A DNA stretch of 64,000 bases from an uncultured Acidobacteriota bacterium (GTDB lineage Bacteria; Acidobacteriota; UBA6911; CAINFC01), in NCBI GenBank assembly GCA_903847975.1, contig CAINFC010000208.1, positions 62,001 through 126,000 of the forward strand, written 5' to 3'. Every line of letters begins with the position of its first letter. Positions within the stretch are counted from its first letter, which is position 1. A program made the position numbers and the translations under genes. The notes beneath the pieces were generated by a model, which was given only the letters and a program-made list of their open reading frames with translations, was not told the DNA's origin and did not search any database. Positions 1 to 64,000 of the stretch are shown piece after piece.

Positions 1-895
1 CCACCAGAAGAGTATCGGCATCCTCGACGTCCACCCGTTCGTAGTCTTCGAGCTCCTCTTCGAATTTGGAAATCTTGTCCATCAGGCGCTTGTGCAGCCG
101 GGCGCGCTCCTTGGGATCATTGGTAGGGAAGCCGTCCTCGCCGTGATCCAGGCCGGTGACGTGGTAGCGGTAGCCCGTACCGAAGGGGGCCAGCTGGGGA
201 ACCAGCTTGTTGTCCAGCCGGTACGGCAGGTAGCCTGGCGAGGGCGGGGGAGGAGCGGTGCGGTTTACAATTTCGATATCCTCGGCGGCCGGCACCCAGA
301 CTTTTTCGCGCATGTGACCGTTGATTTCGTCCAGCAGCAGCTGCACCGGGGTGCGGAACCGCTCGGCCAGGTTGAAGGCCCGGATGGTCTTGCGGTAGAT
401 CTCATCCACGGAGCCGGGAGTCAGAGCGATGGTCGGGTGATCGCCGTGGGTTCCCCAGCGGGCCTGCATGATGTCCCCCTGCGCCGGGGAGGTGGGCGCC
501 CCGGTGGAGGGACCGCCGCGCATGACGTTGATGATCACGCAGGGAACCTCCGCCATGCAGGCATAGCCCAGGTTTTCCTGCTTTAAGGACAGGCCCGGGC
601 CGCTGGTGGCGGTCATGGCCTTGAGCCCGGCCAGCGAGCCGCCGATGATGGCGCCCATGGCGGCGATTTCATCTTCCATCTGGATAAACCGCCCGCCGCA
701 TCTGGGCAGCAGAGAGGAAAGGTACTCGGCCACCTCGGAAGAAGGAGAAATCGGATAGCCGGCATAGAATCGACAGCCGGCCGCGACGGCGGCCAGAGCG
801 CAGGCTTCGTTACCTTGGAGAAACTGCCACTCGCCGCGAGGCGACGGGGCGGAACCGCCTTTCGCTGCGGCAGCAGCCGATTGAGGTGCAACCAT
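1..895 (-). CDS. korA: 2-oxoacid:ferredoxin oxidoreductase, alpha subunit (partial at left edge)
   Basis: Alpha subunit of a 2-oxoglutarate/2-oxoacid:ferredoxin oxidoreductase, which oxidatively decarboxylates a 2-oxoacid to its acyl-CoA while reducing ferredoxin. About 298 codons are visible and the frame is open through base 1, so the C-terminus lies outside the window. Reading from the ATG at 895, the protein shows the family signatures GNEACALAAVAAGCRFYAGY and PISPSSE near the N-terminus, then QMEDEIAAMGAIIGGSLAG and TATSGPGLSLKQE, typical of the pyrimidine-binding domain. The start is preceded by a strong AAGGAGGT site. It lies 59 bases downstream of the ferredoxin gene korD, which points to a korDA(B...) operon. 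Substrate choice (2-oxoglutarate versus another 2-oxoacid) cannot be settled here. Confidence 0.9.
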   Translation of the reverse strand, partial: MVAPQSAAAAAKGGSAPSPRGEWQFLQGNEACALAAVAAGCRFYAGYPISPSSEVAEYLSSLLPRCGGRFIQMEDEIAAMGAIIGGSLAGLKAMTATSGPGLSLKQENLGYACMAEVPCVIINVMRGGPSTGAPTSPAQGDIMQARWGTHGDHPTIALTPGSVDEIYRKTIRAFNLAERFRTPVQLLLDEINGHMREKVWVPAAEDIEIVNRTAPPPPSPGYLPYRLDNKLVPQLAPFGTGYRYHVTGLDHGEDGFPTNDPKERARLHKRLMDKISKFEEELEDYERVDVEDADTLLV

Positions 896-954
896 AGAAT
901 TAATGACCTCCTTAGCTATTCAGCAGAGTGAAGGATGAATTTTAATGGGAACCG

Positions 955-1233
955 TCAGGCCGGCGATCCTGGTGGGGCCTCGTCGGTCTCCTTGGCGGGA
1001 ATGCGCTCGATCTGGATGGCAAAATCGGGGCATCGCAGGTCACAAAGCATGCATCCGGTGCACTTGGCGTCCGGGATTACCTTTACGATTCCCTTGGACT
1101 CGTCGATCGCCAGGATCTTGGCAGCGCAGAACTCGACGCATATTCCGCATCCCTTGCAGTTTTTGGGAATAAGGTGAACCTTGTATGAATACTTTTTCTT
1201 TTTCTTTCCAACCGTATCCTGTTCTGTGGGCAT
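955..1233 (-). CDS. korD: 4Fe-4S ferredoxin subunit of 2-oxoacid oxidoreductase
   Basis: Small (92 aa) ferredoxin with two complete 4Fe-4S motifs, CKGCGICVEFC and CTGCMLCDLRCP, the size and pattern of the delta subunit of KorDABC-type 2-oxoacid:ferredoxin oxidoreductases. It would pass electrons from the catalytic subunits to soluble ferredoxin. The N-terminus is Lys-rich (GKKKKKYSYKVH). The start at 1233 (MPTEQD) was chosen because CAGGAG stands 7 bases upstream; a longer open frame to 1341 has no site and non-family sequence. korA follows on the same strand. Confidence 0.88.
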   Translation of the reverse strand: MPTEQDTVGKKKKKYSYKVHLIPKNCKGCGICVEFCAAKILAIDESKGIVKVIPDAKCTGCMLCDLRCPDFAIQIERIPAKETDEAPPGSPA

Positions 1234-1342
1234 AATCGCTCCTGTGATTGCCAAGGATAATACCTTAAAGGGCGGAATGGGGACAATTTTAATTTTACAT
1301 TTGCCGGACGAAAAGCGGGTTGCCCGGGAAGGAGAAAGCATT

Positions 1343-1442
1343 CACGGGAAGAGGAGGAAGAGGAGGAAAACAGGCCAAAGGACGAGCGCTTCGCTTCGAC
1401 CTCCTTCCCGGTCTTCCCGCCTTCCTGTGAAAAAGAAAACGC
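1343..1442. repeat. GGAAG-rich REP-like intergenic element
   Basis: A purine-rich stretch (about 1343-1372) is followed by a pyrimidine-rich one (about 1409-1430) that contains CTTCCCGCCTTCCTGTGA. The second half is the reverse complement of the CACAGGAAG(A/G)CGGGAAGA core seen again near 20790, 27390, 49996 and 60769. It fills the gap between the Tad operon end and korD. Confidence 0.5.
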
Positions 1443-1455
1443 GCGGGCGCCGGGC

Positions 1456-1611
1456 TCAGCTCCAGTCGTCCTTGGACGCCTTGCGCTTGCGCCGCACCAG
1501 AATAATCACCACCAGAGCCAGGGCCAGCACGCCGGCCACAATCTGAACCGTCATGGTGGAATCGGAGCCGGTCTCCGGCGCCGCCTGCATCAGCCAATAA
1601 GAAAAAGACAT
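1456..1611 (-). CDS. Small single-pass membrane protein at the end of the Tad operon
   Basis: A 51-residue protein starting MSFSYWLMQAAPETG, with one hydrophobic segment (VQIVAGVLALALVVIILV) followed by a basic tail RRKRKASKDDWS, so N-out/C-in topology is expected. The start at 1611 has a very strong ribosome-binding site (AGGAGGAAGG, 3 bases from the ATG), which is the main reason to believe this small gene. It begins 13 bases after the tadC stop codon, so it is probably the last gene of the Tad operon. No family was recognised; a role as a small Tad platform accessory is inferred from position only. Confidence 0.6.
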   Translation of the reverse strand: MSFSYWLMQAAPETGSDSTMTVQIVAGVLALALVVIILVRRKRKASKDDWS

Positions 1612-1624
1612 ACCTTCCTCCTGA

Positions 1625-2545
1625 TCATTGCAATAGTTGTAGATCACGCAGAATCGAAATTATACCCGGCGCCAAAATGACGATAAACAGCGCCGGAAGA
1701 ATAAACAGCACGATGGGAAAAACCATTTTGACCGCGGCCTTGTTGATGGTGGCTTCGATGTCCAGGCGTCGCTTGCTGCGCACCGAATCCGCATAGATGC
1801 GCAGGGCCTGCGACAGACTGGTGCCGAAACGCTCCGTCTGGGCCACCATCCCGGCCAGAGAACGGATGTCCAGCAGGCCGGTCCGCTGGGCCATGTGCTG
1901 GAAAGCCACCGCCCTCTCCTGGCCGGCCTGCACTTCCAGGGTCATCCAGTAAAATTCATCCGCCAGTTCGGGGTACACGAAGCGGATTTCCTCGCTGACC
2001 CGGGCGATGGCCTGATCCAGCGACAGCCCGGCCCCCAGAACGATGCTCAGCATGTCGGTGGTATCGGGGAGAGCGGACATGAGCTTCATCCGGTGGCGGT
2101 TGCGCAGCGACACCAGCACCTGCTCCGGAATAAAATAGCCGAAAATCAGGGCGGCCGCCAGACCCAGGATCCGCAGGGAAAGCGCCTCTCCCTGCATCCC
2201 CACAACGGCGGCCAGCGTCAGCCCGATCACGAAGAACAGGGAAATAACCCCGTACCACTTCACCACCTTGGGCCCCCGGAAGCCTCCGCGCATCAGGTCC
2301 AGCTCCTTCTGGCGGAACCAGCTTTTACCGAAAAGGGCCCCGTAGGTGCAGCGCAGCAGAAAGTCCCAGAAATCGCCGCCCCGCAGGGGAATGGCGCTGC
2401 CGGGCGCCGACTGCTCCTGCAGCTCCTGGATTCTCCGGTTCAGCGCCTTCTGCGGGGTGTGCAGGAAGTAGTAGAGTCCCACCCCGGCCAGGGTAAAGCA
2501 GGTCAGGGTGCTCAGGAAAAACAGGGCCAGCATGGGGAGCGACAT
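1625..2545 (-). CDS. tadC: Tad pilus inner-membrane platform protein TadC-like
   Basis: 306-residue type II secretion system F-domain protein, one of the two polytopic platform proteins of the Tad machinery. It has an N-terminal membrane helix, a pair of helices around residues 100-150 (ISLFFVIGLTLAAVVGM and GLAAALIFGYFIPEQVLV), a T2SSF domain beginning at about residue 155 (ALPDTTDMLSIVLGAGLSLD) and a C-terminal helix (VFPIVLFILPALFIVILAPG). It starts directly at the tadB stop (TGA abuts ATG on the minus strand) and has GAGG 6 bases upstream, so translation is likely coupled to tadB. The small membrane protein gene follows. Confidence 0.9.
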   Translation of the reverse strand: MSLPMLALFFLSTLTCFTLAGVGLYYFLHTPQKALNRRIQELQEQSAPGSAIPLRGGDFWDFLLRCTYGALFGKSWFRQKELDLMRGGFRGPKVVKWYGVISLFFVIGLTLAAVVGMQGEALSLRILGLAAALIFGYFIPEQVLVSLRNRHRMKLMSALPDTTDMLSIVLGAGLSLDQAIARVSEEIRFVYPELADEFYWMTLEVQAGQERAVAFQHMAQRTGLLDIRSLAGMVAQTERFGTSLSQALRIYADSVRSKRRLDIEATINKAAVKMVFPIVLFILPALFIVILAPGIISILRDLQLLQ

Positions 2546-3496
2546 TCAGAGCCTCACCGCGGCGATTTTACGCAGCGCCAGGATCCCGATGATCTCGGAG
2601 AGAATTCCATAGACCAGAAAGCGGGAGCCGAGCGGCGTGAGCCAGAGCACGGAAATGTATTCGTAGCGCAGGAAGTAGAAGGCCGTGCCGGTCACGATCG
2701 GCAGGCTGCAGAGCAGCACGGCGGAAAAGCGCTGCTGGGCGGTGTGGGCCCGCAGCCGGGCCCGCAGCTGCAGCCGCTCGCGGATGATGGCCGAGAGGTT
2801 TTCCATGACCACCACAATGTTCGCCCCGGTTTCGCGCTGCAGGATGACCCCGGTGGAGAAAAAGCGCAGGTCCAGCAGCGGCACCCGGTCCCCCAGGCTG
2901 TGCAGGGCTTCGGTGACCGCCGAGCCGAGCGCCAGATCCTCCATCAGCTTCTTGAACTCGCCCCCCAGGGGATCGGGGGTTTCCTCGGCCAGCACCTGCA
3001 ATCCGCCGTGGATGTTGTGGCCGGCGCGCATCGCCCGGGTAAAAAGGTCGATGGCGTCGGGAAGCATCTCCTCGATCAGCCGCATCCGGCCCTGGCGCTT
3101 GACGCGGATATAGGCGATGGGCGGCAGCGAACAGCCGATGCCGAACAGCACCTTCAGAATGAAAAAAGGAAGGAGCAGAACAACGTCGGCCGTCAGGTAG
3201 CCGGCCACCAGCAGCAGGCCGCTGAAGGCCAGCACGTTCCCGGCGCGATACGGCAGCCGGGCCTGGTCGATCAGCGACTGCAGCCGCTTCATCACCTCCA
3301 GCCGCAGCAGGAAGGACGCTCCGCTGGATTGCGGCTGGCGCAGCAGCGAGGTCGAGCGGCGGCCGCTTTCCACGCGCAGCCCCCGCAGCCGCTGCTCCAT
3401 TTCCAGGCGAGTGCGGCGCTCCGGCCCCCACCAGGCGTACTCGGCGGCCAGGGCGAAGGCCCCGGTAAAAATCAGCAGGGTCAGAAATGGGATCAT
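2546..3496 (-). CDS. tadB: Tad pilus inner-membrane platform protein TadB-like
   Basis: 316-residue T2SSF-domain platform protein. One hydrophobic N-terminal segment (FLTLLIFTGAFALAAEYAWW) precedes a basic cytoplasmic stretch, then helices around residues 90-130, the T2SSF core (LPDAIDLFTRAMRAGHNIHGG) and two C-terminal helices (VLLCSLPIVTGTAFYFL, FLVYGILSEIIGILAL). This is the usual TadB layout. AAGG stands 6 bases before the ATG. It is preceded by the CpaF ATPase (27-base gap) and abuts tadC; TadB and TadC together form the membrane platform driven by CpaF. Confidence 0.9.
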   Translation of the reverse strand: MIPFLTLLIFTGAFALAAEYAWWGPERRTRLEMEQRLRGLRVESGRRSTSLLRQPQSSGASFLLRLEVMKRLQSLIDQARLPYRAGNVLAFSGLLLVAGYLTADVVLLLPFFILKVLFGIGCSLPPIAYIRVKRQGRMRLIEEMLPDAIDLFTRAMRAGHNIHGGLQVLAEETPDPLGGEFKKLMEDLALGSAVTEALHSLGDRVPLLDLRFFSTGVILQRETGANIVVVMENLSAIIRERLQLRARLRAHTAQQRFSAVLLCSLPIVTGTAFYFLRYEYISVLWLTPLGSRFLVYGILSEIIGILALRKIAAVRL

Positions 3497-3523
3497 GGTG
3501 CCCTTGGGTCGACTTGCTCCGGT

Positions 3524-4843
3524 TTACTCGAAAACGGCGTCGGGAAGGTGAATTCCGCGGGCCTGCAGCCGCTTCAGAAACTGCGGCCGGTATCCGGTGG
3601 CCGCGAATTTCCCGATCATCCGTCGGTTCTCATCCAGGCCGATGTGCTCAAAGCGAAAAATTTCCTCGAGCTCCACTCCCTCCGGACCGATATGCCCCAC
3701 CTCGCAAATACTGGACACTATGCGCGATCCGTCTCGGAAGCGGACCATCTGCACCACCGCCTGGATGGCAGAAGCCGCCTGCTGACGAATGACCGGCTCG
3801 GTAAGACCCATGTCGGCCATCAGGACCATGGTCTCGATGCGGTGAAAGCAATCCCGCGGCGAATTGGAGTGAATGGTGGTCATGGATCCGTCGTGCCCGG
3901 TGTTCATGGCCTGGAGCATGTCCAGGGCCTCTGCTCCGCGCACCTCGCCGACCATGATGCGATCCGGCCGCATGCGCAGGGCGTTGATCATCAGGTCGCG
4001 CTGCGTCACCCGCCCATGGCCTTCGATATTGGCCTCCCGGGTTTCCAGGCGCACCACGTGCTTCTGCTGCAGCATAAGTTCGGCGATATCCTCGATGGTA
4101 ACGATGCGCTCGGTTTCGGGAATGAAGCGCGACAGCGCGTTCAGCAGGGTGGTTTTGCCGGTCCCGCTGCCGCCGGCAACCACCAGATTCAGCCGGGCTC
4201 GCACGCAGCCTTCCAGCAGCTGCAGCATGGGCCGGTTCAGGGAGCCGTTGGCCAGGAGCTCCTCGCTGGTCAGCACCCGCCCCCCGAAGCGGCGAATGGA
4301 AAGGGCCGGACCGCCCAGGGTCACCGGGGGAATCGCCGCGGTGACCCGCGAGCCGTCCGCCAGCCGGGCGGCCACGATCGGGTTGGCCTCGTCGATGCGC
4401 CGTCCGGCCGCGGCCACCATCCTTTCAATAATGTGCAGCAGGTGCTTGTCGTCCTTGAACTGGATGGAGGCTTTTTGCAGCAGCCCGCGGCGCTCGATGT
4501 AAACCTTGTTGTAGCCGTTCACCAGGATGTCAGTGATCGCCGGATCCTTCATCAGCGTCTCCAGGGGGCCCAGCCCGAACACCTCGTCGAGAATCTCCTC
4601 AATGACCCGATCGCGCTCCGGCAGAGTCATGGGGATATTCTCCTGCAGCAGCAGCTTTTCCACCGCACGGCCGATTTCGCCGCGCAGGCGCTCCTTGCTG
4701 ATCAGCCGGAGGATTTCACTGTTGAGGGACTGCAGCAGCTTGCGGTGCACCTTGGTCTTGAGCTCGGCGTGGCGCTCGGCATTCAGGCCGGCGCTCCGGC
4801 TGCCGGAAAGGCTGCGGGGGGAAATGGGGGATGGAGCAACCAT
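3524..4843 (-). CDS. cpaF: Tad pilus assembly ATPase CpaF/TadA
   Basis: 439-residue secretion ATPase that powers Flp pilus assembly. An N-terminal domain (residues 20-150) is followed by the RecA-like core with Walker A GGSGTGKTT (224-232), a TIEDIAELML Walker-B-like stretch, and the TadA signature RPDRIMVGEVRGAEALDML followed by MTTIHSNSPRDC. It lies between cpaE and tadB in the standard order. No obvious Shine-Dalgarno precedes the ATG at 4843. A second CpaF homologue occurs at 18709-20049 and shares most of these motifs, but the copy here sits inside the operon and is the likely housekeeping motor. Confidence 0.94.
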   Translation of the reverse strand: MVAPSPISPRSLSGSRSAGLNAERHAELKTKVHRKLLQSLNSEILRLISKERLRGEIGRAVEKLLLQENIPMTLPERDRVIEEILDEVFGLGPLETLMKDPAITDILVNGYNKVYIERRGLLQKASIQFKDDKHLLHIIERMVAAAGRRIDEANPIVAARLADGSRVTAAIPPVTLGGPALSIRRFGGRVLTSEELLANGSLNRPMLQLLEGCVRARLNLVVAGGSGTGKTTLLNALSRFIPETERIVTIEDIAELMLQQKHVVRLETREANIEGHGRVTQRDLMINALRMRPDRIMVGEVRGAEALDMLQAMNTGHDGSMTTIHSNSPRDCFHRIETMVLMADMGLTEPVIRQQAASAIQAVVQMVRFRDGSRIVSSICEVGHIGPEGVELEEIFRFEHIGLDENRRMIGKFAATGYRPQFLKRLQARGIHLPDAVFE

Positions 4844-4874
4844 AGGACGTTGGGGCTACCTCGGAACCACTCCC

Positions 4875-6044
4875 TTATTTCCGGCCTTTGGCGGCTTCCG
4901 GAGGGCTTTCAATGCCCAGCTTCCGCGCGAATTCGCGAAAGGAACGCCCCAGCTCCGACCGGCCGCGGATGACGACCGGCCGGGCATTGTGCACCGCCTG
5001 CATGGCGTCCTCATAGCTGTTGGGGAAAACCCAGAAGGGCGGCGCCCCCAGAGTCTGACGGACCTGGTCCAGGCTGACATGGAACGGGCCCCGCTTCTCA
5101 TGGCGGTTGACCAGAACCTTGACCACTTCGTGCCCGTATCCCGCCCGGGCCAGGGAGCTCAGGTAAATCTGGGCGTTGCGCACCGCCGCAAATTCCTCGG
5201 TCAGCAGCAGAAAAATGAACTCCGAAAGCTCCAGGCAGCTCAGCAGCAGCCCGTCCAGGGCGCGGGAGCCGTCCACGATGACCACGTCATAATGTTCGAT
5301 CAGGAAACGGCCGACGGCCCGCAGATGGTGCTCGTCGATCATCCGCGACTTGTCCAGATCGGTGGGGGCGCAGAGCACCGAAAAGCCCAGGGCATCCCGC
5401 GCCAGAAATCCTTCCAGCATGGATTGGTCCAGGTCTTCCAGGTTTTCCACCACGTCGGCCAGCGAATAGGGGTGGCGTATCCCCAGCTGGCAGGCGGTGT
5501 CTCCGGAATCGGTATCCAGGTCCAGGAGCACCGTGGATTTGTTCTGGCGGGCGCAGAGGGCGGCAAAATTTACGGCCACCGAGGTGGTGCCCACGCCTCC
5601 CTTGACGCCGACGAAGGAATACATCCGGCCGATCTGCCGGCCCTGGCGGTGGATCCGCTGCACGTGCTGCTCCAGCCGGGCCATGGCCTCGCTGAACTCC
5701 GAGCGCTTCAGCGGCTGGCGCAGAAAATCCGTGGCTCCCAGGCGCATGGCCTGCAGCAGAAATTCCTCGCTGCACTGCCCATCGGACAGGATGACGTAAA
5801 TCCCGCTCACCGACTGGCTCATCTGCTCCAGGGTCCGCAGGCCCAGGGCCCGGTCGGAGCTGATGTCCAGCAGCACGGCCGCCCAGGGATGGAGATTCAG
5901 ATCGCTCTGGATGCGCACCGGCAGGTTGGGTCCGATGTCTTCATGCTCGCTGACCATTTCGCTGTTGGGGGTCAGCGGCAGCTGCTCGCGCACAAAATCG
6001 CAAAAGTGGGGTTCGGGGCTGGCCACGATCAGTTGGATCGACAT
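4875..6044 (-). CDS. cpaE: CpaE/TadZ-like ParA-family ATPase
   Basis: 389-residue protein with an N-terminal receiver-like domain (residues 1-125, probably a degenerate response-regulator fold) and a C-terminal MinD/ParA-type ATPase with the deviant Walker A KGGVGTT (148-154) followed by SVAVNFAALCA and VLLDLDTDSGD. This arrangement is typical of CpaE/TadZ, which positions the Tad machine at the cell pole. AAGGA stands 5 bases before the ATG at 6044. It lies between tadE and cpaF. Confidence 0.9.
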   Translation of the reverse strand: MSIQLIVASPEPHFCDFVREQLPLTPNSEMVSEHEDIGPNLPVRIQSDLNLHPWAAVLLDISSDRALGLRTLEQMSQSVSGIYVILSDGQCSEEFLLQAMRLGATDFLRQPLKRSEFSEAMARLEQHVQRIHRQGRQIGRMYSFVGVKGGVGTTSVAVNFAALCARQNKSTVLLDLDTDSGDTACQLGIRHPYSLADVVENLEDLDQSMLEGFLARDALGFSVLCAPTDLDKSRMIDEHHLRAVGRFLIEHYDVVIVDGSRALDGLLLSCLELSEFIFLLLTEEFAAVRNAQIYLSSLARAGYGHEVVKVLVNRHEKRGPFHVSLDQVRQTLGAPPFWVFPNSYEDAMQAVHNARPVVIRGRSELGRSFREFARKLGIESPPEAAKGRK

Positions 6045-6051
6045 AGCTTCC

Positions 6052-6570
6052 TTACGGTAAGGAGACCCCCGACTCCGGCACCCCGCCCGCGCTCTGCATC
6101 TCGATCGTGGTGGAGAGAGGCGGAAACGAGAGCGGCTGCAGACGGAGCAGAGGCAAGAAATGGTTGAACTGGTACCCGCGAATGCTGACCGTCACCGAGT
6201 CCGGCACGCATTCCGGGCTGCATCCGCCGGCGCAGGAAAAAGGGACGCTCTGCCCGCCGGCTGTGTCGTGCGTCCAGTATTGCACCTGGATGGGTATTTC
6301 CCCGGAGACCAGCATGGGACGGTCGGGAAAAGGCGGGGCGTTGGCCTGCATCCAGAGGATCACGTTCGATCCGGTTTCATCCTGCCAGCAGTGGGTGACG
6401 GCATAGCGGGCCCCCTGACGCGTCACGGTAACCAGGGCGTGATAGGTCCAGGCAATTTCCGCAAAAACGATCAGCCCCACGGAAAGAGGAATAATGCCGG
6501 CGGCCAGAACCAGAGCCATTTCCAGGCTGGCTTGCCCGCGGAGGTGGAAGGATGGGCCGGTTCTCTTCAT
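6052..6570 (-). CDS. tadE: TadE-like pseudopilin (second copy)
   Basis: 172-residue protein with a short basic N-terminus and a hydrophobic segment starting GQASLEMALVLAAGIIPLSVG, the TadE-like domain. The G-xxxx-E pattern matches the prepilin-peptidase site of Tad pseudopilins, so it is expected to be processed by the CpaA peptidase encoded upstream. The C-terminal domain, facing the periplasm, has four Cys residues (VTHCW, SCAGGCSPEC), which may form disulfides. GGAGG precedes the ATG. It begins 1 base after the stop of the other tadE copy. Confidence 0.85.
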   Translation of the reverse strand: MKRTGPSFHLRGQASLEMALVLAAGIIPLSVGLIVFAEIAWTYHALVTVTRQGARYAVTHCWQDETGSNVILWMQANAPPFPDRPMLVSGEIPIQVQYWTHDTAGGQSVPFSCAGGCSPECVPDSVTVSIRGYQFNHFLPLLRLQPLSFPPLSTTIEMQSAGGVPESGVSLP

Positions 6571-6571
6571 G

Positions 6572-7111
6572 TCATCCTCCCGTCACCGGCATCCGCACCG
6601 ATACCTGCAGCAGGATGGCTCCCAGGTTGACAAAAGGGAACGGCACCGGCACGGAAAATCCTCCGTCGATACGCACCACAATGAAATCCGGCGGGCGGCC
6701 GCCGAGACTGACGTCGCAGCCTTCCGCTTCGGCGGCGCAGGCGCAATCGGCAACCGCCGTGGTTCCCGTGGCGAGACGTTCCGGCAGGATGCGGATCATC
6801 TCGGGGAGCAGGCCGGGAACCACGGCCGTTCCCTCCCCCTGCAGGTTCCCGTAGACGATGAAATTGCGGGCCCCGGCCAGGACCAGGTCTTCCGGGCTGC
6901 AATGGTTCACGTTGGCCGACCGGGCAATCAGCGCCGCACCCCCGCGCAGGGCGTTATGCAATATGTGGTAGATGTAGAAAACCCGGGCCAGGTGCACGGC
7001 GCCGAACAGGATCACCAGCATCAAAGGTATCTGGTAGGCCAGCTCCACGGCCGCCTGCCCGCGCTGTCCCTTCCCCCGCCGATCGCTCTCTAACCTGGCC
7101 CGCCTGTTCAT
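6572..7111 (-). CDS. tadE: TadE-like pseudopilin (first copy)
   Basis: 179-residue TadE-family protein. The N-terminus is basic (MNRRARLESDRRGKGQR), followed by GQAAVELAYQIPLMLVILFG, a TadE domain with the G-xxxx-E processing pattern. The rest is a predicted extracytoplasmic domain with several Cys (CSPED, CACAAEAEGC). It lies between tadG (6-base gap) and the second tadE copy (1-base gap). Paired minor pilins of this kind are usual in Tad clusters and are thought to initiate or cap the pilus. Confidence 0.85.
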   Translation of the reverse strand: MNRRARLESDRRGKGQRGQAAVELAYQIPLMLVILFGAVHLARVFYIYHILHNALRGGAALIARSANVNHCSPEDLVLAGARNFIVYGNLQGEGTAVVPGLLPEMIRILPERLATGTTAVADCACAAEAEGCDVSLGGRPPDFIVVRIDGGFSVPVPFPFVNLGAILLQVSVRMPVTGG

Positions 7112-7117
7112 GGTGTT

Positions 7118-8413
7118 CTAGGAATGCAGCACCACCCGGCCGACGCCGCTGGCAATCCGGCAGGGGCCGCCGATCGTGCCGCAGCGTACCGGCACCGGAG
7201 TGCCGATGTACTGGGCGACAAAGGCGCCGCTGGCCAGGGAAAGGTTCAGGCCCGCCTCCTGGCCGGCGGACATTTGCAGGAGAAACTGCCGGAAATTAAG
7301 GACGTTTCCGGCGTCCGTCGAATCGATGACCGCCAGCGTCAGGATGCGCCGCTGATTCCCCTCGTACTCCTTGGAGAAATCCTGCAGGGCTTCTCCGGCG
7401 GAAAAAGTCCCCCGGCCCGCATCGGTGTCGGCCTGGAACAGGGGAGCCAGGCTGGAAAAAGTCCCGCCAGCCAGCGTGTTGCAGAGATTGTCGGCCAGGT
7501 CCACACCGAAGCGGGTATTCAATCCGCACAGAATGTCCTGCCCCGCCGTGGTCCCTCCGGGAATGGCGTAGGCCGTCTCCGCCGTACCGATGGAGAGGAA
7601 GCCGGGCAGGCTGTCGTCCGGGCGGGTGGAAACGCCGCCGGCCGCCAGGGCGAACAGGCTGTTGTCGAGATCCAGATCGGAAGGTCCGTTGGGCAGGTGA
7701 TACAAAAGGGCATAGCGCACCGAGGCCAGCGTCCCGCCGAGAGGCGCCTGGGTAATGGGCCGGGGCCGTCCCTGCTGGGTCTGGGTCAGAAACAGCGTGT
7801 AAAACCCTCCCGGCGTAAAACCGAAGTTCTGATCGTCCGCCCCGGCACTCAGATCTTCGACGGCCAGAGCGTCGATGCCGCAAACCGTGCAGAGCGGCAC
7901 GCTGATCCCCGCCACGGCGGATACGGCGACCGTCGGCGGGGTCTGGGTGGAAGCGCCCAGCAGGGGCGCAAAAAGCACCGGCGCCTGGGCCGTGACCTGC
8001 ACGCGGGAATATTTCGGGTAAATCCCGCTGGCCCAGTCGATCCCGCCTCCCTGCCCGCCGTTGACCCCGGACAAGGCATCCAGGAGGTTGGCATAGAAAT
8101 CGATGGTCGCTTCCGAGGTCAGCTGGGAATCGCCGCCCACGCGGTTCATCCGCAGATTAAAGCGGTTGTCGCCGCCCGTGCCGGCATCGAAGGCGGCGGT
8201 CATGCGCTCGCCGGCCCGAAGCGTGGCGTTGGCCGTTCCGACCAGCTGCAGCGCGGAAGCCATGGCGGCGGCGGTGGCCGCCGTCTGCAGCTCGCCCTGG
8301 ATCAAATACATCCGGCCCACATCGACGGCCATGACCAGAAATCCGAAGAAGAGCACCAGGAAAAGAACAAAATAAATGGTAACCGCACCGCGCGGCCGAC
8401 GGTTCCACGTCAT
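7118..8413 (-). CDS. tadG: TadG-like pilus assembly protein
   Basis: 431-residue protein with an N-terminal hydrophobic TadG/Flp-assembly segment (RGAVTIYFVLFLVLFFGFLV) followed by AVDVGRMYLIQGELQTAATA, the usual TadG N-terminal signature with its helical region. The large remainder is extracytoplasmic and poorly conserved; a CTVCGIDAL motif may form a disulfide. The start codon overlaps the cpaC stop (ATGA), implying translational coupling. The first tadE copy follows. TadG proteins are thought to anchor or stabilise the pilus; no von Willebrand A domain (MIDAS motif) was seen in this one. Confidence 0.82.
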   Translation of the reverse strand: MTWNRRPRGAVTIYFVLFLVLFFGFLVMAVDVGRMYLIQGELQTAATAAAMASALQLVGTANATLRAGERMTAAFDAGTGGDNRFNLRMNRVGGDSQLTSEATIDFYANLLDALSGVNGGQGGGIDWASGIYPKYSRVQVTAQAPVLFAPLLGASTQTPPTVAVSAVAGISVPLCTVCGIDALAVEDLSAGADDQNFGFTPGGFYTLFLTQTQQGRPRPITQAPLGGTLASVRYALLYHLPNGPSDLDLDNSLFALAAGGVSTRPDDSLPGFLSIGTAETAYAIPGGTTAGQDILCGLNTRFGVDLADNLCNTLAGGTFSSLAPLFQADTDAGRGTFSAGEALQDFSKEYEGNQRRILTLAVIDSTDAGNVLNFRQFLLQMSAGQEAGLNLSLASGAFVAQYIGTPVPVRCGTIGGPCRIASGVGRVVLHS

Positions 8414-10458
8414 GGGGTTTTTTCCGGAGACTCATGGCCGCGGGGGCCGACGAAAGCGGGCTTCCCGGCCTTGGACTCCGGGCGGCCGGATTCCAGGAAT
8501 TTTTCCGGGAAGGCGGGTAGCGAGGGCTGCTCGCCCGGGGCATACGGCTTCACGAAGCTGGGAGTGATCAGCACCAGCAGCTCCGACTGGCTCTTCTTCA
8601 GGTCCCGGCTGCGGAAAAGGTGTCCCAGAATGGGCAGGTCGCCGATCCCGGGGATCTTGCTGACCACCTGGGTGACCCGATTGTCGATCAGGCCGGCAAT
8701 GGCAAAGGTTTCTCCTTCCCGCAGGTCCACCTCGGTCTCCACCTCCCGGGTGCTGATGGCCGGAATCAGAAAGCCCTGAATGGTCAGCGCATTGGCAAAA
8801 TCGAGCGAGCTGACTTCCGGACGCACCTTGAGGTGGATCATTCCGCCCGGATCCACGGTAGGCGTGAATACCAGCCGCACGCCGAAGTCACGGAACTGGA
8901 TGGTCACCACCGGTGCGGTCTGGGTGCCTCCTCCCGTGGAGCTGATCACCGGAAAAGGAAATTTGCCGCCGGCCAGGAAGCTGGCCTCGCGGCCGCTCAC
9001 CGTGATCAGGTTGGGTTCGGCCAGGATTTCCAGAACATTTTTGCTTTGCAGCACCCGCAGGATGGCGCCCAGGTTCAGGTCCGGCCGGAAGGCAAACAGG
9101 TTCAGCAGGTCGGTGACGCTCACCGACTGGTTCCCCAGAGTGGGGCGGCCGTCCTCGCCGGGTGTAAACTGCAGCTGGCCGAGGCGAGGGAACGCAAACT
9201 GCTGGGTGGTGGAGGTTCCGATCAGCTTGTTGTTCACGCTGAACAGATTGACTCCCAGCTGGCTGAGGCTGACCCGGTCTACGGAGGCAAACTTGACCTG
9301 CAGCATCACCTGCCGGCTTTCCGCCGGAGGCACCTGCAGCAGATTGACCACCGTTTTGGCGTGCATGGCGGCGATGGAGGCCGCCTGACGGGCGATCTCC
9401 GCCTGGCTGACCGCGCCGGTCAGCAGGATGGCATCCTTGCTGAGGAGCACCGATATCGGCTCGTGGGGAAAGGCGATGAGCATCTGCTTCTGGATCAGGC
9501 TCAGGTCCGGCTCCACGGTGATTTCATAGGGAGTGACACTCTCGCCGTGCCAGATCATCACCGTGGTGATTCCGGGCGACTTGCCGTTGAGCACCACCTC
9601 ATGCGGCGAAACCACCACCGCGTCGGCAATTGCCGGATCGGTGACCGAGACGCGGGTGGCGCGGTCCGGGAACTGGGACAACTGGCCACGCCCCACCAGG
9701 AGGGTCATCGGTTTGAGCGGCAGCAGGGCAGCGGGGCGTGCCGTTGCCGCCGCAGAGTGCCCGGGAGGCGGGCTGCCCGCCGGATTCGGCTCCGTGCCCG
9801 GTGCCGCCGGGACAGCCGGAGAACCGGCCGCAATGGCATTGGGAATCAGCAGAGAAGGAGCGGAGGCCAATGGCGAAACGGAGCTGGCCGCATAGGCTTC
9901 GGTTACTTTCCAGTGATCCTGACTGACGGCATCTTCCTTTTCCGGCGCCTCCTGCTTTTCCGTCCAGGAAGCGGGAGGGAAACCGGGCACGCCCGAATCC
10001 CCGGCCGAAAAATGAATCCGGAAGGAACTGTCGTCCTTTACGATTTCATGATTCCTGTAGGCGGGACCCAGCTCAAAAACCAACCGGATACCCTGGCTCC
10101 CCTCCGGAGACCCAGGTTCAATATTGATTTTTTTCACCGCGGCGGTACCCACCTCAAAGCCGCTCATCAGCAGGCCGTTCCGGGCATCGATCAGCTCAAG
10201 CACCAGTCGCGCCGGATTCGGCTCCATGGACTGCCGGAATTCGAAAGGGGCGCCGGCATCGATGGTAACCGTCAGCTCGCCGCTGGCGTCGGAAACACGG
10301 ATGTTTTTCACGATGGCACGGCGATCGGTCGCCGCGGCCGAATCCTCAATCGGAGGGTTGCCGGAAGGGGCCGTCTGCGCCCGGGCACTCAACAACCCCG
10401 GCAGGACCATGGCCAGGCTCAGGAGCACCGGGATGCAGGCGGCGGCCCTGGATATCAT
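8410..10458 (-). CDS. cpaC: Tad outer-membrane secretin CpaC/RcpA with N-terminal AMIN domain
   Basis: 682-residue secretin that forms the outer-membrane pore of the Tad system. In order: signal peptide (1-27), an AMIN-like domain (about 48-151, KNIRVSDASGELTVTIDAGA), a Pro/Ala-rich linker (155-248), the pilus-secretin N domain (249-318, PMTLLVGRGQLSQF), a BON domain (320-378) and the secretin domain (380-640, with VEVDLREGETFAIAGL-type signature and GIGDLPILGHLFRS). An AMIN domain is usual in type IV pilus PilQ but unusual in Tad secretins. A strong GGAGG precedes the ATG. Its start overlaps the cpaB stop (ATGA) and its stop overlaps the tadG start. Confidence 0.92.
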   Translation of the reverse strand: MISRAAACIPVLLSLAMVLPGLLSARAQTAPSGNPPIEDSAAATDRRAIVKNIRVSDASGELTVTIDAGAPFEFRQSMEPNPARLVLELIDARNGLLMSGFEVGTAAVKKINIEPGSPEGSQGIRLVFELGPAYRNHEIVKDDSSFRIHFSAGDSGVPGFPPASWTEKQEAPEKEDAVSQDHWKVTEAYAASSVSPLASAPSLLIPNAIAAGSPAVPAAPGTEPNPAGSPPPGHSAAATARPAALLPLKPMTLLVGRGQLSQFPDRATRVSVTDPAIADAVVVSPHEVVLNGKSPGITTVMIWHGESVTPYEITVEPDLSLIQKQMLIAFPHEPISVLLSKDAILLTGAVSQAEIARQAASIAAMHAKTVVNLLQVPPAESRQVMLQVKFASVDRVSLSQLGVNLFSVNNKLIGTSTTQQFAFPRLGQLQFTPGEDGRPTLGNQSVSVTDLLNLFAFRPDLNLGAILRVLQSKNVLEILAEPNLITVSGREASFLAGGKFPFPVISSTGGGTQTAPVVTIQFRDFGVRLVFTPTVDPGGMIHLKVRPEVSSLDFANALTIQGFLIPAISTREVETEVDLREGETFAIAGLIDNRVTQVVSKIPGIGDLPILGHLFRSRDLKKSQSELLVLITPSFVKPYAPGEQPSLPAFPEKFLESGRPESKAGKPAFVGPRGHESPEKTP

Positions 10459-11348
10459 TCGAATTTTACCTCCGTCACTTTTTCCCCGCGGAAGATGCGA
10501 ACCAGAGTATCTTCTTTCTGCTCCCTGGGATCGCTTTTAACCGCCGGCGGGGGAACGACCTTCTGCACCGGCGGCGGCGAATTCATCTCCACCGGCACCA
10601 GCCGGCTGCGCAGAGGCGCCGCAGCAACCGCTTTGGGCGGTTCTTCGATACCCAGGTCCTCCGAGCGGATCGGCTCCTGCAGGTCTTTGACTTCTTCGTC
10701 CAGGGAGTTGCGCAGCACGAGTTGGATTCGCCCTCGCTGCCCCCCGAGCACCAGCTTTTCCGCCTGCTCCCCGGTAACGAGCAGAGTGGCCACCGTCGGT
10801 TTGGCGTTATCGCGGGGATCCGCGGCAGCGCCGGCATCCACCTTCCTCCCGAAGGCAATGACCTTGACGTTCTGGAGAATGGTGGTGGTCGCCGCATCTC
10901 CGTTCTGGAAAACCCGGGTGAACAGAACATCCACTCTCGATCCCGGCTGTATGAATCCCGACACACCGGAGACTTCGTTCACCTGCACGGAAATGGCTCG
11001 GAATCCAGGTTCGATGAGAGCGCTGAGCCCTTCCCCGCTTCCTTTGGCGGACAGCTTTCTGCCCAGAATGGTTTCGCTGGCGGCCATCGGGACGGCAACA
11101 AAGCGGTCAACCAGATCGGCCGGCTTGAGGAATACCTCTTTGGGCACATCCTTACGTTCCAGGGCAACCAGCTTGACATCCTCCGCCTGGAGCCGCCGGC
11201 CGAGAGGGAGATCCCGCGCCGCCGCGGCCACGTAAACCAGATCCCGGCGGCTCTGGGGGGCCGAACTCCTGGTAAACACCCACCAACTGAGGACCAGGGC
11301 CGAGATCCAGGCTACTCCGAAAATAATCAGTATGCGGTGACGCTGCAT
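10455..11348 (-). CDS. cpaB: Flp pilus assembly protein CpaB/RcpC
   Basis: 297-residue periplasmic protein: one N-terminal membrane helix (ILIIFGVAWISALVLSWWVF), a SAF domain (about 38-100, VYVAAAARDLPLGRRLQAED) and a RcpC/CpaB domain (about 110-230, RAISVQVNEVSGVSGFIQPG). CpaB associates with the secretin and is needed for Flp pilus biogenesis. It lies between cpaA (4-base gap) and cpaC (4-base ATGA overlap). The C-terminal 70 residues are Pro-rich and charged, without a recognised domain. Confidence 0.9.
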   Translation of the reverse strand: MQRHRILIIFGVAWISALVLSWWVFTRSSAPQSRRDLVYVAAAARDLPLGRRLQAEDVKLVALERKDVPKEVFLKPADLVDRFVAVPMAASETILGRKLSAKGSGEGLSALIEPGFRAISVQVNEVSGVSGFIQPGSRVDVLFTRVFQNGDAATTTILQNVKVIAFGRKVDAGAAADPRDNAKPTVATLLVTGEQAEKLVLGGQRGRIQLVLRNSLDEEVKDLQEPIRSEDLGIEEPPKAVAAAPLRSRLVPVEMNSPPPVQKVVPPPAVKSDPREQKEDTLVRIFRGEKVTEVKFE

Positions 11349-11352
11349 CGTT

Positions 11353-11880
11353 TTATCTTATTAAAATGACCGGCAGAGACAGGAGAGTTCCGCCCGCAAT
11401 CACGACACCATAGGGGAGGCGCAGCGAGTCAGGCTCTTCCGCCAAAGTGGTTTCCCTAACTTCCTTCCATTGCAACCGGCCCAGACCGGACATCCGTTCC
11501 GCAGTCCGCTGCAGGGTTATCCTCAGCTTCCCCCGGGCTGCTGCCAGAAGGAGGGCGGCCGCCCCTCCGAGCAACCCGGTTATCACAAACACCAGGACCA
11601 GCGATTGAGGCCCAACCAGCGACCCGACGGCACCGAACAGTTTCACGTCACCGGCGCCCATACCGCCCAGGAGGTAAAAGGCCATAAATATTGCCAGCCC
11701 AAGCCCAGCACCGGTCAGGGACTGGACCGCCCCCGCCCATCCTCCATGCCAGGATTGTAACCCAATTCCAAGCAAAGCGGCAGGCAAAGGTATCCAGTTG
11801 GGAATTCTTCCGGTCCGCCAGTCGCTCCACGCGGCGGCACCGACCAGCGCGACCAGGGTGACCGTTATCCCCGGCGGCAT
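11353..11880 (-). CDS. cpaA: Prepilin peptidase CpaA/TadV (A24 family)
   Basis: 175-residue polytopic aspartic peptidase that removes the leader from Flp prepilin and the TadE/G pseudopilins. The two catalytic Asp regions are visible: AAWSDWRTGRIPNW near the N-terminus and GGMGAGDVKLFGAVG at about residue 80. Five or six hydrophobic segments are present; the N-methylating domain of PilD-type peptidases is absent, as is usual for CpaA. It lies between the GT-C-like membrane protein (3-base gap) and cpaB. Confidence 0.92.
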   Translation of the reverse strand: MPPGITVTLVALVGAAAWSDWRTGRIPNWIPLPAALLGIGLQSWHGGWAGAVQSLTGAGLGLAIFMAFYLLGGMGAGDVKLFGAVGSLVGPQSLVLVFVITGLLGGAAALLLAAARGKLRITLQRTAERMSGLGRLQWKEVRETTLAEEPDSLRLPYGVVIAGGTLLSLPVILIR

Positions 11881-11883
11881 GAC

Positions 11884-13419
11884 TCAGGCCGACCTTTCGA
11901 AAACAACGGCCACCGGATCTTCATGGATCCGCTTCCATTCCGGGCTTAAATGCAGTACGGCCGCCAGGGGCTGATCGGGGGCCGTCAGGACCAGACCGAC
12001 TTTATACTCCTTCAGGACCGATTCCCAGCCCGGTTTCACTTCCATGACCCGGGCATAGGTTTCCAGCATCTCGCGACCGTAAAAATCGCTCCGCCCGTCC
12101 AGAAAAACCTGCGTGCGGCCGTTAAACCGGTATATCAGGTAGCCGCCCCACTGATCCTTGGTAAAAAGGCGGTCGTTTCGCCCGCTGGCTTCCAAAAAGC
12201 GCGCCGCTTCCACGGGGAATTTTCCGGGGCTGAAGCCCAGGCGCCCGGCGCGCTCCGATGCGCCCAGCCCCAGCAGCGCCGCGCAAATCACCGCCGCCAG
12301 AGGAACCAGCCCCCGGACCCGGCGGTCGATCTGCAACAGACGCTCCGAGTAGTTGATCAGGGAGAGCAGCGTGGACCGGCGGCGCGCTTCCTGCGTCAGG
12401 GCCGCTGCCATCAGCGGCAGCACCAGGACCGCCGCCATCGGCAGGTGGCGCGCGGAAAAAAGAGAAAGATGGAGCATCCCCAGGGTCAGCAGAACGGCGG
12501 CCCAGCGGCCCTGCCCACCCATAACCGGGACGCAGAGGATCGCCCCGACCAAAAACAGCTCCACATAAAACGCACCCGGCGAGTGGAAGCTGAAGCTTCG
12601 AAATTCGGCAATGTGGTCCATCAGGTAATGGTTACGGAGATAGGCAAAAATGTGCCGGTGCAGTTCCCAGCCGTAGGGATTGAACAGTGTGGCGCCCAGG
12701 GAGACAACGCCGGCAGCGGCAAACCGGTTCCACAGCTTTTGCGGGGAACGGTTCCGCCAGGCTTCCTCCAGGGCATAAAGGAAAAGGATGACCGGACCCA
12801 CCAGGAAGCTGCCGTGCAGGTTGGCCCAAAGGCAGGCGGCCGGCGGCATTCCGTACAGAATCCGCCCCGGACGCTGCCGCTCGCTCTCCGCCGCCACGAG
12901 AAACAGCAGCGACATCGGCCAGGAAAAAATATGCGGCCGGGCCATCCAGTGGATGCTGGTCACGCTGAGCAGCACGACCATGGCCGCTGCGGTGAGAAAA
13001 AAATTGCCTCCCATAAAAAGCGCGGCGCGGGCGACCGCCCAGGCGGTCAGGGAAATGCTGAGCGCTGCCAGAAATGCCACTCCCGCCAGTCCGGCGGCCC
13101 GATGAGCCACTCCGAACGCCAGGTCGGAGAGCCACTCCCAGGCGAACCAGGGACTCCCCTGCCGTGTATAGGAAAAACGGTCTACGCGCGGAACGGCTCC
13201 CGAATCCCAGATAGCCTCCCCGTTGCGAATATGCCAGCCGGTATCGCTGTCGCGGAAAAGCGTTTCGGTTCCCCGGGCCAGAAAAAGGACATGAAAAAGG
13301 GTCACCGCGAATACCACCAGGCCGAAACTGGGCAGCAGGGCCGCGGCCACGCGGGACACACCGGGACCGCATCCGGGAGCAGAACCCGGGACAGACATCG
13401 CTTGTACCATGGACCGCAT
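11884..13419 (-). CDS. Polytopic membrane protein, GT-C glycosyltransferase-like
   Basis: 511-residue protein with about eleven hydrophobic segments. The first periplasmic loop has DSDTGWHIRNGEAIWDSGAV followed by PRVDRFSYT, a signature found in bacterial membrane proteins of the GT-C (dolichyl-phosphate-mannosyltransferase-like) type, in which an acidic loop residue is catalytic. A short soluble C-terminal domain follows (WGGYLIYRFNGRTQVFLDGR). It sits between flp and cpaA in the Tad operon, so a role in modifying the pilin or a pilus component is plausible but inferred only from position. Three in-frame ATGs (13419, 13410, 13398) are possible starts and none has a clear ribosome-binding site. 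Confidence 0.6.
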   Translation of the reverse strand: MRSMVQAMSVPGSAPGCGPGVSRVAAALLPSFGLVVFAVTLFHVLFLARGTETLFRDSDTGWHIRNGEAIWDSGAVPRVDRFSYTRQGSPWFAWEWLSDLAFGVAHRAAGLAGVAFLAALSISLTAWAVARAALFMGGNFFLTAAAMVVLLSVTSIHWMARPHIFSWPMSLLFLVAAESERQRPGRILYGMPPAACLWANLHGSFLVGPVILFLYALEEAWRNRSPQKLWNRFAAAGVVSLGATLFNPYGWELHRHIFAYLRNHYLMDHIAEFRSFSFHSPGAFYVELFLVGAILCVPVMGGQGRWAAVLLTLGMLHLSLFSARHLPMAAVLVLPLMAAALTQEARRRSTLLSLINYSERLLQIDRRVRGLVPLAAVICAALLGLGASERAGRLGFSPGKFPVEAARFLEASGRNDRLFTKDQWGGYLIYRFNGRTQVFLDGRSDFYGREMLETYARVMEVKPGWESVLKEYKVGLVLTAPDQPLAAVLHLSPEWKRIHEDPVAVVFERSA

Positions 13420-13489
13420 GGTTGGGATCGCTTCGGGGCCGGCAAGCCGGGGGTCAAAGCAGGGGAATTCCCCCCAGGGGAAAAACGCT

Positions 13490-13663
13490 CTACTGGGTCA
13501 GCGCCAGAGCGGCCGAAATGCTTTCATACAGGCTCACCAGCGCCGCGGCCACCGCCCGCACGGCGGCAATCAGGCCCAGGGCGATGACCGCCACAATCAA
13601 GGCGTATTCCACCAGGTCCTGGCCTTCCGTTTCTTTCCAAAATCGTTTCAAAAACCGTTTCAT
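13490..13663 (-). CDS. flp: Flp-type pilin
   Basis: 57-residue major pilin of the Tad pilus. The sequence has a basic leader (MKRFLKRFWKETEG), the processing motif G-QDLVEY (G followed by xxxxEY, cleavage after G) and a hydrophobic helix (ALIVAVIALGLIAAVRAVAA). The start at 13663 is set by GGAGGATCGGAATATG and by the family leader length; a longer open frame upstream has no pilin-like sequence. It is the second gene of the operon, 79 bases after the TPR gene. The predicted mature pilin is about 42 residues. Only one flp copy was found in the window. Confidence 0.92.
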   Translation of the reverse strand: MKRFLKRFWKETEGQDLVEYALIVAVIALGLIAAVRAVAAALVSLYESISAALALTQ

Positions 13664-13742
13664 ATTCCGATCCTCCAGGGATTTTCGATTGAGCCCCATT
13701 TTCCTTTGCCGGCAAACGATCCGGGGAAGCAGGGGCGCCGCT

Positions 13743-14816
13743 TCATTCATCATCGTTCGGAGGGGGGGTCGCCAGCGGCTGGTTTCCGCAGTTGGCGGCC
13801 CCCGAACGCTCGCAGATCCGCTCCTGCACCAGTCGGAAATTCGCCAGGGCCGGCGCAAAGTAAGGGCGCAGGGCCAGGGCCTCCAGCAGCTCCTGTCGGC
13901 TGCGCTCGTATTCTCCGGCTTCCAGCAGAGCCACACCCAGATTATTATGGGCGGAGGCCATATCGGCCGACCGCGAAAACTGCGCCAGGGCGCCCGAAAA
14001 GTCGCCCCGGCGGGCCAGAAGCAGACCCATGTTGTTTCGGGCGACGACCGACTCTGCATTCAGCTGCAGGGCGGACCGCAACTGGTTTTCGGCGGCCTCT
14101 TCCCTGTTTTGCAGAAATAGATTGTAGCCGAGATTGTTTTGCAGGAGAGAGGAAGGCCCGTTCCGGGCGATGGCCTCCCGGAAGGCTTTCTCCCCTTTTT
14201 CCAGGCGTCCGGTCTCGTCGTACAAAATTCCCAGGGCATTCCAGGCCGCCGGCCCGGGCCATTGCTGGACGGAATCCTCCATCCGCGGGAGCACCTCCTC
14301 GATGCGGCCGGATGCCGCCGCACAGCGGCCCAGACCGAGAATCGCCCGTTCGGCCTGGGCTTCCTTGTCTTCCGGGGCGGCCAGAACCGCCTGCAGGGCA
14401 GCCTGGTACTGCTCCAGGCCCAGATCGAAAAGCCCGTACCTCTCGTAGGATTGGGCCAGATCCATACGCGCCGACGGATCCTGAGGGTTTCCTTTGACCT
14501 GGTCCTGCAGGGTGGTGATGCGCGGATCTTCTTTGAGCGGATCGAGGGCTCCCTGGACCTGCTGGTGGAGGATGGTCTGAAAGGTGCCATCGGCGGAGGA
14601 TTTCGCCGGTACACCGGCCGTGGAGGGAACCTTTGGCCCCTCCACGGGAATTTCAATCTCTTTCTTTACCGCAGCGCGATGCACGCAGGCAGTCGCCAGC
14701 ATGGCCAGAATCAGAAGCAGCGCAGTCCCGGCAGGCAAGCGCCGGGCGGGATCATGGATAGAAAAAGGGGGAAAAACCGCAAGCCGTTCCCCGGCACTGT
14801 GTTGAACCTTTTCCAT
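13743..14816 (-). CDS. tadD: TPR lipoprotein, TadD-like
   Basis: About 357 residues. The N-terminal signal ends in a lipobox (LILAMLATAC), so it is probably a lipoprotein anchored after the Cys. From about residue 110 it is made of TPR repeats (SARMDLAQSYERYGLFDLGL; NALGILYDETGRLEKGEKAF; NNLGYNLFLQNREEAAENQL; NNMGLLLARRGDFSGALAQF; NNLGVALLEAGEYERSRQEL). TadD proteins of Tad loci are TPR lipoproteins needed for pilus assembly and secretin function. It is the first gene of the operon, upstream of flp. The start at 14816 is favoured over 14822 because GAAAG lies 7 bases ahead of it; the choice is uncertain. Confidence 0.8.
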   Translation of the reverse strand: MEKVQHSAGERLAVFPPFSIHDPARRLPAGTALLLILAMLATACVHRAAVKKEIEIPVEGPKVPSTAGVPAKSSADGTFQTILHQQVQGALDPLKEDPRITTLQDQVKGNPQDPSARMDLAQSYERYGLFDLGLEQYQAALQAVLAAPEDKEAQAERAILGLGRCAAASGRIEEVLPRMEDSVQQWPGPAAWNALGILYDETGRLEKGEKAFREAIARNGPSSLLQNNLGYNLFLQNREEAAENQLRSALQLNAESVVARNNMGLLLARRGDFSGALAQFSRSADMASAHNNLGVALLEAGEYERSRQELLEALALRPYFAPALANFRLVQERICERSGAANCGNQPLATPPPNDDE

Positions 14817-14903
14817 TTTCATCTTTCGAATGTAATGCAGGGGCGCCCTTCCTGCTCCCTGTCACCTCGAAGTTGATACCCGGACTTGCATTGCACCGCG
14901 TTG

Positions 14904-14925
14904 AGGGCGCCCGGCGGGCGCCCCT
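14904..14925. repeat. Short GC-rich hairpin
   Basis: Perfect inverted repeat: GGGCGCCC at 14905-14912, loop GGC, GGGCGCCC at 14916-14923. It overlaps the stop codon of the DUF192 gene. The surrounding sequence (GAGGGCGCCCGGCGGGCGCC then CCTAC) resembles the hairpin at 47484-47516. There is no T-tract, so a terminator role is not claimed. Confidence 0.5.
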
Positions 14926-15337
14926 ACGACCGATTTTGATGTTTTTTTTCCGGGCAGCACGACAAATCGTCCTTGTTTGGGCCAGCCGAAAAATGAAGCT
15001 GGTCTCCGACTCTGGTTCCGGAACCGGCCAGGATGCCTGGCGCCAGTTCCAGCGCGCTCCGCGCTCCCCAAACCAGCCGGGTCATCCGGCAGGGTGCCAG
15101 GTTGTGATACGTCCTTTTTACTCGCAAGCGCCGGTCAAGAAAAGCCACATCAATGGGAAACCGCATGCCGAAGGTGTGAATCGCCTGCGTGGGAAAAATC
15201 CACAACCCCTCCCCGCCTGCCAGGGTTTTGTGTTTCAACAGGCCCGTCCGGCGCGAGCCGGGCGTGTCCGCCAGCCGCACTTTTTCGGCCAGAACCACTT
15301 CCCGGCTGCGATTGCTGACCACGAATAATCCTTCCAC
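14924..15337 (-). CDS. DUF192 family protein
   Basis: About 137 residues with a full DUF192 domain: FVVSNRSREVVLAEKVRLAD, RRTGLLKHKTLAGGEGLWIF, the core HTFGMRFPIDVAFLDRRLRV and SALELAPGILAGSGTRVGDQ. The biochemical role of the family is not established; genes of this type often lie in or next to Tad loci, and this one is immediately upstream of tadD on the same strand (about 107 bases). The open frame continues upstream to 15610, but the N-terminal part is non-family sequence crossing an AT-rich promoter-like region, so a GTG start at 15337 is preferred, with GGAG 13 bases upstream. The exact start is uncertain. Confidence 0.75.
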   Translation of the reverse strand: MEGLFVVSNRSREVVLAEKVRLADTPGSRRTGLLKHKTLAGGEGLWIFPTQAIHTFGMRFPIDVAFLDRRLRVKRTYHNLAPCRMTRLVWGARSALELAPGILAGSGTRVGDQLHFSAGPNKDDLSCCPEKKHQNRS

Positions 15338-15379
15338 GCCGATGGTTATTCTCCGATTTTCTTTGCTTGCCAATCCAAA

Positions 15380-15395
15380 AAAAGGTATACCTTTT
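15380..15395. promoter_or_regulatory. 16-base palindrome, candidate operator
   Basis: AAAAGGTATACCTTTT is a perfect 16-base palindrome in the AT-rich divergent region between the DUF192 gene (minus) and the beta-propeller gene (plus). It lies about 20-36 bases downstream of the predicted minus-strand start point, where a bound repressor would block transcription. No regulator has been matched to it. Confidence 0.35.
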
Positions 15396-15422
15396 AACTC
15401 GACACGCTTCAATAAATAATAC

Positions 15423-15450
15423 ATTATAATAAAGCAACGACAAGAACCAA
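15423..15450 (-). promoter_or_regulatory. Candidate sigma70-type promoter for the DUF192 gene
   Basis: On the minus strand TTGGTT (15450-15445), a 16-base spacer and TATAAT (15428-15423) make a good -35/-10 pair pointing toward the DUF192 gene. Because ATTATAAT is self-complementary, a TATAAT also reads on the plus strand (15425-15430) toward the beta-propeller gene, though with only a weak -35 (TCGACA, spacer 20). Confidence 0.4.
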
Positions 15451-15500
15451 TTATCACGGTTCCGAGCAAGCCGATTTGATATTTAGAGGAGTGAAGGGTC

Positions 15501-18500
15501 ATGGGGGCTTCTTCTAGACAATCTGTTCGCAGGGCGATCCTGCCGCTTCTGTATTTCACCATTTTCTTTTTCCCTGGCCCGCCGGAGGGATACGGCGCCA
15601 ATCTGGGCACGGTGGTTCCCGTCGTCGGTCAGGTGGTGGATCTGGTTCACGACCCGCTGCGCAACCTGGTTTACCTGGCGAATACGTCCCGGCACCGGGT
15701 CGATGTTTATTCCGTTGCCAGCGGCCAGCTGACCGCCAACATACCCGCCGGCACGCAGCCGGCCAGCATGGCGTTGAGCCGCGACGGAAATACCCTTTAT
15801 GTCGCCAATGTCGGCTCGTTTACCATCAGCGCCATCGATTTGACCCTGCAGCAAAGCGTTCTGGAGTACTACGTGGGATCCCGTCCGGACGGCATTGCGG
15901 TAGGCGCCGATGACCAGATCCTCATCCTGGGCACCGTCGGCCTGCAGCGCCTGAATCCTGCGGACGGCAAGATCACTTCCGTTACCATCAGTCCGCCGGC
16001 CACCCCGCCCGCCGGATTGCCGATTACCCCCACCAGCCCCACGCCGGCCGGATTTCTTGCCGGCCTGGTGGCTACTCCCTCCGGAGACACCATCATCGGC
16101 TTATCCACCAGCCGCCTGTTTGTCTACGACGTGGCCTCGGGCACGGTTATTCGCAGCCGCAATGTGAGCGGGCTGCGGGCCATTCTATCCGTGGCGCCGG
16201 ACGGATCCCGCTTCATGGCCGGCCCCTTCCTCTTCGACACCCAGACCCTGGCGATCCTGGGCCGGACCGGAACCGTATCCACCACCCTGACCGGCGGCAG
16301 CGTTTTTTCTGCGGACGGAAAATCGGTGTACGCCACGTTCAGCACCCAGTCTCCGATCCACCCGCTCAACAGCAACAACCCGCAGAACGCGGGCGGTGCC
16401 ACCATCCCCGGAGCCATTTCCGGACAGACGCCCACGGTGATCACCCGGGGCGTGCTGCAGAGCCTTCGCTCCACCAGCCTGGCTCCGCAGCTCGGGCTGC
16501 GCCTGGCGGAAACGGTCATTTCCAAGATCATTCTTTCATCGGACGGACAATATCTTTTTGCCAACTGCTCCTCCGGGATTCAGGTGCTGCCCATCGGCCA
16601 GCTGAGCAAGCTGCCGGTGCTGGAGACGGATGCCGGCAATGTGATTCTTTCCGTGGATCCCTGCAATCGGACGGTGGCCACCGCCACCGTCCGAATACGC
16701 AATGCCGGGGGAGGCAGGATGACCGTCGCCGCCACTCCGAACATCCAGGCCGCTCCGATCGTTCTGCGCAACCAGCCGGGCACCACCACCACCACCCTGA
16801 CCATTACCTTCGACCCGCGAAACGTAACCACGCTCAGCACCCTGCAATACGTGGTGATCCTGGTCTCTCCGGAAGCGGTGAATATCGAGCCGGCCATCCT
16901 GGTCAACCTGAGCTACCGGGATGTAGTACAGCGGGGCACCGTCGTCCCGATGAGCGGAGTGGGAGTGGACCTGGTACCGGATACCGCACGGCAGCTGCTT
17001 TATATCGCCAACTACACCCAGGACCAGGTGGAAGTCTTTTCCATGAAAACCCTGTCCTTTTCATCGGCCATACCCGTCGGCAACCGCCCGCGATCCATGG
17101 CCATGCCGAATCCCGACACCTTGGTAGTGGCCAACGGCGGCGCGGAAACCGTTTCGGTGATCAACCTGAACACCCGCAAGGAAGTGGCGCAGATCGCCAT
17201 GGGACCGATCCCCATGAACGCCACGCCCATCTTCCCTCTTTCGATTGCCGCCTCCTCCAACGCGATTCTCTTTACGGCCGTGCCGCTGTCGGCTTCCGGC
17301 GTAGTACCCGGAAGCGGGTCCATGTGGCAGCTCAGCCTGGCCACCCAGACCGCCTACCCCAGGCTGAACCTGGGCAGCGGCGTCAACAATGTGGTCAACG
17401 GCCGCAACCTGCTGATCGCCCCGGCGGACGGCAGTTCCATTCTGAGCATCGAAGGAAACGGGAACCTGCGGCTGTATGATCCGATTCTGGACGCCTTTCC
17501 CGTCGCGGCTGCCGGAGCGGTTTCCGGCCTGCGCGGCACCGCCGCGGCGACCGGCGACGGCAGCTACTTCATCATCGACAATTCGATTTTCAATTCCGCC
17601 CTGCAGCTGCAGGGCACGATCGTATCTTCCAGCGGAGGTCAGGCCTTCGGGGTGACCACCTCTGGAAATTCCCTGGTGCGGGTGCAGGCGGCGGCCACTT
17701 CCTCGACGGTTCAGAGCCTGCAGAATTACAGCTCCCCGACGCGGCTCGACATCCAGGTGGCTCTGCCGGAGCCCATCATGGACATCAGTCCGGCGCAGAT
17801 CGGCACCGCCACCGGCACGCGCCAGTGGCCGCCGCGGCCCACGGCGCTGGAGCTGGGAGTCTCCAGCGCCACCACGCTGCTGCGCCAGGGCCTGGTGGTG
17901 GACAACAACAGCAATACATACGCCCTGACCTATTCGGGATTGAGCGTCGTATCTCTGAAGGCCTCCACCGGAAAGGTGCCGTCGTTCACCGCCGGCGGAG
18001 TCATCAATAGCGCCAGCGGCACCACCTCTCTTTCTCCCGGGTGCCTGGTTTCCATCAAAGGAACCAACCTGGCGGACCTCGACGAAGGGAGCGGCTCTCC
18101 GCTTCCACGGCAGCTCGGAGGAGTCTGCGTCACCGCCAATGAAGTCACCATTCCTCTGATCAAGACCTCCCCGACGCAGATCGACGCCCAGCTGCCACCG
18201 GAACTGGCGGTCGGCCGGATCACCCTTACCATCCGGTCTCCCAAGCTCGGACTGGCCAGCAGCGGCGCCCAGGTTACCTTGCGCGCCACCAGTCCGGGAG
18301 TGTTCTCTCTGGACCTGGACAACGAAAAACGGGCCGCTCTTTTTCATAGCAGCGATTACAACCTGGTCATCCCCGATTACCCGGCAGACCGGGATGAGGA
18401 GCTGATCCTGTACGCCACCGGGCTGGGCCCGGTAACCCCGTCGGTAGCCGCGGGTCTGGCCGCCTCCGACGACCCGCTTTCCACGACGGTGAATCCGGTC

Positions 18501-18689
18501 AGCGTCCTGATCGGAGGGTACGCCTACCAGGTCCTCTGGTCCGGGCTGGCCCCCGGGCGGGTCGGCGTTTATCAGATCAATCTGTATGTTCCCGGCGGCC
18601 GGGTTCAGGGGTCCGACCTGCCGGTGGTCGTCACCGCGGGAGGAATTTCCAGCCCGACAGGCAGCGCTCCGCTGGCAGCCGTACGATAA
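15501..18689 (+). CDS. Giant secreted double beta-propeller protein with TIGR03437 C-terminal domain
   Basis: 1062 residues with an N-terminal signal segment (ILPLLYFTIFFFPGPPEGYGA). Two YVTN-like beta-propeller regions are seen, about residues 30-390 (LVYLANTSRHRVDVYSV, TLYVANVGSFTISAIDL) and 440-800 (LLYIANYTQDQVEVFSM, TLVVANGGAETVSVINL), joined by a short Ig-like stretch. The C-terminal 230 residues match the TIGR03437 domain, abundant in Solibacter-type Acidobacteriota: FTAGGVINSASGTTSLSPGC, VSIKGTNLAD, ELILYATGLGPVTP, VYQINLYVPGG. GAGGAGTGAAGGG precedes the ATG. Function is unknown; an extracellular adhesin or surface scaffold is a reasonable guess. The orphan CpaF gene starts 19 bases after its stop. 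Confidence 0.85.
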   Translation: MGASSRQSVRRAILPLLYFTIFFFPGPPEGYGANLGTVVPVVGQVVDLVHDPLRNLVYLANTSRHRVDVYSVASGQLTANIPAGTQPASMALSRDGNTLYVANVGSFTISAIDLTLQQSVLEYYVGSRPDGIAVGADDQILILGTVGLQRLNPADGKITSVTISPPATPPAGLPITPTSPTPAGFLAGLVATPSGDTIIGLSTSRLFVYDVASGTVIRSRNVSGLRAILSVAPDGSRFMAGPFLFDTQTLAILGRTGTVSTTLTGGSVFSADGKSVYATFSTQSPIHPLNSNNPQNAGGATIPGAISGQTPTVITRGVLQSLRSTSLAPQLGLRLAETVISKIILSSDGQYLFANCSSGIQVLPIGQLSKLPVLETDAGNVILSVDPCNRTVATATVRIRNAGGGRMTVAATPNIQAAPIVLRNQPGTTTTTLTITFDPRNVTTLSTLQYVVILVSPEAVNIEPAILVNLSYRDVVQRGTVVPMSGVGVDLVPDTARQLLYIANYTQDQVEVFSMKTLSFSSAIPVGNRPRSMAMPNPDTLVVANGGAETVSVINLNTRKEVAQIAMGPIPMNATPIFPLSIAASSNAILFTAVPLSASGVVPGSGSMWQLSLATQTAYPRLNLGSGVNNVVNGRNLLIAPADGSSILSIEGNGNLRLYDPILDAFPVAAAGAVSGLRGTAAATGDGSYFIIDNSIFNSALQLQGTIVSSSGGQAFGVTTSGNSLVRVQAAATSSTVQSLQNYSSPTRLDIQVALPEPIMDISPAQIGTATGTRQWPPRPTALELGVSSATTLLRQGLVVDNNSNTYALTYSGLSVVSLKASTGKVPSFTAGGVINSASGTTSLSPGCLVSIKGTNLADLDEGSGSPLPRQLGGVCVTANEVTIPLIKTSPTQIDAQLPPELAVGRITLTIRSPKLGLASSGAQVTLRATSPGVFSLDLDNEKRAALFHSSDYNLVIPDYPADRDEELILYATGLGPVTPSVAAGLAASDDPLSTTVNPVSVLIGGYAYQVLWSGLAPGRVGVYQINLYVPGGRVQGSDLPVVVTAGGISSPTGSAPLAAVR

Positions 18690-18708
18690 CTCCGGAAGGA
18701 CATAGGAA

Positions 18709-20049
18709 GTGAAGGGCGCCTATCCTCCTCCGCCTCGGCCTCTGCCCAAGGGCCCGGCACCGAACGCGCGAGGGCCGGCGAGGAATGTCGAGCTGAAGGC
18801 CCGGGTTCACAGCAAGCTGCTCGGCATCCTGAACATGGATGCCGTCAAGGCGGAAAGCCGCGAAGAGCTGCACCAGGAAGTGCAGCACGTGCTGGAAAAA
18901 ATTCTGCGCGAAGACCGCCTTCCCATCAGCCTGACCGAACGAACCCGACTGGCGGAGGAAATCCTGGATGAAGTCTTCGGGCTGGGGCCGCTCGAGCCGC
19001 TGCTCAAGGATCCTACCATTTCGGATATCCTGGTCAATACCCACCGCCACGTGTTCATTGAAAGGTACGGCAAACTGCTGGAAACGGATATCACCTTCCA
19101 GAACGACCGCCACCTGATGCATGTGATCGAAAAAATCGTTTCCAGTGTGGGCCGGCGGATCGACGAGTCCGTTCCCCTGGTGGATGCCCGGCTGCCGGAC
19201 GGCTCGCGGGTCAACGCCATCATTCCCCCGCTGGCCGTGGACGGCCCCTCCCTGTCGATCCGGCGGTTCGGCCGCAAGGTGCTCACTACGGAAGAGATGC
19301 TGCAGAATCAGACGCTGACCGCTCCGGCCATGGCTTTTCTGAACACCTGCGTGGAGGCCCGGCTGAATATCGTGGTTTCCGGAGGCACCGGCTCCGGAAA
19401 GACCACCTTCCTCAATTGCCTCTCCCGCTTCATTCCCTCCTACGAGAGGGTAATTACTATCGAGGATACCGCGGAGCTGCAGCTGCAGATCGAGAACGTG
19501 GTCCGCTTCGAAACCCGCCCGCCCAATATCGAAGGCAAGGGCGCCATTACCCAGCGCCAGCTGCTGGCCACGGCCCTGCGCCTGCGGCCGGACCGGATTC
19601 TGCTGGGGGAAACGCGCAGCGGCGAGGCCCTGGACATGCTGCAGGCCATGGGAACGGGCGTGGAGGGCTCCATGACCACGGTGCATGCCAATTCCCCGGC
19701 GGATGCCTTCAGCCGCCTGGAAACCATGGTCATGATGGCCAAGCTGGAGCTGCCCAGCCGCTTCATCCGCCAGCAGATGGCCTCCGTAATCCATCTGCTG
19801 ATCCACACTGCGCGGATGAGCGACGGCACCCGGAAAGTTACCCATATTTCGGAAGTGACAGGCATGAACGACCTGAGCATCCTGGTGCAGGACATTTTCC
19901 ACTTCGAACAGACCGGGGTGGCCGAAGACGGCAGAGTGCTCGGCCAGCTGCAAAGCACCGGTGCGGTTCCCGGTTTTATGGCCCACCTGAACATTTTAGG
20001 ACTGACTGTCCCCCCGGAGATTTTCGAGCCGAAGGCACCCGTTCACTAA
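18709..20049 (+). CDS. Second CpaF/TadA-type secretion ATPase (orphan)
   Basis: 446-residue ATPase closely similar to the operon CpaF. It has a Pro-rich N-terminal tail (MKGAYPPPPRPLPKGPAPNA), the same N-terminal domain, Walker A GGTGSGKTT (225-233), TIEDTAELQLQ and RPDRILLGETRSGEALDMLQ followed by MTTVHANSPAD. The usual GEVRGAE is GETRSGE here. The GTG start at 18709 is preceded by GGAAGGA. It is on the opposite strand from the Tad operon and follows the giant propeller gene by 19 bases, with no pilin, platform or secretin gene beside it. It may be an alternative motor for the same Tad machine or a remnant of a duplicated locus. Confidence 0.88.
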   Translation: MKGAYPPPPRPLPKGPAPNARGPARNVELKARVHSKLLGILNMDAVKAESREELHQEVQHVLEKILREDRLPISLTERTRLAEEILDEVFGLGPLEPLLKDPTISDILVNTHRHVFIERYGKLLETDITFQNDRHLMHVIEKIVSSVGRRIDESVPLVDARLPDGSRVNAIIPPLAVDGPSLSIRRFGRKVLTTEEMLQNQTLTAPAMAFLNTCVEARLNIVVSGGTGSGKTTFLNCLSRFIPSYERVITIEDTAELQLQIENVVRFETRPPNIEGKGAITQRQLLATALRLRPDRILLGETRSGEALDMLQAMGTGVEGSMTTVHANSPADAFSRLETMVMMAKLELPSRFIRQQMASVIHLLIHTARMSDGTRKVTHISEVTGMNDLSILVQDIFHFEQTGVAEDGRVLGQLQSTGAVPGFMAHLNILGLTVPPEIFEPKAPVH

Positions 20050-20100
20050 TCGACGGGCAGAAGCCCGCCTCGCCGGCTGAACCTTTATTCAGGAGAATCC

Positions 20101-20709
20101 ATGACAAAACAAAATAAGTTCGCTGCCGGCACCTGCCTTCTCCCTCTTCTCTTCCTTCTCCTGGCAACCCGATGCCCGGCTCAGGAGACTCCCTCCTGGG
20201 AGTTTTATGGCGGCTATGCCCTGGAAAAAGCCGAAGTCCGGGGCTACTACAAATCCTCCTCCATTGTTTATTCGGTCACCAACCAGCGGGTCACCCTTCA
20301 CGGGTGGAAGGCCTCGGTCACCGAAAACGCCAACCGCTGGCTGGGAGGGACGGCCGAGGTCTCCGGCCACTACAACACGCTGAATTACAAAGGAACCGCT
20401 ACCCGGGGGAACATTTATTCCGTGCTCTACGGTCCGCGCTTTTCCGCGCGATTCCACGGCGTGGTGCCCTTCCTTCACGTGCTGCTGGGAGTAGCGCACC
20501 TGCAGTCGAAAGCTACGCCGACGGGGCCCCACGATTCCAAATTTTCCTTTGCCGCCACAGCCGCCGGGGGGCTGGACCTCCGGCTGGGCAAAACGGTTGC
20601 CCTGCGTGCCTTTCAGGTGGAATATTACCGGACGAGCTACTTCACCACCGACCGCGACCGGCTCCGGGCATCGGCAGGCATCCTTTTCTACCTGGGCAAA
20701 AGGAAATAA
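20101..20709 (+). CDS. Predicted outer-membrane beta-barrel protein
   Basis: 202 residues with a signal peptide (LLPLLFLLLATRCPAQ, probable cleavage after AQ) and alternating beta-strand pattern (WEFYGGYALEKAEVRGYY, WLGGTAEVSGHYNTLN, AATAAGGLDLRLGKTVALRA, VEYYRTSYF, RASAGILFYLG). Length and pattern fit the small 8-strand OmpA/OprF-like transmembrane barrel type common in Acidobacteriota. AGGAG stands 6 bases before the ATG. The specific role is unknown. It follows the orphan CpaF gene by 51 bases and may be co-transcribed. Confidence 0.65.
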   Translation: MTKQNKFAAGTCLLPLLFLLLATRCPAQETPSWEFYGGYALEKAEVRGYYKSSSIVYSVTNQRVTLHGWKASVTENANRWLGGTAEVSGHYNTLNYKGTATRGNIYSVLYGPRFSARFHGVVPFLHVLLGVAHLQSKATPTGPHDSKFSFAATAAGGLDLRLGKTVALRAFQVEYYRTSYFTTDRDRLRASAGILFYLGKRK

Positions 20710-20786
20710 CCCGATCCGCTCATCGCCGGGCTGCCATGCCGATCGGCCCGGGCCCTTTCGCTCCTCTTCCCGTGTGTCCTATCTTC

Positions 20787-20832
20787 TCCCAGGAAGACGG
20801 GAAGATCCGGAAGGAAGGAAGAAGCCATCCGG
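20787..20832. repeat. GGAAG-rich REP-like element
   Basis: CAGGAAGACGGGAAGATCCG followed by GAAGGAAGGAAG, a forward copy of the intergenic family also present near 27390, 49996 and 60769. It lies in the 371-base gap 20710-21080, which holds this element, the dispersed element at 20899-20964, and no gene that could be supported. Confidence 0.5.
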
Positions 20833-20898
20833 GTATTCGGGAAGGGAAATGGAACTTTTCCACAAACTTGTCAAGCCGGATGGATGCGTCAAAAGAAA

Positions 20899-20964
20899 TA
20901 CCCGAAAACAGACTTACAAATGAAAGCCGTATTGAGTACAGCCTTCAGGCTGCGCGCTGCGAGC
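20899..20964. repeat. Dispersed ~65-base element, copy 1
   Basis: This segment (from TACCCGAAAACAGACTTACA through GCCTTCAGGCTGC to GCGAGC) is the near-exact reverse complement of 35795-35858, 15 kb away. It contains the hairpin GCCTTCAGGC. Both copies sit just after GGAAG-rich elements in gene-free gaps. Confidence 0.65.
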
Positions 20965-21080
20965 AGGATTCCACCTCTACCGCGCAAGCTAAAGCTTGCA
21001 CTCCCGACAGATTTCGTTTGGGAGGTGTGTGCGGGTTGAATCCGGATTTTCTGACGGCTTTGGAGACACTCCGGAAATAA

Positions 21081-24000
21081 TTACGGCTCCTCGATCCTCA
21101 GAGCCCGGATACGCAAGCCATCCCTGGCGGTGGAGTTGTGGGATATTGCCGTGGCGCAGACCGGCCCGGAAGCCAGGATCTCCAGGCTGCCCTGAAAATC
21201 CTCCCGCCACCTGCCGAACCACCGGGACAGGGTGCCGGAGACATGCCCCATCGCCGCCAGCCGCAGCGAAGCGGTGGAGACCACCGTCCCCTGCGGCGTC
21301 CGCAGGTTTAAAACCAGCACGGTTTCCGCCGGCCCGGGATTGCTCACCGCCAGCCCGATTCCCTCCCCGCCGGCATTCGGAAAGTCCAGGCTCCACTGCG
21401 AGGCAGCCAGCGAAGGCGCCAGCCCCGCTTGCGAAGCGATCTTTTCCTTCCTCATGGCGCGGAGCATCACCTCGAGGGTAACCGACGGGGGAGAGCTGGC
21501 GCGCAGCCAGCCGGTCTTTCTTCCGGCGGAAAGCCCGCCCGAGTGCATCCGAATCCGGCTGCGGGCCCCGACCTGTACGCTCTGCGCGGAAGCCTCGGCC
21601 CCGCCCATCGGGAAAGCCAGCGGCCGGCCGTCGTCGGAGTAGAAATCCAGCTGAACAGAGGCATCCTGGCCGGTGAGGTTCTCCAGGATGATTTCCGTGG
21701 AATACCCCCCGCCATCCATGACATGAGGGAAAGAAAGCGCGGTCGGGCGGCTGCCGATCCGTACCGGTGTGCTTTCCGGGAAGCTGGCCGGCAGGGATCC
21801 GGCGCGCTGGTCCGCAATCCGTATGGGCACCGGTTCGGAGAGGAGGCGAAGCGCAGTCAGCGAAGCCGTTGGGTCATCCTCCGATTGAAAGGAAATCCGG
21901 ACCGCTTCCCGGGTTCCCGGCGCAAAGTGCTGTCCCGGCGGAAACACCACCGAAACGCCCAGCTGTCCCTCGCCCAGAAGACTGCGGTTGAGGAGGAGCA
22001 TGGCTTCCTCGGCTCCGGCCCCGGGAACCGCCGAGACGAAACGGAGCAGGGCTGGGTCGAATCCCAGGCTGAAGCTGAGGGCGGCCTCATCCCCCTTCGA
22101 ATTCAGCTCCAGGCTCAGGTAACCTTTCTGGCCGCGGAAAAAACCGGCCCCGGTCAACTGCAAAGCCCTTGCCGCGGCCGATTCCGGCTTTCCGCCCGCA
22201 GCGGGGTTCAGACGCATGGAGGTTCCCGCTGCCGGAGAGGCCGGCCCGCCGGCCTGGGTGGCCGGATCCAGCCCGGAGGCATACCGGCCGGCCTGCACGC
22301 AGTCGGTAATGGTGATGATCCCGTCTCCCAGCGTCTGCCGCGGAGCACAGTCCGCCCGCTGGAATTCGCTTCCGGACACGGGAATATCCAGGGTAGAAGC
22401 AAAGCGGCAGACCTGCACCCAGTCGTTCACGTCGATCGTCCCGTTATTCTTGCCTCCCGGCCGCGGAGTGACATCGGCCTCGAATCCGTGGGTTATGGTA
22501 ATGGCGCTGCAGCCCTGGTAGACGGCGGAAAGCGACTGGGCATCCATGCTGCTGATCTGCCGAACTACCGGGGTGTTGCCGAAATTGAGAAAAGTGCTGG
22601 AGGCGGAAGTCCCGGAGGCAACGGTAAAAGTAACCACGGCCACCTGGCGGATTCCAGCTTCAAACACGGCGTTTCCGGGCAGGGAAAGAGCCACGCCGAA
22701 CCGCCCCTGCGCGGCCTGGTTGGCATTGGTGCTGAAAAGGGCGCTGCTGGCGTCGCTTCCCCAGGTGGCCTGGGGATTGCTCAGCACGGTGGGATCGAAG
22801 GTCAGGCTGAAGCCGACGGCATTTTCGTCTCCCTGGGAAACCAGTTCCACCGGCACGGCCAGAGCGCTCCCCGGGGAGGTCAGGCCGCAGCCCAGGCGCA
22901 GGACCCGGTCCGCATTGGGCACCGTAGTGGTCGTGCTGACATAGACCGTGGTCGTCGTCGTGGTGGTAACATTGTTGGCGGTAACGATTCCGATGGCGGC
23001 GATATCGACCACCGACTCGCGGCCCATGCCGCCGGCATCGGCCGCCCGGACCCGCACCGAATGTGACCCGTCCAGCACGCTGCGGCTGTCCCAGAGGCCC
23101 GAAAAGCCCAGAGAATCGGGTGCGGCAATCTTCTGATCGGCAAAAAACTTCTGCACATCGGGCCGGAAAAATCCACGGTCCAGCTGTCCGATCAGGCGGT
23201 CATCGACCAGCAGCTCCACGCGGCCCGGAGGTCCGGCCACGCTTCCGGAAACGACCGCTGCCCATCCGCTGAAAAGGACGTCTCCGGAAACGACGGCCAG
23301 ATCCGGCGGACCTTCCAGGTTCCCCCGCACGGTGCCCTGCAGGAGAATGGTGGTACTGGTGGAGCTCCCGGTGGTGGAGGTCACCAGGGTGGAAGTGCTG
23401 CTGGTGGGAAACAAATTGTTATTGGTAAAAACAGTGATATTGGCAATTTCCCTGATCGCCTCCCGGTTCATGCCGGCGGAATCCGCCACCCATATACCCA
23501 GGGAATGGTTCCCATCCAGCACCGTACGGCTGTCCCAAATCCCGGAAAAGCCCAGGTTGCCCGGTGCGGAAATCCCCTGGGAGGCGAAGGACTGCTGCAC
23601 ATCCGCTCGCGAAGCTCCCAGGCTGAGCGGCATCCCGATCACTCCGTCCACCCATAATTCCACACGACCGGCCGCCAGCGCCTGGCTGCCGGTAACCACC
23701 GCCGCCCAGCCGACGAAGTTCACATTTCCCGAAAGGATCAAACCCTTTATGGGGTAGTCCAGGGCGCCGCGCGCCTGCCCGGAAAAGGGCTGTGTGGTGG
23801 TCGTCGAACCGGATCCGGTGGTGGTGGTGCTCCCACCGATGGAAGTCGTCGTGCTCGAACTCCCGCCGGTGGTCGTGGTGGTGGCCGGCGTCAGAACCTG
23901 GAGGATTATGGCGGTGGCAGGAATCTTGATGGGCTGGTTTCCGACCGGCGACGGATACAAATAGTTGACCAGCACGCGGCCGCTGGCGTTGGCCTCCTGG

Positions 24001-24536
24001 ATGATATCCGGAGTCCAATCCGCCACATCGTCGCCGTTATCCCATACCGGATTGCCCAGAGTCCAGTTGGAGCAGGACATCACCTGGGCAGCGGTATTTT
24101 CGGTGTTGAAGGCGACGATCAGGTAGTAGGTTCCGGGAGTCGCAGGGGCGGTCAGACTCAGGCTGATGTTGCGGACCTGGTCCGTGACCGGACTGACGAA
24201 ACCGGGCAGGGCCACGAAGCTGGTGGCGTGTGAACCCCAGCTGGGGGTCATCCCCATGGCGATCGCCGAACCGCTGGAAAACGTGGAGTTGATCAGCACC
24301 GAGAACTGGCCGAAAATCGACCCGCCCGCTTCCACAGACACGGTGCGGCTGAGCGGAGAAATGCTCTGCCCGTTGACCAGCCCGCTGACCAGCTTCAAAT
24401 AGGATGTATCCCGGGGATTGGCCGAAGCGGCCTGGTTCTCACGGCGCGCCTGGCCGGGGGCAGCCGCGTGAAGAGCGGTAAAAAGACCGATGAACAAAAG
24501 AATCCAGGCCGGCTGGATCGACTGCCGGCGCTCCAT
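21081..24536 (-). CDS. Secreted cohesin/dockerin-containing multidomain protein
   Basis: About 1151 residues with signal peptide MERRQSIQPAWILLFIG-LFTALHA. In order: a beta-rich N-domain (50-215); Thr-rich linker; two Ig-like GWALD-type domains (about 257-370 and 402-518; GNVNFVGWAAVV, GRVELWVDG, ADVQQSF, GFSGIWDSRTVLDGNHSL) separated by Thr/Ser linkers; a cohesin-like domain (545-680; GSALAVPVELVSQGDENAVG, FSLTFDPTVLSN); a dockerin-like pair of Ca-binding repeats (685-757; GTIDVNDWVQVCRFAS, GDGIITITDCVQAGRYASGL); a second cohesin-like domain (793-925); and a beta-rich C-terminal domain. A longer frame reaches 24575, but the predicted promoter would leave almost no leader there; ATG 24536 fits the signal peptide and follows GGGGGGT. 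It is probably extracellular. Confidence 0.8.
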   Translation of the reverse strand: MERRQSIQPAWILLFIGLFTALHAAAPGQARRENQAASANPRDTSYLKLVSGLVNGQSISPLSRTVSVEAGGSIFGQFSVLINSTFSSGSAIAMGMTPSWGSHATSFVALPGFVSPVTDQVRNISLSLTAPATPGTYYLIVAFNTENTAAQVMSCSNWTLGNPVWDNGDDVADWTPDIIQEANASGRVLVNYLYPSPVGNQPIKIPATAIILQVLTPATTTTTGGSSSTTTSIGGSTTTTGSGSTTTTQPFSGQARGALDYPIKGLILSGNVNFVGWAAVVTGSQALAAGRVELWVDGVIGMPLSLGASRADVQQSFASQGISAPGNLGFSGIWDSRTVLDGNHSLGIWVADSAGMNREAIREIANITVFTNNNLFPTSSTSTLVTSTTGSSTSTTILLQGTVRGNLEGPPDLAVVSGDVLFSGWAAVVSGSVAGPPGRVELLVDDRLIGQLDRGFFRPDVQKFFADQKIAAPDSLGFSGLWDSRSVLDGSHSVRVRAADAGGMGRESVVDIAAIGIVTANNVTTTTTTTVYVSTTTTVPNADRVLRLGCGLTSPGSALAVPVELVSQGDENAVGFSLTFDPTVLSNPQATWGSDASSALFSTNANQAAQGRFGVALSLPGNAVFEAGIRQVAVVTFTVASGTSASSTFLNFGNTPVVRQISSMDAQSLSAVYQGCSAITITHGFEADVTPRPGGKNNGTIDVNDWVQVCRFASTLDIPVSGSEFQRADCAPRQTLGDGIITITDCVQAGRYASGLDPATQAGGPASPAAGTSMRLNPAAGGKPESAAARALQLTGAGFFRGQKGYLSLELNSKGDEAALSFSLGFDPALLRFVSAVPGAGAEEAMLLLNRSLLGEGQLGVSVVFPPGQHFAPGTREAVRISFQSEDDPTASLTALRLLSEPVPIRIADQRAGSLPASFPESTPVRIGSRPTALSFPHVMDGGGYSTEIILENLTGQDASVQLDFYSDDGRPLAFPMGGAEASAQSVQVGARSRIRMHSGGLSAGRKTGWLRASSPPSVTLEVMLRAMRKEKIASQAGLAPSLAASQWSLDFPNAGGEGIGLAVSNPGPAETVLVLNLRTPQGTVVSTASLRLAAMGHVSGTLSRWFGRWREDFQGSLEILASGPVCATAISHNSTARDGLRIRALRIEEP

Positions 24537-24586
24537 CCTGCAAGCACCCCCCCGCATTACCATGACTACCCCCATAAAGTATCAAA

Positions 24587-24615
24587 ATACTATATGTTAA
24601 AGGCGGCGGAGTCAA
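24587..24615 (-). promoter_or_regulatory. Candidate sigma70-type promoter for the cohesin/dockerin gene
   Basis: On the minus strand TTGACT (24615-24610), 17 bases, then TAGTAT (24592-24587). Transcription would begin near 24580, which gives about 44 bases of leader to the ATG at 24536 but only about 5 to the ATG at 24575. This supports the downstream start. Confidence 0.45.
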
Positions 24616-24754
24616 GCCGGAAGTTGTGCGCCGCGGAGTATACCTTTTTTATAGTGACCATTCTCACACATTTTTCCACAGGGCAGGGTATTCTTCCTAA
24701 TGTAATATGAATCAAATCCGGTGATTGGCGGCCGGCAGGAAAGTAAGTTGCGGT

Positions 24755-25066
24755 ATGGGTATTGACAAGCGATCTTCCCCACGCACCATCTATGTCGTGG
24801 AAGTGCAGTTTGGTGACCACGATCTCTACCACCGGGGCAGGATTGCCGACATCAGCCCCAACGGGATCTTCATCGATACGATGAGCCCCTGGCCGGAGGG
24901 TTCCCGAATATTCTTCCGCTTCCGGCTACCGGACACGGCCCAGGGAAGAATCGTCAGCGGAGAAGGAAAGGTCGCCTGGGATCAGCGGCAGGTGGGCATG
25001 GGAATCCAGTTCACCTCGATCTCGGAGGAGGACCTCAGCTGGATACAGCGCTGCTTCCCCGGTTGA
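24755..25066 (+). CDS. PilZ domain protein (c-di-GMP binding)
   Basis: 103 residues, essentially a single PilZ domain. Both c-di-GMP-binding motifs are present: RSSPR (RxxxR, residues 6-10) and DISPNGIFI (D/NxSxxG, from residue 32). A receptor for cyclic di-GMP is therefore expected; output could be motility, adhesion or exopolysaccharide, and the Tad pilus locus makes adhesion attractive, but no direct link is visible. The ATG at 24755 has AGGAAAG 11 bases upstream; a TTG 30 bases earlier is less likely. The selenoprotein gene starts 33 bases after its stop and may be co-transcribed. Confidence 0.82.
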   Translation: MGIDKRSSPRTIYVVEVQFGDHDLYHRGRIADISPNGIFIDTMSPWPEGSRIFFRFRLPDTAQGRIVSGEGKVAWDQRQVGMGIQFTSISEEDLSWIQRCFPG

Positions 25067-25099
25067 TCCGCCACACCAATCCAACGGAGGTGCAGCCGA

Positions 25100-25642
25100 A
25101 TGAAACTTCTTGTTTACAGTATTTCTATTATGCTGCTCTTTTGCCTGGGCGGGGTGCGAGCCGCCCAGCCCGGAACTTCGGCTTTGAAAGCCGGAGACCG
25201 GGCGCCGGACTTCCAGCTCCCGGGATCGGATGGAAAAACCTATACCCTGAAGCAGTTTGCCGGCAAGAAGGCGGTGCTCATCGCCTGGTTTCCCAAGGCT
25301 TTTACCGGTGGCTGAACGCTGGAATGCAAATCGCTGCGTGACAGCGGTGCGGAAATCGAAAAGTTCGATATCGCCTATTTTGCGGCCAGCACGGATGACC
25401 CGGAGACCAACCGGAAGTTCGCCGAATCCCTGGGCTTGCGCTATCCCATTCTCAGCGACCCGGACAAAAAGACGGCCGAAGCCTATGGCGTGGTTCACGA
25501 GGGGCGCGCTCTGGCGGAGCGCTGGACTTTTTACATCGACTCCAGGGGCGTGATTCTGCATATCGACCAGAACGTCAAGCCGGCCGAGCACGGCAAGGAA
25601 ATTGTCCGCAAGCTCACCGAGCTCGGGCTGTCGACCCGGTAA
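25100..25642 (+). CDS. Selenocysteine-containing periplasmic peroxiredoxin (TGA read as Sec)
   Basis: 180 residues when the TGA at 25313-25315 is read as Sec72. The frame is continuous on both sides. Upstream: signal peptide (MKLLVYSISIMLLFCLGG, VRAAQ) then GDRAPDFQLPGSDGKTYTL and LIAWFPKAFTGG. Downstream: TLECKSLRDSGAEIEKFD, AASTDDPETNRKFAESLGL, YPILSDPDKKTAEAYGV, WTFYIDSRGVILHID. The TGA falls exactly at the peroxidatic Cys of the BCP/AhpC-TSA template (FTxxC-TxE). Cys76 may be the resolving residue. A 7-bp hairpin with a G in its loop starts 15 bases after the TGA and fits a bacterial SECIS. GGAGGTG precedes the ATG. Expected to reduce peroxides in the periplasm. A pseudogene is the alternative but less likely. 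Confidence 0.85.
25313..25348 (+). other. Selenocysteine codon and bacterial SECIS-like hairpin
   Basis: TGA at 25313-25315, then a stem ATCGCTG (25330-25336) pairing with CAGCGGT (25342-25348) through seven base pairs including one G-U, closing the loop CGTGA. The loop begins 21 bases after the TGA and has G as its second base. This spacing and loop agree with the bacterial SECIS rule as I recall it (16-37 bases between UGA and apical loop, G in the first two loop positions). Coding capacity is kept in the same frame. Confidence 0.75.
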
Positions 25643-25660
25643 GAGGGATCCCGGTGGCAT

Positions 25661-25705
25661 CGGACCGGTCCGGCCGGCATCGGTCCGGTCCGGTCCGTCT
25701 TTTTC
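25661..25705 (+). terminator. Candidate intrinsic terminator after the selenoprotein gene
   Basis: CGGACCGG (25661-25668) pairs with CCGGTCCG (25690-25697), followed by TCTTTTT. The intervening bases repeat the same CGGTCCGG words, so alternative pairings exist. Located 19 bases after the stop codon. Confidence 0.5.
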
Positions 25706-25795
25706 CAACTCTCCCAGGGAGAGCCGGAGGCGCCAAGGTTGTATCCCATGCTTCGGGTTTAGCTTTCCTTTAGAACCTTTTCAACGGATATTTCC

Positions 25796-27031
25796 ATGGA
25801 ACAAGTCCGGTCGCTCCTGATTTTGCTTTGCTCTCTCCCGCTGATCCCGGGCCTCCCGGGACAGCCGGGCACCACGGTGGTTTTTCCCCGGTTCTCGGAA
25901 CCGATCCAGATTACCGACAGCGGCAAAGAGCATTTTTTTGCCAGCTACTACGGGATCAATTCCTTCAGCCAGTCGGAGCAGTATGTAACGGTCCTGGAGA
26001 CCGATTTGAAGTACAGGCTTCCGGATGAGAAGGATCCGGCCACTTTGGGTCTGGTCGATTGGAAAGCCCGCCGGTTCATTCCCCTGGCTCAGACCCGGGC
26101 CTGGAATTTCCAGGAAGGGTGCATGGCTCACTGGCTGGGTAGTTCGCCCGATGCTCTTGTCATCTATAACGATTTCCGGGACGGCAGATACGTTTCGGTG
26201 ATTCTCGATGTGCACAGGCGAAAGGAAGTGAACGTCTTCCCCTACCCGGTCAGCGCGGTCTCTCCGGACGGGACCCAGGCGGTCAGCATCAATTTTTCCC
26301 GGATGCGCATCACCCGGCCCGATTACGGCTATGGCGGTGGCGGGCAGGACGCGCGGAAAAATGTTCCCTTGCCGGCCGATGACGGTCTTTTTCTCTTGGA
26401 TCTCAGGACGGGGAAGGCCAGGCTGCTGGTCTCCATGGACCAGGTAAAGGACAGGATTCCTCCGGTTCCGGCTCAGGGGATCGAATACTTCTGCCACACC
26501 CGCTTCAGCCGGGAGGGAACAAAGATATTTTGGCTGGCCCGGTCCATTCCGGACTGGAATACGACCGCCTTTACCGTCCGGACGGACGGCAGCGATCTCC
26601 GGCGCTGCTTTCCCGACCAGTGGGGCGGATCTCATTTCGACTGGCTCAACGACCGCGAACTGATGGTAACGGCCAGGTATGAAGGCAAACAGGATGCCCA
26701 CATTCTGTTCACTGTCGGCGAGCAGGATTTCAGGCGTCTGGGCAACGGATTGCTGGATTACGATGGCCATGGGACCTTCTCACCCGACGGTAAGTGGATG
26801 GTCACCGATACCTATCCCAGCCAAGCGCTGCGGGAGCAGAAAATCTACCTGATGGACATGCGCACGGAAGCGGTCCTGCCACTCGGACGTTTTCGGGAAC
26901 CGGCGGAATTCAACGGCTTCTGGCGATGCGATCTGCACTGCCGGTGGAGCCCGCGGGGAGACCTGATCGGCTTCAATTCAACCCGGTCCGGAAGTCGCCA
27001 GGTCTACATTTTCCAACGACTGGATCCGTAA
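25796..27031 (+). CDS. Secreted PD40/TolB-like beta-propeller protein
   Basis: 411 residues: signal peptide (SLLILLCSLPLIPGLPGQPG), then beta-propeller blades with repeated SPDG/SxDG turns (AVSPDGTQAVSINF, RFSREGTKIFWLARS, DGHGTFSPDGKWMVTDTYPS, CRWSPRGDLIGFNSTRSGSR). The blade pattern and length resemble oligogalacturonate-lyase-like and TolB-like propellers, but the metal-binding His cluster expected of an active oligogalacturonate lyase was not verified. Function is unknown. It follows the selenoprotein gene by 153 bases, across a candidate terminator, so it is probably a separate transcript. Confidence 0.6.
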   Translation: MEQVRSLLILLCSLPLIPGLPGQPGTTVVFPRFSEPIQITDSGKEHFFASYYGINSFSQSEQYVTVLETDLKYRLPDEKDPATLGLVDWKARRFIPLAQTRAWNFQEGCMAHWLGSSPDALVIYNDFRDGRYVSVILDVHRRKEVNVFPYPVSAVSPDGTQAVSINFSRMRITRPDYGYGGGGQDARKNVPLPADDGLFLLDLRTGKARLLVSMDQVKDRIPPVPAQGIEYFCHTRFSREGTKIFWLARSIPDWNTTAFTVRTDGSDLRRCFPDQWGGSHFDWLNDRELMVTARYEGKQDAHILFTVGEQDFRRLGNGLLDYDGHGTFSPDGKWMVTDTYPSQALREQKIYLMDMRTEAVLPLGRFREPAEFNGFWRCDLHCRWSPRGDLIGFNSTRSGSRQVYIFQRLDP

Positions 27032-27046
27032 TCTTCAAGATCAGGG

Positions 27047-27363
27047 AAACAAGATCAGGGACACCCACTTTTCCTCCCGTCCCCCTGATTGGATCGCTAT
27101 CGCAATCGCTATCGAAAACACACCAATCAGGGACACCCACTTTTCTCCAGCAATCAATGGGTGTCCCTGATTTTCCGCAATCGCAATCGCTATCGAAAAC
27201 ACAGCAATCAGGGACACCAATCAGGGACAGCAATCAGCAGCAATCAGGGACACCCACAGCAATCAGGGAGGCACCAATCAGCAGCAATCAGGCACACCAA
27301 TAAGGGACACCCACTTTTCTCCAGCAATCAATGGGTGTCCCTGATTTTTGGGTGTCCCTGATT
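27047..27363. repeat. GGGACACCC hairpin repeat array
   Basis: Irregular array of AATCAGGGACACCCA and its inverse TGGGTGTCCCTGATT. A perfect 15-bp stem (27125-27139 with 27158-27172, 18-base loop) recurs near 27299-27346, and CGCAATCGCTATCGAAAACA is directly repeated at 27101 and 27183. Further single cores lie at 27054, 27206, 27222, 27243 and 27349. Such motifs resemble targets of REP-associated tyrosine transposases. The gap 27032-27513 holds this array and the element at 27388-27452, and no supportable gene. Confidence 0.75.
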
Positions 27364-27387
27364 TTTCCCTGATTTTACTTCTTTCTG

Positions 27388-27452
27388 ATCTTCCCGTCTT
27401 CCTGTGAAAATATTAGACTTACAGGAAGAAAGGAAGAGCGGGAAGAGCGGGA
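27388..27452. repeat. Convergent pair of GGAAG-rich REP-like elements
   Basis: A reverse copy (CTTCCCGTCTTCCTGTGA, from 27390) faces a forward copy at 27421-27446 (ACAGGAAGAAAGGAAGAG then CGGGAAGA). The facing ends CTTCCTGT and ACAGGAAG can pair. The 26-base forward core is identical at 39645-39670 and, inverted, at 60728-60753. Confidence 0.65.
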
Positions 27453-27513
27453 AGAAACGCAGAAGGGCCAGCGGCCGGCAAACGGGCACTTTTTGCACCT
27501 TGCTTATTTTGAC

Positions 27514-29343
27514 TTATCGCCAGGATAGGCAGGCGCTGAGCGCGCTGCCGTATGCACCCGGAGAGGCCAGCGCCTGGCCGCCCAGACACCGCAGGACGAT
27601 GCGGGCTTTGTCGCGAAAGTCCGGCCTTCCCCGGAGATCGGCAATTACATGGAAAGTCTCCGCCAGAACCACATTGGCGCAGGGGAGGACGTGGTCTTCC
27701 GTGCTCTTCCAGCGACAGAACAGCGGCTCCTGGCTCGAAGATGTCAGGAAAAAGCCGCCCTCCGTTTCATCCCAGAAGAAGCGAATGACTTCGTCGGCCA
27801 GTAACTCGGCCTCCTGCAGCCAGCCTCCACCCGTGTCGGCCTGGTGAAGCCGGACCAGCGCCTCGATCAGAAAAGCGTAGTCCGGCAGGAAACCGACCGC
27901 CTCGGCCTCACTCTTCCCGCAGACATGAGCAAGCCGCCCCGAAGCCGCCCGCTGCGATAGAAGATACCGGGCTGCTTTTGCGGCCGCATCGGCAAAGCGC
28001 TCCGAGCCCAGTATCCGGCCGCCCAGTACCAGGCTGGTGATCATCAGGCCGTTCCAGTCGGTGAGAATTTTGGTATCCGTAGCCGGCGGCACCCGCTTGG
28101 AACGGCTCTCGAGCAGACGCCCTCGCCAGGCCGGCAGCTTGTGCTCCAGCTCCCGGACCGGGATGCCGGACCGGATGGCGATTTCGTCCAGGCCGCACGT
28201 CCGGTGCAGCACGTTTTTGGGGCCCGGGGGAATGTGGCGGTCCGGGGGCGCCTGCCAGTTGCCCTCCGCCGTAATGTCGTACACCTCGGAGAACAGAGCG
28301 CCGTCAGCCTCTCCCAGGATTTCGTCCACCTCTTCCCGGGTCCAGACATAATATTTCCCTTCCAGCCCCTCGCTGTCGGCATCCTGGGAGGAAAAAAAAC
28401 CTCCCTCCGCATGCCTCATTTCCCGCAGCACATAGGCGAGCATGGCTTCGGCCGCCTCCGAGAAGAGCGTGCGGCGTGCAGCCTGAAAGGCCTGCAGGAA
28501 GCAGCGCGAAGCCAGGGCCTGGTCGCAGAGCATCTTTTCGAAGTGCGGGATATGCCAGAAGGGATCCGTGCTGTAGCGGAAAAGGCCGCCGCCCAGGTGG
28601 TCGGTGATCCCTCCCTCGGCCATCTGCTCCAGGATGCCCGCAAACAGGTTTTGCCGGCGCTCCCCGGGGGCTACCTGCTGGTACCGCATCAGCAGGTCCA
28701 GGCTTTGATAAGGAGGGAATCGACTGCCTCCTCCAGCGGCGTTTCCATACTCGGCCTCCATCTGCGCCGCCAGCCGGGCTGCCGCTTCGCCGATCTCGCG
28801 GATATCGGGAATTTCGGCGCTCTGCCCCCACCCCGCAGTCAGCGACCGGCAGGTCAGCTCCGCGAAGCGAGCGGCGTCCACGCCTATGTCATTCCGCCGA
28901 TCCGCCCAGAGAGCGGCGACATGCCGCAGCAGCCGCAGGAACCCCGGCCGGCCGTAGCGGTCTTCCGGGGGGAAGTAGGTACCCGCGAAAAAGGGCTTCT
29001 GCTCCGGCGTAAGAAAAACGCTCATCGGCCAGCCGCCCTGCCCTTGCGTAAAGAGCATGGTGGCCCGCATGTAAAGCTCATCCAGGTCCGGACGCTCCTC
29101 ACGGTCCACTTTGACGGGAATGAAGTGCCGGTTCAGCAGCTCGGCTACCCCGCTGTTCCGGAAAGACTCCTCTTCCATGACATGACACCAGTGGCAGGCG
29201 GCATAGCCGATACTGAGAAAAATCGGTTTCTGCTCCGCCTCCGCCCGGAGGAGGGCTTCCCGGTCCCAGGGCTGCCAGCAGACCGGATTTCCGGCATGCT
29301 GCCGGAGATAGGGGCTGATTTCCGCTGCCAGTCGGTTCCGCAT
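27514..29343 (-). CDS. Thioredoxin-fold DUF255 protein (YyaL/SSP411 family)
   Basis: 609 residues. N-terminal DUF255 thioredoxin-like domain with the CxxC-type motif in [15 protein letters not shown] (Cys50, Cys53), [11 protein letters not shown] at the start and [20 protein letters not shown]; then a long helical (alpha/alpha) barrel-like domain ([63 protein letters not shown]). Homologues are usually somewhat longer, so the C-terminus may be shortened. The biochemical role is not established. GGAACG precedes the ATG. It lies 17 bases after the GntP permease stop on the same strand, so an operon is likely. Confidence 0.85.
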
Positions 29344-29360
29344 CGTTCCGGCCGGATCTT

Positions 29361-30692
29361 TCAGAATCCGAGGGCGTGCAGAAGGAAAAGGAACGGAATC
29401 CCGGTAAAGGCGACCACGGTGATGGCCACCGACCAGGTCCGCAGGGTCTCCTGAACCGTCAGGCCGAAAAATTCCTTGACCAGCCAGAAGCCGGAATCGT
29501 TAATATGCGACAGGGCACAGGAGCCGGACCCGATGGCCAGGATCATCATTTCGCCGGAAATGCCGCCCGGCCCGACCAGGTGAGCCACCAGGCCCGCGCT
29601 GGTGGTCATGGCCACGGTTGCCGATCCAACGCTGATCCGCACCAGGGCGGAAAGAAGCCACCCGAGCATCAGCGGGTGAATATGCCAGACGGCCGCCAGG
29701 CGGGCAATCTCACCGGCGATTCCGCTGTCGACCAGGATCTTGCCGAAAGCCCCGCCGCCGCCGATGACGAGCAGGATCATGGCCACCGGCCCCATGCACT
29801 CCGAGGTAAGCTTCTGCAGCTGCTCCCTGGAAAAAGAGCGGGAAAATCCGAAGGTCCAGAGGGCCACCAGGAGGGCGGTCATCAGGGAGATCGAGCCTTC
29901 CCCCAGGAATTTGAAAAGGTTGTAAACCGGTGTGCCCGGCTGCAGGCCTACATCGGCAACCTTGGCGAGCAGCATCAATCCGACCGGAAGGAGAACCGTA
30001 AAGACCGAGACGGCAAACCCGGGGGGATTCGGAAACTCGCGGCGGTTCCCGCAGAACTTGGAGACCATGTCTGCCGGGGGCGTCTTCATCATGCGGCTCC
30101 CGATCCAGCGGCCGTAAAGGGGGCCTCCGACAATGGCGCAGGGCAGCGATATCAGCAGCCCGAGCAGGAGCGTTTTGCCCAGGTCCGCCTTGAAAATGGC
30201 GATCAGGGCCATGACCGCCGGATGCGGCGGGACGAAATGATGAATGGTGCTCAGGGTGGCGATCAGGGGTACCGCCAGGGTGATCAGCGAAATCCCCGTG
30301 CGCAGGGCGATGGTGAACAGGATAGGAATCAGCAGGGCCACGCCGACCTGCAGGAACACCGGAATTCCGATGATGAAGGCGATGAACATCATCGCCCAGT
30401 GCACCCGGCTCTCGCCCACCACCTCGATGATCCGCCGGGCGATGACATCGGCCGCGCCGCATTCGGCCATGAGCTTGCCGATCATCATCCCCAGGGCCAG
30501 GACAATGGTGATGTACCCTAGTGTGGTGCCCATGCCTGCGGTGATGGAGGCGATCGTCCGGGTGGTGCCCATGCCGCTGGCCAGCCCCAGAACCAGGCTG
30601 GCCAGGATCAGCCCGACAAAGGGATTCATCTTGAAATAGGAGATCAGCAGCAGCAGACCGATAATGACCGAAATAGCTAACAGCAGCAGCAT
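29361..30692 (-). CDS. GntP-family gluconate/organic acid:H+ symporter
   Basis: 443 residues with about twelve hydrophobic segments. GntP-family motifs are clear: [84 protein letters not shown] and [19 protein letters not shown]. The start at 30692 has AAAGGAGAAAG ahead of it; the frame is open further upstream but without family sequence. Substrate could be gluconate, glycerate or another sugar acid. Upstream on the same strand is the CDF-type gene. Confidence 0.9.
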
Positions 30693-30733
30693 TTTCTTTC
30701 TCCTTTTCTCCTCTCGGAAAGGATCCTGTCGAA

Positions 30734-31393
30734 TTACGCGGAGGCCCCCTTCGGGGCGCAGCCGCAGGAGCAGCACAAGCCCCTGGCCTTGGCGAAGGAC
30801 TCCCGTGCCTCCCGCCAGGAAAACCAGGCCAGCAGCAGGGCGCCCAGGGAATCCAGGCTGCCGATTCCCGTGACCTGATACCCGACGCTGGCGGCCAGAA
30901 GAACCAGGGAAAGGTAGGCGCAGACCCGGGAGCAGGCCGCGTCGGCCAGGATGGCGTCCGAGTGCAGGGCCCGGCCCACCCTGGTTTTCCGGCGGATCAG
31001 TTCCCCCATGAAGCCCAGGGAGACCAGGGAGATCACCGTTCCCCACAGAGTGGTTTCCGGCCGGTGCCCGTAATAGAGGTCGACCGCCGCGGTCAGAATC
31101 AGCCCGGCGGTCAGCAGGTAAAAGGAGGATCCGGTGATTTGCAGGGCGCGGCGCTCGAAGACATCTCTCTTCTCCTCCTGCCCCGCGGAGATCCGGCGGA
31201 TCATGTGCCACACCCCGAGAGCGGAAACCACCTCGATCAGGGAGTCCATCCCGAAACCGAACAGCGATAGAGTTTCATCGGCGCTTCCCCGCCAGAGCGA
31301 GATGATCCCTTCCGCCAGGTTATAGATGACGGTAAACACCGCCAGGCGGTTTGCGGTCCGGAAAAGCCGGCTCTCTTCGTTTGCGGAGCTCAT
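30734..31393 (-). CDS. Cation diffusion facilitator-like transporter
   Basis: 219 residues resembling the transmembrane part of CDF/cation efflux proteins: LFRTANRLAVFTVIYNLAEG, LFGFGMDSLIEVVSALGVWH (the acidic and His ligand region of CDF helix II), LHSDAILADAACSRVCAYLS (helix V) and SLDSLGALLLAWFSWREA. The cytoplasmic C-terminal domain of full CDF proteins is missing; instead the chain ends in a Cys-rich tail GLCCSCGCAPKG that could bind metal. It lies 41 bases upstream of the GntP permease on the same strand. Divalent metal export is a reasonable expectation. Confidence 0.75.
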   Translation of the reverse strand: MSSANEESRLFRTANRLAVFTVIYNLAEGIISLWRGSADETLSLFGFGMDSLIEVVSALGVWHMIRRISAGQEEKRDVFERRALQITGSSFYLLTAGLILTAAVDLYYGHRPETTLWGTVISLVSLGFMGELIRRKTRVGRALHSDAILADAACSRVCAYLSLVLLAASVGYQVTGIGSLDSLGALLLAWFSWREARESFAKARGLCCSCGCAPKGASA

Positions 31394-31422
31394 TCGCAGG
31401 CGCCGATCCCGTCATCCGTACG

Positions 31423-32382
31423 TCAGGACCGGCCCGTCGGGGCCGCCCAGCCGACCTCCCCGGCCGTTTTGCGGATGTGATCTGCCGCCTGCCTGTACTC
31501 TTCCGGGGTGCGGAGATGTTCGATCATCAGCGGCACATCGTTCAGTTTTCGCAACTCCTGCAGATAAACCCGATAGTCAAGGTTCCCCTGCCCTGGCAGA
31601 ATTTCATCCAGGTGAACATTCTGCTTTTGAGACAGGATAATGTCTTTGGCATGGCAGCTCTTGATGTAGGGCCCCAGCTTTTTGAAGCCGTCCCGCAGGA
31701 GGTCGGCGGTCCGGAAATAGAGCTGCGGGTTGCTGACCAGGTTGACCGGATCCATGTGAGCGGCAAACCGCTTCCGATCGATCGCCTTGATCAGCCGCAG
31801 ATAGGAATCCACCGTGTCCGGATAAGACCAGGGCATGGTTTCCAGGGCGTAATAAGTGCGCGTGGGGCGAACCGCATCCAGGATGGACCGGGTGATTTCC
31901 ACGATCATGTTGAAGGTCTCGCCGGTCAGGTTGAGCGGATGATTTCCCGCCCAGGGATTGCCCCGGTTTCCGCTGATATTGACGCAGCAGCGGGCGCCGA
32001 CCCGCTCGGCCAGGTCCAGCTGGGCCTTGCACTTTTCCAGGGCCTTTTTCCTCTCCTCGGGATCCGGAGCCATCGGATTGCTCCAGGCGCCGGTTTCGGC
32101 GATGACCAGGTTCGCCTTGCGTGCCGCTTCCACGTAAGCCCGGAGCAGCGATTCATCGCGGGCGTCGGCCACCGGGCAGTATACGGCGTTATAGCCCAGG
32201 CCCTGCACCAGGGCAACCCACTCCTCCGGGGAGGAATATTTCTGCTGCACCGGTCCGCCCAGGCGCATCAAAGCGCCCGGGCCGGGCGGAGGCTCTTTCC
32301 CTTCCCCGCTTCCCGCAAGAAAGGGCACAGAGGCCGCCGCCGATAAAAAGCGCCGGCGCGACAGGGCCGTCGGTATTTTCAT
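31423..32382 (-). CDS. Exported TIM-barrel sugar isomerase/epimerase-like protein
   Basis: 319 residues. Tat-type signal (SRRRFLSAAASVPFLAGSG), then an AP-endonuclease-2/xylose-isomerase-like TIM barrel: VALVQGLGYNAVYCPVAD, NLVIAETGAWSNPM, ALETMPWSYPDTVDSYLRLI, FAAHMDPVNLVSNP, SCHAKDIILSQ and LPGQGNLDYRVYLQELRK, in which Glu, Asp, His and Glu ligands for a divalent metal are seen at the usual places. The start at 32382 is preceded by GGAGGGAG; an upstream ATG at 32397 has none. The sugar substrate is unknown. Its neighbour on the same strand upstream is larC. Confidence 0.8.
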   Translation of the reverse strand: MKIPTALSRRRFLSAAASVPFLAGSGEGKEPPPGPGALMRLGGPVQQKYSSPEEWVALVQGLGYNAVYCPVADARDESLLRAYVEAARKANLVIAETGAWSNPMAPDPEERKKALEKCKAQLDLAERVGARCCVNISGNRGNPWAGNHPLNLTGETFNMIVEITRSILDAVRPTRTYYALETMPWSYPDTVDSYLRLIKAIDRKRFAAHMDPVNLVSNPQLYFRTADLLRDGFKKLGPYIKSCHAKDIILSQKQNVHLDEILPGQGNLDYRVYLQELRKLNDVPLMIEHLRTPEEYRQAADHIRKTAGEVGWAAPTGRS

Positions 32383-32415
32383 GAAATCTCCCTCCATTGG
32401 CTGGTTATTCGAATT

Positions 32416-33657
32416 TCAGTCCCGCGGCGTTCCATTTCCGGACCGCAGCAGGGAATGAATTTCCGTGTAAATGCCTTTCAAAGGCACGCCCCGCTGGCGG
32501 GCGATTTTCTTCATGTCCTCGTATTCGGGCAGGATATTGACTGCTTCGCCGTTGCAATAGGAGTACTTGACCCGCACCGGCCCATAGGGCGTGGGAACGG
32601 TCTTTACCTCGCGGAGCAGGATCCGCCTTCGCTCCCGGCGAATCCGCACGCCCAGCGTGGTGCTCTCCCGGAAAAGAACGGACAGCAGGGCCTGCTGCTT
32701 CCCCTCCTCGCACAGGACGGTACACTGCACCCCGGGTCTCCCCTTTTTCATCAGCACCGGGATGAGGTAAACGTCCAGGGCCCCGTGAGCCATCAGCTCT
32801 TCCGCCAGGAAGGCTGTCAGCTGCGGGCTCTGGTCGTCCAGGCAGGTTTCCAGAATGGTGACCTGGTCCTCCGACTCCGCGGACTCCGCTTCTCCCACCA
32901 GGATCCGCAGGACGTTGGGCCGCGGCAGGTCCCGCCCCCCCGCTCCGTAGCCGATCCGCTCCACCCGCATGGCGGGCATGTCTCCAAAGCCGCCGGCCAG
33001 CACGGCGGCAATCGCCGCGCCCGTGGGAGTGACCAGCTCGGCCTGGGAATCGGTGGAATAGGTGGGAATCCCCTTGAGAATTTCGATGGTGGCCGGGGCG
33101 GGCACGGGAAAAGTGCCGTGGCTGAAGGTCACCGTTCCGCTACCTACATTCAGCGGGGAGCATACCACCTTCTGCACGCCGAGAAGCCGCAACCCGGCGA
33201 GAGCGCCGACCACGTCGATGATGGTATCGACGGCGCCCACCTCGTGAAAATGGACCTCTTCGGCCGGCACGCCGTGTACCTTGGCTTCGGCTTCCGCAAT
33301 CCGCAAGAAAACCTCTTTGGCCTGGTCCTTCAGCGGCAGGTCGAGCGCACTCCGGTCGATCAGCTCCTGCAGATCGGCCAGGTGCCGGTGACCGTGATGA
33401 TGATGGTGGTGGTGGCTGTTCTCCTCCTCCCCGTGTTCGTCCTCATGGTGGTGGTGGTGCTCCAGGTCCTCCACTTCAAAGTGCGTGGCGGAGATGTTGC
33501 AGCGCATGACCTTTTCCGCATGCACATCGAAATCCGCAAAGGACAGCCTGGCCAGTTCCTTTTTGATGTCTGCCAGGGAAACGCCGGCATCCAGGATGGC
33601 GCCGTTGAGCATATCGCCGCTGATACCGGAAAAACAATCCAGATAGGCAATCTTCAT
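32416..33657 (-). CDS. larC: Nickel-pincer cofactor biosynthesis protein LarC
   Basis: 413 residues. LarC inserts nickel into the pyridinium-dithiocarboxylate nucleotide to complete the nickel-pincer (NPN) cofactor of LarA-type racemases and epimerases. Seen: MKIAYLDCFSGISGDM at the N-terminus, a His-rich segment (residues 67-92, two runs of His) expected to bind nickel, EVHFHEVGAVDTIIDVVGAL, PVPAPATIEILKG, ELVTPTGAAI and the C-terminal CTP-dependent domain (ETCLDDQSPQLTAFLAEEL, LMKKGRPGVQCTVLC, RESTTLGVR). It is one intact frame, unlike the lactobacillal gene that uses a programmed frameshift. It is 21 bases downstream of larB on the same strand. No larA or larE was found in the window. Confidence 0.94.
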   Translation of the reverse strand: MKIAYLDCFSGISGDMLNGAILDAGVSLADIKKELARLSFADFDVHAEKVMRCNISATHFEVEDLEHHHHHEDEHGEEENSHHHHHHHGHRHLADLQELIDRSALDLPLKDQAKEVFLRIAEAEAKVHGVPAEEVHFHEVGAVDTIIDVVGALAGLRLLGVQKVVCSPLNVGSGTVTFSHGTFPVPAPATIEILKGIPTYSTDSQAELVTPTGAAIAAVLAGGFGDMPAMRVERIGYGAGGRDLPRPNVLRILVGEAESAESEDQVTILETCLDDQSPQLTAFLAEELMAHGALDVYLIPVLMKKGRPGVQCTVLCEEGKQQALLSVLFRESTTLGVRIRRERRRILLREVKTVPTPYGPVRVKYSYCNGEAVNILPEYEDMKKIARQRGVPLKGIYTEIHSLLRSGNGTPRD

Positions 33658-33678
33658 AGGTTTACTTAAGGTCCTCGG

Positions 33679-34428
33679 TTAGCGGTTGATCATGGAGGCG
33701 AAATACCCGGCGCCGAAGCCGTTGTCGATATTGACCACGGCAATCCCGGGAGCGCAGGCATTCAGCATGGTCAGCAGCGGTCCGACCCCGTGAAAGCTGG
33801 CGCCATAGCCGACGGAAGTCGGCACGGCAATGACCGGCTTTCCCACCAGGCCCGCCAGAACCGCGGGCAGCGCTCCGTCCATGCCGGCTACGGCTACGAT
33901 GACGTTGGCCTTTTCCACCGTCTCCCGGTTGCTCAGCAGGCGGTGCAAACCGGCCACACCGACATCGTAAAGCCGCTCCACGCGGTTGCCCATGATTTCC
34001 GCGGTGACTACCGCCTCTTCCGCGACCGGCATATCCGAGGTTCCCGCGCTGATGACCAGAATGATCCGGGAGGGATCCGTTTCCCGCTGGCTTTCGGGGT
34101 GCCGGATGACGATGGTCTGTGCCATGGAATTGTAATCGGAGTGAGGATGGGTCTTCTGCACCTCCTCCTGGATCTCGGGCCGCGCCCGGGTGGCCAGGAC
34201 GTCTCCTTTTTCCGCCAGCCGGCGCATGATGGCCGCCGCCTGTTCCGTGGTTTTGCTCTGGCAGTAGACGACTTCCGGAAATCCGCGCCGCAGGGTCCGA
34301 TGATGATCGATGCGCGCGAATCCCAGATCCTCAAACGGCAGGTGCTGGAGTTCCTTGACGGCCTCCTCGACCCCGCAGGTCCCCTGCTGCACTTTCTGCA
34401 GCAACTCTTCCAGTTTCTTCTTTTGCAT
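33679..34428 (-). CDS. larB: Nickel-pincer cofactor biosynthesis protein LarB
   Basis: 249 residues. LarB carboxylates the pyridinium ring of nicotinic acid adenine dinucleotide and cleaves the phosphoanhydride, the first step of NPN cofactor synthesis. Its C-terminal half is a PurE-like (AIR carboxylase) domain: ILVISAGTSDMPVAEEAVVT, GVAGLHRLLSNRETVEKANV, VAVAGMDGALPAVLAGLVGK, PVIAVPTSVGYGASFHGVGP and NIDNGFGAGYFAS. The start at 34428 (MQKKKLEELL) follows AAGGAACG by 11 bases and matches homologues; an in-frame ATG at 34473 lacks a site. Immediately upstream of larC. Confidence 0.94.
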   Translation of the reverse strand: MQKKKLEELLQKVQQGTCGVEEAVKELQHLPFEDLGFARIDHHRTLRRGFPEVVYCQSKTTEQAAAIMRRLAEKGDVLATRARPEIQEEVQKTHPHSDYNSMAQTIVIRHPESQRETDPSRIILVISAGTSDMPVAEEAVVTAEIMGNRVERLYDVGVAGLHRLLSNRETVEKANVIVAVAGMDGALPAVLAGLVGKPVIAVPTSVGYGASFHGVGPLLTMLNACAPGIAVVNIDNGFGAGYFASMINR

Positions 34429-34620
34429 ATCCGATTCGTTCCTTGGCCCCTGTTTGCAGGAAAAAGTCCCCATCGCGCATGGCGGAAGGCCTTTCCCCGG
34501 TTGAAATGAAGGTACAATACTACCCTAATGTTATCATCAAAGGACGTAAAAACCGCAGGAAGGCGGTAGAGCAGTCCGGGAGAGCATAACCCGTTTAAAC
34601 GACAGACAGGAGAGGTCATT

Positions 34621-35676
34621 GTGGAGCGAAGAAATTTCGTAGGACTTCTGGGAGGCATTGCCGGTTGCGGCATGGAGCGCCTCCTGGCCAACTTTAAAAC
34701 CGGCGATGAGTTCACCCGCAAGGTGGCCGGCCTTCCCCGCCGAATCCTGGGGCGAACGGGGCAGGAGGTATCGATCATCGGCTTTCCCGGACTGGCCCTG
34801 GCCCGGGAAACGGAGGAAAGCTCCCGCACCGCCGTCCAGCAGGCCTGGGAGCGGGGCATCAATTATTTCGACGTGGCTCCGGCCTACGGAAAGGACGGAG
34901 AGTGCGAGATCAAACTCGGCAAGGCGCTGGAAAGCCTTGACCGGAAAAAAATCTTCCTGTCCTGCAAGACCAAGGCCCGCGACAAGGAGGGGTCCCGGGC
35001 GGAGCTGGAGCGTTCCCTGGAGCGGCTGAAGACCGACCATTTCGACCTGTACCAGATGCACCACCTGGTGACCGCGGAAGAGGTCCGGCGGTCCTTCGGG
35101 CCGGGAGGAGCCATCGAGACCTTCCGGGCCGCCCGCGAGGAAGGGAAAATCAAGTGGATCGGCTTTTCCGCCCACAGCACCCGCTCGGCGGTGGAGGCCC
35201 TGAAGGTCTTCGCATTCGATACGGTGATGTTTCCGCTGACCTTCGCCGATTTTTACCTGCGCGACTTCGGGCCGCGCGTGCTGGAGGCCGCGGCGGAAAG
35301 AGAGGCTGCGGTGATCGCCATCAAGCCCACCAGCAAGGGAGCCTGGCCCAAGGGGGCCGTCCGCAGCCATCCCAACTGGTACCGGTCCACGGAAACCCCC
35401 GAGGAGTTCGCCCTGGCTCTGCGCTTCGCCCTTTCGCTGCGCGGCGTAGTGGCTGGGATTCCCACCGGCTATATCGAGCTGCTCAACAAAACGGTCGACG
35501 CCGCAGCCGGCTACACGGCAGCCACCACGGAAGACAAGGAGCAGCTGCGCAAGCTGGCCAAGGATTGCGTAGCCCTGTTTACCCGCGAAGACGAGCGCGG
35601 CGACAGCGTCGCAGGAAATGTTCGAGGCCCGTATCCGGATCACCCCTACGGCTTCGGGACGGACCACGAAGCCTAG
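34621..35676 (+). CDS. Aldo/keto reductase family oxidoreductase
   Basis: 351 residues with an AKR TIM barrel: RILGRTGQEVSIIGFPGLAL, RGINYFDVAPAYGKDGECEI (catalytic Asp and Tyr), KIFLSCKTKARDKEG (catalytic Lys), HFDLYQMHHLVTAEEV (His) and KWIGFSAHSTRSAVEAL. The C-terminal 70 residues have no Cys-rich ferredoxin module. The N-terminal RRNFVGLLGGIAGCGMERLL may be a vestigial Tat/secretion signal. The GTG start at 34621 follows AGGAGAGG. Substrate unknown. Divergent from larB and followed by a repeat-filled gap. Confidence 0.85.
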   Translation: MERRNFVGLLGGIAGCGMERLLANFKTGDEFTRKVAGLPRRILGRTGQEVSIIGFPGLALARETEESSRTAVQQAWERGINYFDVAPAYGKDGECEIKLGKALESLDRKKIFLSCKTKARDKEGSRAELERSLERLKTDHFDLYQMHHLVTAEEVRRSFGPGGAIETFRAAREEGKIKWIGFSAHSTRSAVEALKVFAFDTVMFPLTFADFYLRDFGPRVLEAAAEREAAVIAIKPTSKGAWPKGAVRSHPNWYRSTETPEEFALALRFALSLRGVVAGIPTGYIELLNKTVDAAAGYTAATTEDKEQLRKLAKDCVALFTREDERGDSVAGNVRGPYPDHPYGFGTDHEA

Positions 35677-35689
35677 CTTCCTACAGGAA

Positions 35690-35735
35690 AACAGGAAGAA
35701 CCGGAAGGGAGCAGAAAGCCCGAAAATAAAGTCTC
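35690..35735. repeat. GGAAG-rich REP-like element (degenerate copy)
   Basis: ACAGGAAAACAGGAAGAACC then GGAAGGGAGCAGAAAGCCCG, a weaker member of the intergenic family. The gap 35677-36040 holds this element, the dispersed element at 35795-35858, a short GTCCCG-T-CGGGAC hairpin at 35922-35934, and no supportable gene. Confidence 0.4.
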
Positions 35736-35794
35736 CCATCTTCGTTTCGAGTTCAAGCCTGCGTGGCACGAGCGGAATCCCGCCCGTGGTTCGT

Positions 35795-35858
35795 GGCTCG
35801 CAGCCTGAAGGCTGTACTCAGAACGGCTTTCGTTTGTAAGTCTGTTTTCGGGTGTTTC
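35795..35858. repeat. Dispersed ~65-base element, copy 2
   Basis: Segment from TGGCTCGCAGCCTGAAGGCT through ACGGCTTTCGTTTGTAAGTC to CTGTTTTCGGGTG. It is the near-exact reverse complement of 20899-20964, with a few substitutions. Confidence 0.65.
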
Positions 35859-36040
35859 CCGGACTTGTTGCGGGAGCCAATCCGGTCATGAATTGCCGGG
35901 TTGGTTCCAGGCGCAGATCAAGTCCCGTCGGGACGGCAGAACCGGACCCATCTATCACTTTTTCTGGAAGCCGGATTCGCAAATTATCAGGTTTTCGCGA
36001 AAGCCATGGAAGGGCTGCGATCCGGAAACTCTGGGGTTCC

Positions 36041-39000
36041 TTAAAAATAGAGGCGCAGCGCCAGCTGCACCTGCCTGGGCCGGTTGGCCTGGCTGGTGAT
36101 CAGCCCGAAGTTGGCGCTGCCGAAAGCTCCGTTGGGCAGCCCGAACATCGGCGAGTTCATAAAGTTGAATGCTTCCGCCCGGAACTGCAGCTTCACCTTT
36201 TCGGTAATCGGGAAAATTTTAAAAACCGACAGGTCGACATTGCTGTAGCGCGGGCCGCGCACGTCGGGCAGCGTCCGGCTGACGTTGCCGTAGGTGTACA
36301 GCGGAGCCGCGGAAAAAGCGGCGGGGTTGAGGTAGCCGGTCAGCCGGTCCTGCACCCGGCCTTCCATCGCCGCGGAAATCCCGGTGTTATTGGGACGCTG
36401 CGTGCCTCCCAGGGATCGGGCGGTATTCGGGCTGGCGGTAATGTTGAGCGGGGCGCCGCTCTGCAGGACGGTGATCAGGTTGATCTGCCACCCGCCGGCC
36501 ACGGCGTTCAGGCCGCGGTTCCAGCCGGCGCCCCAGTGGCGTCCGCGGCCCACCGGGACTTCCCAGTTGATGCTGCCGGTGAAGCGCTGGGCGATGTCCT
36601 CTTCCACCAGCGAGCGGTCGGCCGCCCGGTTGTAGTGATCCTGGTGCCCGTAGGAGGGACCCAGGGTGGCCGGTCCGTCGGTCAGGTTTTTGGAAGTGGT
36701 GTAGGAGGCTAGAAAACCGATCCCGGCCGAAAAACGCCGCTCCACCTTCACGGAAAAGGAATGATAGATGGAACCGGCCGCGGCCGGATTGAAAACGGTC
36801 AGGTTGCCGAATTGCGGGTAGGGCCGCAGGAGCTGGCCGCGGGCTACGGTCGGGCTGGCCAGCACCCCGGGATTTTTAACCAGCCCGTAGAAGGGATTGG
36901 CCACCAGGGTCTGCAGGGCGCTGCCCAGAGCCAGAGCGCTGGCCGGCAGCTGGTTCAGGTTGAAGCCCGCACCGTCGCCGAGGTTCACGCCGCGCGAGCC
37001 GCTGTATGCCGCCTGCAGGAGCAGGGCTCCCCGCTGGTGCTGCAGGCTCAGGTTCCACTGCTGGTTGACGGGAAGCGGCGCCTTGCGGTCGAACAGAGTG
37101 GTAATATCCTGCCCGACGAAAGACATCAGACCCTGGGAGCTGCCCACCGCCTGCGAGAACCCGGTGGGAAAGGGATCCCGCAGGTAGACGTTGGGCCGCA
37201 GCCCGTCCAGGCTTCCCACCAGGGGAGTGGAAGGCGCAAATCCCAGCGAGGCGATGTTCCAGCCGCCGGCCCCGATGCTGCCCGAGCCGTAAAAAATTCC
37301 GTAGCCGCCGCGGACCACGAACCGCGGGGCCATCTGGTAGGCGAAGCCGATCCGCGGCCCGAAATTGTTGCCATCCGTGTCGAAGTGCCGAACCGGATTG
37401 CTGCCCGCACCGGCAAACTGCATCCCGCCGCGAATTTCCCCGAGGCCCGCCACCTTGCCGCTCAGCGGCGAGACGGCATTGTAGTCGAACCAGTCCAGGC
37501 GGTTCTCCTTTTCGATGCGCGGCAGCTCCAGCTCGTACCGCAGGCCCGCGTTCAGGGTGAGCTTCGGGCTGATCTTCCAGTCATCCTGCACATAAATGCC
37601 GTAATAGGGATTGGAGGATTCGGACTGGATTCGGGTACCGAAGGTGCCGGTGTCGGGGGTGCCCAGCAGAAAGGAAGCGAAAGCGTCACCGGCCGTGGTT
37701 CCGCCGGTCAGGGCGTTGGGGCCCTGGGTAAACGTTTTGGAGAAGTTGTAGGTGCCGCTGGGATCGATAGCCCGGTCCTGCGGAACCTTGGCCAGGCGCA
37801 AATCGGCTCCGAATTTCAGGGAGTGGGCCCCGGACAGCCGGGTGGCGCTGGCCTGAAAGGAATGCATCAGGTAGCTGAAGGCGTTGATCCCCTGGTTGTT
37901 GCCCAGGGTGGCGTAGCCCGACACGGCAAAGCGCGGAAAGACCCGCAGCTTGGCTTCCGACTGGATGTATTGCGGAAAGCCGAGCGAGGTCAGGTCGTAG
38001 CCGAGCGACGGATCGATGTTGTTGTGCGTCCGGTTGGTGTAGCCGTAGCGGAAGTTCATCAGCAGCGTGGAGGACAGGGTGAAAACGTAATCGGCGGAAA
38101 GGGATTTTACGTCCTGATCCAGACCGATATAGCCGCGGGCCGCATTGCCATAGTAGTCCGGATCGCGCCCGTCGTTGCGCACCCGGTTGTAGCGCAGATA
38201 CATGCTGTGCCGGGTGCCGATGGAATGATCCACCCGTATGCCGAAGTTGTCGTCGGTGGTTTTGGTGACCCCGCTGAGCACCAGGTTGCTCACCGTGCCC
38301 GGCTGGTTGGGCTTGGGGTAGTAGGAGGCCACTTTGGCGGCGACCGTATCGATGCGGTTGGCGGGAATCCGGTTGCCGGCAAAAACCTGGCGCGTCGGAG
38401 TGCCGCTGACCGGCGTGGTCAGCGGATCGTAGAGGATAATCGCCTGGCCGCGGGCGTTGGTCAGCTGAGAGAAATCGCCGCTGCGCATGGCCTCCGTCGG
38501 AGTGGTCCACACGGTGTTGGTGGCGGTGCGGTCGCGGGTGGCCTGGTAATTGACAAAAAAGAAGGTGCGGTTTTTTCCGTTGTAAAGGTGCGGCAGAAGG
38601 ACCGGCCCGCCCAGGGTTCCGCCGAACTGGTTACGCTTGAAGCTGCCGCGCGGCACGCCGCCGCGGTTGGCGAAGAAATCATTGGCGTCCATGGCGCTGT
38701 TGCGCAGGAATTCGAACAGGCTGCCGTGCACCAGGTTGCTGCCCGACTTGCTGACCATGTTGACCAGCCCGCCCCCGGTGCGCCCGTATTCCGCGGAAAA
38801 TACGCTGGTCTGAACCTTGAACTCCTGTACCGCATCCACGACCATGGGCGTCCCCAGAATGCCGCGGCCGGGCCAAACTCCCGGAGTGGTATTGGGAGCC
38901 CCGTCGAGCAGAAACTCGTTCTGCCCCGGGCGGGAGCCATTGGCGCTAAATGAGTTGGCATAGTTAAAGGTGTCCGGTTGAAATTGCCTGCCGGTGGAAA

Positions 39001-39490
39001 CATTGTCGCTGAGACTCAGCAGTCCCAGGGCGGAGCGGTTGTTCAGGGGTAGGTCGCTGAACTGCTTGGAGTCGATCACCTGGCCCAGCGAGGAGGTGCT
39101 GGACTCCAGCAGCGGCGAGGAAGCGCTCACTTCGACAGTCTGGTTCAAGCCGCCGACCTCCAGCTGAAAATCCAAACGCACGGTCTGATCGACATTCAGC
39201 AGCACCCCGGGCCGGCTGAGGGTGCGGAACCCTTCCTTTTCGATGCGAACCGTATAGGTACCGGGCGGCAGAAGAGCCACGGTATAGTACCCCAGCTCGT
39301 TGCTTTCCATCTGCCGGGTGATGCCCGTTTCCGGGTTGGTCACCTGGACGCGCGCTGCAGGAACCACCGCCCCGCTGGCATCCTTGATCACGCCGGTCAG
39401 CTGCCCGGTGGTGCTCTGGGCCCGCAGGCCGTCGGCCGCAGACAGGAGGCAGGCAAGCACTAAAAAACCAAAATACGATTTCCTGATCAT
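36041..39490 (-). CDS. TonB-dependent receptor, Oar-like, with carboxypeptidase-regulatory domain
   Basis: 1149-residue outer-membrane receptor. Signal peptide (FGFLVLACLLSAADGLRAQ), a CarboxypepD-regulatory-like domain (about 28-110, GQLTGVIKDASGAVVPAARV), a plug domain (QVIDSKQFSDLPLNNRSALG, LLDGAPNTTPGVWPGRG, SVFSAEYGRTGGGLVNMVSK) and a long beta-barrel ending in LALRLYF, where the terminal Phe suits BAM-dependent insertion. Acidobacteriota carry many such receptors, probably for oligosaccharides or other large substrates. AAGGAG precedes the ATG. It is divergent from the ECF sigma gene at 39777, 286 bases away. Confidence 0.9.
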   Translation of the reverse strand: MIRKSYFGFLVLACLLSAADGLRAQSTTGQLTGVIKDASGAVVPAARVQVTNPETGITRQMESNELGYYTVALLPPGTYTVRIEKEGFRTLSRPGVLLNVDQTVRLDFQLEVGGLNQTVEVSASSPLLESSTSSLGQVIDSKQFSDLPLNNRSALGLLSLSDNVSTGRQFQPDTFNYANSFSANGSRPGQNEFLLDGAPNTTPGVWPGRGILGTPMVVDAVQEFKVQTSVFSAEYGRTGGGLVNMVSKSGSNLVHGSLFEFLRNSAMDANDFFANRGGVPRGSFKRNQFGGTLGGPVLLPHLYNGKNRTFFFVNYQATRDRTATNTVWTTPTEAMRSGDFSQLTNARGQAIILYDPLTTPVSGTPTRQVFAGNRIPANRIDTVAAKVASYYPKPNQPGTVSNLVLSGVTKTTDDNFGIRVDHSIGTRHSMYLRYNRVRNDGRDPDYYGNAARGYIGLDQDVKSLSADYVFTLSSTLLMNFRYGYTNRTHNNIDPSLGYDLTSLGFPQYIQSEAKLRVFPRFAVSGYATLGNNQGINAFSYLMHSFQASATRLSGAHSLKFGADLRLAKVPQDRAIDPSGTYNFSKTFTQGPNALTGGTTAGDAFASFLLGTPDTGTFGTRIQSESSNPYYGIYVQDDWKISPKLTLNAGLRYELELPRIEKENRLDWFDYNAVSPLSGKVAGLGEIRGGMQFAGAGSNPVRHFDTDGNNFGPRIGFAYQMAPRFVVRGGYGIFYGSGSIGAGGWNIASLGFAPSTPLVGSLDGLRPNVYLRDPFPTGFSQAVGSSQGLMSFVGQDITTLFDRKAPLPVNQQWNLSLQHQRGALLLQAAYSGSRGVNLGDGAGFNLNQLPASALALGSALQTLVANPFYGLVKNPGVLASPTVARGQLLRPYPQFGNLTVFNPAAAGSIYHSFSVKVERRFSAGIGFLASYTTSKNLTDGPATLGPSYGHQDHYNRAADRSLVEEDIAQRFTGSINWEVPVGRGRHWGAGWNRGLNAVAGGWQINLITVLQSGAPLNITASPNTARSLGGTQRPNNTGISAAMEGRVQDRLTGYLNPAAFSAAPLYTYGNVSRTLPDVRGPRYSNVDLSVFKIFPITEKVKLQFRAEAFNFMNSPMFGLPNGAFGSANFGLITSQANRPRQVQLALRLYF

Positions 39491-39642
39491 TTCCGCGATC
39501 TCCTTGCAAGAACCTTTTCCACTTTAGATATGGACCGGATTCGTGGATCCGTCTCCCACGGACCCTTGGTAAAACAGGCACCCTGCCTTTTTTCCGCCCA
39601 GGATTATACATCATACATAGTACCTGTCGACGAAAAAAACAT

Positions 39643-39682
39643 CACAGGAAGAAAGGAAGAGCGGGAAGAAAAGCGGAAGTCT
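39643..39682. repeat. GGAAG-rich REP-like element
   Basis: TCACAGGAAGAAAGGAAGAG then CGGGAAGAAAAGCGGAAG. The 26-base core at 39645-39670 is identical to 27421-27446. It lies between the divergent TonB receptor and ECF sigma genes. Confidence 0.6.
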
Positions 39683-39776
39683 TTTTTGTGAAGCTATCAG
39701 GAGGGGCTTCCCCAAAAATATCTGAAGATTTCATGCGCAGACCAACAAAACGGAGGTGCCGTACGTTTAACAGGGT

Positions 39777-40346
39777 ATGAACGGAAAGACTTTGGAGGAA
39801 ACCGCATGGGCGGCCACAACCGAAAATCCTTCGGACCGCCTGGCCTCGCTCTTTGACCGGCACTACACCCGGCTGTACCGCCTGGCGCGCCGGATGTGCC
39901 CCAACGCCGACGAAGCACGGGACCTCGTCCAGGAAACCTTTCTCAAGGCAGCACGCCGGCTGCCGTCGGTCCCGGCGGATACCCGCGGAGAGGAAGCCTG
40001 GCTGGTGCGCGTCCTGGTCAATACCCGGCGCGACCAGTGGCGCATGCAGTCCGTTCGCCGGCGCCATCGCGAAGCCGAACTCGGCAACGGGCGGCCGGTT
40101 GCCGAACCGCGCGACGAGGAGGCGGCGCTGATCCTGCGCACCTCGATCTGGCAGGCGGTGGAGCGGCTTCCTCCGCGTCGGCGCGCCATCGTTGTTCTGT
40201 CGGAGCTCGAGGGGCTCCGTGATTCTGAAATCGCCTCGCTTCTGGGCATGCACCAGGTCACCGTCCGGTGGCATTTGCGGATGGGGAGGCGCGACTTGAA
40301 TATTGCGCTCCGGGCGCATATGGGAGACAGCCATGAAAAATCTTAA
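39777..40346 (+). CDS. ECF-type RNA polymerase sigma factor
   Basis: 189 residues with sigma region 2 (LFDRHYTRLYRLARRMCPNA, DEARDLVQETFLKAARRLPS) and region 4 (IWQAVERLPPRRRAIVVLSE, LEGLRDSEIASLLGMHQVTV, RWHLRMGRRDL). Its last 14 bases overlap the start of the SecD-head membrane protein gene, so the two are translationally coupled, as ECF sigma/anti-sigma pairs often are. AGGG lies just before the ATG at 39777. The promoter set it controls is unknown; the divergent TonB receptor gene is a candidate target. Confidence 0.9.
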   Translation: MNGKTLEETAWAATTENPSDRLASLFDRHYTRLYRLARRMCPNADEARDLVQETFLKAARRLPSVPADTRGEEAWLVRVLVNTRRDQWRMQSVRRRHREAELGNGRPVAEPRDEEAALILRTSIWQAVERLPPRRRAIVVLSELEGLRDSEIASLLGMHQVTVRWHLRMGRRDLNIALRAHMGDSHEKS

Positions 40347-40947
40347 TACGCTACTGCAGGATGCGGACCCGGTCCGCTGGGAAGACGCCACACCCCGGGA
40401 AACCCTGGCACGGCAGCGCCGGGCCCTTCTGGCGGAAGTACGCACCGCGGACCGGCCGCCGCAGAAAATGGTTGCGCGGAGGTACGCACTGCTTGCCGCC
40501 GCTGCATTGGCCGCTATCGTCGCCGCTCTCCTTCTTCCCGGCCTGCGGCCGCTTTTTGTGGCCGAGGTGCATGCCGCCGTGCAGTTCGAAGTCCGGCTTG
40601 CCGATGATCAGCCCCTCCCGGACCGCCAGGAGGCCCGGGTGACCGGTTCGGACCGGACCGTCTTTCTGAGCAAGGATGTCGTGGTCACCAACGGCGATAT
40701 CCAGCGGGCGGAAGTGGTGCCGGGCGGCGATCCGTCGCAGTTCAGCGTAAGCGTGGAGTTCACCCCGTCGGGGGCGCAGAAGATGAAGACCGCCACCGAA
40801 AAGCAGATCGGCCGGCGGATGGCCATCCTTCTCGACGGGAAGGTGGTCATGGCCCCGACGATCCGTTCGGCCATCGGATCGGCGGCGGTAATCACCGGAA
40901 AGTTTACCAGGGCCGAAGCGGAGCGGATTGCCGCCGGGCTGAAATAG
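40333..40947 (+). CDS. Membrane protein with SecD P1-head-like domain, candidate anti-sigma factor
   Basis: 204 residues. A cytoplasmic N-terminus (1-48, MKNLNTLLQDADPVRWED), one membrane helix (YALLAAAALAAIVAALLLPG) and a periplasmic domain resembling the head subdomain of SecD P1: VQFEVRLADDQPLPDR, FLSKDVVVTNGDIQRAEVV, SVSVEFTPSGAQKMKTATEK, RRMAILLDGKVVMAPTI and GSAAVITGKFTRAEAERIAAGL. The start at 40333 has GGGAGA 7 bases ahead and overlaps the ECF sigma gene by 14 bases. A single-pass protein coupled to an ECF sigma is the usual place for an anti-sigma factor, but no known anti-sigma domain (RskA, zinc-binding HxxxCxxC) is present, so that role is inferred. Confidence 0.75.
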   Translation: MKNLNTLLQDADPVRWEDATPRETLARQRRALLAEVRTADRPPQKMVARRYALLAAAALAAIVAALLLPGLRPLFVAEVHAAVQFEVRLADDQPLPDRQEARVTGSDRTVFLSKDVVVTNGDIQRAEVVPGGDPSQFSVSVEFTPSGAQKMKTATEKQIGRRMAILLDGKVVMAPTIRSAIGSAAVITGKFTRAEAERIAAGLK

Positions 40948-40983
40948 CCTGCCTTGCCGGGCGATAAGCCCTTCCCCGCCGCC

Positions 40984-41018
40984 GGGCCATCTGCGGTCCA
41001 GCCGCAGATGGCCCCTTT
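40984..41018 (+). terminator. Intrinsic terminator-like hairpin
   Basis: Perfect 13-bp stem: GGGCCATCTGCGG (40984-40996), loop TCCAG, CCGCAGATGGCCC (41002-41014), followed by CTTTGTG. It ends the ECF sigma/SecD-head operon 37 bases after its stop codon. The T-tract is short. Confidence 0.6.
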
Positions 41019-41069
41019 GTGATAATGTCATAAGCCGGATGCGGAATCCCAAAAGCAAATAAAGAACGA

Positions 41070-42074
41070 ATGACCCTGCATATCAACCGGCTCCGCTCCG
41101 GCGGACTGATTACCAATTATTACTGCACCAGCGAGTGCGGGCACTGCCTCTACCGCTGCAGCCCGGCCTGGCCCAGGGACTACATCACCCCGGAAAGCGC
41201 CCGGTCCCTGCTGCGGACGGTGCTCCGGCTGGGCTGTCGCGAAATCCACATCGGCGGCGGCGAGCCGTGCCTCCAGCCGGAAGGTCTCTGCGCGGTGCTC
41301 GACGCGGCGCGCGAAACCGGCATCGGCGTGGAATATGTGGAAACCAATTCCTCCTGGTACCGTTCCCCGGAGCAGGCCCGCTCTTTCCTGGAGCGCCTCC
41401 GCCGGCACGGGCTGCACACCCTGCTGGTGTCGATCAGCCCCTTCCACAACGAATTTATTCCCCTGGCCAAAGTCCGCGGCGTCCTGGAAGCCTGCCGGGA
41501 CACGGGCATGGGAGTATTTCCCTGGATCCCGGATTTCCTGCGCGACCTGGGCGCCTTCGATCCCGACCGCCCGCACCGCCTCATGGAATACGCGGAGCTC
41601 TTCGGCGAAGGCTACCTGGAAAGCCTGCCGCAGCGCTACTGGATCGCAGGCGGCGGCCGGGCGCTGGAAACATTCGGGCGGTTCCGCCCACGGCGCAGCG
41701 CGGCGGCCATCGCCGCAGAACAGAACCGGGGATGCGGCGAACTGCGGGAGGTCGGCCACTTTCACGTCGACCTGTACGGCAACTATGTACCGGGGCTTTG
41801 CGCCGGGTTTGCCATACGCCACACCGATCTGGGAGCGCCTCTTCCGGAAACCGAATACCCGCTGCTCACCCGGGCCGCCGGCAGAGGAATTGGCGCCGTG
41901 CTGGCATACGCTTCCGCGGAGCAAGGCTTTCTGCCGGATGAGGCGGGATACGCCTCGAAGTGCCATCTGTGTTACGCGATCCGGCGGTTTCTGGTACAGG
42001 AGCGGAATCTGGATTCCCCGGAGCTGCAGCCGCGCCGGCACTATGCCGGCGACGCCCTGCCGGGCTCCCCCTGA
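41070..42074 (+). CDS. Radical SAM protein of unknown function
   Basis: 334 residues. Radical SAM motif CTSECGHC (Cys19, 23, 26; CxxxCxxC) with an extra Cys30, then IHIGGGEPCLQPEGL (the GGxEP-type motif that contacts SAM) and VEYVETNSSWYRSPEQA. The C-terminal part has HVDLYGNYVPGLCAGFAIRH and SKCHLCYAIRRFLV, a possible second cluster-binding or zinc site. No substrate peptide or partner gene lies beside it. The start has no clear ribosome-binding site. Downstream, the LolA-like gene converges with a 28-base gap. Confidence 0.8.
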   Translation: MTLHINRLRSGGLITNYYCTSECGHCLYRCSPAWPRDYITPESARSLLRTVLRLGCREIHIGGGEPCLQPEGLCAVLDAARETGIGVEYVETNSSWYRSPEQARSFLERLRRHGLHTLLVSISPFHNEFIPLAKVRGVLEACRDTGMGVFPWIPDFLRDLGAFDPDRPHRLMEYAELFGEGYLESLPQRYWIAGGGRALETFGRFRPRRSAAAIAAEQNRGCGELREVGHFHVDLYGNYVPGLCAGFAIRHTDLGAPLPETEYPLLTRAAGRGIGAVLAYASAEQGFLPDEAGYASKCHLCYAIRRFLVQERNLDSPELQPRRHYAGDALPGSP

Positions 42075-42102
42075 AGGAAAGCAGGCCATGAACCCGTCCT
42101 CG

Positions 42103-42942
42103 CTATTCCGGCCTTTTCTGTTCCTCCGGGGAAGGAGCGCTTTCCCCCTGTGCGGAACCCTGAATTTCTTCCGCCTGCCCCGCCGGGTAATGGGAGTCAG
42201 GAATCCCGGGAAGTTCCATTTCCCCGTAGCTCACCCGGTAGCTGTCGTAAAAAATGTCCAGTACATGCTTTCCGAAAATGCGGATCTCCGCTTCCGTATG
42301 ATCCTGCAGCGGCAGCCAGAAAGGGCCCACTTTCCGGTAATCGCGCAGGATGTGCACTTTTCGGACCCAGAAGGATAGGCTTTTGGCAGGACTGCCATCC
42401 ACGCGAACGATGCCGTAGTCGCTTTTGGCGACATAAACCCGGCCGTTGAACAGGTATTTGGCGGGGATGCGCGGCCTGGCATCCAGGACCCAGCAGGAGT
42501 GTCCTCGCACGGTTTCCTCTCCGGATAAAGTAAAGGTGTAATTGCGGGCGGTGATGGAGCTGTCCTGCTTTTGCCTGCCCAGGGAGGCTTCCTTTTCGGC
42601 GTCGATCAGCCGCTGGAACACAAATCGGCGAACCCAGCCCGATCCCTTCTGGGAAACCGTCGTGAATTCCTTGCCCTGTCCCTTGCGGAACGTCATCCGA
42701 ATGCCCGACTCCGAACGCGGGCTGCCGTCCTCTTTTAAAAGCCGGTATTTCCGTTCGTTCACATATTCCAGCAGGGCGGCGTCGCGGAGGGGACCGTATT
42801 GTTCCACGCGCTGGAAGATCTCCTGCGCGGTCAACGGTGCAGACGGCTGGGAGCGCATTGCTCGCGGGACTGCGGCCAGAATGCACATGGCCAGCACGAA
42901 CAGGAATCGTTTTTCGACCGGCGGTCTCATGACTCCATCCAT
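42103..42942 (-). CDS. LolA-like/outer-membrane lipoprotein-sorting-family protein
   Basis: 279 residues: signal peptide (FLFVLAMCILAAVPRAMRSQ) and a beta-sheet domain with the pattern of outer-membrane lipoprotein-sorting-like proteins (TAQEIFQRVEQYGPLRDAAL, NYTFTLSGEETVRGHSCWVL, KYLFNGRVYVAKSDYGIVRV, SFWVRKVHILRDYRKVGPFW). The C-terminal 35 residues are Glu/Ser/Pro-rich. ATG 42942 or 42930 may be the start; neither has a good site. Exact role is unknown; periplasmic or outer-membrane. It is divergent from the sulfatase gene at 43144. Confidence 0.65.
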   Translation of the reverse strand: MDGVMRPPVEKRFLFVLAMCILAAVPRAMRSQPSAPLTAQEIFQRVEQYGPLRDAALLEYVNERKYRLLKEDGSPRSESGIRMTFRKGQGKEFTTVSQKGSGWVRRFVFQRLIDAEKEASLGRQKQDSSITARNYTFTLSGEETVRGHSCWVLDARPRIPAKYLFNGRVYVAKSDYGIVRVDGSPAKSLSFWVRKVHILRDYRKVGPFWLPLQDHTEAEIRIFGKHVLDIFYDSYRVSYGEMELPGIPDSHYPAGQAEEIQGSAQGESAPSPEEQKRPE

Positions 42943-43143
42943 GATTGATTTTATGATATTCGGCCGAAGTACGCCACGAAAGAGGGAAACGATTTGTTTA
43001 TAGAATGGGGCACCCGGTCTTCGGCATCTCCGGTTGAAATTCCCGGAATCCCGGAATACAATCCCATTCTGCGGTCCCATGAAAGCGGTCCGTGTGAACC
43101 GCATCGCTCTCTTTTTCTGCCTGATACGGAACAGGAGGTATCC

Positions 43144-44622
43144 ATGATCCGACGCCATTTCCTGAAAACCGCCGCCGCCGGCCTTGCGCCCGCCGTCCGG
43201 CTGGAAAAGCCACGCCGAAATATCATCTTCATTCTGGCCGATGACCACCGCTACGACATGATCGGAGCCCTGGGGCACCCCTGGCTCAAGGGCCACACGC
43301 CCCACCTGGACCGCATGGTAAGCCAGGGGGTCTGCTTCCGGAATGCCTTCGTTACCAGCAGCCTCTGTTCGCCCAGCCGCGCCACCGTGCTTACCGGCCG
43401 CTACATGCACCAGCACGGGGTGACCGATAATTTCTCCGCTCTGAACCCCGCTTTGCCGCAGTTTCCGCAGGCCCTGCAGGGTGCAGGATACCGTACCGGC
43501 TTTTTCGGCAAATGGCACATGGGGGGAACGGGCGACGAGCCCCGTCCGGGATTCGACCACTGGCTCAGCTTCCGCGGGCAGGGGGAATACCAGAATCCGG
43601 AGCTGAATCTCAACGGCATGCGGCAGAGAGTGCCGGGCAACATGACCGACCTCCTGACCCAATCCGTCCTGCGGTTCATGGACGAAAGCGGCCCCAAGCC
43701 CTTTTTCGCCTACCTGTCGCACAAGGCGGTGCACGCCCCCTTTCAGGCTCCGGAGCGCCACGCCCGCCTGTTCGAAAATCTGGCCGCACCCCGGCCGCGC
43801 ACCATGCTTTACAAGGAGGATTATTACCGCCGGTGGCCCGAATGGGTGCGCCGGCGCCGTGTTTCGCGCCACGGCGTGGACGGCATGATGGACAGCGACG
43901 AGCCTTTCGACGTCCACTACCGGCGCTACTGCCAGTGCCTGATTGCCTTGGACGAAAGCCTGGGGCAGATCCTGGGCCGGCTGGAAGCAACTAACCGGCT
44001 CGAGGACACCCTCGTCATTTACATGGGCGACAACGGCTATATGTGGGGGGAGCACGGTCTGATCGACAAAAGGGCCATGTACGAGGCCTCCATTCGGATT
44101 CCCCTCCTGGCACACTGCCCGGCCCTGTTCGGAACCGCGGGTCGGCAGGTGACGCCGATGGCGCTCAACCTGGACATCGGCCCGACGATTCTGGATGCCG
44201 CCGGACTGAGCCCGCTCTCCGGGATGCAGGGGCGGTCGCTGCTGCCGCTAGGCGCGGGGAGGACGCCCGAAGACTGGCGCCGGGATTTTCTCTATCAATA
44301 TGCCTGGGAGCAGGACTACCCGTACACCCCGAACATCGTCGGCCTGCGCACCGATACCCACAGCCTGATGAACTATCCGGGGACCTGGGATATCCCCGAG
44401 CTTTACGACATCCGTAGCGATCCGGAGCAGATCGACAACCTCCTGGCCGAGGCGCGCATCGGTCCGCGCATGAGGGGGCGCTATGCCAATCACGTGAAGG
44501 AGCCCTCGGTGCAGGCCCTGGTGCAGGGGCTGCAGAGCCGCTTGGCGCAGCTGCTGGCGGAAACCGACGGCGATCCGCGCCTGGCCGGGCTGACCAGCCC
44601 CGACGACAGGTACGCCTACTAG
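43144..44622 (+). CDS. Exported Cys-type sulfatase
   Basis: 492 residues. Tat-like signal (MIRRHFLKTAAAG), metal-binding NIIFILADDHRYDMIG, the formylglycine motif CSPSRATVLTGR (Cys75 to be oxidised by a formylglycine-generating enzyme), FFGKWHMGG and VIYMGDNGYMWGEHGLIDKR. The C-terminal domain is shorter but complete (LYDIRSDPEQIDNLL). The start at 43144 has CAGGAGGTATCC ahead of it. It would remove sulfate esters from polysaccharides or small molecules in the periplasm. No maturation enzyme is encoded in the window. Confidence 0.9.
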   Translation: MIRRHFLKTAAAGLAPAVRLEKPRRNIIFILADDHRYDMIGALGHPWLKGHTPHLDRMVSQGVCFRNAFVTSSLCSPSRATVLTGRYMHQHGVTDNFSALNPALPQFPQALQGAGYRTGFFGKWHMGGTGDEPRPGFDHWLSFRGQGEYQNPELNLNGMRQRVPGNMTDLLTQSVLRFMDESGPKPFFAYLSHKAVHAPFQAPERHARLFENLAAPRPRTMLYKEDYYRRWPEWVRRRRVSRHGVDGMMDSDEPFDVHYRRYCQCLIALDESLGQILGRLEATNRLEDTLVIYMGDNGYMWGEHGLIDKRAMYEASIRIPLLAHCPALFGTAGRQVTPMALNLDIGPTILDAAGLSPLSGMQGRSLLPLGAGRTPEDWRRDFLYQYAWEQDYPYTPNIVGLRTDTHSLMNYPGTWDIPELYDIRSDPEQIDNLLAEARIGPRMRGRYANHVKEPSVQALVQGLQSRLAQLLAETDGDPRLAGLTSPDDRYAY

Positions 44623-44698
44623 CTCCCATCCGGCGGGCGTTCGACAGGGCCTGGAGATCCGCACCCGCCGGGCGTGTTATTCAGGCGTGCCTCCGTTT

Positions 44699-45190
44699 TT
44701 ACTGCTGCGCCGGCCTCCGCTGCGGTTGCGAGGAGGTTGGGATGGTTTCGTCGGTCGGGCCGTGGGACAACTCGATGCGGGCGTCGGCGATGCGGTGCAG
44801 CCGCCAGGCCGGATCCTTATGCAGACAGCGCTTCCGCCACCTCGACCCGGTGGACCATGACCACATGGGGGTGGTTGAGCGAGGCCAGCAGCCGCGCCCC
44901 CCGGTCGAAGCGGACCAGCCGCTCGGGATCTTCGCGGAAATAATCGGCAGCACCTTGATGGCCACATCCCGCTTGAGACGCACGTCCCGCCCCCCGGTAG
45001 ACTCCGCCCATCCCCCCGGCGCCGATCTGCCCCAGGACCTGAAAGTGCAGCAGGGTGCGCCCGGTCAGGTCGGCCGGCAGGATCAGCTTCCGTCCGGAAG
45101 CGTAATCCTGCAAAACGACCTGCTTCCCCTCAAGAACGACGTCATCCACCCGGACGAATCCATCCGGCAGACGGGTTAGAAACAGCAGGA
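44699..45190 (-). pseudogene. Degraded Ser/Thr protein kinase (Pkn type)
   Basis: Reading 45190 down to 44699, three frames must be combined: LTGRTLLHFQVLGQIGAGGM then GGVYRG (glycine-rich loop), a shift to RDVRLKRDVAIKVLP (the ATP-binding Lys), a shift back to REDPERLVRFDRGARLLASL and NHPHVVMVHRVEVAEAL (helix C and beta-4/5), then a jump straight to CLHKDPAWRLHRIADARIEL, which is the end of the kinase domain. So two frameshifts and a deletion of about 170 residues, including the catalytic HRD and DFG region, are inferred. It cannot be a working kinase. Confidence 0.75.
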
Positions 45191-45300
45191 AAACGGTTTC
45201 GATTTTTTTGTGAAGAACTCGACGGCACACTCCCACTCGTAATGACGATTCGAAAAAAAACGGGACAGGTTCGTCAGCAGATTATACAAGATGGCTTCGT

Positions 45301-45515
45301 GAAAAAGCGTGGGAACCCTGAAGGGGTTCCGGAACACAGCCCGGGGTTGCGCCGCCCAGGCGCTACCCCGGGTGAGCGGATTTTTCACAAGCAGCCCTGT
45401 AAGGGCTGCGCAAACACCTGCCAATGCTGGATTTTGCGCAACCCCTGCAGGGTTGTCCTATCCGAATATCCTTACCCAGGGTAGGCGCGAAGCGCGCCAA
45501 CCCTGGGCTGCGATC
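45301..45515. repeat. Cluster of five hairpins of an intergenic repeat family
   Basis: In order: GGAACCCTGAAGGGGTTCC (45312-45330); AGCCCGGGGTTGCGCC pairing with GGCGCTACCCCGGGT (about 45338-45373); GCAGCCCTGTAAGGGCTGC (45391-45409); GCAACCCCTGCAGGGTTG (45438-45455); ACCCAGGGTAGGCGC pairing with GCGCCAACCCTGGGCT (about 45474-45509). The second and fifth are inverted relatives of each other. Sequence 45191-45777 has no supportable gene; apparent short frames are repeat sequence. Confidence 0.7.
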
Positions 45516-45777
45516 CGAAGCCCTTGCATGGCTTTCGCAAGAATTCCGGACTTTTTGCGAGATTATCATACAAGATTAAGACCCCGTGCAGGGCCGGAGG
45601 ACTGGCGAGTCTGCCTGTTGAGCACCGGATGAAAATGGCGATGACTGGAAACTCCCCCTCCCGATAATTACCGTCACGACTCCACCCTTTTCCGCTATTA
45701 TATAAATGGGGTAGTCCTTGGGTGAAAACACAATGGAGGGCCCGATATTGCATACCATCAACAATCAGGATTTCATC

Positions 45778-47346
45778 ATGAAAAATCGTTGTTTTCCAAT
45801 CTCTTTTTCCATCTTCTTTTATATCGCTTCGGCGTTGCCGGGAGCGGCACCGCTCCGCACCGGAACGGCATCGCCGGAAGTCGCCGGGATCGCCACCGAT
45901 CTCTCCGCCTTCGCCCAGGCAGAGATGAAGGCGCAGAAAGTCCCGGGCCTGGCCTTTGCCCTCGTTCAGAAGGACAAGGTGATTTTCGCGGAAGGCTACG
46001 GAGTCAAATCGCTGGGCGGATCGGACCCGGTCGGCGCGCGCACGGTCTTCGAGGTAGGATCCACTACCAAAGCCTTTACTTCCGCCCTCCTGGGAATCCT
46101 GGTCGACCGCGGAAGGCTGCAGTGGAGCGACCGCGTGGTCTCCTCCTTTCCCCGCTTCCGCCTCTGGGATTCGTGGGCTACGCGGGAGTTCCGCGTCGAC
46201 GACCTCATGGCCCAGTGGAGCGGAATGCCGGGGTATTCTCTGAATATGATGGCACTCCTGGGCTGGACCCGCGACGATCTGGCCGCCGCGGTGGTTTCCG
46301 TCCGGCCGGTCTACAGCCCGCGCTCCCAGTTTTCTTACGTGAACACCCTCTGGATCTGGGCCGGTCGTCTCGTCGAGCGCTACAGCGGACTGAGCTGGGA
46401 GGAAGCCATGGCCCGCGAAATCCTGACCCCTCTGGGCATGCGGGATAGCACCGTCGATCCGCGGATCGTTCCTTTTCTGAACGATGCCGCCGCCGGGCAC
46501 ATGGTCTTCCCGGACGGCAATGTTTGGAGGATTCCCTCCGACTGGCCTTATCGCGGGTGGCTGGATACCTTCGGCCCGGCCGGGAGCCTCCGCTCCAACG
46601 TTCTGGACATGTCGAAGTGGGTGCGCATGCATCTGTCCCAGGGGACCTTCGAGGGCCAAAGGATCCTGACCGCCGCGACTCTGGCGCGCCTTCACGCCCC
46701 GCGAAGCCTGATGTCCGCCGAAAGCGCACGCACGCTCAGCTATGCGCAAGGCTGGTGTTACGACGTACGGCCCGCCGGTCCGGTCATCTGGCACAACGGC
46801 GGCACCGCCGGGATGCATTCCATCGTCGCCCTTTACCCCGCAGCCGACACCGGGCTGGTCGTACTGACCAACACCGACAGCAACTCCATTCCGGAAGATA
46901 TGGATGCCCGGCTCTACCCGCTGCTGTTTCCCGGTGCCGCCGGGAGGGCGCTCTCTCCCACGCCGGCCGAACTGGCGGCCCTGAACCGAATCGCCCTTCC
47001 GGGTCTTATCGACTCGCGCGAGCCTCCGCCGCTTGCTTCCGCCACGCGTGGCATGACCCCGCCGCTTCCTCTCGCCCGTTATACCGGCCGTTATTCCAAT
47101 CCCGCCTATGAAACGATTCAAATCCGCTTGAAGGCAGGCGGGCTGGCGGCCGTCGTCGGACCCAAGCAATACGAACTACCGTTAGCCCACCTCGACGGCC
47201 ATACATTTTCAATGACGATTCCCGACTGGCCGCAAAGCGAATCCGCCGTGCATTTTGTTTTCGAGGACGGGGAAAATGCGTCGCGCGTTCAGTTCGAGCT
47301 CTTCGGCGACGTGCGCGAGGGCTGGTGCGAACGGGTCGAACCTTGA
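45778..47346 (+). CDS. Exported serine hydrolase, beta-lactamase/class C penicillin-binding fold
   Basis: 522 residues. Signal peptide (ISFSIFFYIASALPGAAP), then a serine beta-lactamase-like domain with the SxxK motif STTK (Ser95, Lys98, in FEVGSTTKAFTSALLG), YxN as YVN (about 187-189, FSYVNTLWIWAGRLVERYSG), and HNGGTAGMHS at the third-motif position. A C-terminal DUF3471-like domain (about 420-520, RYTGRYSNPAYETIQIRLKA) follows. This family includes esterases and D-aminopeptidases, so beta-lactamase activity is not implied. The start at 45778 (CAGGA 9 bases upstream) is preferred to an upstream TTG at 45718. Confidence 0.85.
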   Translation: MKNRCFPISFSIFFYIASALPGAAPLRTGTASPEVAGIATDLSAFAQAEMKAQKVPGLAFALVQKDKVIFAEGYGVKSLGGSDPVGARTVFEVGSTTKAFTSALLGILVDRGRLQWSDRVVSSFPRFRLWDSWATREFRVDDLMAQWSGMPGYSLNMMALLGWTRDDLAAAVVSVRPVYSPRSQFSYVNTLWIWAGRLVERYSGLSWEEAMAREILTPLGMRDSTVDPRIVPFLNDAAAGHMVFPDGNVWRIPSDWPYRGWLDTFGPAGSLRSNVLDMSKWVRMHLSQGTFEGQRILTAATLARLHAPRSLMSAESARTLSYAQGWCYDVRPAGPVIWHNGGTAGMHSIVALYPAADTGLVVLTNTDSNSIPEDMDARLYPLLFPGAAGRALSPTPAELAALNRIALPGLIDSREPPPLASATRGMTPPLPLARYTGRYSNPAYETIQIRLKAGGLAAVVGPKQYELPLAHLDGHTFSMTIPDWPQSESAVHFVFEDGENASRVQFELFGDVREGWCERVEP

Positions 47347-47483
47347 TCCGCGCCGGGACGAAAATCGGTCGGGCGGATTTCATCGGCAGGCTTATGTCGA
47401 GCGCAAATTCGCCCGAATTCCCGCCACCGCTCCTGCTTCCTTTGTTTCTGCTCTCCTTCCCCTTCTCGAATTGCCCTCTGCCA

Positions 47484-47516
47484 CCTGTAGGGGCGTCCGG
47501 GGGACGCCCTTACAGG
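47484..47516. repeat. 15-bp stem hairpin between convergent genes
   Basis: CCTGTAGGGGCGTCC (47484-47498), loop GGG, GGACGCCCTTACAGG (47502-47516), one G-T pair. It resembles the hairpin at 14904-14925. Its place between the convergent serine-hydrolase and kinase-remnant genes would suit a bidirectional terminator. Confidence 0.55.
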
Positions 47517-47546
47517 TTAATCCGATTATTTCCAGGTCCACATGCT

Positions 47547-48296
47547 TTATCGGGGGGAAGCGGGCACCAGGCGCTTGAGCTCCTCGAACCAGTTCTGGAC
47601 CAGGACCAGCCCGGTCACCGGCGGAGGAATATTCGGATCAAGTTGAACCATCAGAAACTTCTCACCGTCCTTGGAAATATCCCAATGGCGGACCGGATCG
47701 CCGATACCGTAACCGCTCCTTTCAAACAGCAGACGAGGCTTGCTGGCGGAAAACCCGGATCCGGCCTGAATATCCACCGCCCAGGCCTGATTTGGGCGGC
47801 GTCGGTAGAAGAGTTTCTTGCCGTCCGGCGCCCACAGCGGCTCCCACCCGCCTCCATTGGAGGCCTGCCACCTGCCTCCCATACCGGGGAACGACTGCAC
47901 ATACACTTCCGGGCAACCGCTCAGATCGGAGGAATAAGCAATCCAGTTGCCGCCCGGAGAAAATTCCGGATATGTTTCTGCCGCTGGAGTCTGTAAAAAA
48001 GGCGCAACCAGCCTGGATTGCGCATCGGGCAGCATGATATCGCAGTCGGTATCCGGAGGGCGCTCTAAGATTCCGAGCGTGCGGCCGGTCAGGTCAGCCG
48101 GCACCGATATGGAGCGCGTTTCGATCTGACGCCGGGCATCCGCTTCTCCGTTGAGAAGACGCTCCACCTCCCGCCGCAAACCCTCCTCCCCGCGACAAGC
48201 CTCGTCGAGGTAAGCCTCCCGCCGACCCGGCTCCAGTTCCACGGCCGAGTGAAAAATCCGCTCGATCCCCTGCCATTCTTTATTGGTCATGGTCAC
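47547..48296 (-). CDS. Ser/Thr kinase derivative lacking the kinase domain (N-terminal cap fused to WD40/PD40 tail)
   Basis: 249 residues. Residues 1-60 (TNKEWQGIERIFHSAVELEP, RREAYLDEACRGEEGLRREV) are the conserved N-terminal segment that precedes the kinase domain in acidobacterial Ser/Thr kinases, ending in PADLTGRTLG, where the kinase domain should begin. The sequence then jumps to a propeller C-terminus (YPEFSPGGNWIAYSSDLSGC, EPLWAPDGKKLFYRRRPNQA, WDISKDGEKFLMVQLDP). The whole catalytic domain is missing in one continuous frame, so this looks like an internal in-frame deletion. Its start overlaps the ECF sigma stop by 17 bases. It may be a pseudogene that still reads through, or a reduced partner of the sigma factor. 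Confidence 0.7.
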   Translation of the reverse strand: MTMTNKEWQGIERIFHSAVELEPGRREAYLDEACRGEEGLRREVERLLNGEADARRQIETRSISVPADLTGRTLGILERPPDTDCDIMLPDAQSRLVAPFLQTPAAETYPEFSPGGNWIAYSSDLSGCPEVYVQSFPGMGGRWQASNGGGWEPLWAPDGKKLFYRRRPNQAWAVDIQAGSGFSASKPRLLFERSGYGIGDPVRHWDISKDGEKFLMVQLDPNIPPPVTGLVLVQNWFEELKRLVPASPR

Positions 48297-48879
48297 GACT
48301 CCCGGTCATTTCGCAATAAATCCAGGTACGAGCCAGCCTCCAGTCGCGCTTGACGGTATCCCGGGGGACCTTCAAAACCTCAGCCGTTTCATCCAGATCA
48401 AGCCCCCCGAAATAGCGTAGCTCCACCACACGCGCCTTGCGGCCATCGAAGGCCGCCAGAGCGGTCAGGGCATCATCCAGCTTTACCAGGTCCGGATCGG
48501 CCGTCGGGGCCGCCAGGAAGTCCACCTCCAGGGAGGCCTCCTTCCGGTCGCCTCCCCGCTTCCGGTTGCTGCGGGAGCGGGCGTGGTCAACCAGTATCCG
48601 GCGCATCAGATTGGCGGCGATAGCCAGAAAATGCGCCCGGTCCTTCCAGTCCACCTGGTCGGCATCGAGAAGGCGCAGGTAGGCCTCGTTCACCAGGGCC
48701 GAGGTCTGCAAAGTATGGCCGGCCCGCTCCCGGGCCATGTAGCGATGGGCCAGCAGGCGCAGCTCGCGCTGCATCAGCGGAATGATCCGGCCCAGAGCCT
48801 CCGGATCACCACGGCGCCAGGCCTGCAGCAATTGAGAAGCCTCCTGCGGTGAGCCCTGCTTCAAACTGCTTCCTACCAT
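48280..48879 (-). CDS. ECF sigma factor, acidobacterial type (TIGR02999-like)
   Basis: 199 residues with sigma region 2 (QRELRLLAHRYMARERAGHT, LVNEAYLRLLDADQVDWKDR, AHFLAIAANLMRRILVDHAR) and region 4 (GRKARVVELRYFGGLDLDET, AEVLKVPRDTVKRDWRLART). The sequence ALVNEAYLRLL and FLAIAANLMRRILVDHARSR is typical of the ECF group that accompanies Ser/Thr kinases in Acidobacteriota, and the kinase remnant directly follows with overlapping codons. The start at 48879 has no good ribosome-binding site; a longer open frame upstream is antisense to the aspartyl-protease gene. Confidence 0.88.
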   Translation of the reverse strand: MVGSSLKQGSPQEASQLLQAWRRGDPEALGRIIPLMQRELRLLAHRYMARERAGHTLQTSALVNEAYLRLLDADQVDWKDRAHFLAIAANLMRRILVDHARSRSNRKRGGDRKEASLEVDFLAAPTADPDLVKLDDALTALAAFDGRKARVVELRYFGGLDLDETAEVLKVPRDTVKRDWRLARTWIYCEMTGSRDHDQ

Positions 48880-49068
48880 GTCGAGTTGAAAAACAACGGA
48901 GCGGATGCTGATTTTGATTATACAAAATGAACCGGCAAAAAGCCTTACTTTCCATTCCCACGGCTGCCAGTCCGGTTTTTTCTGAAAAAATGATTTCCCC
49001 CGGTTAACCGATTTCCCGACCGTTTCCGCATTAGGGGTCATGGGCGGCACAGCGCCGCCCGGGAAGGG

Positions 49069-49899
49069 ATGACCCCCTTGAAAAAGCATTTTGCCAAAGG
49101 ACCTGCGGTTTTCTACTTTTGCTTCCTTTCGGCGGCAGCCGCCCTCCGGGCCGAGGAGCTTCCCATGCGGCTGATTGCCGGAAATCGAGCGGTGATCCGG
49201 GGAACCGTGTTTTCCGGGCAGGAGGTAACGATGCTGGTGGATACCGGCGCCGACTGCACCGTGGTGGACGACCGCACCGCCCGGCGGATCGGGGCCCGCC
49301 TGCGGGACCGGACCGTCCACTATGCCGCTCTGGGAAAAACGGAAAAAGCCCCTCTGGCCCTGGTGGAGGAGCTGCGGGCCGGTTCGATCACCACCTCCCT
49401 GGCGTGTATCGTCCATCGGATACCGACGCCGGGGGTGGATATCATTCTCGGGCTGAATGTCCTGAATAAACACGACTTCTCCCTGGATTACGAACGGAGC
49501 CGCATGGTCTTCCATCCGGCGGAAGACCCCGGCCCGGCCATAGCTTTCGAGCCCGAATCGTCTCTGATCCTGGTTCCCCTGCAGATTCGCGGAAAGACCA
49601 TCCGCGCCCTGGTCGACACCGGAGCCGCCTATCACATCATTACCGAGGGATCCCCTGTCCTCGGCCCCATGGATTTTCGGGGAACCTCGGCGCTGGTTGC
49701 CCATCTGGGCGGCCATGCTTCGGCCAGGGGAGTCACCCTGGGCCGGTTCGGCATCGGATCCTCGGAATGGGACAATTTTAAGGCCATGGCGGTGAGCGGC
49801 GTCCAGCTGCCCTGGGACGTGGTTCTGAGCGTGGGGAATCTGGGCCTGAAGCAGGTCCGTTTCCATTTCAAAAGCCGCCGGCTGACCTGGACCCGTTGA
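49069..49899 (+). CDS. Exported retropepsin-like aspartic protease with two DTGA domains
   Basis: 276 residues: signal peptide (AVFYFCFLSAAAALRAEE) and two retropepsin-like halves, each with the catalytic motif DTGA: LVDTGADCTVVDDRTARRIG (Asp58) and LVDTGAAYHII (Asp183). Each half also shows a flap-like and a hydrophobic-Gly segment (DIILGLNVLNKHDFSLDYER; DVVLSVGNLGLKQVRFHFKS). Two DTG sites in one chain would allow an intramolecular pepsin-like active site. ATG 49069 or TTG 49078 could be the start; GGGAAGG lies closer to the latter's ideal distance. The substrate is unknown. Confidence 0.8.
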   Translation: MTPLKKHFAKGPAVFYFCFLSAAAALRAEELPMRLIAGNRAVIRGTVFSGQEVTMLVDTGADCTVVDDRTARRIGARLRDRTVHYAALGKTEKAPLALVEELRAGSITTSLACIVHRIPTPGVDIILGLNVLNKHDFSLDYERSRMVFHPAEDPGPAIAFEPESSLILVPLQIRGKTIRALVDTGAAYHIITEGSPVLGPMDFRGTSALVAHLGGHASARGVTLGRFGIGSSEWDNFKAMAVSGVQLPWDVVLSVGNLGLKQVRFHFKSRRLTWTR

Positions 49900-49995
49900 A
49901 GGGAGCATCATCGGGATCGGCTAAAAGAAATCTGCTGACGATGGTTTCTTTCGCTTTTCCTACCGCCCTGCCCTGTGTTCCCGGCAGGCCCCTTT

Positions 49996-50045
49996 GTACA
50001 GGAAGACGGAGAGACCACGAAAGGGCCGAAGGCCCGAAAGGCAGC
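49996..50045. repeat. GGAAG-rich REP-like element (degenerate copy)
   Basis: TACAGGAAGACGGAGAGACC followed by ACGAAAGGGCCGAAGGCCCG, with the hairpin GGGCCGAAGGCCC. Lies in the 185-base gap between convergent genes. Confidence 0.4.
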
Positions 50046-50084
50046 TTTTCGGGGCAGAGCGCGGTGCGGCGCCGCGACAAACGG

Positions 50085-51425
50085 TCAGCGGGCCTGTAAA
50101 ACCGAAAGGGGCAGCGTCACGGAGGTCATGTAGACCGGGTTCTGCGCCCCCTGCAGCTCGATCCCGAAGCACTCCCAGGGAGCCCGGCCCTGGCGACCCT
50201 GCCGGAAATCGTTGGCCCGCAGGTGCTGCAGAAAGCGGTCGGCCACCTGGCGGGCCAGCCCACCGTCGGCCGGGCGCAGCGCTTCGATCAGCCATCCGGT
50301 CGGCGTGTGCCAGAAGGCGCCGCTCTGATAGGTATTTGCTCTCCCGCCTCCCTCCTCCCAGCAGCGCTCCGGGCGAAAGTACCGGTCGGAGGGCACGTGC
50401 CGGATGGCCCCCTGGTACTCGACCGTATGACCGGCGGCCCGCACCGCGGAAACCAGGGATTGCCGGGCGCCTCGGGCCGCCTTCTCCGGCAGCGCCCCCA
50501 GGTGCAGCGCAAAGAGCGTGGCCCAGACATCCGGCTGCCGCCCCACCCCGGTTGCCGCCAGCAGCCACCCGGAACCGGGCGCCGGATCCCGGAACAGCGT
50601 CCCGAGGTGGCGGCCGATCTTTTCCGCGATCCGCTCATATTCCCCGGCCCCTTCCGCCCGGCCGGCGGCCCGCAGCAGGCCGGCCAGCTGCCGCGCGGCC
50701 CGCCAGCGCAGCAGGGTGGCAAAGGACATGGCGCCGAGCAGGTAGACCGAATCCTGGAAGCCGAAGCCCACCGCGCGCCGCTCCCGGGAAGCGACAACCG
50801 CCCCGGTGTCCGGATCGCTGTCGGGCGCCGCAAACGCTTTTTCCAGGCGCTGCAGGAGAGAATAACCGTCTACCGCTTCCGCCAGAAACCGGGCGTCTCC
50901 CGTGTCGCGCCAGAGGGCATGAGCGATGTGCACCAGGTAGTAATGATCGTCCGCGGGCGGCAGAGGTCCCCAGGGGGGCGCGCCCTGGTCTTCCCCGGGG
51001 GAATAGGTTCCGGGATAAAAGACCGCCTCCCCTCGCAGGGTGATGTGATCCGGCACGGCAAACGGCGGAACGATCGCCCCGCTGCGCAGCCGCCTTTCCC
51101 CGGCCCCGTTCTGGCAGCGGGCGATCAGGCGCAGCTGCGGAAGCACCTCGGCGGGCGGGATCAGGCCGCAGTCCAGCGACATGGCGAAATCGCGGACCCA
51201 CAACGCGGGATAGTTCCCCCCGGGGGTAATCAGCGTGATCCCGGTACGATTGGGCCCCTGCCCGCCGCGCGCCTCCCCGGGGCGGACCCGGGCCGACTCG
51301 ATGACGGCCGCCGCCAGCTCCCGCAAATAGCCGAGCTCCCCGGAGCCCAGGAGCGGCGGCCGGCGTGCCGCCGTAACGAAAGCCCCGCGCCACGACGCCG
51401 CCGGGAGAGCCCGGGATAAAAACAT
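50085..51425 (-). CDS. Exported six-hairpin-glycosidase-like protein
   Basis: 446 residues. The pattern suggests an (alpha/alpha)6 barrel of the six-hairpin glycosidase superfamily: YPALWVRDFAMSLDCGLIPP (with the WxRDF turn), PPADDHYYLVHIAHALWRDT, YSLLQRLEKAF, QPDVWATLFALHLGALPEKA, NTYQSGAFWHTPTGWLIEAL. Catalytic acids cannot be assigned confidently and no CAZy family was recognised. The N-terminal 20 residues may be an export signal. It is the last gene of the operon with the two TonB receptors and a sulfatase, 27 bases after the receptor stop, which suits a role in glycan breakdown. Confidence 0.6.
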   Translation of the reverse strand: MFLSRALPAASWRGAFVTAARRPPLLGSGELGYLRELAAAVIESARVRPGEARGGQGPNRTGITLITPGGNYPALWVRDFAMSLDCGLIPPAEVLPQLRLIARCQNGAGERRLRSGAIVPPFAVPDHITLRGEAVFYPGTYSPGEDQGAPPWGPLPPADDHYYLVHIAHALWRDTGDARFLAEAVDGYSLLQRLEKAFAAPDSDPDTGAVVASRERRAVGFGFQDSVYLLGAMSFATLLRWRAARQLAGLLRAAGRAEGAGEYERIAEKIGRHLGTLFRDPAPGSGWLLAATGVGRQPDVWATLFALHLGALPEKAARGARQSLVSAVRAAGHTVEYQGAIRHVPSDRYFRPERCWEEGGGRANTYQSGAFWHTPTGWLIEALRPADGGLARQVADRFLQHLRANDFRQGRQGRAPWECFGIELQGAQNPVYMTSVTLPLSVLQAR

Positions 51426-51452
51426 CCGCCGGTTCAGTGGAATGGAATCCTC

Positions 51453-54400
51453 CTAGAACACATACTTCAGGGCAAACTGGATCCGGCGCGGGTCGCCGGC
51501 GCTGGTGATCTTGCCCGCGTCGACCGTACCCACGCTGGTATTGGGATTGCCGAACGCCGGGGTGTTGGTCAGGTTGAAGGACTCGAAGCGGAACTGCAGA
51601 AAGTGGCCTTCCTTCGGCATGGGGAAGCTGCGCGACAGCAGAAAGTCGAAGTTCTTCACTCCGGGGCCGATGATCAGGTTCCGGCCGGCGTTGCCGATGG
51701 CTCCCACGCCCGCCGGGGTGGGCTCGACAAATGCGGTATTAAACCAGCGGTCGATGGTGCGCTCCCCGGCCGGCAGGTTCGGGTTGCTCACCCAGTTGCC
51801 GCGCACCTGGCCGTTATTGTTCTGCCGGTTGACGTTGATGGTATTGGAAAGCGGGCGCCCGGCCATGAAATTCAGGATGCCGCCCATCTGCCACCCGCCC
51901 AGGATCCAGGACCCGGGCCCGGTCGCCAGCCACTTCTTCCCTTTGCCGAAAGGGAGCTCCCACACGGCGCTGGTCACCCACATCAGCCGCCGGTCCTGGT
52001 TGCTGCTGGCGCGCTCCCACCCGGGATTGTAGAAATCGCGGAAGGGGCTGATGCTTTCGGTATTGTTGAGCAGCTCGCCGGCGAAATCGATGTTGTGCGA
52101 CCAGGTGAAGGAGCTGAGCAGGGTCAGCCCCCTGGCAAACCGGCGCTCGGCCTTGGCGGTGAAGGAGTTGTAATTGGCGCTCATCGAATTTTCCCGCGCG
52201 ATGATGGCGTTGAAATTGGTGCGCAGGCGGCGCCGGTTGTTGGCCAGGATGACCGGATCCGGGGTGAGCGGGGAGTTGATGTTGCGGGAGGTGAAAATCT
52301 TGCGGGTGCCGGCTCCGGCATACCCCAGGGTCAGGACGGTATCCATCGGCAGGTTGTACTGCAGATCCAGAAACCATTGCTGCGAGTAGGCCGTGGTCCG
52401 GTCGATATAGGCCAGATCGATCGAGGAGTTGGCCGGAATGGTGGTTCCCACGGGAAGATCGGGAAAGCCATCCTTGAGAATGGCCACCGGGGTGGTGACG
52501 TTGGCATTGAAGCTCAGCTCGTTGGCCCGCGGGGGACCGGTGAAATAGCTGCTGAACTGCGAATCGAAGCCGTCCGGCTGGGCGTAGAAAATCCCCGCGC
52601 CGGCCCGCAGAACCATCTTCTTGTTCAGCGTCCAGGCGATCCCCAGTCGGGGAGCGAAGTTGTTCCAATCGTTGTTACAGCCGCAATCCTTGCCGTCCTT
52701 CGGGTAGTAAATCCCTTCGGCCATGGCGGTGCCGTAAAACTCCGGCAGCCAGTAGCGCGCCACGGACTGCTTGTCCGGATCGGGATAGTAGGAGCCCAAA
52801 GTCGCTTCCCAGCGCAGGCCGGCATTGAGCACCAGGGAGGGGCCGATCTTCCAGTCGTCCTGCACAAAAATGCCGTAATAGGGAGCGATCACATTTTCCC
52901 CCTGGGCGCGGCCGTAGGTGCCGCCGGCGACATCGCCCAGCAGGAAATCGGCCAGGCTGTTGCCGGTGTTGGCGCGGCTGGCGGCGTCGTTGGGGCGCTC
53001 GGAGGTGTACACCCCGCTGAAGGAGAAATTGCCGCGCCGGAATCGCTGCGCCTCGCGGAACACGTGCAGGCGGCGGTATTCCGCCCCGAACTTGAGGACA
53101 TGATTGTTGCGCTGCCAGGCAAAGGTATCGGCCACGGTCAGGTTGTCGAGCGTGTTGAGATTGGGCCAGAAAGAGCGCGCGCCGATCTCCGCAAATCCGC
53201 TGGGCGACATCCGGGAGTAGCCGTGATCCAGCCCGTCTCCGAACTTGTCCCCCGGGGCGTTTTTAATGCCGTACCTGGCATTCAGGTTCTCGGTGTAGGG
53301 AATATCGAAGCGGGACGGAAAGTGGGTGATACCGAATCGCAGCTCGTTGGTCATGGTCGGCCGCAGGGAGCTGTTCAGATTGGCGGCCGCATTCTGCCCG
53401 GGAAGGACGGTCATGGTCCACAATCCGCCATCGGCCGGCAGCGGCAGAGGACCGGAGGCCAGCTTATTCTGATTCCGCCGGGAGTAGCGCGCATAAAAAC
53501 GGTGCTTGTCGCTGAAGGTGTAGTCGCCGCGGACGTCGTATTGATCGGCATCGTCTTTGTCGCTGGGGGAGTAGAAGTAGTTGCTGGTGTCGTTTTCCCG
53601 CCCGGCGACATTGGGATCGGGGTAAAGCTTGATCAGGGCGGCCGCGACCGGATCCCAGCGGTTGAGCGGGATGATATTGCCGGAAAACTGGGTTCGCGAG
53701 GCGGCGGTTCCCGTGCCGGTCAAGGTAACCGGATCGAAAAGGTTGCGGCGGATGCTCGGCTGCTTGGAGAAGTCGCCGCGCTCTTTGATATCGCGGCTGG
53801 GAACGGTCGAGAGCCAGGTCTGGCCGATACGCCGGCGGGTGCCCTGGTAGCTAAAGAAGAAGAAAGCCCTGTTTTTGAGCACCGGCCCGCCGATGGTGCC
53901 GCCGAACTGGCTCTGCTTGAAGACCGGCTTTTTGGCCCCGGAGCGGTTGGCGAAGAAGTTGGTGGCATCGAATTTGTCGTTGCGCAGAAAGCCGTACAGG
54001 GAGCCATGGAATTCGTTGGTCCCTCCCTTGGTGGTCACCAGGACCTTGGCTCCGGTGGTGTAGCCGAATTCGGCGGAGGTGTTGTTGGTCAGCACCTTGA
54101 ATTCCCCCACGGCGTCCACCGGCGGCTTGACCGCCTGGGACTCGTAGCCCAGCGGCCCGCCGCTGGCCCGGGAGCTGTTGTCGGCCCGTCGAGCAGGACG
54201 TTGTTCTGATAAGTGTGCTGGCCGAACGCCAGGAACCCGCCCTCATCGGAGGTCCGGCTGTTGCCCGCCGGCAGAACGCCGGCGGTGAGCTGCGCCAGCT
54301 GCAGGTAGTTGCGCCCGTTGAGCGGCATTTCCACGATGCGCTTGCCGTCGATCACCTGGCCGACGTCGGTGGTTTCGGAGTTCAGCAGCGTGCCCTGGGC

Positions 54401-54760
54401 GGTCACTTCCACCGTTTCGGTGATTCCGCCGACCTGCAGATTCATATCCAGGCGGGCCGTCTGGCCCACTTCCAGGCGGACCTCCCCGACGCGCGCCAGG
54501 GAGAAGCCGGCGGCCCGGGCCTCCACGCTGTAGCGGCCGGGATTGAGTGCTGGCACCCGGTAGAGCCCGACTTCATTGGATTGCGCCCGGGTGGCTACGC
54601 CGGTTTCCAGGTTGGTGGCGGTGATTTCCGCGCCGGCCACCACCGCACCGGACTTGTCGGTCACCACCCCCTGCAGGGTGGCCACCCCGGTGACCTGTGC
54701 CGCGGCGAAGGTAAGCGAAGCAATAAAGAGGAGACCCCAGACAGCGAAATACTTCTTCAT
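51453..54760 (-). pseudogene. TonB-dependent receptor with a single frameshift
   Basis: Two frames together form one Oar-like receptor of about 1102 residues. The N-terminal part (54760 to about 54185) has a signal peptide (FAVWGLLFIASLTFAAAQ), a CarboxypepD-regulatory domain (ATLQGVVTDKSGAVVAGAEI) and plug (VIDGKRIVEMPLNGRNYLQL, YQNNVLLDG). The frame is lost at 54184-54188, and DNSSRASGGPLGYESQAVKP then PVDAVGEFKVLTNNTSAEFG continues in another frame to the stop at 51453 (barrel ending RRIQFALKYVF). One missing G in the GGGCC run at LLDG-(A)DNSS explains it. It may be a true mutation or an assembly error. GGGAG precedes the ATG. Confidence 0.85.
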
Positions 54761-54778
54761 AAACGACTCCCTTTCCTC

Positions 54779-56116
54779 CTACTTGATGAATTGCATGTCT
54801 CCCAGGTTGTGCGGGCGCGGCACACGGCGTGCCTTCCGCAAAAAAGTTTCCATCGAGGCGCCGATATCGGGATGGGCCCCGGAGACATCGGCGGTCTCCC
54901 CGGGGTCGGCGGCCAGATCGTATAGCTCCAGGGGCGCTTCGGGGCGATGGCGGATCGCCTTCCACTTTCCCCATCGCGCCGCCTGGCCCAGGCGCGATTC
55001 GTCCAGCTGTCTGGTCCCGGCAATCCAGGCGTCGTTTTCCCAGTAGAGGTAGCGGTCCGGCGGCGGCTTTTCCCCCCGCAGGACGGGAAGCAGGGATACG
55101 CCGTCGATCCCTTCCGGAATCCCGGTCGCGGCAGCCTGGGCCAGGGTCGGCAGCACATCGCAGAAGGAGCAGGGAACGTCGCTGGCGGTTCCAGGCCGGA
55201 TGCGGCCCTTCCACTGGGCGATCATCGGCACCCGCAGGCCTCCTTCGTAGAGCTGGCCTTTTTCCCCGCGCAGCCTGCCGTTGCTCCGGAAAAACTCGAA
55301 CCCCTTCTCCTCCCCGGAATGAGCCCCATTGTCGGAAGTAAAGAAAAGAAGCGTGTCGGATTCCAAATGGCACTCCCGCAGCAGCGCCCGCAGCAGCCCC
55401 ACCTGGGTATCCAGGCGCGTCACCATGGACGCATAGGCCTTTTGTCCCGCGGTCCACGGCATATCCGAGTAAGGGTTCACATCGGGCGGCTCGAAGCGGG
55501 CATGGGGCAGGGTTCCGCACTGGTAAAGGAAAAAGGGGCGATCGCGGTTTTTCCTGACAAACTCCAGCGAGCGCTCGAAAATGACGTCGGCCGAATAGGA
55601 CCCTTTGGGCATCTCGAAGCGCCGCTCGTTGTCCCACAGGAAATCGGGATAGTAGCTGTGGGCATGCACCTGGTGAAGATACCCGAAAAAGGTATCAAAC
55701 CCGTGCTTCCAGGGCACCCCGTCGGATTGCGCATCGCCCAGCCCCCACTTGCCGAATCCCCCGGTGGCATAACCCCTTTGTTTCAGGAGATCCGCCAAAG
55801 TGGCATCCTCGGCCGCCAGGGGCTGGGTGCCGGCATTGGCGCGGATCGGCGCGTGGCCGCCGTGCAGTCCGCTCATCAGCACGCTGCGCGACGGAGCGCA
55901 GACCGGGGCCCCGGCGTAGCACTGCGTAAATCGCATCCCCTCCCCGGCCAGGCGGTCCAGGTGGGGCGTGCGGATCTTCTGCTGCCCGTAGCAGCCCAGG
56001 TCCCCGTAGCCCAGGTCGTCGCCCAGGATAAAAACGATGTTGGGCGGTTTCCGCGGAAAAGCCTCCGCCCCGGCCAGAATGCCGGAGCCGGCTGCCAGAA
56101 AGTGCCTTCGGTTCAT
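54779..56116 (-). CDS. Exported Cys-type arylsulfatase-like sulfatase
   Basis: 445 residues. Tat-like leader (MNRRHFLAAGSGILAGAEAF), NIVFILGDDLGYGDLGCYGQ (metal-binding Asp pair), the formylglycine motif CAPSRSVLMSGLHGG (Cys73), GFGKWGLGD, FFTSDNGAHSGEEKGFEFFR and LYDLAADPGETADVSG near the C-terminus. It lies 18 bases upstream of the frameshifted TonB receptor and 125 bases after the stop of the next receptor on the same strand, in a polysaccharide-utilisation-like operon. Activity requires oxidation of Cys73 by a maturation enzyme encoded elsewhere. Confidence 0.92.
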   Translation of the reverse strand: MNRRHFLAAGSGILAGAEAFPRKPPNIVFILGDDLGYGDLGCYGQQKIRTPHLDRLAGEGMRFTQCYAGAPVCAPSRSVLMSGLHGGHAPIRANAGTQPLAAEDATLADLLKQRGYATGGFGKWGLGDAQSDGVPWKHGFDTFFGYLHQVHAHSYYPDFLWDNERRFEMPKGSYSADVIFERSLEFVRKNRDRPFFLYQCGTLPHARFEPPDVNPYSDMPWTAGQKAYASMVTRLDTQVGLLRALLRECHLESDTLLFFTSDNGAHSGEEKGFEFFRSNGRLRGEKGQLYEGGLRVPMIAQWKGRIRPGTASDVPCSFCDVLPTLAQAAATGIPEGIDGVSLLPVLRGEKPPPDRYLYWENDAWIAGTRQLDESRLGQAARWGKWKAIRHRPEAPLELYDLAADPGETADVSGAHPDIGASMETFLRKARRVPRPHNLGDMQFIK

Positions 56117-56241
56117 CCTTCTCTGCCTCTATGCATTCTGCCTCCTCTTCGGCTGTTTTCCATCAGCGCCCCCCCGGGGGGATCGAATTTCGTCCTTCTT
56201 GTTTCTTTCTCCCGATTTTACTGTGGCAGGTTTACCGGTCG

Positions 56242-59200
56242 CTAAAACTGGAGTTTGAGAGCCAGCTGAATCACCCGGGGTGAACCGGCCGAAGTGATTC
56301 GCCCGAATTGCGCCGATGCGGCGTTGGTATTCGGATTTCCCAGATTGACGCGGTTGAATAGATTGAAGAATTCCCCGCGCAGATGCAGTCGCACCGACTC
56401 CTTCACTGCAAACGTTTTGGCCAGCCCGAAATCCACCGTGGCGGTTCCAGGTCCGCTGACGATGTTCCGCCCGGAGGTGCCGAACGTACCGGCGGGATTC
56501 TGAGTAAAAGCGGCGGTGTTAAAAAACTTCGCCAGTACTTCATCCCGGCTGCGATTTCCGGAAATCAGCGGATTGCCGACCAGGTCGGCGCGATCCTGGT
56601 TGGTGCCGGAAGTGGAATTGTCGCGTCCGCTCAGGACCGTAAGCCCCCGTCCGTTCTGCAGGGTGACGATGCCGTTGGTCTCCCAATCCCCGAAAACATA
56701 CCGCAGCAGGGGGCTCTGCCCTTTCAGCGCCGGCAGCTGCCAGATATAGGAAACCACGAACCGATGAGGAATATCCTGGTTGGAGCGGCCCCGGTTCTGA
56801 CGAAAATCGAAGGGATTGTTGGGCTGATCCGAATCGCCGGAGGAGTCGTCGATCAGCTTGCTCCAGGTATGGTTGGCCAGCACCGTCAAGCCCCGCGTCA
56901 GACGCTTGTTGATGTTGACCTGCAAGGCATGGTACACGGAATTGCCGCGGGAGGACATGTCGGTCACCTGGGCAAAATTGGGAGCCATCGGCCGGCGCTG
57001 GTTCAGCGTTCCCGGCAGGCCATATACGCCGGGATTGGCCTCCGCCGACATGAAGAGATGATTCCCCTTGCTGCCCACATAGGCCAGGGTCCCGATCCAG
57101 GAGCCGAAGAATTCGTTTTGCACGCTGAGGTTCCACTGCTGGGCCACGGCATTCCGGAAGTCGGGATTCCACTGGGTAACCGTCAGCGGGGTCACCCACT
57201 TGTACTTCTGGCTCTCCTGGGCGCTGGTGGGAGCCACGAAAGGAAACGGGTTGCCGATGCCCTGGTAGGGATCGTTTATGCCGCCGACCGGGTTGTTCAC
57301 CGTAAGCTTCAGCGAAAAGGGCTGGTTGGTGGCGATCTGATTGTTGGCCTGCTGGCGCACCTGGGAATAAAAAATCCCGTAACCGCCGCGAACGCTGCTT
57401 TTGCCGTTTCCGAACAGATCGTAGGCGAAACCGAAGCGGGGGCCCAGATTTCCCCAGGCGGTGTGCAGCATGGAGCGGGTGGTGCCCGGATCGCCGGGGA
57501 AAAGAATCCCGGCCGGGGCGGTGGGGAATTTCTGGGACTGCCTGCCGGGCCAGACCTGGGCAAACTTATCCACCACGTCGATGAAGGGAAACCAGGGGTC
57601 CCATCTCATGCCCAGGTTCAGGGTCAGCCGGCGGGTGGCTTTCCAGTCGTCCTGGGCGAAAAATCCCAGCTCCAGGACGCGGGGCTTGTTGGCCGCCTCG
57701 GCGATCTGCTCGTATTGGGTGGGCAGGCCGAGAAGCAGGTCGGCAGCCGCTTCCCCCGTCCACTGATTCCCGAACCGCAGGTAGGGATCGCCGCGGAAGA
57801 GTTCCTGGAGATCCAGGATGGAGCGGCGCACTTCCCCGCCGAACTTCAGGAAGTGGGTTCCCCGCGTCCAGCTGATCATCTCGCTGATCTGGTAGTTCTT
57901 GCGGAAATGGTTGAGCGGGAACCGGGAAAAGGCGTTGAAGTATCCGTCCACCTGGGTATGCATCCCGGCGGGCGCGTCGCCGCTGAAGGTCCGGGTAAAG
58001 CCGGCACCGAAATCGTTCCAGGTCTTGTTGCCGGGCACCACCGAGATCTGGCGCCGGTCGATGTCGTTATAGGTGAACACGAAGCTGTTGAGCAGAGTGG
58101 GCGAAAGGATATGCGAGTCGTTGAGGGCCACATTCCAGTTCTGATAGTTGATCAGCGCGAAGAAGCCCGGCAGGTTGCCGGTCGCTTCCTGGTAGTCGTT
58201 CTTGTTGCGCAGGAGACGGCCGCTCAGGCTGTTGGCCTGGGAAATCTGGTGGTCGATCTTGACCACCAGCTGGTAGTCGTCCACCTTCTGCTGGCTGGCG
58301 GTGGAAAGCAACCCTCCGGCCATGTTGGGCAGGGGAACGAAGGTTTCCAGGAACTTCTGGGAGGCCGGGTTGATGCGGCTGGTGGGAATGATGTTCCCGG
58401 CGAAGGTGCCCCCTTTGGGATCCTTCAGCGGTTTGCTGTAGGCGGAAAAATCCCCCCGGCGCTGGGCTTCGGTAAGAACCGGGGTGGTAACCGCGCCGGG
58501 CGCGCTGCGCTCGTTGGTCCCCTGAAAGGAGCCGAAGAAGAAGGTCCGATCCCGAAAAACGGGGCCTCCCAGGGTGCCGCCGTACTGGTTGCGCTTGAAG
58601 GGCGGCACCGTGGTGGAAAAGAAGTTGCGGGCGTTCATTTTCTCGTTGCGCACGAACTCGAACAGGGTGCCGTGAAACTGGTTGGTTCCCGACTTGGTAA
58701 CGGCGGTCATGAAGGCCCCGGCGTTTCGGCCGCGGTCGGCGCCATAGGCATTGGTTTGAATGGAGAATTCATCCAGGGCGTCGGGGTTCGGAAAGATGGC
58801 CGGAGCGTTGAAGTAGGGATCGTGGTTGTCGCCGCCGTCCAGCTGGTAGTTGTTGGAATTGGTGCGCGAGCCGTTGATGGACACCGTTTCGTTCTGGCCC
58901 TGGTCCTTGGCAGCCACGCCTCCGGAACCGGCCACCAGCAGGGTGAGCTGCAAAGGATTCCGTCCGTTGAGCGGCAGGCCGACAATGCGGTCCGAGTCGA
59001 CCACTTCCCGGATGCTGCCCATGCGGGTCTCCACCTGAATTTCGTCGGCCCGGACTTCCACGGTCTCGCTGGGAGCGCCCACGGAAAGGGTGATGTTGAT
59101 CTGCCGGTTCTCGTCGACCTGCACCTGGATGTCTTCCTGGACGAAGGCCTTGAACCCCTCGATCTGCGCGCGTACCGCATATCGGCCGACCGGCAGCTGC

Positions 59201-59388
59201 GAACAGACGTAACTGCCGGCCTGATTGCTTTTGAGAGTTCGCGTCACGCCCGTCAGGGTGTTGGTCACCGTGACCTGCACCTCGGGAATCACCGCTTTGG
59301 TTTCGTCCTGGATCGTGCCGTAAATCGTAACGGTGCCCTGGGCAAAGGAGGACGCCGTCAAAACCAATAAAAGAAGCAGAAATCTCAT
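56242..59388 (-). CDS. TonB-dependent receptor, Oar-like
   Basis: 1048 residues. Signal peptide (FLLLLLVLTASSFAQG), CarboxypepD-regulatory domain (GTIQDETKAVIPEVQVTVTN), plug (VVDSDRIVGLPLNGRNPLQL, NNYQLDGGDNHDPYFNAPAI) and beta-barrel ending VIQLALKLQF. It is the first gene of the operon receptor/sulfatase/receptor/glycosidase-like and is divergent from the LacI-type regulator gene. AAAGGAATTC precedes the ATG at 59388. Likely imports sulfated oligosaccharides, inferred from the neighbouring sulfatase. Confidence 0.92.
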   Translation of the reverse strand: MRFLLLLLVLTASSFAQGTVTIYGTIQDETKAVIPEVQVTVTNTLTGVTRTLKSNQAGSYVCSQLPVGRYAVRAQIEGFKAFVQEDIQVQVDENRQINITLSVGAPSETVEVRADEIQVETRMGSIREVVDSDRIVGLPLNGRNPLQLTLLVAGSGGVAAKDQGQNETVSINGSRTNSNNYQLDGGDNHDPYFNAPAIFPNPDALDEFSIQTNAYGADRGRNAGAFMTAVTKSGTNQFHGTLFEFVRNEKMNARNFFSTTVPPFKRNQYGGTLGGPVFRDRTFFFGSFQGTNERSAPGAVTTPVLTEAQRRGDFSAYSKPLKDPKGGTFAGNIIPTSRINPASQKFLETFVPLPNMAGGLLSTASQQKVDDYQLVVKIDHQISQANSLSGRLLRNKNDYQEATGNLPGFFALINYQNWNVALNDSHILSPTLLNSFVFTYNDIDRRQISVVPGNKTWNDFGAGFTRTFSGDAPAGMHTQVDGYFNAFSRFPLNHFRKNYQISEMISWTRGTHFLKFGGEVRRSILDLQELFRGDPYLRFGNQWTGEAAADLLLGLPTQYEQIAEAANKPRVLELGFFAQDDWKATRRLTLNLGMRWDPWFPFIDVVDKFAQVWPGRQSQKFPTAPAGILFPGDPGTTRSMLHTAWGNLGPRFGFAYDLFGNGKSSVRGGYGIFYSQVRQQANNQIATNQPFSLKLTVNNPVGGINDPYQGIGNPFPFVAPTSAQESQKYKWVTPLTVTQWNPDFRNAVAQQWNLSVQNEFFGSWIGTLAYVGSKGNHLFMSAEANPGVYGLPGTLNQRRPMAPNFAQVTDMSSRGNSVYHALQVNINKRLTRGLTVLANHTWSKLIDDSSGDSDQPNNPFDFRQNRGRSNQDIPHRFVVSYIWQLPALKGQSPLLRYVFGDWETNGIVTLQNGRGLTVLSGRDNSTSGTNQDRADLVGNPLISGNRSRDEVLAKFFNTAAFTQNPAGTFGTSGRNIVSGPGTATVDFGLAKTFAVKESVRLHLRGEFFNLFNRVNLGNPNTNAASAQFGRITSAGSPRVIQLALKLQF

Positions 59389-59536
59389 AAAGAATTCCTT
59401 TGAGTCCTATCGTTATCTCGTGTACGTTACCGTTTATCCAGAAAGTATGTAATAATCCAAGGGGAAAGTCAAGAAGGCGGCGGAGACAAAGAACAGGTGT
59501 CGGCTACCGTCGCAGGAAACGGAGAAGAAGGAAGCG
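59389..59536. promoter_or_regulatory. Divergent promoter region between receptor operon and LacI regulator
   Basis: 148-base AT-richer intergenic region shared by two divergent transcripts. On the minus strand it has two direct heptamers, GGTAACG and GATAACG (about 59436-59412), 7 bases apart, which might be half-sites for the LacI protein; no clear palindrome of the LacI type was found, so this is only a guess. Confidence 0.3.
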
Positions 59537-60676
59537 ATGCAATCTTCAAAAAGAGCCACAACGCCTCAACGGATAGAAAGGTCCCCGGGCATCAAGAAAA
59601 TAGCGGAGAAACTGGGTATCTCCATCGGTACGGTGGATCGTGCCCTTCACGACCGGCCGGGAATCCATCCGGATACCAAAAAAAGGGTCATGGCTGCGGC
59701 GGCGGAATTGGGATACCGGCCCAACCTGGCGGCGCGGTTCCTCAAGTCCGGGAAAGGCCTGACCATCGCCGTTTGCCTTCCCCGGGCCATTGCTCATTTT
59801 TTCGACGATGTACGCATGGGTGTCCATCGGGCCGCAGAGGCCCATGGTGCGATGGTGGAGCTGATCGACTACTCCTTCTCCCGGTTTGAAGAAGGAGAAG
59901 CAGCCGCCGTCGAGGAGGCATTGAAAAAAAGGGTCAACGGCATCATTCTGGTTCCCGGCCGACCGTCCCACGCCAGACCATTGATCGGGAAGGCCAGCCG
60001 GTGCAATATTCCGGTGGTCTGCATCGGCTCGGATGCCGACGGAACCGGAAGGCTGGTGCACGTGGCCACCGATTCCTTCTCCAGCGGTGCCCTGGTCGGA
60101 GAATTTCTCGGTTGCCTGAATCGCCCATTGCGCCGTCTGGCGGTTTTTATCGGATCCCGGGGGACTTCCGACCACTCCGAAAAGCTGCGCGGCATTCAGG
60201 ATTCAGTCCCTCGCCACATCCGCCTCAAAACAACCTGGGAGGTCATCGAAGCGCACGACAATGCCCGAGAAGCGCAACATCTTTCGGAAAAGCTGCTGGA
60301 TACTTCCAGGGGCCTTCATGCGGTTTACGTCGCTACCGCCAATTCTCTGCCGGTGCTGCAGGCCATGGACCGGAGGAGCCTGCTGGGCCGCATCCCGGTC
60401 ATCACCACCGATATTTATCCGGAGCTTTTGCCCTATTTGCGATCCGGCAAGGTCCTGGCCACCGTTTATCAGCACCCCGTTTCCCAGGGGCGTATTGCCT
60501 TTGACGCCCTGCACCGGTTTCTGGTAACCGGAGTCCGACCGGCGGAACGCATCTTATTGCCCCCCCTGCTGGTCATGCGCAGCAATCTGGACATATTGCT
60601 GGAGAGAAGCAGGGGCTGGAGTCGCCGCAGCCAGGGAGCGCAGCGGAGCCCCGAGTCGGTTTGCCTGAAGGGTTAA
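59537..60676 (+). CDS. LacI-family transcriptional regulator
   Basis: 379 residues. N-terminal LacI helix-turn-helix (IKKIAEKLGISIGTVDRALH, DRPGIHPDTKKRVMAAAAEL, GYRPNLAARFLKS) followed by a periplasmic-binding-protein-like sensor domain (LTIAVCLPRAIAHFFDDVRM, KRVNGIILVPGRPSHARPLI, VIEAHDNAREAQHLSEKLLD, YVATANSLPVLQAMDRRSLL, VYQHPVSQGRIAFDALHRF). The effector is presumably a sugar. It is divergent from the TonB receptor/sulfatase operon and probably represses it. The C-terminal tail (WSRRSQGAQRSPESVCLKG) is unusual. GAAGGAAG precedes the ATG. Confidence 0.92.
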   Translation: MQSSKRATTPQRIERSPGIKKIAEKLGISIGTVDRALHDRPGIHPDTKKRVMAAAAELGYRPNLAARFLKSGKGLTIAVCLPRAIAHFFDDVRMGVHRAAEAHGAMVELIDYSFSRFEEGEAAAVEEALKKRVNGIILVPGRPSHARPLIGKASRCNIPVVCIGSDADGTGRLVHVATDSFSSGALVGEFLGCLNRPLRRLAVFIGSRGTSDHSEKLRGIQDSVPRHIRLKTTWEVIEAHDNAREAQHLSEKLLDTSRGLHAVYVATANSLPVLQAMDRRSLLGRIPVITTDIYPELLPYLRSGKVLATVYQHPVSQGRIAFDALHRFLVTGVRPAERILLPPLLVMRSNLDILLERSRGWSRRSQGAQRSPESVCLKG

Positions 60677-60726
60677 GGGTAGAAAGCCCGAAACAAATCA
60701 TCTGGTATCGACAGACCCTTCCGCCA

Positions 60727-60812
60727 TTCTTCCCGCTCTTCCTTTCTTCCTGTGAGCCCATTTTTTTCGCAGGAAGACGGGAAGGTCAGGAAGGGAAGAA
60801 AGAAAGAAGCTG
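60727..60812. repeat. Convergent pair of GGAAG-rich REP-like elements
   Basis: A reverse copy at 60728-60753 (TCTTCCCGCTCTTCCTTTCT then TCCTGT) faces a forward copy beginning near 60769 (GCAGGAAGACGGGAAGGTCA then GGAAGGGAAG). The reverse core is the exact complement of 27421-27446 and 39645-39670. It fills the gap between the LacI and radical SAM genes. Confidence 0.65.
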
Positions 60813-60880
60813 TTTTACGAGATTATCACCCTTGATCCCGTAAGGGATGGAAGAACAAAATGTTTATTTTTACGGGCTTT

Positions 60881-62521
60881 TCAGCGCGGACGGTCTTCCG
60901 CCAGCGGCCGCGTGGAAAAGTAGCGGGGATCGTTCACGCAGCGGTTGATAAAATCAGGGCAGGCGGCACACATGGCGGGAGGATTCACGGCGACGATCCG
61001 GCGGCGCAGCTCGCGAAAAGCCCCGCCGTTCCAGATGGCCTCGAAGGTTTCCCGGCCGGCCAGCGATCCGCATGGCTCCGCCATCCGGCATTCCGGGTGC
61101 GGAAACAGGTCGGCATACGGATCGATATAAATGAAGTCGAAGGGCTTCCGGCAGTAGGGCGGCAGCAGACCTGGATGTTCCTTCCGGCCGACCAGGGTAC
61201 GGCTGCCCAGCAGCCCCATACGGCCGTCCCGGCCGCAACCGATGGCATGCAGACGAAGCGGGACATCGGTCTCCGGCAGCCCCTGCGCGGACAGGCGGAA
61301 TGACCAGCCGGCCTGGTGCCTTTCGGGAAAGTCCGGCCAGCGGAGAGCCACATCCGGGCGGGTGCCGTTGTGACGCCTTGCCGTCCCGAGAGGAACCAGC
61401 CCCAGCTCATTGATCTCCGGCGCGGATTCTCCGGGCAACAGTTCCCGGCATAGGACAACCCGGTCGATTCCTCTCCCGTGCAGGGCCCAGCCCTCCAGCA
61501 GCCTCCCTGCCTGCGCCTCCACGACGGCTTCCCGGGGTTCATCCCATCGCCCGATGGGAACCTTGTTTTGCTGCCGCCCCCGGGGCCGCATCCAATAAGC
61601 CTGCCACGACCAGCGATGACGGGCAGGCAGGCATCTCCCGATCCGCGTCCGCAGACGCACGCCCGCAGATAAACTCTCTGCCGGGCCGGACCGCGGCCGG
61701 GTGGAGGGGAGGATCGGCTCGGCCGCAAAACTCCCCCTCCCCCAGGGCGGCTCTTCCGCCTTCCCGTCGGCGAAAAAATCGGGGAACTGTACCACGCTGA
61801 CTCCCAGGGCAGCCGCCTCGCGCAGACCCCGGCCCATCCATTCATTGGCGCGAGCCCGGTCCCGGGCCAATGATTCCTCTTCCATCCCCAGCCCTTCAAA
61901 GACGACCAGGTGCCGGCAGGCGATGCGGCGAACTCCCAGGCGGTGAGCGAGTCGAACCAATTCGGCCAGTTCGGCGATGTTCCGACGCATGAGGGTAACA
62001 TTGAACTGCACCAGGGGCCGCAGGCTCCCTATCCGGCGCTTGATTTCCGCCAGCGTTTCCAGGTTGCCGAGTAGCCGGTCAAAACGGGAACCCCGGCGAA
62101 TCCATTCATACGTTTCCGCCGTAGCCCCGTCGATGGATACGTGAATTTCGCCGACCCCGTGCCGAACGCATGCCTCGCCGATTTCGCCGGTCAGCAACTG
62201 CCCATTGGTCAGAAACTTGAGGTCCTCGATCGGGTAGCGTCCGGCAATTTCCAGCAGGGCCGGGAAACCGGGGTGCATCAGCGGCTCCGTAGCCGCCGAG
62301 AGGTAAACGGTCCGCGCAAAGGGGAACACCTGCCGGGCGACCGCCTCGAAGGTCTCCCGGGTCATGTAATGAGGAGCGCGGCCGGCGTGACTGGCATGGC
62401 TGAACCAGCACATCCGGCAGCGGAGGTTGCAGCGGTTGGTGGTATCCACCAGTGCGGTCAGCGAGCGGCAGCGGAGTGTCTCCGCCGCCTGCTGTTCCGA
62501 AAAACAGATTTCCTCACTCAC
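60881..62521 (-). CDS. Radical SAM/SPASM protein with an inserted GWALD-type Ig-like domain
   Basis: 546 residues from a GTG start at 62521 (AGGGG 8 bases upstream). Radical SAM core: CNLRCRMC (about residues 31-38), GxxEP-type LSAATEPLMHPGFPAL, HVSIDGATAETYEWIRRGSR. Residues about 335-445 form an Ig-like domain (GRLLEGWALHGRGIDRVVLC, LGTARRHNGTRPDVALRWPD, HQAGWSFRLSAQGLPETDVP) resembling those in the cohesin/dockerin protein. It is followed by SPASM cluster ligands (PYCRKPF, HPECRMAEPC, CAACPDFINRC). The aminotransferase gene lies 61 bases upstream on the same strand, so the two may act together; peptide or sugar modification is possible. Confidence 0.8.
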   Translation of the reverse strand: MSEEICFSEQQAAETLRCRSLTALVDTTNRCNLRCRMCWFSHASHAGRAPHYMTRETFEAVARQVFPFARTVYLSAATEPLMHPGFPALLEIAGRYPIEDLKFLTNGQLLTGEIGEACVRHGVGEIHVSIDGATAETYEWIRRGSRFDRLLGNLETLAEIKRRIGSLRPLVQFNVTLMRRNIAELAELVRLAHRLGVRRIACRHLVVFEGLGMEEESLARDRARANEWMGRGLREAAALGVSVVQFPDFFADGKAEEPPWGRGSFAAEPILPSTRPRSGPAESLSAGVRLRTRIGRCLPARHRWSWQAYWMRPRGRQQNKVPIGRWDEPREAVVEAQAGRLLEGWALHGRGIDRVVLCRELLPGESAPEINELGLVPLGTARRHNGTRPDVALRWPDFPERHQAGWSFRLSAQGLPETDVPLRLHAIGCGRDGRMGLLGSRTLVGRKEHPGLLPPYCRKPFDFIYIDPYADLFPHPECRMAEPCGSLAGRETFEAIWNGGAFRELRRRIVAVNPPAMCAACPDFINRCVNDPRYFSTRPLAEDRPR

Positions 62522-62582
62522 TCTTCCCGCCCCTTTTTTTCCAGCCACACGCTCATGATTTTTTCCCGGTCCGCCCCCCGGA

Positions 62583-64000
62583 TCAGAACTCGAACAGCGG
62601 AGGGATGTCCAGGCGCGCATCGAAATCGTTCTTTTCCTCGGCCTCGGCTACCGTTCGCAGCGCCCCGCCGATGATCGTTAAAGCCCGTTCCAGCACTTCC
62701 TCATCGTGGGCGTAGCTGGGCAGCATGATCCCGTTGTATGTGGAAAGGCCGGCCGCCAAAAGCTCCTGCTGGTAGAGCGCTTTCTTCAAGGCCAGCCGAT
62801 AGGCGTCCGGCTCGGCGAATACCGGCAGCACCCGGAACGGGGGGCCTTTGCACTCGGCGGCCAGGCCCGCCTCACGGCATGCCCGGTTGATGCCCTCTTT
62901 CAATCGCCGCCCGTGCTCCCAGACACGCTCAGCCACCGGCTCCTGTCGATAGATGGGAATCGCCGCGCGGGCCGCGGCAAAGGAGTAGATCTCCCATTTG
63001 AACGTGGGTCCGTACCAGGTGCGCGGCAGCCCCTGCTTGAAAACGTCGGCACGGCCGGCCAGCGCGGAAAGGGGCATTCCCGATGCGAGGGCTTTACCCA
63101 GACAGGTCATATCCGGAACGACTCCCGTTGCCTTCTGGACGCTGCCCCCGGGATAGCGATACCCGGTCACGATTTCGTCGAAGATCAGCAGCGCGCCGGC
63201 GTTGCGGGCCGCCCCGGCGATCCGTTGCAGGAACTCCCGGTCGGCGTCCTCCCCGAAGTGAATGCCGTCATCACCCATCGGCCCCGAAGGTTCGAGCATG
63301 ACCGCCGCCAGGTCGGAGCGATGCTGCCGGTAGAGACGGTCGAAATCATCGTAATTGTTGAACTGGAAGCGATACGTCAGGGGAACAGATCTTGGCGGCA
63401 CGCCGGTCCGGTCGAAACCGAAATGCTCCACCCATCCGTCCTGCCACCCGTGGTAGCCGCAGAAGAGAATGGTTTTTCTGGCCGTCAGGACGCGCGCCGT
63501 TCGCGCCGCCAGGGTGCACACATCCGACCCGTTCTTGCCGAAAATCACCATCTCGGCCGAGGGAAAATCCTCGCAGATCATCTGCGCCACATCCATCTCG
63601 TAGACGTGCGGATAAGGAATCACCGGAGCGGTCCACTCGACCGCTTCGGCGACGGCCCGCTGCACGCGGTCGTCGGCATAGCCCAGCAGGGTGCTGCCCC
63701 AGCCCATCACGTAATCGATGTACTCGCGCCCCGAGGCATCCCAGAGCCGGCACCCCTTGGCACGTGAAGCGAAAACGGGATAGCGGCGGCCGGCCGCACC
63801 GCGGCTGATACCGCGCGTGGGCTGGTAGTGCCACGGGTTGCAGCGGGAGGCGGTATGCCATATTTCGTCCTGGGGATCGGCCAGGGGCGGCTCCGCGCGT
63901 ATGCCGACCGACAGGGGCGCGACGCCGCGATCCCGAAAGAGGGTTACCTGGTGCTCGACCATTTCGAAATGCATCTCCACCTGTCCCGCTTCCGACGGCA
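62583..64000 (-). CDS. Class III aminotransferase, glutamate-1-semialdehyde aminomutase-like (open at right edge)
   Basis: At least 465 residues; the frame is open to base 64000, and the first in-frame starts (GTG 63980, ATG 63974) lack good ribosome-binding sites, so the N-terminus may lie outside. PLP-dependent class III features: YIDYVMGWGSTLLGYADDRV, MVIFGKNGSDVCTLAARTAR, YHGWQDGWVEHFGF, LIFDEIVTGYRYPGGSVQKA and DMTCLGKALASGMPLSALAG (the PLP-binding Lys in GKA). This subgroup includes glutamate-1-semialdehyde aminomutase and sugar or secondary-metabolite aminotransferases; nothing here indicates haem synthesis. It is followed by the radical SAM/SPASM gene. Confidence 0.85.
   Translation of the reverse strand, partial: PSEAGQVEMHFEMVEHQVTLFRDRGVAPLSVGIRAEPPLADPQDEIWHTASRCNPWHYQPTRGISRGAAGRRYPVFASRAKGCRLWDASGREYIDYVMGWGSTLLGYADDRVQRAVAEAVEWTAPVIPYPHVYEMDVAQMICEDFPSAEMVIFGKNGSDVCTLAARTARVLTARKTILFCGYHGWQDGWVEHFGFDRTGVPPRSVPLTYRFQFNNYDDFDRLYRQHRSDLAAVMLEPSGPMGDDGIHFGEDADREFLQRIAGAARNAGALLIFDEIVTGYRYPGGSVQKATGVVPDMTCLGKALASGMPLSALAGRADVFKQGLPRTWYGPTFKWEIYSFAAARAAIPIYRQEPVAERVWEHGRRLKEGINRACREAGLAAECKGPPFRVLPVFAEPDAYRLALKKALYQQELLAAGLSTYNGIMLPSYAHDEEVLERALTIIGGALRTVAEAEEKNDFDARLDIPPLFEF

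Follow-up and report, generated by a model that had tools for sequence, protein, structure and literature searches.

Within a 64,000-nucleotide stretch of an uncultured Acidobacteriota genome (hereafter, the window), an open reading frame with clear peroxiredoxin sequence on both sides is interrupted by one TGA codon. The question raised by this locus is whether the codon directs the insertion of selenocysteine (Sec), or whether it reflects an error, a decayed gene, or a different genetic code. On the basis of the family-wide comparisons described below, we predict an exported selenocysteine peroxiredoxin as the product of this gene (estimated probability, approximately 0.93).

A peroxiredoxin gene with a single in-frame TGA

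The features of the locus, all on the forward strand, are as follows.

25086 to 25090, forward strand: Shine-Dalgarno-like GGAGG, 9 nt upstream of the ATG, as read from the sequence.
25100 to 25642, forward strand: predicted selenoprotein gene, complete (180 amino acids plus TAA), with a single in-frame TGA and a Pfam AhpC-TSA match of 111 bits.
25100 to 25165, forward strand: predicted Sec-type signal peptide, MKLLVYSISIMLLFCLGGVRAA (hydrophobic stretch with a presumed cleavage site; low pLDDT).
25193 to 25561, forward strand: AhpC/TSA (peroxiredoxin) domain, residues 32 to 154 (Pfam match, AlphaFold2, and Foldseek).
25292 to 25315, forward strand: active-site motif P65-K-A-F-T69-G-G-U72 (peroxiredoxin PxxxTxxC/U), from the sequence and conserved in two family alignments.
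25313 to 25315, forward strand: TGA, predicted to encode Sec72 at the peroxidatic position (TGA, TGC, or TGT only across the family).
25325 to 25327, forward strand: Cys76 (Sec+4), the proposed resolving cysteine, invariant across the family and located in helix 70-81 of the model.
25330 to 25348, forward strand: predicted bacterial SECIS hairpin, in which 25330-25336 pairs with 25342-25348 to form the stem and CGTGA (25337-25341) is the loop, from folding and covariation.
25520 to 25522, forward strand: Arg141, the conserved peroxiredoxin active-site arginine (invariant column in two family alignments).

The frame runs from the ATG at 25100 to the TAA at 25640-25642, and its sole internal stop is the TGA at 25313-25315. 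With this codon read through, the Pfam AhpC-TSA model (PF00578) matches residues 32 to 154 at 111 bits (cut-off, 26 bits), a match that spans the TGA. The surrounding sequence (PKAFTGG-U-TLECKSLRD) places the TGA at the peroxidatic position of PxxxTxxC, and the peroxiredoxin signature residues P65, T69, U72, and R141 are present. These results confirm the description given by the sequence-only reading, i.e., a peroxiredoxin frame broken by one TGA at the catalytic cysteine.

Alternation of TGA with cysteine codons

Relatives were sought in 149 related genomes, which yielded close relatives with 49 to 61% identity, most of them containing exactly one TGA. In the GTDB genome collection, a further scan gave matches to at least 591 relatives, and the 80 loci that were taken from the GTDB matches listed belong nearly all to Planctomycetota, Verrucomicrobiota, and Acidobacteriota. 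The first set of 97 distinct members carries TGA at the codon in 57 cases and TGC or TGT in 40, with nothing else observed; the second set of 49 further Acidobacteriota members carries TGA in 35 and TGC in 14. Both sets together (146 distinct members from Acidobacteriota, Planctomycetota, and Verrucomicrobiota) contain 92 TGA codons, 54 TGC or TGT codons, and no other codon, although these members share ancestry and their counts are not counts of independent events. The alignment with Cys homologues, which had been proposed as a check, demonstrates that in these members the TGA at the peroxidatic position is exchanged with Cys codons only. A close member was present in 60 of the 396 Acidobacteriota genomes sampled.

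The genome that contains the window encodes a second predicted Sec-peroxiredoxin (L055; G000:C179:19425-19877, reverse strand) with TGA at the same place. Its N-terminus (MRYLRGFVSLLALLTGC) contains the lipobox LLTGC, which indicates that it is likely a lipoprotein, and the gene carries a putative SECIS of its own (TCATTCCGTGAGAATGG).

A conserved neighbor (i.e., PilZ or a redox partner) was also considered; clustering of 377 flanking open reading frames revealed nothing common beyond close relatives. The adjoining PilZ gene, which had been singled out as notable context, is not conserved among the flanking frames of the relatives and is incidental. Elsewhere in the window, an intergenic cluster of imperfect direct repeats based on AATCAGGGACACC / GGGTGTCCCTGATTTT occupies positions 27036 to 27376.

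Selenocysteine machinery of the genome

The assembly that contains the window is a draft (8.13 Mb; 326 contigs; 99% complete; 1.8% contamination). A search for the genes of selenocysteine synthesis and insertion, likewise proposed at the outset, detected tRNA-Sec with the anticodon TCA (77 bits), selB (344 bits; cut-off, 242), selA (544 bits; cut-off, 268), and selD (358 bits; cut-off, 125) in the same genome, all above the curated cut-offs. These four genes lie on four different contigs; because the genome is a draft of 326 contigs with 1.8% contamination, they could in principle belong to another organism. FdhA, considered as an additional selenoprotein of this genome, was rejected (no match over the cut-off and no internal TGA).

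Among the genomes bearing only the TGA form, selA exceeded the cut-off in 38 of the 41 tested, and tRNA-Sec was present in two of the remaining three. Neither selA nor tRNA-Sec was found in 6 of the 25 genomes with the Cys form only, a comparison limited by gaps in the metagenome-assembled genomes (MAGs). One Verrucomicrobia UBA2970 MAG carries the TGA form (L066), yet neither selA nor tRNA-Sec was found in it; this MAG is probably an incomplete bin, or its gene is in transit.

A change in the meaning of TGA throughout the genome (e.g., to Trp or Gly) would agree with the readthrough at this codon, and its probability is close to nil, given that the PilZ gene immediately upstream uses TGA as an ordinary stop (25064-25066), that the site alternates with Cys and not with Trp or Gly, and that the whole Sec set is found in the genome.

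A SECIS hairpin conserved in the TGA members

The hairpin downstream of the TGA (AUCGCUG-CGUGA-CAGCGGU) has 7 bp and a folding energy of -7.8 kcal/mol, with its loop 21 nt past the UGA. It satisfies a published rule for bacterial SECIS elements (i.e., a loop of 3 to 9 nt, G in loop positions 1 to 2, a spacing of 16 to 37 nt, and a minimum free energy of ≤ -7.5; PMC13188914). Taken alone, this rule is weak evidence, because approximately 3.0% of the TGA positions in the window pass a similar loose rule and 2.2% pass with this exact geometry. The minimum-free-energy fold of a longer stretch around the hairpin favors a different pairing.

Comparative evidence lifts the hairpin far beyond chance. 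At least six of the seven pairs can form in 88 of the 92 TGA members versus 7 of the 54 Cys members (55/57 versus 4/40 in the first set; 33/35 versus 3/14 in the second set), and GTG occupies loop positions 2 to 4 in 54/57 TGA members versus 4/40 Cys members of the first set. Covariation was tested on the alignment of the 57 TGA members, with pairs numbered from the T of TGA. In pairs 18-36 to 24-30, 95.8% of the cells are paired, versus 31 to 66% when the columns are slid by 1 to 3, and changes on both sides occur in 30 cells, versus a mean of 6.4 in shuffled alignments (0 of 500 as high). RNAalifold, unaided, recovers five pairs of this helix, namely the inner ones. When the genome was searched with a covariance model built on the SECIS region, exactly two strong hits emerged, i.e., the two TGA peroxiredoxins; in this search for more SECIS elements of the same type, the next hits had E values of only 1.1 and 8.5. 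Fold z-scores from synonymous shuffling indicate stronger folding directly past the codon in Sec forms than in Cys forms (p = 0.008), a small effect compared with the far clearer result of direct pair counting. These alignments demonstrate that the mRNA hairpin is under selection in the TGA members and not in the Cys members. The earlier description of the hairpin as SECIS-like is borne out by the rule match, the covariation, and the contrast between Sec and Cys forms, and we interpret the hairpin at 25330-25348 as a genuine bacterial SECIS.

In two TGA members (L034 and L178), the usual stem is broken, but 6 bp around an 8-nt loop can form in a shifted register (TCGCTG-CGTGARTC-CAGCGA).

Sequencing error or pseudogene formation, i.e., a miscalled or decayed TGC or TGT, would be compatible with the draft state of the assembly and with the existence of Cys homologues that carry TGC. 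Because the same TGA recurs in 92 distinct members, free of frameshifts, we exclude this explanation for practical purposes and rate it as very improbable. Moreover, identity to the family carries on downstream (mean, 57% over residues 73 to the end versus 72% upstream of the TGA), as the claim that the gene is not decayed had anticipated, and the SECIS is present in TGA forms and mostly absent from Cys forms.

Coupling of RNA pairing to two protein residues

In pair 22-32 of the stem, the partners are base one of codon +7 and base two of codon +10. A C-G pair at this place corresponds to Leu (CTN) with Ser (AGY), while a U-A pair corresponds to Phe (TTC) with Asn (AAY). One of these two combinations is found at +7/+10 in all 92 Sec members versus 8 of the 54 Cys members. 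The coupling was discovered in the first set (57/57 TGA versus 7/40 Cys members) and recurred in the independent second set (35/35 TGA versus 1/14 Cys members); Cys members carry Leu..Asn, Phe..Ser, Met..Asn, and others. The best tree implies seven switches between Leu..Ser and Phe..Asn among the TGA members, a soft number given the weak tree support. As judged from these alignments, the SECIS pairing fixes the protein residues at +7 and +10.

Sec and Cys forms are intermingled on the tree. At least 16 Sec/Cys changes are required on the best tree, which is poorly resolved, and two of these are forced by well-supported branches; an independent-pairs test, with two pairs on supported branches only, had no power. 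One supported sister pair consists of L102 (2486-3010, TGC) and L127 (2417-2953, TGA), and the Cys-coding L102 retains the full SECIS stem and the CGTGA loop. The simplest reading is that this hairpin is a relic SECIS left after a recent change from Sec to Cys.

Predicted export

Wherever the start could be read (95 members), a hydrophobic N-terminal segment was found, the start having been chosen in favor of such a segment, and lipobox-like motifs occur in several members (e.g., LLTGC in L055 and LIGC in L108). Export of the window protein is thus strongly suggested, and the family-wide N-termini support the sequence-only reading on this point. Alternatively, the selenoprotein could be cytoplasmic or anchored in the membrane by an uncleaved N-terminal helix, a reading that gains some room from the assessment of N-termini by hydrophobicity rather than by a trained signal-peptide predictor. 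We regard it as improbable, since the N-terminal segment of the window protein terminates in small residues (VRAA) and the relatives carry varied typical signal peptides or the lipoboxes mentioned above. Exported selenoproteins are already known, e.g., formate dehydrogenase-N of Escherichia coli.

Fold and proposed mechanism

The AlphaFold2 model, built with 69 family members, has a mean pLDDT of 91.7 (approximately 98 over the domain; low at the N-terminal segment). Helix 70-81 (pLDDT, approximately 98) holds both residue 72 and residue 76, with the peroxidatic residue near its N-terminus. The best Foldseek match is 3drn (Bcp1; TMt, 0.85 to 0.89), the best PDB matches are all peroxiredoxins, and AhpE is also near. 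Cysteine occurs in the window protein only as C15, within the N-terminal hydrophobic segment, and as C76.

The product is most likely an exported peroxidase in which Cys76 would act as the resolving partner of Sec72 within one helix. In this mechanism, SelB and Sec-tRNA(Sec) would bind the hairpin so that Sec is inserted at the UGA, and the general secretion pathway would export the product, whose signal peptide would be removed, leaving the enzyme to act in the periplasm. Sec72, together with Thr69 and Arg141, would then reduce hydrogen peroxide or organic peroxides and be converted to a selenenic acid. Cys76 lies a single turn along the helix and would form an internal selenenylsulfide with Sec72, and a thioredoxin-like periplasmic donor would reduce this bond. 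The attacking role of Sec72 and the resolving role of Cys76 are proposed from established peroxiredoxin chemistry. Since Sec72 and Cys76 would be the sole Sec or Cys residues of the mature protein, they fit an internal resolving step.

Cys76 may instead have no resolving role, in which case the selenoprotein would work as a 1-Sec peroxidase with an external thiol as its direct reductant, in the way of the 1-Cys AhpE. One of the closest solved structures is AhpE of Mycobacterium tuberculosis, and a related exported-looking TGA clade (L042, L043, L046, L047, L049, L050, and L052) has no Cys at +4. This reading appears unlikely, if still worth weighing, given that the +4 Cys of the window family is invariant in Sec and Cys forms alike (97/97 in the first set and 49/49 in the second set; 146/146 in total). 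We therefore favor resolution of Sec72 by Cys76.

The clade without the +4 Cys represents a second group of exported-looking TGA peroxiredoxins, with AFTGGU or AFTRGU at the active site and a strong hairpin of another sequence (e.g., GATATCA-GTC-TGATATC) that lies about as far from the TGA as the hairpin of the window family. Two BCP-like TGA peroxiredoxins (L044 and L051), with Cys at +5 and without an evident signal peptide, represent a third Sec type in the phylum, one that is probably cytosolic.

Comparison with known peroxiredoxins and selenoproteins

It is somewhat more probable than the contrary that the window protein represents an unnamed, widespread exported subfamily in Acidobacteriota, Planctomycetota, and Verrucomicrobiota, with a one-helix Sec-x3-Cys redox center, many Sec/Cys switches, and residues +7/+10 set by SECIS pairing and not by protein function. 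Such a subfamily would mean that major environmental phyla, for the most part uncultured and with little-described selenoproteomes, carry selenium-based peroxide defense outside the cytoplasm, and annotation pipelines would truncate its genes at the TGA. The Sec/Cys pairs of one exported enzyme would also constitute a natural experiment that reveals how a coding-region RNA signal constrains protein sequence, including the +7/+10 coupling lost in most Cys forms and the apparent relic SECIS of a Cys form.

Sec-peroxiredoxin (TxxU) is a listed selenoprotein family (PMC13188914, PMC2398784, PMC1088965), with 253 examples listed in ocean samples (PMC2398784), 43 assigned to COG1225 (PMC1088965), and a genome count of 12, of which Anaeromyxobacter contributes three (PMC1794560). 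The window protein shares with this family (PF00578/COG1225; PrxU of Eubacterium acidaminophilum; Sargasso Sea and GOS sequences) the AhpC/TSA fold, TxxU, a peroxidatic Sec, and a SECIS just past the UGA (PMC13188914, PMC2398784, PMC1088965). It differs in its predicted export signal and in the invariant Cys at Sec+4, neither of which is mentioned in the passages on Sec-peroxiredoxins of the four sources (PMC13188914, PMC2398784, PMC1088965, PMC1794560). The sequence-only reading was correct that Sec-peroxiredoxins are known; its view that an exported form with a PilZ neighbor is unfamiliar stands without the PilZ gene, and any novelty would be limited to the exported Sec-x3-Cys subfamily because the Sec-peroxiredoxin is already a listed family. 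Searches of the open literature for PrxU, UxxxC, and exported Sec-peroxiredoxins returned nothing specific, and a prior description in subscription journals is possible.

No NCBIfam model reaches its curated cut-off for the window protein; the PrxU model (NF040737) scores 43.6 bits (cut-off, 270). Peroxiredoxin-like thiol:disulfide oxidoreductases (ResA-like, UxxC) and WAxxUGC proteins are PF00578 selenoproteins, some of them extracytoplasmic. Their Sec motifs (UxxC or UGC) differ from that of the window protein, which scores 35 bits with NF041054 (cut-off, 300). The 1-Cys AhpE (Rv2238c) is a near fold match with 36% identity and a common AFTG-(U/C) active-site loop; however, AhpE has Cys instead of Sec and lacks the +4 Cys in the alignment. 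The best sequence and fold matches are to BCP/PrxQ (3drn Bcp1; thioredoxin-dependent thiol peroxidase NF006960, 97 bits, below the cut-off of 140). Since L044, L045, L051, and L053, which are BCP-type relatives, carry the second Cys at +5, the Cys at +4 in the window family constitutes a distinct arrangement.
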